Positions 1 through 6,425 of a DNA stretch of 6,425 nucleotides are shown in pieces. Positions within the stretch are counted from its first letter, which is position 1; the number at the start of each line of letters is the position of its first letter. The translations under genes and the position numbers were made by a program. This DNA is from Archangium sp. (GTDB lineage: Bacteria; Myxococcota; Myxococcia; Myxococcales; Myxococcaceae): positions 1 through 6,425 of the forward strand of contig JAEUJR010000405.1 in NCBI GenBank assembly GCA_016793585.1, given 5' to 3'. Under the pieces are notes generated by a model. The model worked only from the letters and a program-made list of their open reading frames with translations. It did no database searches and was not told the origin of the DNA.

Positions 1-1
1 C

Positions 2-103
2 GTCGTCGATGCAGGTTCCGTCGTCGATGCAGGTTCCGTCGTCGATGCGGGCCTCGTGGTCGATGCAGGCTTCGTCGTCGACGCTGGTCTCATGGACGCC
101 GGA
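2..103 (+). repeat. 18-bp tandem repeat encoding a VVDAG(S/L/F) linker
   Basis: Five consecutive 18-base units start at 2, 20, 38, 56 and 74, followed by a partial unit encoding MDAG at 92-103. The first two units are identical and later ones diverge mostly at wobble positions and in the last codon (Ser, Leu or Phe). The array continues to the window edge, so the copy number is unknown. It encodes a hexapeptide linker rich in Asp, Ala, Gly and Val, which probably spaces the propeller from the cell surface. Keeping the repeat in multiples of 18 preserves the frame. Confidence 0.9.
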
Positions 104-1276
104 GCGACCTGCGACGTCACGCCCGTCGGCTGGCCCACCTCGTTCACCCCATGGAGCCGCAACCCGGTCATGCTCCCGGCCACCCAGGCCGCAGTTCACG
201 GCCTCAACAACATCTACGCTCCCGACATCCAGCGCGTGATGGGCCAGTACGTCATGTTCTACGGGGCGCAGGGCGGCGACGGTCACGACCGCATCTTCAT
301 GGCGTGGTCGCGTGATCGTGCCGAGTGGCGCAAGTGGCCCTCCGACACCGCGCCACAAGCCGTGCTCGATCGCGGCACCTCGAACCACGTCAACGATCCC
401 AGCCTCGTCATCGTGAGCAGCGGCTCGTGGGCCATGTATTACACCGACGCCGACGTCGCCGAGAACGACCGCATCTGGCTCGCGCGCAACACCGCCGGCA
501 ACACGAACTCGCTCACCTCGTTCACGAAAGACCGCATGGTGCTCTCGGTCGGCGCGCCCGGCTCGTGGGACGCGGACAAGGTCGGACGCCCGTCGGTGCT
601 CCTGGAGAACGGTGTCTACAAGATGTGGTTCGACGGCCAGCGCAACGGCGCGCGTCACGTCGGCTACGCGACCTCGACCGACGGCATCACCTTCACCAAG
701 CACCCCTCGAACCCCATCGTGCTCAACGCCGGCGCGGTCGACGTGAAGAAGGTCGGCTCGGTGTACGTGATGGTCGCCGAGGGCCGCGACGGCACGTACT
801 GGTACACGAGCCCGGACGGCATCTGCTGGGCGTCAAAGGGGCGCCTCTTCACGATCAGCGGTCAGCCGTACGACGCCTTCGGTCAGGTGACGCCGTTCCT
901 CGAGGTGAACGCGGGCGTGGTGCAGGGCATCTGGTTCGGCGGCGCGAGCGTGACGACGTGGGACCGCAACCGAATCGCTGTCGCGTTCCCGAACACGATG
1001 TCGTTGCCCGCGGGTGGTGGCTGCACGGCGTGCGTCGGCACGGGCCTGTCGTGCCCGAGCGCGTGTTTCTCTGGCGGAGCGAGCAACGGCGTCTGTGGAA
1101 ATCCCGGCAGCACGTCGGTCGGCATGTGCTGCGCGTGCTCCTCCGAGGGCTGCGACCAATGTCGTGGCGGCGGAGCTGACTGCAACGCGCGCTGCATCAG
1201 CCTCGGCAAAGCAGGTGGCTGGTGTGCGTTCCCCGGGAGCACGAACGCGAGCCAGTGCTGCGGCTGCCTCGAGTGA
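2..1276 (+). CDS. Secreted glycosidase-like beta-propeller protein with two C-terminal cysteine-rich modules (5'-truncated)
   Basis: The frame is open to the left edge, so the true start lies upstream. A GTG at 56 is only an internal Val codon of the repeat. Numbering from the codon at position 2, residues 1-34 are a VVDAG-type repeat linker. Residues about 40-335 look like a five-bladed propeller of the GH43/GH32/DUF377 kind, with blade motifs YAPDI (D75), NDPSLV (D132), GRPSV (R196) followed by YKMWFDG, and a late GIWFGGA strand. Residues 341-422 hold 16 cysteines in two repeats. Only two other cysteines are visible (C37, C275). Asp-Ala-Gly linkers in myxobacteria commonly follow a signal peptide or lipobox, so export is inferred but not seen. 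Glycan hydrolysis or binding is likely from the fold, but the substrate cannot be assigned and catalytic acids are unproven. The stop codon lies one base from the stop of the convergent transporter gene. Confidence 0.85.
   Translation, partial: VVDAGSVVDAGSVVDAGLVVDAGFVVDAGLMDAGATCDVTPVGWPTSFTPWSRNPVMLPATQAAVHGLNNIYAPDIQRVMGQYVMFYGAQGGDGHDRIFMAWSRDRAEWRKWPSDTAPQAVLDRGTSNHVNDPSLVIVSSGSWAMYYTDADVAENDRIWLARNTAGNTNSLTSFTKDRMVLSVGAPGSWDADKVGRPSVLLENGVYKMWFDGQRNGARHVGYATSTDGITFTKHPSNPIVLNAGAVDVKKVGSVYVMVAEGRDGTYWYTSPDGICWASKGRLFTISGQPYDAFGQVTPFLEVNAGVVQGIWFGGASVTTWDRNRIAVAFPNTMSLPAGGGCTACVGTGLSCPSACFSGGASNGVCGNPGSTSVGMCCACSSEGCDQCRGGGADCNARCISLGKAGGWCAFPGSTNASQCCGCLE
1022..1138 (+). repeat. Cysteine-rich module 1 (defensin-like, CS-alpha-beta-type spacing)
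   Basis: These 39 codons within the propeller protein have the spacing C-x2-C-x6-C-x3-C-x9-C-x10-C-C-x-C. They contain the C-x3-C, G-x-C (GVC) and C-x-C (CAC) elements that define the cysteine-stabilised alpha-beta fold, plus an internal PGST. Eight cysteines would allow four disulfides. The spacing is read directly; the fold is inferred from it. Confidence 0.7.
1151..1267 (+). repeat. Cysteine-rich module 2 (defensin-like, CS-alpha-beta-type spacing)
   Basis: This is a second 39-codon module, separated from the first by four residues (SSEG), and all eight cysteines sit at identical spacing. The stretch CNARCISLGKAGGWC carries the C-x3-C-x9-C arrangement with Gly two residues before the third Cys, as in insect defensins. 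PGST is also shared with module 1. Away from the cysteines the two copies differ a lot, so the duplication is old and the cysteine framework is under selection. Only Leu-Glu follows before the stop. Confidence 0.7.
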
Positions 1277-1277
1277 T

Positions 1278-2870
1278 TCAGGCCTTCCGGTAGTAGTCCA
1301 CCAGCGTGTAGCGCTTCGCGTACCAGGCGAACGCGGCTGCGGCGGCGAAGGCGAAGCCGGCGAAGAAGAACATCTGAAACGCCATGACGCCGAAGCCCGC
1401 GTCGCCGATCGCCTTCGTCACTGCTTCGTTCTTCACCGTCGCGTTCACCACCAGCACCCAGAGGTTTCCGATGGTGACCGAGAGGCTCCAGAAGCTCATC
1501 AGCACGCCCTTCAACTTCGCCGGTGCCTGGCTGTAGGCGAACTCGAGGCCGGTGGCCGAGACGAGCACTTCTCCGAACGTGAGCAGCGCGTACGGCAACG
1601 CCTGGTACAGCACCGGCAGCTTCTGCCCGCCATCCATCGTCACCTGCAGCATCGCCACGGCGATCCACGCGAGGCCCGAGAACGCGATGCCCGTGCCCAT
1701 GCGGCGCAGTGGCGTGGGCTCGACGCCGACCTTCCGAAGCAGCGGGTAGAGCACCACGTTGTTGAACGGAATCAGCAGCATCACCAGCAGCGGGTTGAGC
1801 GCCTGCATCTGCGCCGCGCTCTTGAACCAGCTCCAGCCCGGCAGCTCCATGGCGTTGCCCTGCAGAATCCACGTCGAGGCCTTCTGATCGAACAGCGACC
1901 AGAACGGTGTCACGAGCGCGAAGATGACCAGCACGCGCAGCACGGCCCGCACGCCATCGACGTCTTCGTCAGGGTGTTTGCCTCGCGCACGATCGATCTG
2001 CAGCCACGCGCCTCCACCCGCGAACACGAGGAACACGACGATCGCAAGACAGACGGCCGGCACGACCCCGAGCCAGATCGCCGTCACGAGCGACGCCACC
2101 GCCCCCACGCCCCCGGCGATCGCGAGTGCCAGGCCCGCGGTGCCGCCCATCACCGCCGTGAGGCACACCGCGCTGAACGAGTGGCGATCCGACGGGGTCG
2201 GCGGAACGTTCACGTACTTCTTTCGCCCCGCCCAGAAGATGACCGTCGCCAGCACCATGAGGATCGCGGGAATGCCGAACGCCAGGCGCGGCAGCGGCGT
2301 GTCGAGCGTGAACAGCACCGCCTCGTTCCAGGTGATCACCGTCGGCTTCGCGGACAACAGCGGAGGGATCAGCAGCGACGCGAAGAACGAGCCGAAGTTG
2401 ATGATCCAATAGAACGCGTCGAACACCACCTTCGCGAGGTGCTTGTTCGTCTGATCGAACTGATCGCCGACGAAGGCCGACACGCACGGCTTGATGCCGC
2501 CCGAGCCGAGCGCGATGAGGAACAGGCCCGCGTAGAACCCGGGCTTGCTCTCGACCGACAGCGCGAGCAGCACCTGGCCGAGGCAGTAGACGATCGAGAG
2601 CCAGAAGATGGTTCGGTACTTCCCGAGGAACCGATCCGACAACCAGCCGCCGAGCAGGGGGAAGAAGTACACGCCCATCACGAAGACGTGGAAGACCTCC
2701 TTCGCGGCGGCCTGGCGCTCGGGCTCGGCGAGGCCGATGAGCAGGTAGCCCACGAGGAAGTTCGTGAGCACGTTGCGCATGCCGTAGAAGCTGAAGCGCT
2801 CGGCCGCCTCGTTTCCGATGATGAAGGGAATCTGTGACGGCAGCTTCGCCTTGGGCGTCTCGTTCGGCAT
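1278..2870 (-). CDS. POT/PTR family proton-coupled oligopeptide transporter
   Basis: This 530-aa inner-membrane protein of the major facilitator superfamily probably imports di- and tripeptides with protons. POT signatures are clear. The ExxERFxxYG motif lies at residues 21-30 (E21, E24, R25; the usual first Tyr is Phe28). The second PTR motif is FYWIINFGS at 153-161. GSGGIKP occurs at 122-128, FWSLFDQ at 323-329, and GE followed by TGLEFAYSQAP at 433-450. Many hydrophobic segments are visible, including an extra pair at about 233-290 that fits the 14-helix layout of bacterial POTs. The length is normal. The ATG at 2870 is supported by a Shine-Dalgarno sequence 8 bases upstream. It lies 20 bases after the kinase gene on the same strand, so it is probably the last gene of that operon. 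Its stop nearly touches the stop of the convergent propeller gene. The family call is firm; substrate range is unknown. Confidence 0.95.
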   Translation of the reverse strand: MPNETPKAKLPSQIPFIIGNEAAERFSFYGMRNVLTNFLVGYLLIGLAEPERQAAAKEVFHVFVMGVYFFPLLGGWLSDRFLGKYRTIFWLSIVYCLGQVLLALSVESKPGFYAGLFLIALGSGGIKPCVSAFVGDQFDQTNKHLAKVVFDAFYWIINFGSFFASLLIPPLLSAKPTVITWNEAVLFTLDTPLPRLAFGIPAILMVLATVIFWAGRKKYVNVPPTPSDRHSFSAVCLTAVMGGTAGLALAIAGGVGAVASLVTAIWLGVVPAVCLAIVVFLVFAGGGAWLQIDRARGKHPDEDVDGVRAVLRVLVIFALVTPFWSLFDQKASTWILQGNAMELPGWSWFKSAAQMQALNPLLVMLLIPFNNVVLYPLLRKVGVEPTPLRRMGTGIAFSGLAWIAVAMLQVTMDGGQKLPVLYQALPYALLTFGEVLVSATGLEFAYSQAPAKLKGVLMSFWSLSVTIGNLWVLVVNATVKNEAVTKAIGDAGFGVMAFQMFFFAGFAFAAAAAFAWYAKRYTLVDYYRKA

Positions 2871-2878
2871 GGGCGGCG

Positions 2879-2884
2879 CACCTT
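2879..2884 (-). promoter_or_regulatory. Ribosome binding site of the POT transporter gene
   Basis: On the minus strand AAGGTG precedes the ATG by 8 bases, close to the anti-16S consensus. It sits in the 20-base gap after the kinase stop, which indicates independent initiation on a shared transcript and fixes the transporter start. Confidence 0.7.
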
Positions 2885-2890
2885 ACTCGT

Positions 2891-4630
2891 TCAGTCTCGA
2901 GACACGCCGAGATCGCGGCCTGACATGCTGCAGCTCTTCGCCGTCGGCGCCGTGGGCTCCATGCGCCCGTTCTCGATCGAGAACGAGCCCACCACGCCGT
3001 GAAAGCCCTCGAGCAGGTTCACACGCGCGCCGTCGCCCAGCGTCTTGGGAATCGCCAGCTTCGTCGTGCCCGACGCGAGCAGGTCGCAGTCTGCGTAGAG
3101 CAGCTGCTCTCCGGTTCGGTCGTCGACGATGGCGTAGAGGTGGAACCCGTCGAGGTTGCCGCCAGCGTGGCTACGCGGCACGCGCCCCTCGATGGTCGAG
3201 AAGCTGCCGCGCCCGTCGCCCACCGTGAACGCGATGATGCGCTCGGAGTCGATGCTCAGCCGCCACGCGACCTCGCCGTCGGCGCTCACGCGCTCCATCA
3301 GCGTCGCGGGCGCGCCCCTCCAGTTGACGGCGTTGAACTGGAGCATCAGCGGCCCGCCCTTCACGGCGAAGTCGGGGTGGTCGGCGAGCGACATGAACGT
3401 GCTCCCGTCCCAGTCGAGGCCGAAGAAGTCGTTGGTGTAGCCGGTGCGGGGAATCTCGATGTCGTGCCCGCGCCCCGACTCGTCGTGCAGGAACGGGCCC
3501 TGGCTGCGGTGAAAGTCCCACGAGCCGCGATGCCAGGGGAACGCGATGTGGCCAGGTGGTTGCGCCTCGGTGGGTCGAACGGGGGGCGCGGCGCGAAGGG
3601 GCGGGCGCTGCGGGGTGACGGCGGCCGAAGTCACCTCGGCCGATCGCGCTGCCGCCTTCACCGCCGCATAGGCGCCGACGCCCGCGGCGATGGCGAGCGC
3701 TCCGCTCACGACGAGGCCGAGCTGGCGCAGGCTGTGCCGGGTGACGGGCGTGGCTGGCACGTCACCGTCGAGGTACGCGAGCGCGCGGTGCGCCGAGGCG
3801 AAGCGATGCTCGGGGCGCACGGCGGTGAGCAGCTTCAAGAAGTCGCGCGTGCGTGGCGTGATGTTCGCCTGCCGCTCGAAGTCGAGCTCGTGGCCCGGCG
3901 TCATCAGCTGATCCGGCGGGCGGCGCGTGAGCAGGTGCACCAGCGTGGCGCCGAGCGCATAGAGATCGCTGCGCGGCTCGACAGAGCCTCCGAGCTGCTC
4001 GGGTGCCATGTAGCCGAACGTTCCGACGAGGGTCGAGCGGTGCGTGCCCTGCGGAGCCACCTCTCGTGCCGCCCCGAGATCGACGAGCTTCAAGAAGCCG
4101 TCGGTCGTCACCACGAGGTTCGCCGGCTTGATGTCGCGGTGCACGACCGGTGGAGAGCGGCTGTGCAGGTACGCCAGCACCTCGAGCACCTGTCGCGCGT
4201 ACACGAGCACCTGCGCCTCGTCATAGCGGGTGAGGCTGAGGTGCCCCGCGAGGCTCGAGCCCGGCACGTACTCCTGAACCAGGTACAGCCGGGTGGCCAC
4301 GCCCTGGCCGATCTTGAACGCGTCACGAAACTTCGGCAGCGCGGGGTGCGAGAGCGTGCGCAGCAGACCCGCTTCGCGATCGAAGGCGTCGAGCTCCTGG
4401 GTCGAGGGCACCAGTGAGAAGACGAGCTCTTTCAACGCGACGCGCGCGCCGCTCGAGTCTTCCGCCAGGTACACCGCGCCGTGCCCCGAGCGCGAGAGCA
4501 CCTGCAGCACGCGATAGCCGCCGGCCTCCTGCACGGCGCCGCAGTAGCCACACCGCTCGTCCTGCACGGGGCTGCTGCAGGCCACGCAGGCCAGCCGCTG
4601 CGCCTGGGGCCGGTGGTGGTCTCGCTCCAT
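2891..4630 (-). CDS. Transmembrane Ser/Thr protein kinase with N-terminal zinc ribbon and C-terminal LamG-like domain
   Basis: This 579-aa Hanks-type kinase is numbered from the ATG at 4630. Residues 15-30 form a zinc ribbon (C15, C18, C27, C30). The kinase domain spans about 38-290 with ATP lysine K67 (VALK), helix-C glutamate E86, the HRDIKPAN catalytic loop (D166, N171), DLG at 184-186 and APE at 209-211. Thr/Ser residues in the loop between DLG and APE are candidate autophosphorylation sites. The glycine loop is degenerate (Ser46 and Ser48 replace glycines; G49 and G51 remain). One membrane helix lies at about 304-324, followed by a Pro-rich linker at 338-360. An extracytoplasmic domain at about 361-555 resembles the concanavalin-like LamG-3 fold (DESGRGHDIEI, then DWDGSTFMSLADHPDF) and ends with C515 and C567. 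It overlaps the upstream gene by one base (TGATG); a GTG at 4633 is a slightly longer alternative start. It probably senses an envelope or extracellular ligand and phosphorylates cytoplasmic targets; ligand and targets are unknown. Confidence 0.92.
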   Translation of the reverse strand: MERDHHRPQAQRLACVACSSPVQDERCGYCGAVQEAGGYRVLQVLSRSGHGAVYLAEDSSGARVALKELVFSLVPSTQELDAFDREAGLLRTLSHPALPKFRDAFKIGQGVATRLYLVQEYVPGSSLAGHLSLTRYDEAQVLVYARQVLEVLAYLHSRSPPVVHRDIKPANLVVTTDGFLKLVDLGAAREVAPQGTHRSTLVGTFGYMAPEQLGGSVEPRSDLYALGATLVHLLTRRPPDQLMTPGHELDFERQANITPRTRDFLKLLTAVRPEHRFASAHRALAYLDGDVPATPVTRHSLRQLGLVVSGALAIAAGVGAYAAVKAAARSAEVTSAAVTPQRPPLRAAPPVRPTEAQPPGHIAFPWHRGSWDFHRSQGPFLHDESGRGHDIEIPRTGYTNDFFGLDWDGSTFMSLADHPDFAVKGGPLMLQFNAVNWRGAPATLMERVSADGEVAWRLSIDSERIIAFTVGDGRGSFSTIEGRVPRSHAGGNLDGFHLYAIVDDRTGEQLLYADCDLLASGTTKLAIPKTLGDGARVNLLEGFHGVVGSFSIENGRMEPTAPTAKSCSMSGRDLGVSRD

Positions 4631-5055
4631 CACTTCTTCGGCTTCTCAGGCTGGCCGCAGTTGGGAAAGCCGGGCAGCTTGCCGTGCGCGGCTCTGTGCA
4701 GCTCGTCGTATTCCTCCCGGCTCAGGCCCCAGCCACCGAGGTGCACCATGGCGACCTCTCCGAAGGTGCCGACCCAGTCGCTCGGCATCGATCGGGGCTC
4801 GAAGGTGATGCCCGGAGGAGGAGGCGGCGGCGTGAGGAAGTAGTACTCACAGCCGATGGGGTGGGCCCTCAGCTTGAGGGCGACGACGTCTTTCGCGAGC
4901 TGCGCCGTGGTGCGCTTCTTCCGCTTCGCGTCCTGCACGAGGCGAAGCGTGCGTTTGTAGTCGGCGCTGCCGCTGGGCAGCTCGAGGTCGGGCGGCGGCA
5001 GATCGGCCAGGGCCTGGGTGGCGGCGAGGAGCAGGGCGAAGAGCAGGGTGCGCAT
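4630..5055 (-). CDS. Exported small protein of unknown function
   Basis: This 141-aa protein is not recognised. It begins with a typical signal peptide: Met-Arg, a hydrophobic core, and a likely type I cleavage after A17 (ALA before DLP). The mature part is about 124 residues with a basic, probably helical stretch (residues 33-65), a run of six prolines at 76-81 followed by Gly, and a tail rich in Lys and Pro. Two cysteines (C69, C133) could form one disulfide; C69 is not at a lipobox position. It is probably periplasmic or secreted. It is the first gene of the minus-strand unit and its TGA overlaps the kinase start, so translation of the two is probably coupled. A ligand, cofactor or accessory role for the kinase sensor domain is possible from position alone. 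No strong Shine-Dalgarno precedes the ATG at 5055. Confidence 0.8.
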   Translation of the reverse strand: MRTLLFALLLAATQALADLPPPDLELPSGSADYKRTLRLVQDAKRKKRTTAQLAKDVVALKLRAHPIGCEYYFLTPPPPPPGITFEPRSMPSDWVGTFGEVAMVHLGGWGLSREEYDELHRAAHGKLPGFPNCGQPEKPKK

Positions 5056-5107
5056 GGCGCCCAGCGTACTCGGTCAGCCGCTGCCGGCCGTACCGTCTGG
5101 GGCCGTC
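5056..5107. promoter_or_regulatory. Divergent intergenic region expected to hold two promoters
   Basis: These 52 bases separate the start of the minus-strand unit from the start of the plus-strand TIGR02996-type gene. If both starts are right, promoter elements for both directions must lie here or inside the opposite gene. I see no convincing -35/-10 pair. A GGGG run at 5099-5102, 5 bases before the ATG at 5108, may serve as a weak ribosome binding site. Confidence 0.35.
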
Positions 5108-5755
5108 ATGACGCCAACGCTCACGAACCTGGACGACGACGACGCGGTGGCGGTGTTCGCCGACGCGCTCGACTCAGCGGGCGACCCGCGCGGCACGCTC
5201 ATGCACCTGCAGCTCGCGCTCGAGAACCGGCCCGGTGATGCGCGCCTCGTCGAGGCCGAGCGTCGGCACCTGGCCCTGCACGGGAAGCGGCTGCTCGGAT
5301 CGCTGCAGATGGCGAGCTCGCTGGCGACGTTCAGGTGGCGGCGCGGTTTCCTCCAGTCGGTGGAGCTGCGCAGCCAGGCCGCCGACGTCTACCAACGCCA
5401 TGGTCGGGTCGCGCCCGCCCCCCGCTCGCGGCTGCCGAAGCTGGTGCGTGAGCTCGAGTCACTCGTGGTCGCGAGCCGCCTGCAGACGCTGACGGTGCTG
5501 ATGCCGGCTTCGTCGTTCTCGACGTCGCAGCTGACCGACGTGCTCGACGAGGTGCTCGCCGTTCGGCTGCCGTCGCTCGAGCTGGTGCGAATCGGAACGC
5601 TCGTCTTCGAAGACGCCTGGGACGAGCAGGTGCCACACGCCACGCCGGTGGTGGCGTTCCATCGCGGGTTTCGGCTCGAGACCGACGCAGCGCTGCGGCC
5701 AGCCCTCGAGCGGCGCGGGTTGATCGACCGCCTGCCTCAGGGCGTGAACGTGTGA
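5108..5755 (+). CDS. TIGR02996-type (myxobacterial paralogous domain) protein
   Basis: This 215-aa protein, probably cytoplasmic, has an N-terminus that matches the pattern of the TIGR02996 domain: an Asp-rich start, then VFADALDSAGDPRGTLMHLQ (residues 15-34), where family members usually show YADWLEERGDPRG followed by a helix ending in LQ. A WRRGFLQSVEL segment at 77-87 matches the family's second conserved block. The C-terminal part (about 113-190) has alternating Leu-rich strands and helices, as in proteins with degenerate leucine-rich repeats. There is no signal peptide or membrane segment. The function of this family is unknown; it is expanded in myxobacteria and some planctomycetes. The ATG at 5108 is chosen because the family block starts about 10 residues later. 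An in-frame ATG at 5054, preceded by AGGGTG, would add 18 residues and overlap the divergent gene's start codon. Confidence 0.8.
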   Translation: MTPTLTNLDDDDAVAVFADALDSAGDPRGTLMHLQLALENRPGDARLVEAERRHLALHGKRLLGSLQMASSLATFRWRRGFLQSVELRSQAADVYQRHGRVAPAPRSRLPKLVRELESLVVASRLQTLTVLMPASSFSTSQLTDVLDEVLAVRLPSLELVRIGTLVFEDAWDEQVPHATPVVAFHRGFRLETDAALRPALERRGLIDRLPQGVNV

Positions 5756-5759
5756 AGGT

Positions 5760-5789
5760 CGGCGGTCCGTTCTTCGGAGCGGATCGCCG
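5760..5789 (+). terminator. UUCG-tetraloop hairpin between convergent genes
   Basis: A 13-bp stem (5760-5772 with 5777-5789) closes on a C(UUCG)G tetraloop at 5773-5776, with two G-U wobbles (5765/5784 and 5770/5779). It starts 4 bases after the stop of the TIGR02996-type gene and ends 7 bases before the uvrA stop. The wobbles become A-C mismatches on the other strand, so it is stronger for plus-strand RNA. No U tract follows, so it may act as a 3'-end stabiliser or a GC-type terminator instead of a classical intrinsic terminator. Confidence 0.6.
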
Positions 5790-5796
5790 GCCCGAT

Positions 5797-6425
5797 TCAC
5801 CCGGCCACGCGCACGCCGACGCGCTGCTTGCGCGCCTTCTCGAGCACGTGCTTCAGGTATTTGCCGGTGTACGAGCCCTTCACCTCGGCCACCTCTTCGG
5901 GCGTGCCCTCGGCGAGAATCTTGCCGCCGCCATCGCCACCTTCGGGCCCGAGATCGATCACCCAGTCGGCCGACTTGATGACGTCGAGGTTGTGCTCGAT
6001 CACCAGCACCGTGTTCCCCGCGTCGACGAGCCGGTTCAGCACGATGAGCAGCTTGCGAATGTCTTCGAAGTGCAGGCCTGTCGTGGGCTCGTCGAGGATG
6101 TAGAGGGTTCTTCCCGTCGCCACCTTCGCGAGCTCGCGCGACAGCTTGATGCGCTGGGCTTCACCACCCGAGAGCGTGGGCGAGGGCTGCCCGAGCTTCA
6201 GGTACGAGAGGCCCACGTCATCGAGCGTCTGAAGGTGCCGCATGATGTCGCGGTGCACCGAGAAGTGCTCGATGGCCTCGCGCACCGACATGTCGAGCAT
6301 CTCCGACACGTTCTTGCCCTTGTACCGCACGCGCAGGGTCGCCTCGTTGAAGCGCTTGCCGCCGCACACCTCGCACGGCACGTACACGTCGGCGAGGAAG
6401 TGCATCTCGACCTTCTTCACGCCGT
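5797..6425 (-). CDS. uvrA: UvrABC excinuclease subunit A, C-terminal fragment
   Basis: UvrA is the damage-recognition ATPase of nucleotide excision repair, acting in the cytoplasm as a dimer that loads UvrB. About 209 C-terminal residues of a roughly 940-aa protein are in the window and the frame runs off the right edge. The GTG at 6420 is an internal Val codon, as the [10 protein letters not shown] context is a conserved internal UvrA segment. Visible are the second half of the large zinc finger (CEVC, followed by GGKRFN), the ABC signature LSGGEAQR (about 6174-6151), Walker [14 protein letters not shown], the switch histidine in VIEHN and the [11 protein letters not shown] block. All ATPase elements of the second cassette seen here are intact. 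The short basic tail after the last conserved block is normal. Confidence 0.98.

Follow-up and report, generated by a model that had tools for sequence, protein, structure and literature searches.

Tandem eight-cysteine modules of predicted CS-alpha-beta fold behind a glycosidase-like propeller in Archangium sp.

Two tandem modules with eight cysteines each and a predicted CS-alpha-beta, defensin-type fold form the C-terminal tail of a glycosidase-like propeller protein encoded at the start of a 6,425-nucleotide stretch of Archangium sp. DNA (contig JAEUJR010000405.1; hereafter the window). With a probability of about one half, these modules are surface-displayed ligand-binding units, the ligand probably being a glycan, rather than antimicrobial peptides. 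The fold itself is known; its modular eight-cysteine version is new, and the architecture is new as far as the literature search reaches.

The fusion protein in the window

The layout of the window is given in Table 1. The DNA repeats encoding the linker are nearly identical to one another, and linker residues 1-5 and 7-27 had a pLDDT below 50 in the AlphaFold2 model. A short Pro/Gly hinge, recognised in the sequence, lies between the propeller and the first module. In the alignment, the relatives P0003 and P0004 are 77 and 72% identical to the window protein, and their N-terminus consists of a lipobox-like signal followed by a HYDIN/ASH Ig-like domain. Because the 5' end of the window frame falls outside the window, its export is read across from these relatives and is therefore stated as probable. 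At the compared loci of the relatives, neither the transporter nor the UvrA-like frame of the window had a match.

Table 1. Features of the window with their positions and basis
Feature	Position	Strand	Basis and remarks
Open frame of the fusion protein	2-1276	+	424 aa; truncated on its 5' side by the window edge; stop codon 1274-1276
Asp-Ala-Gly repeat linker, residues 1-34	2-103	+	Sequence; largely disordered by prediction
GH43/GH130-like beta-propeller, about residues 45-335	134-1006	+	Pfam, Foldseek, profile search
CS-alpha-beta-like module 1, residues 341-379	1022-1138	+	Cysteine spacing; net charge 0
CS-alpha-beta-like module 2, residues 384-422	1151-1267	+	Cysteine spacing; net charge +1
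POT-family peptide transporter	1278-2870	-	Pfam
Ser/Thr protein kinase	2891-4633	-	Pfam; N-terminal Cys4 zinc-ribbon-like stretch (by eye); C-terminal region without Pfam match
Presumed UvrA-like frame	5797-6423	-	Cut by window edge; named from its sequence

A glycosidase-like propeller had been proposed to precede the modules, and Pfam (below threshold), Foldseek and a profile search all point to a domain of GH43/GH130 type. The match to PF04616 (GH43; E = 1.9e-7) missed the gathering score with 31.2 bits against a cut-off of 32.2, and the homologue P0084 exceeded this cut-off with 39.4 bits. Foldseek returned 336 matches at E ≤ 0.001, headed by BT_0996 (6.7e-14) and followed by GH130, GH117 and GH159 structures; the best 50 were glycosidase-type propellers by title, and the matched structures are presumably five-bladed. 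The best match in the profile search was a 1,2-beta-oligomannan phosphorylase (3.9e-16). Within the alignment, Asp132 (94 of 94), Arg196 (95/95), Asp247 (94/95) and Glu260 (93/95) are conserved. The fold is thus common to the window propeller and the GH43, GH130 and GH117 glycosidases and phosphorylases, the Pfam match being sub-threshold here, whereas the identity to the best 50 of the 336 structures is as low as 11-20% and Asp75 is variable, being present in 65 of 91 rows and replaced by Glu in 23.

The cysteine arrangement originally described for the tail, two 39-residue modules with the identical spacing C-x2-C-x6-C-x3-C-x9-C-x10-CC-x-C and 16 cysteines within 82 residues (1022-1267), was recovered exactly in the frame, in coordinates as well as in count. 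Both modules contain the C-x3-C and C-x-C motifs and the G-x-C core. When the residues of the tail were shuffled 200,000 times, three of the resulting sequences contained at least one module and no sequence contained two. A total of 225 modules was extracted from the window protein and the best 120 of 222 homologues, using a pattern which required all eight cysteines, including the C-x3-C and C-x-C motifs, so that the cysteine invariance among them is by construction. Exactly the window spacing was present in 109 of these 225 modules, and G-x-C at Cys5 in 223.

Evidence for the defensin-type fold

The AlphaFold2 model, obtained with a 95-sequence alignment, had a full-length pLDDT of 92.0 and a pTM of 0.90, with both modules above pLDDT 90. 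As anticipated for a CS-alpha-beta fold, each module was predicted to form a helix across C-x3-C and a two-stranded hairpin with G-x-C and C-x-C (helix 351-357 and strands 362-365 and 377-380 in module 1; helix 394-400 and strands 405-408 and 420-423 in module 2). The confidence was lower when the tail was modelled alone. In the structural search that had been suggested as a check, all 37 Foldseek matches of the tail model were defensins, thionins, scorpion toxins or peptides of like fold.

Searched against the PDB at E ≤ 10, a profile built from 33 diverse modules found 20 sequences (best E 0.029), all of CS-alpha-beta type: plectasin and its variants, a defensin-1, scorpion toxins, micasin, heliomicin, ARD1 and eurocin. 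The fold class of these 20 and of the 37 Foldseek matches is taken from their names. Of two control profiles with 20 modules each, the reversed one gave a single unrelated PDB match (E 1.6) and the column-shuffled one gave none in the PDB. The size-matched profile of 20 real modules had a mixed result, its eight matches comprising four of CS-alpha-beta type and four beta-defensins, which have another fold. Against Pfam, the 33 modules matched seven families at E ≤ 10, of which six were defensin or scorpion-toxin families and one was DUF5560; the best values were 0.0012 (PF24552) and 0.0019 (gamma-thionin). When 30 of the 33 modules were rescanned against Pfam, nine gave matches; each match was to a defensin, gamma-thionin or scorpion-toxin family and stayed below its cut-off. 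The NCBIfam scan of the modules returned no match, and a strong match to a named non-defensin cysteine-rich domain, which would have spoken against the original prediction, was found in neither Pfam nor NCBIfam. Among the defensin matches of the modules, none reached a curated score threshold or passed at a stringent E-value. Since no single match is significant, fold membership is drawn from several weak lines that agree with each other and from the model; both the predicted fold and the defensin-type matches support the view of the tail as a duplicated eight-cysteine version of CS-alpha-beta.

In the canonical framework, C-x3-C is bonded to C-x-C and the N-terminal cysteine to that of the first strand (PMC5234102). 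By analogy, Cys3 would pair with Cys7 and Cys4 with Cys8, and Cys5 and Cys6 would each be bonded to one of Cys1 and Cys2. The second module of the homologue P0090, in its last ~30 residues, has the bare six-cysteine defensin pattern C-x3-C-x3-C-x9-C-x4-C-x-C, with one N-terminal cysteine and one cysteine of the CC doublet missing. Their joint loss fits the two being partners, in this single case.

Distribution and architectures

At least one module was present in 114 of the best 120 of the 222 homologues, or in 115 of 121 with the window protein added; within these 121, at least two modules were counted in 103 proteins, at least three in six and four in one. The architecture, called unusual at the outset, is recurrent and not a one-off. 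P0115-P0120, also among the best 120, are propellers without modules. A lipobox-like head was recognised by pattern in 50 of the 120, a few of them doubtful (for example, P0023), and four of the 50 are module-less; 13 of the 120 start without Met. The protein P0095 (46% identity, 407 aa) combines the propeller and two modules with a plain signal-peptide-like head, and its 91 kb contig is assigned to Pelomyxa schiedti, an anaerobic amoeba. The gene may have been transferred into this eukaryote, or the contig may come from a contaminating symbiont.

In a collection of 84,980 species, a search with a single narrow peptide pattern gave 91 matching stretches and seven confirmed loci, in records of Myxococcales, Deltaproteobacteria and an uncultured proteobacterium. 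Within the phylum of one of these loci, which appears to be Myxococcota, the module was found in at least 22 of 377 sampled genomes at E 0.001, and at E 0.0001 in at least 10 of 317, 3 of 52, 7 of 71 and 7 of 57 genomes of four classes, whose samples overlap with that of the phylum. These are lower bounds because the samples overlap and only part of the candidates was scored.

The profile search, proposed originally across Myxococcota to see which domains the module is fused to, found it with other partners and without this propeller. The copy number per protein ranged from 1 to 9 overall and from one to four in the best 120 homologues. The nine tandem modules belong to a frame of 959 residues (L063, 241-3117), which starts with a lipobox-like head; its propeller is of another kind by eye (sub-threshold GH43) and is preceded by cysteine-rich repeats of the Ala-Gly-Lys-Gln-Cys-Gly type. 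Six modules occur together with two propellers, recognised by eye, in a protein of 1103 residues (L003). A single internal module is found in an 802-residue protein with a sub-threshold GH99 match (L076, 860-3265) and a C-terminal stretch which we take to be CBM9-like, and one module again in L075, a frame of 510 residues for which Pfam gave nothing at E 0.05. In the frame of L073, two modules accompany a MopE metal-binding motif that scored below threshold. Two divergent modules, with no further domain by eye, are carried by a lipoprotein-like protein of 208 residues (L064, 2353-2979), in which Gln-Asp-Met-Phe-Leu repeats are also seen.

A profile search for short proteins (~46-153 residues) yielded three among 446 candidates, so free short forms are rare at that sensitivity. 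The first, of 71 residues, begins within a module; the second, of 88 residues, has an incomplete first module and lies near a contig end (cf. L065). In the third (P0122, 153 residues), both ends resemble the propeller protein of L024 and the middle is missing, so it may have arisen by deletion or misassembly. Judged by sequence, all three look incomplete or rearranged.

Proposed role and relation to known defensins

The net charge (K + R - D - E) of the 225 modules averaged -0.98 (median -1) and was positive in 40. In the four closest of the gene pairs with available DNA, dN/dS was 0.07, 0.16, 0.17 and 0.09 for the module part and 0.08, 0.20, 0.21 and 0.16 for the propeller; the dN of the modules was slightly higher than that of the propeller, and their dS was higher too. 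At larger distances, module dN/dS values of up to 0.32 were seen among the pairs shown. The values of 0.07-0.17 in the four closest pairs mark the modules as a selected protein feature under purifying selection.

In 97 two-module proteins, the mean non-cysteine identity within a type across proteins was 0.44 for module 1 and 0.46 for module 2, and between the two modules of one protein it was 0.36; in 18 of the 97, the identity of the protein's own pair exceeded the mean for module 1 pairs. By these statistics, modules 1 and 2 are distinct, separately conserved types. Module 2 has a patch composed of Asp before Cys3 (78 of 97), His, Gln or Asn after Cys3 (86) and Trp, Tyr or Phe within G-x-C (83). 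In module 1, Asp before Cys3 occurred once and the aromatic residue in G-x-C three times among the same 97. The window module 2 holds the Asp-Cys-Asn and Gly-Trp-Cys version of this patch.

A non-antimicrobial role is favoured because the charge is about -1, the selection is purifying and free short proteins are rare. Among the three roles suggested at the outset, adhesion or ligand binding fits best, and that of an antimicrobial warhead is the least supported. In the proposed mechanism, the protein would be exported and probably lipid-anchored at the cell surface, where a flexible Asp-Ala-Gly stalk would bear the glycosidase-type propeller, with the two eight-cysteine CS-alpha-beta modules fixed on its C-terminal side. 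The modules might act as non-killing recognition or docking domains, in the manner of carbohydrate-binding modules on secreted enzymes. Module 1 would chiefly couple the tail to the propeller, and the patch of module 2 would bind the ligand and so keep it near the propeller; this ligand is most probably a glycan, carried by prey, substrate or matrix. This split into coupling and recognition is derived solely from the patch and identity statistics of the two modules.

Alternatively, the modules might have only a structural function and bind no ligand themselves, forming a C-terminal cap or spacer, hardened by disulfides, which shields the propeller from proteases and holds it away from the cell. 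Tandem expansion to up to nine copies, the lipoprotein-like heads with stalks, and a full-length model that is confident when the tail alone is less so would all agree with such a cap. However, a mere spacer would have no need of the conserved Asp, His/Gln/Asn and aromatic patch of module 2, and the separate conservation of the two module types also speaks against it, making this reading rather unlikely.

It is less likely still that the modules are antimicrobial or toxic warheads brought to their target by a glycan-binding propeller and acting in place or after proteolytic release. Myxobacteria are predators, and the CS-alpha-beta-like fold with its G-x-C core would suit such a function. Moreover, antibacterial defensins are known from bacteria (PMC8819291, PMC6989792). 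Nevertheless, the mean charge is negative, with only 40 of the 225 modules above zero, the selection on the modules is purifying, few short free forms were found, and xanthusin-1, a tested myxobacterial CS-alpha-beta peptide, had no antimicrobial activity (PMC11561630). Antimicrobial defensins are small, secreted, usually cationic peptides, whereas the modules lie inside proteins of several hundred residues and average -0.98 in charge. Finally, a mere coincidence of cysteine spacing, by which an unrelated small disulfide-rich fold was pulled to CS-alpha-beta by AlphaFold and short profiles, is very improbable given the uniform matches (20/20 and 37/37) that reversed and shuffled controls failed to reproduce, the confident helix and hairpin in both modules, and the natural six-cysteine module of P0090.

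The nearest PDB matches by profile and fold are CS-alpha-beta defensins, both ancient invertebrate-type and fungal (plectasin, micasin, eurocin), and scorpion toxins. The modules share with them C-x3-C on the helix, G-x-C on strand 1 and C-x-C on strand 2, and differ from them in the eight cysteines, the C-x2-C start, the CC doublet and a charge which is not cationic on average. Moreover, they sit in large exported-type proteins, whereas defensins and scorpion toxins are small peptides. Among bacteria, CS-alpha-beta peptides have been described in actinobacteria and myxobacteria (PMC8819291, PMC6989792, PMC11561630). In the survey of bacterial defensin classes I-V, which include the xanthusins, the CS-alpha-beta motif and G-x-C core are described from myxobacteria, as here, and class III, from Polyangiaceae, also has a fourth disulfide (PMC11561630). 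By that description, and not by sequence, these classes are set apart as secreted single peptides from the window frame of at least 424 residues. The same survey states that sequences above 130 or below 30 residues and those lacking signal peptides were dropped (PMC11561630), so fusions such as the window protein would have been excluded by design. Among the literature matches listed, none described a glycosidase-like propeller with CS-alpha-beta modules fused to it. Carbohydrate-binding modules are likewise small, often tandem, appended to proteins of carbohydrate-active type and equipped with a conserved aromatic residue, the binding by the present modules being putative. To our knowledge, no carbohydrate-binding module of CS-alpha-beta fold has been described.

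The defensins of animals, plants and fungi are familiar as free peptides of small size that serve in immunity or as toxins, and a myxobacterial origin of the eukaryotic ones was reportedly proposed by Zhu in 2007. Tentatively, myxobacteria and their uncultured relatives might possess a mobile, so far undescribed family of CS-alpha-beta domains with eight cysteines that serve as glycan-binding parts of surface enzymes; free defensins, the eukaryotic ones included, could descend from such domains, and not the other way round. A defensin-fold domain reused in one to nine copies within large surface-type proteins of bacteria, non-cationic on average and under purifying selection, would represent a non-antimicrobial use of this fold in its proposed source group. 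The modules also give access to sequences that are lost from surveys filtering by length and, if module 2 does bind glycans, they would add a new scaffold to the carbohydrate-binding modules.
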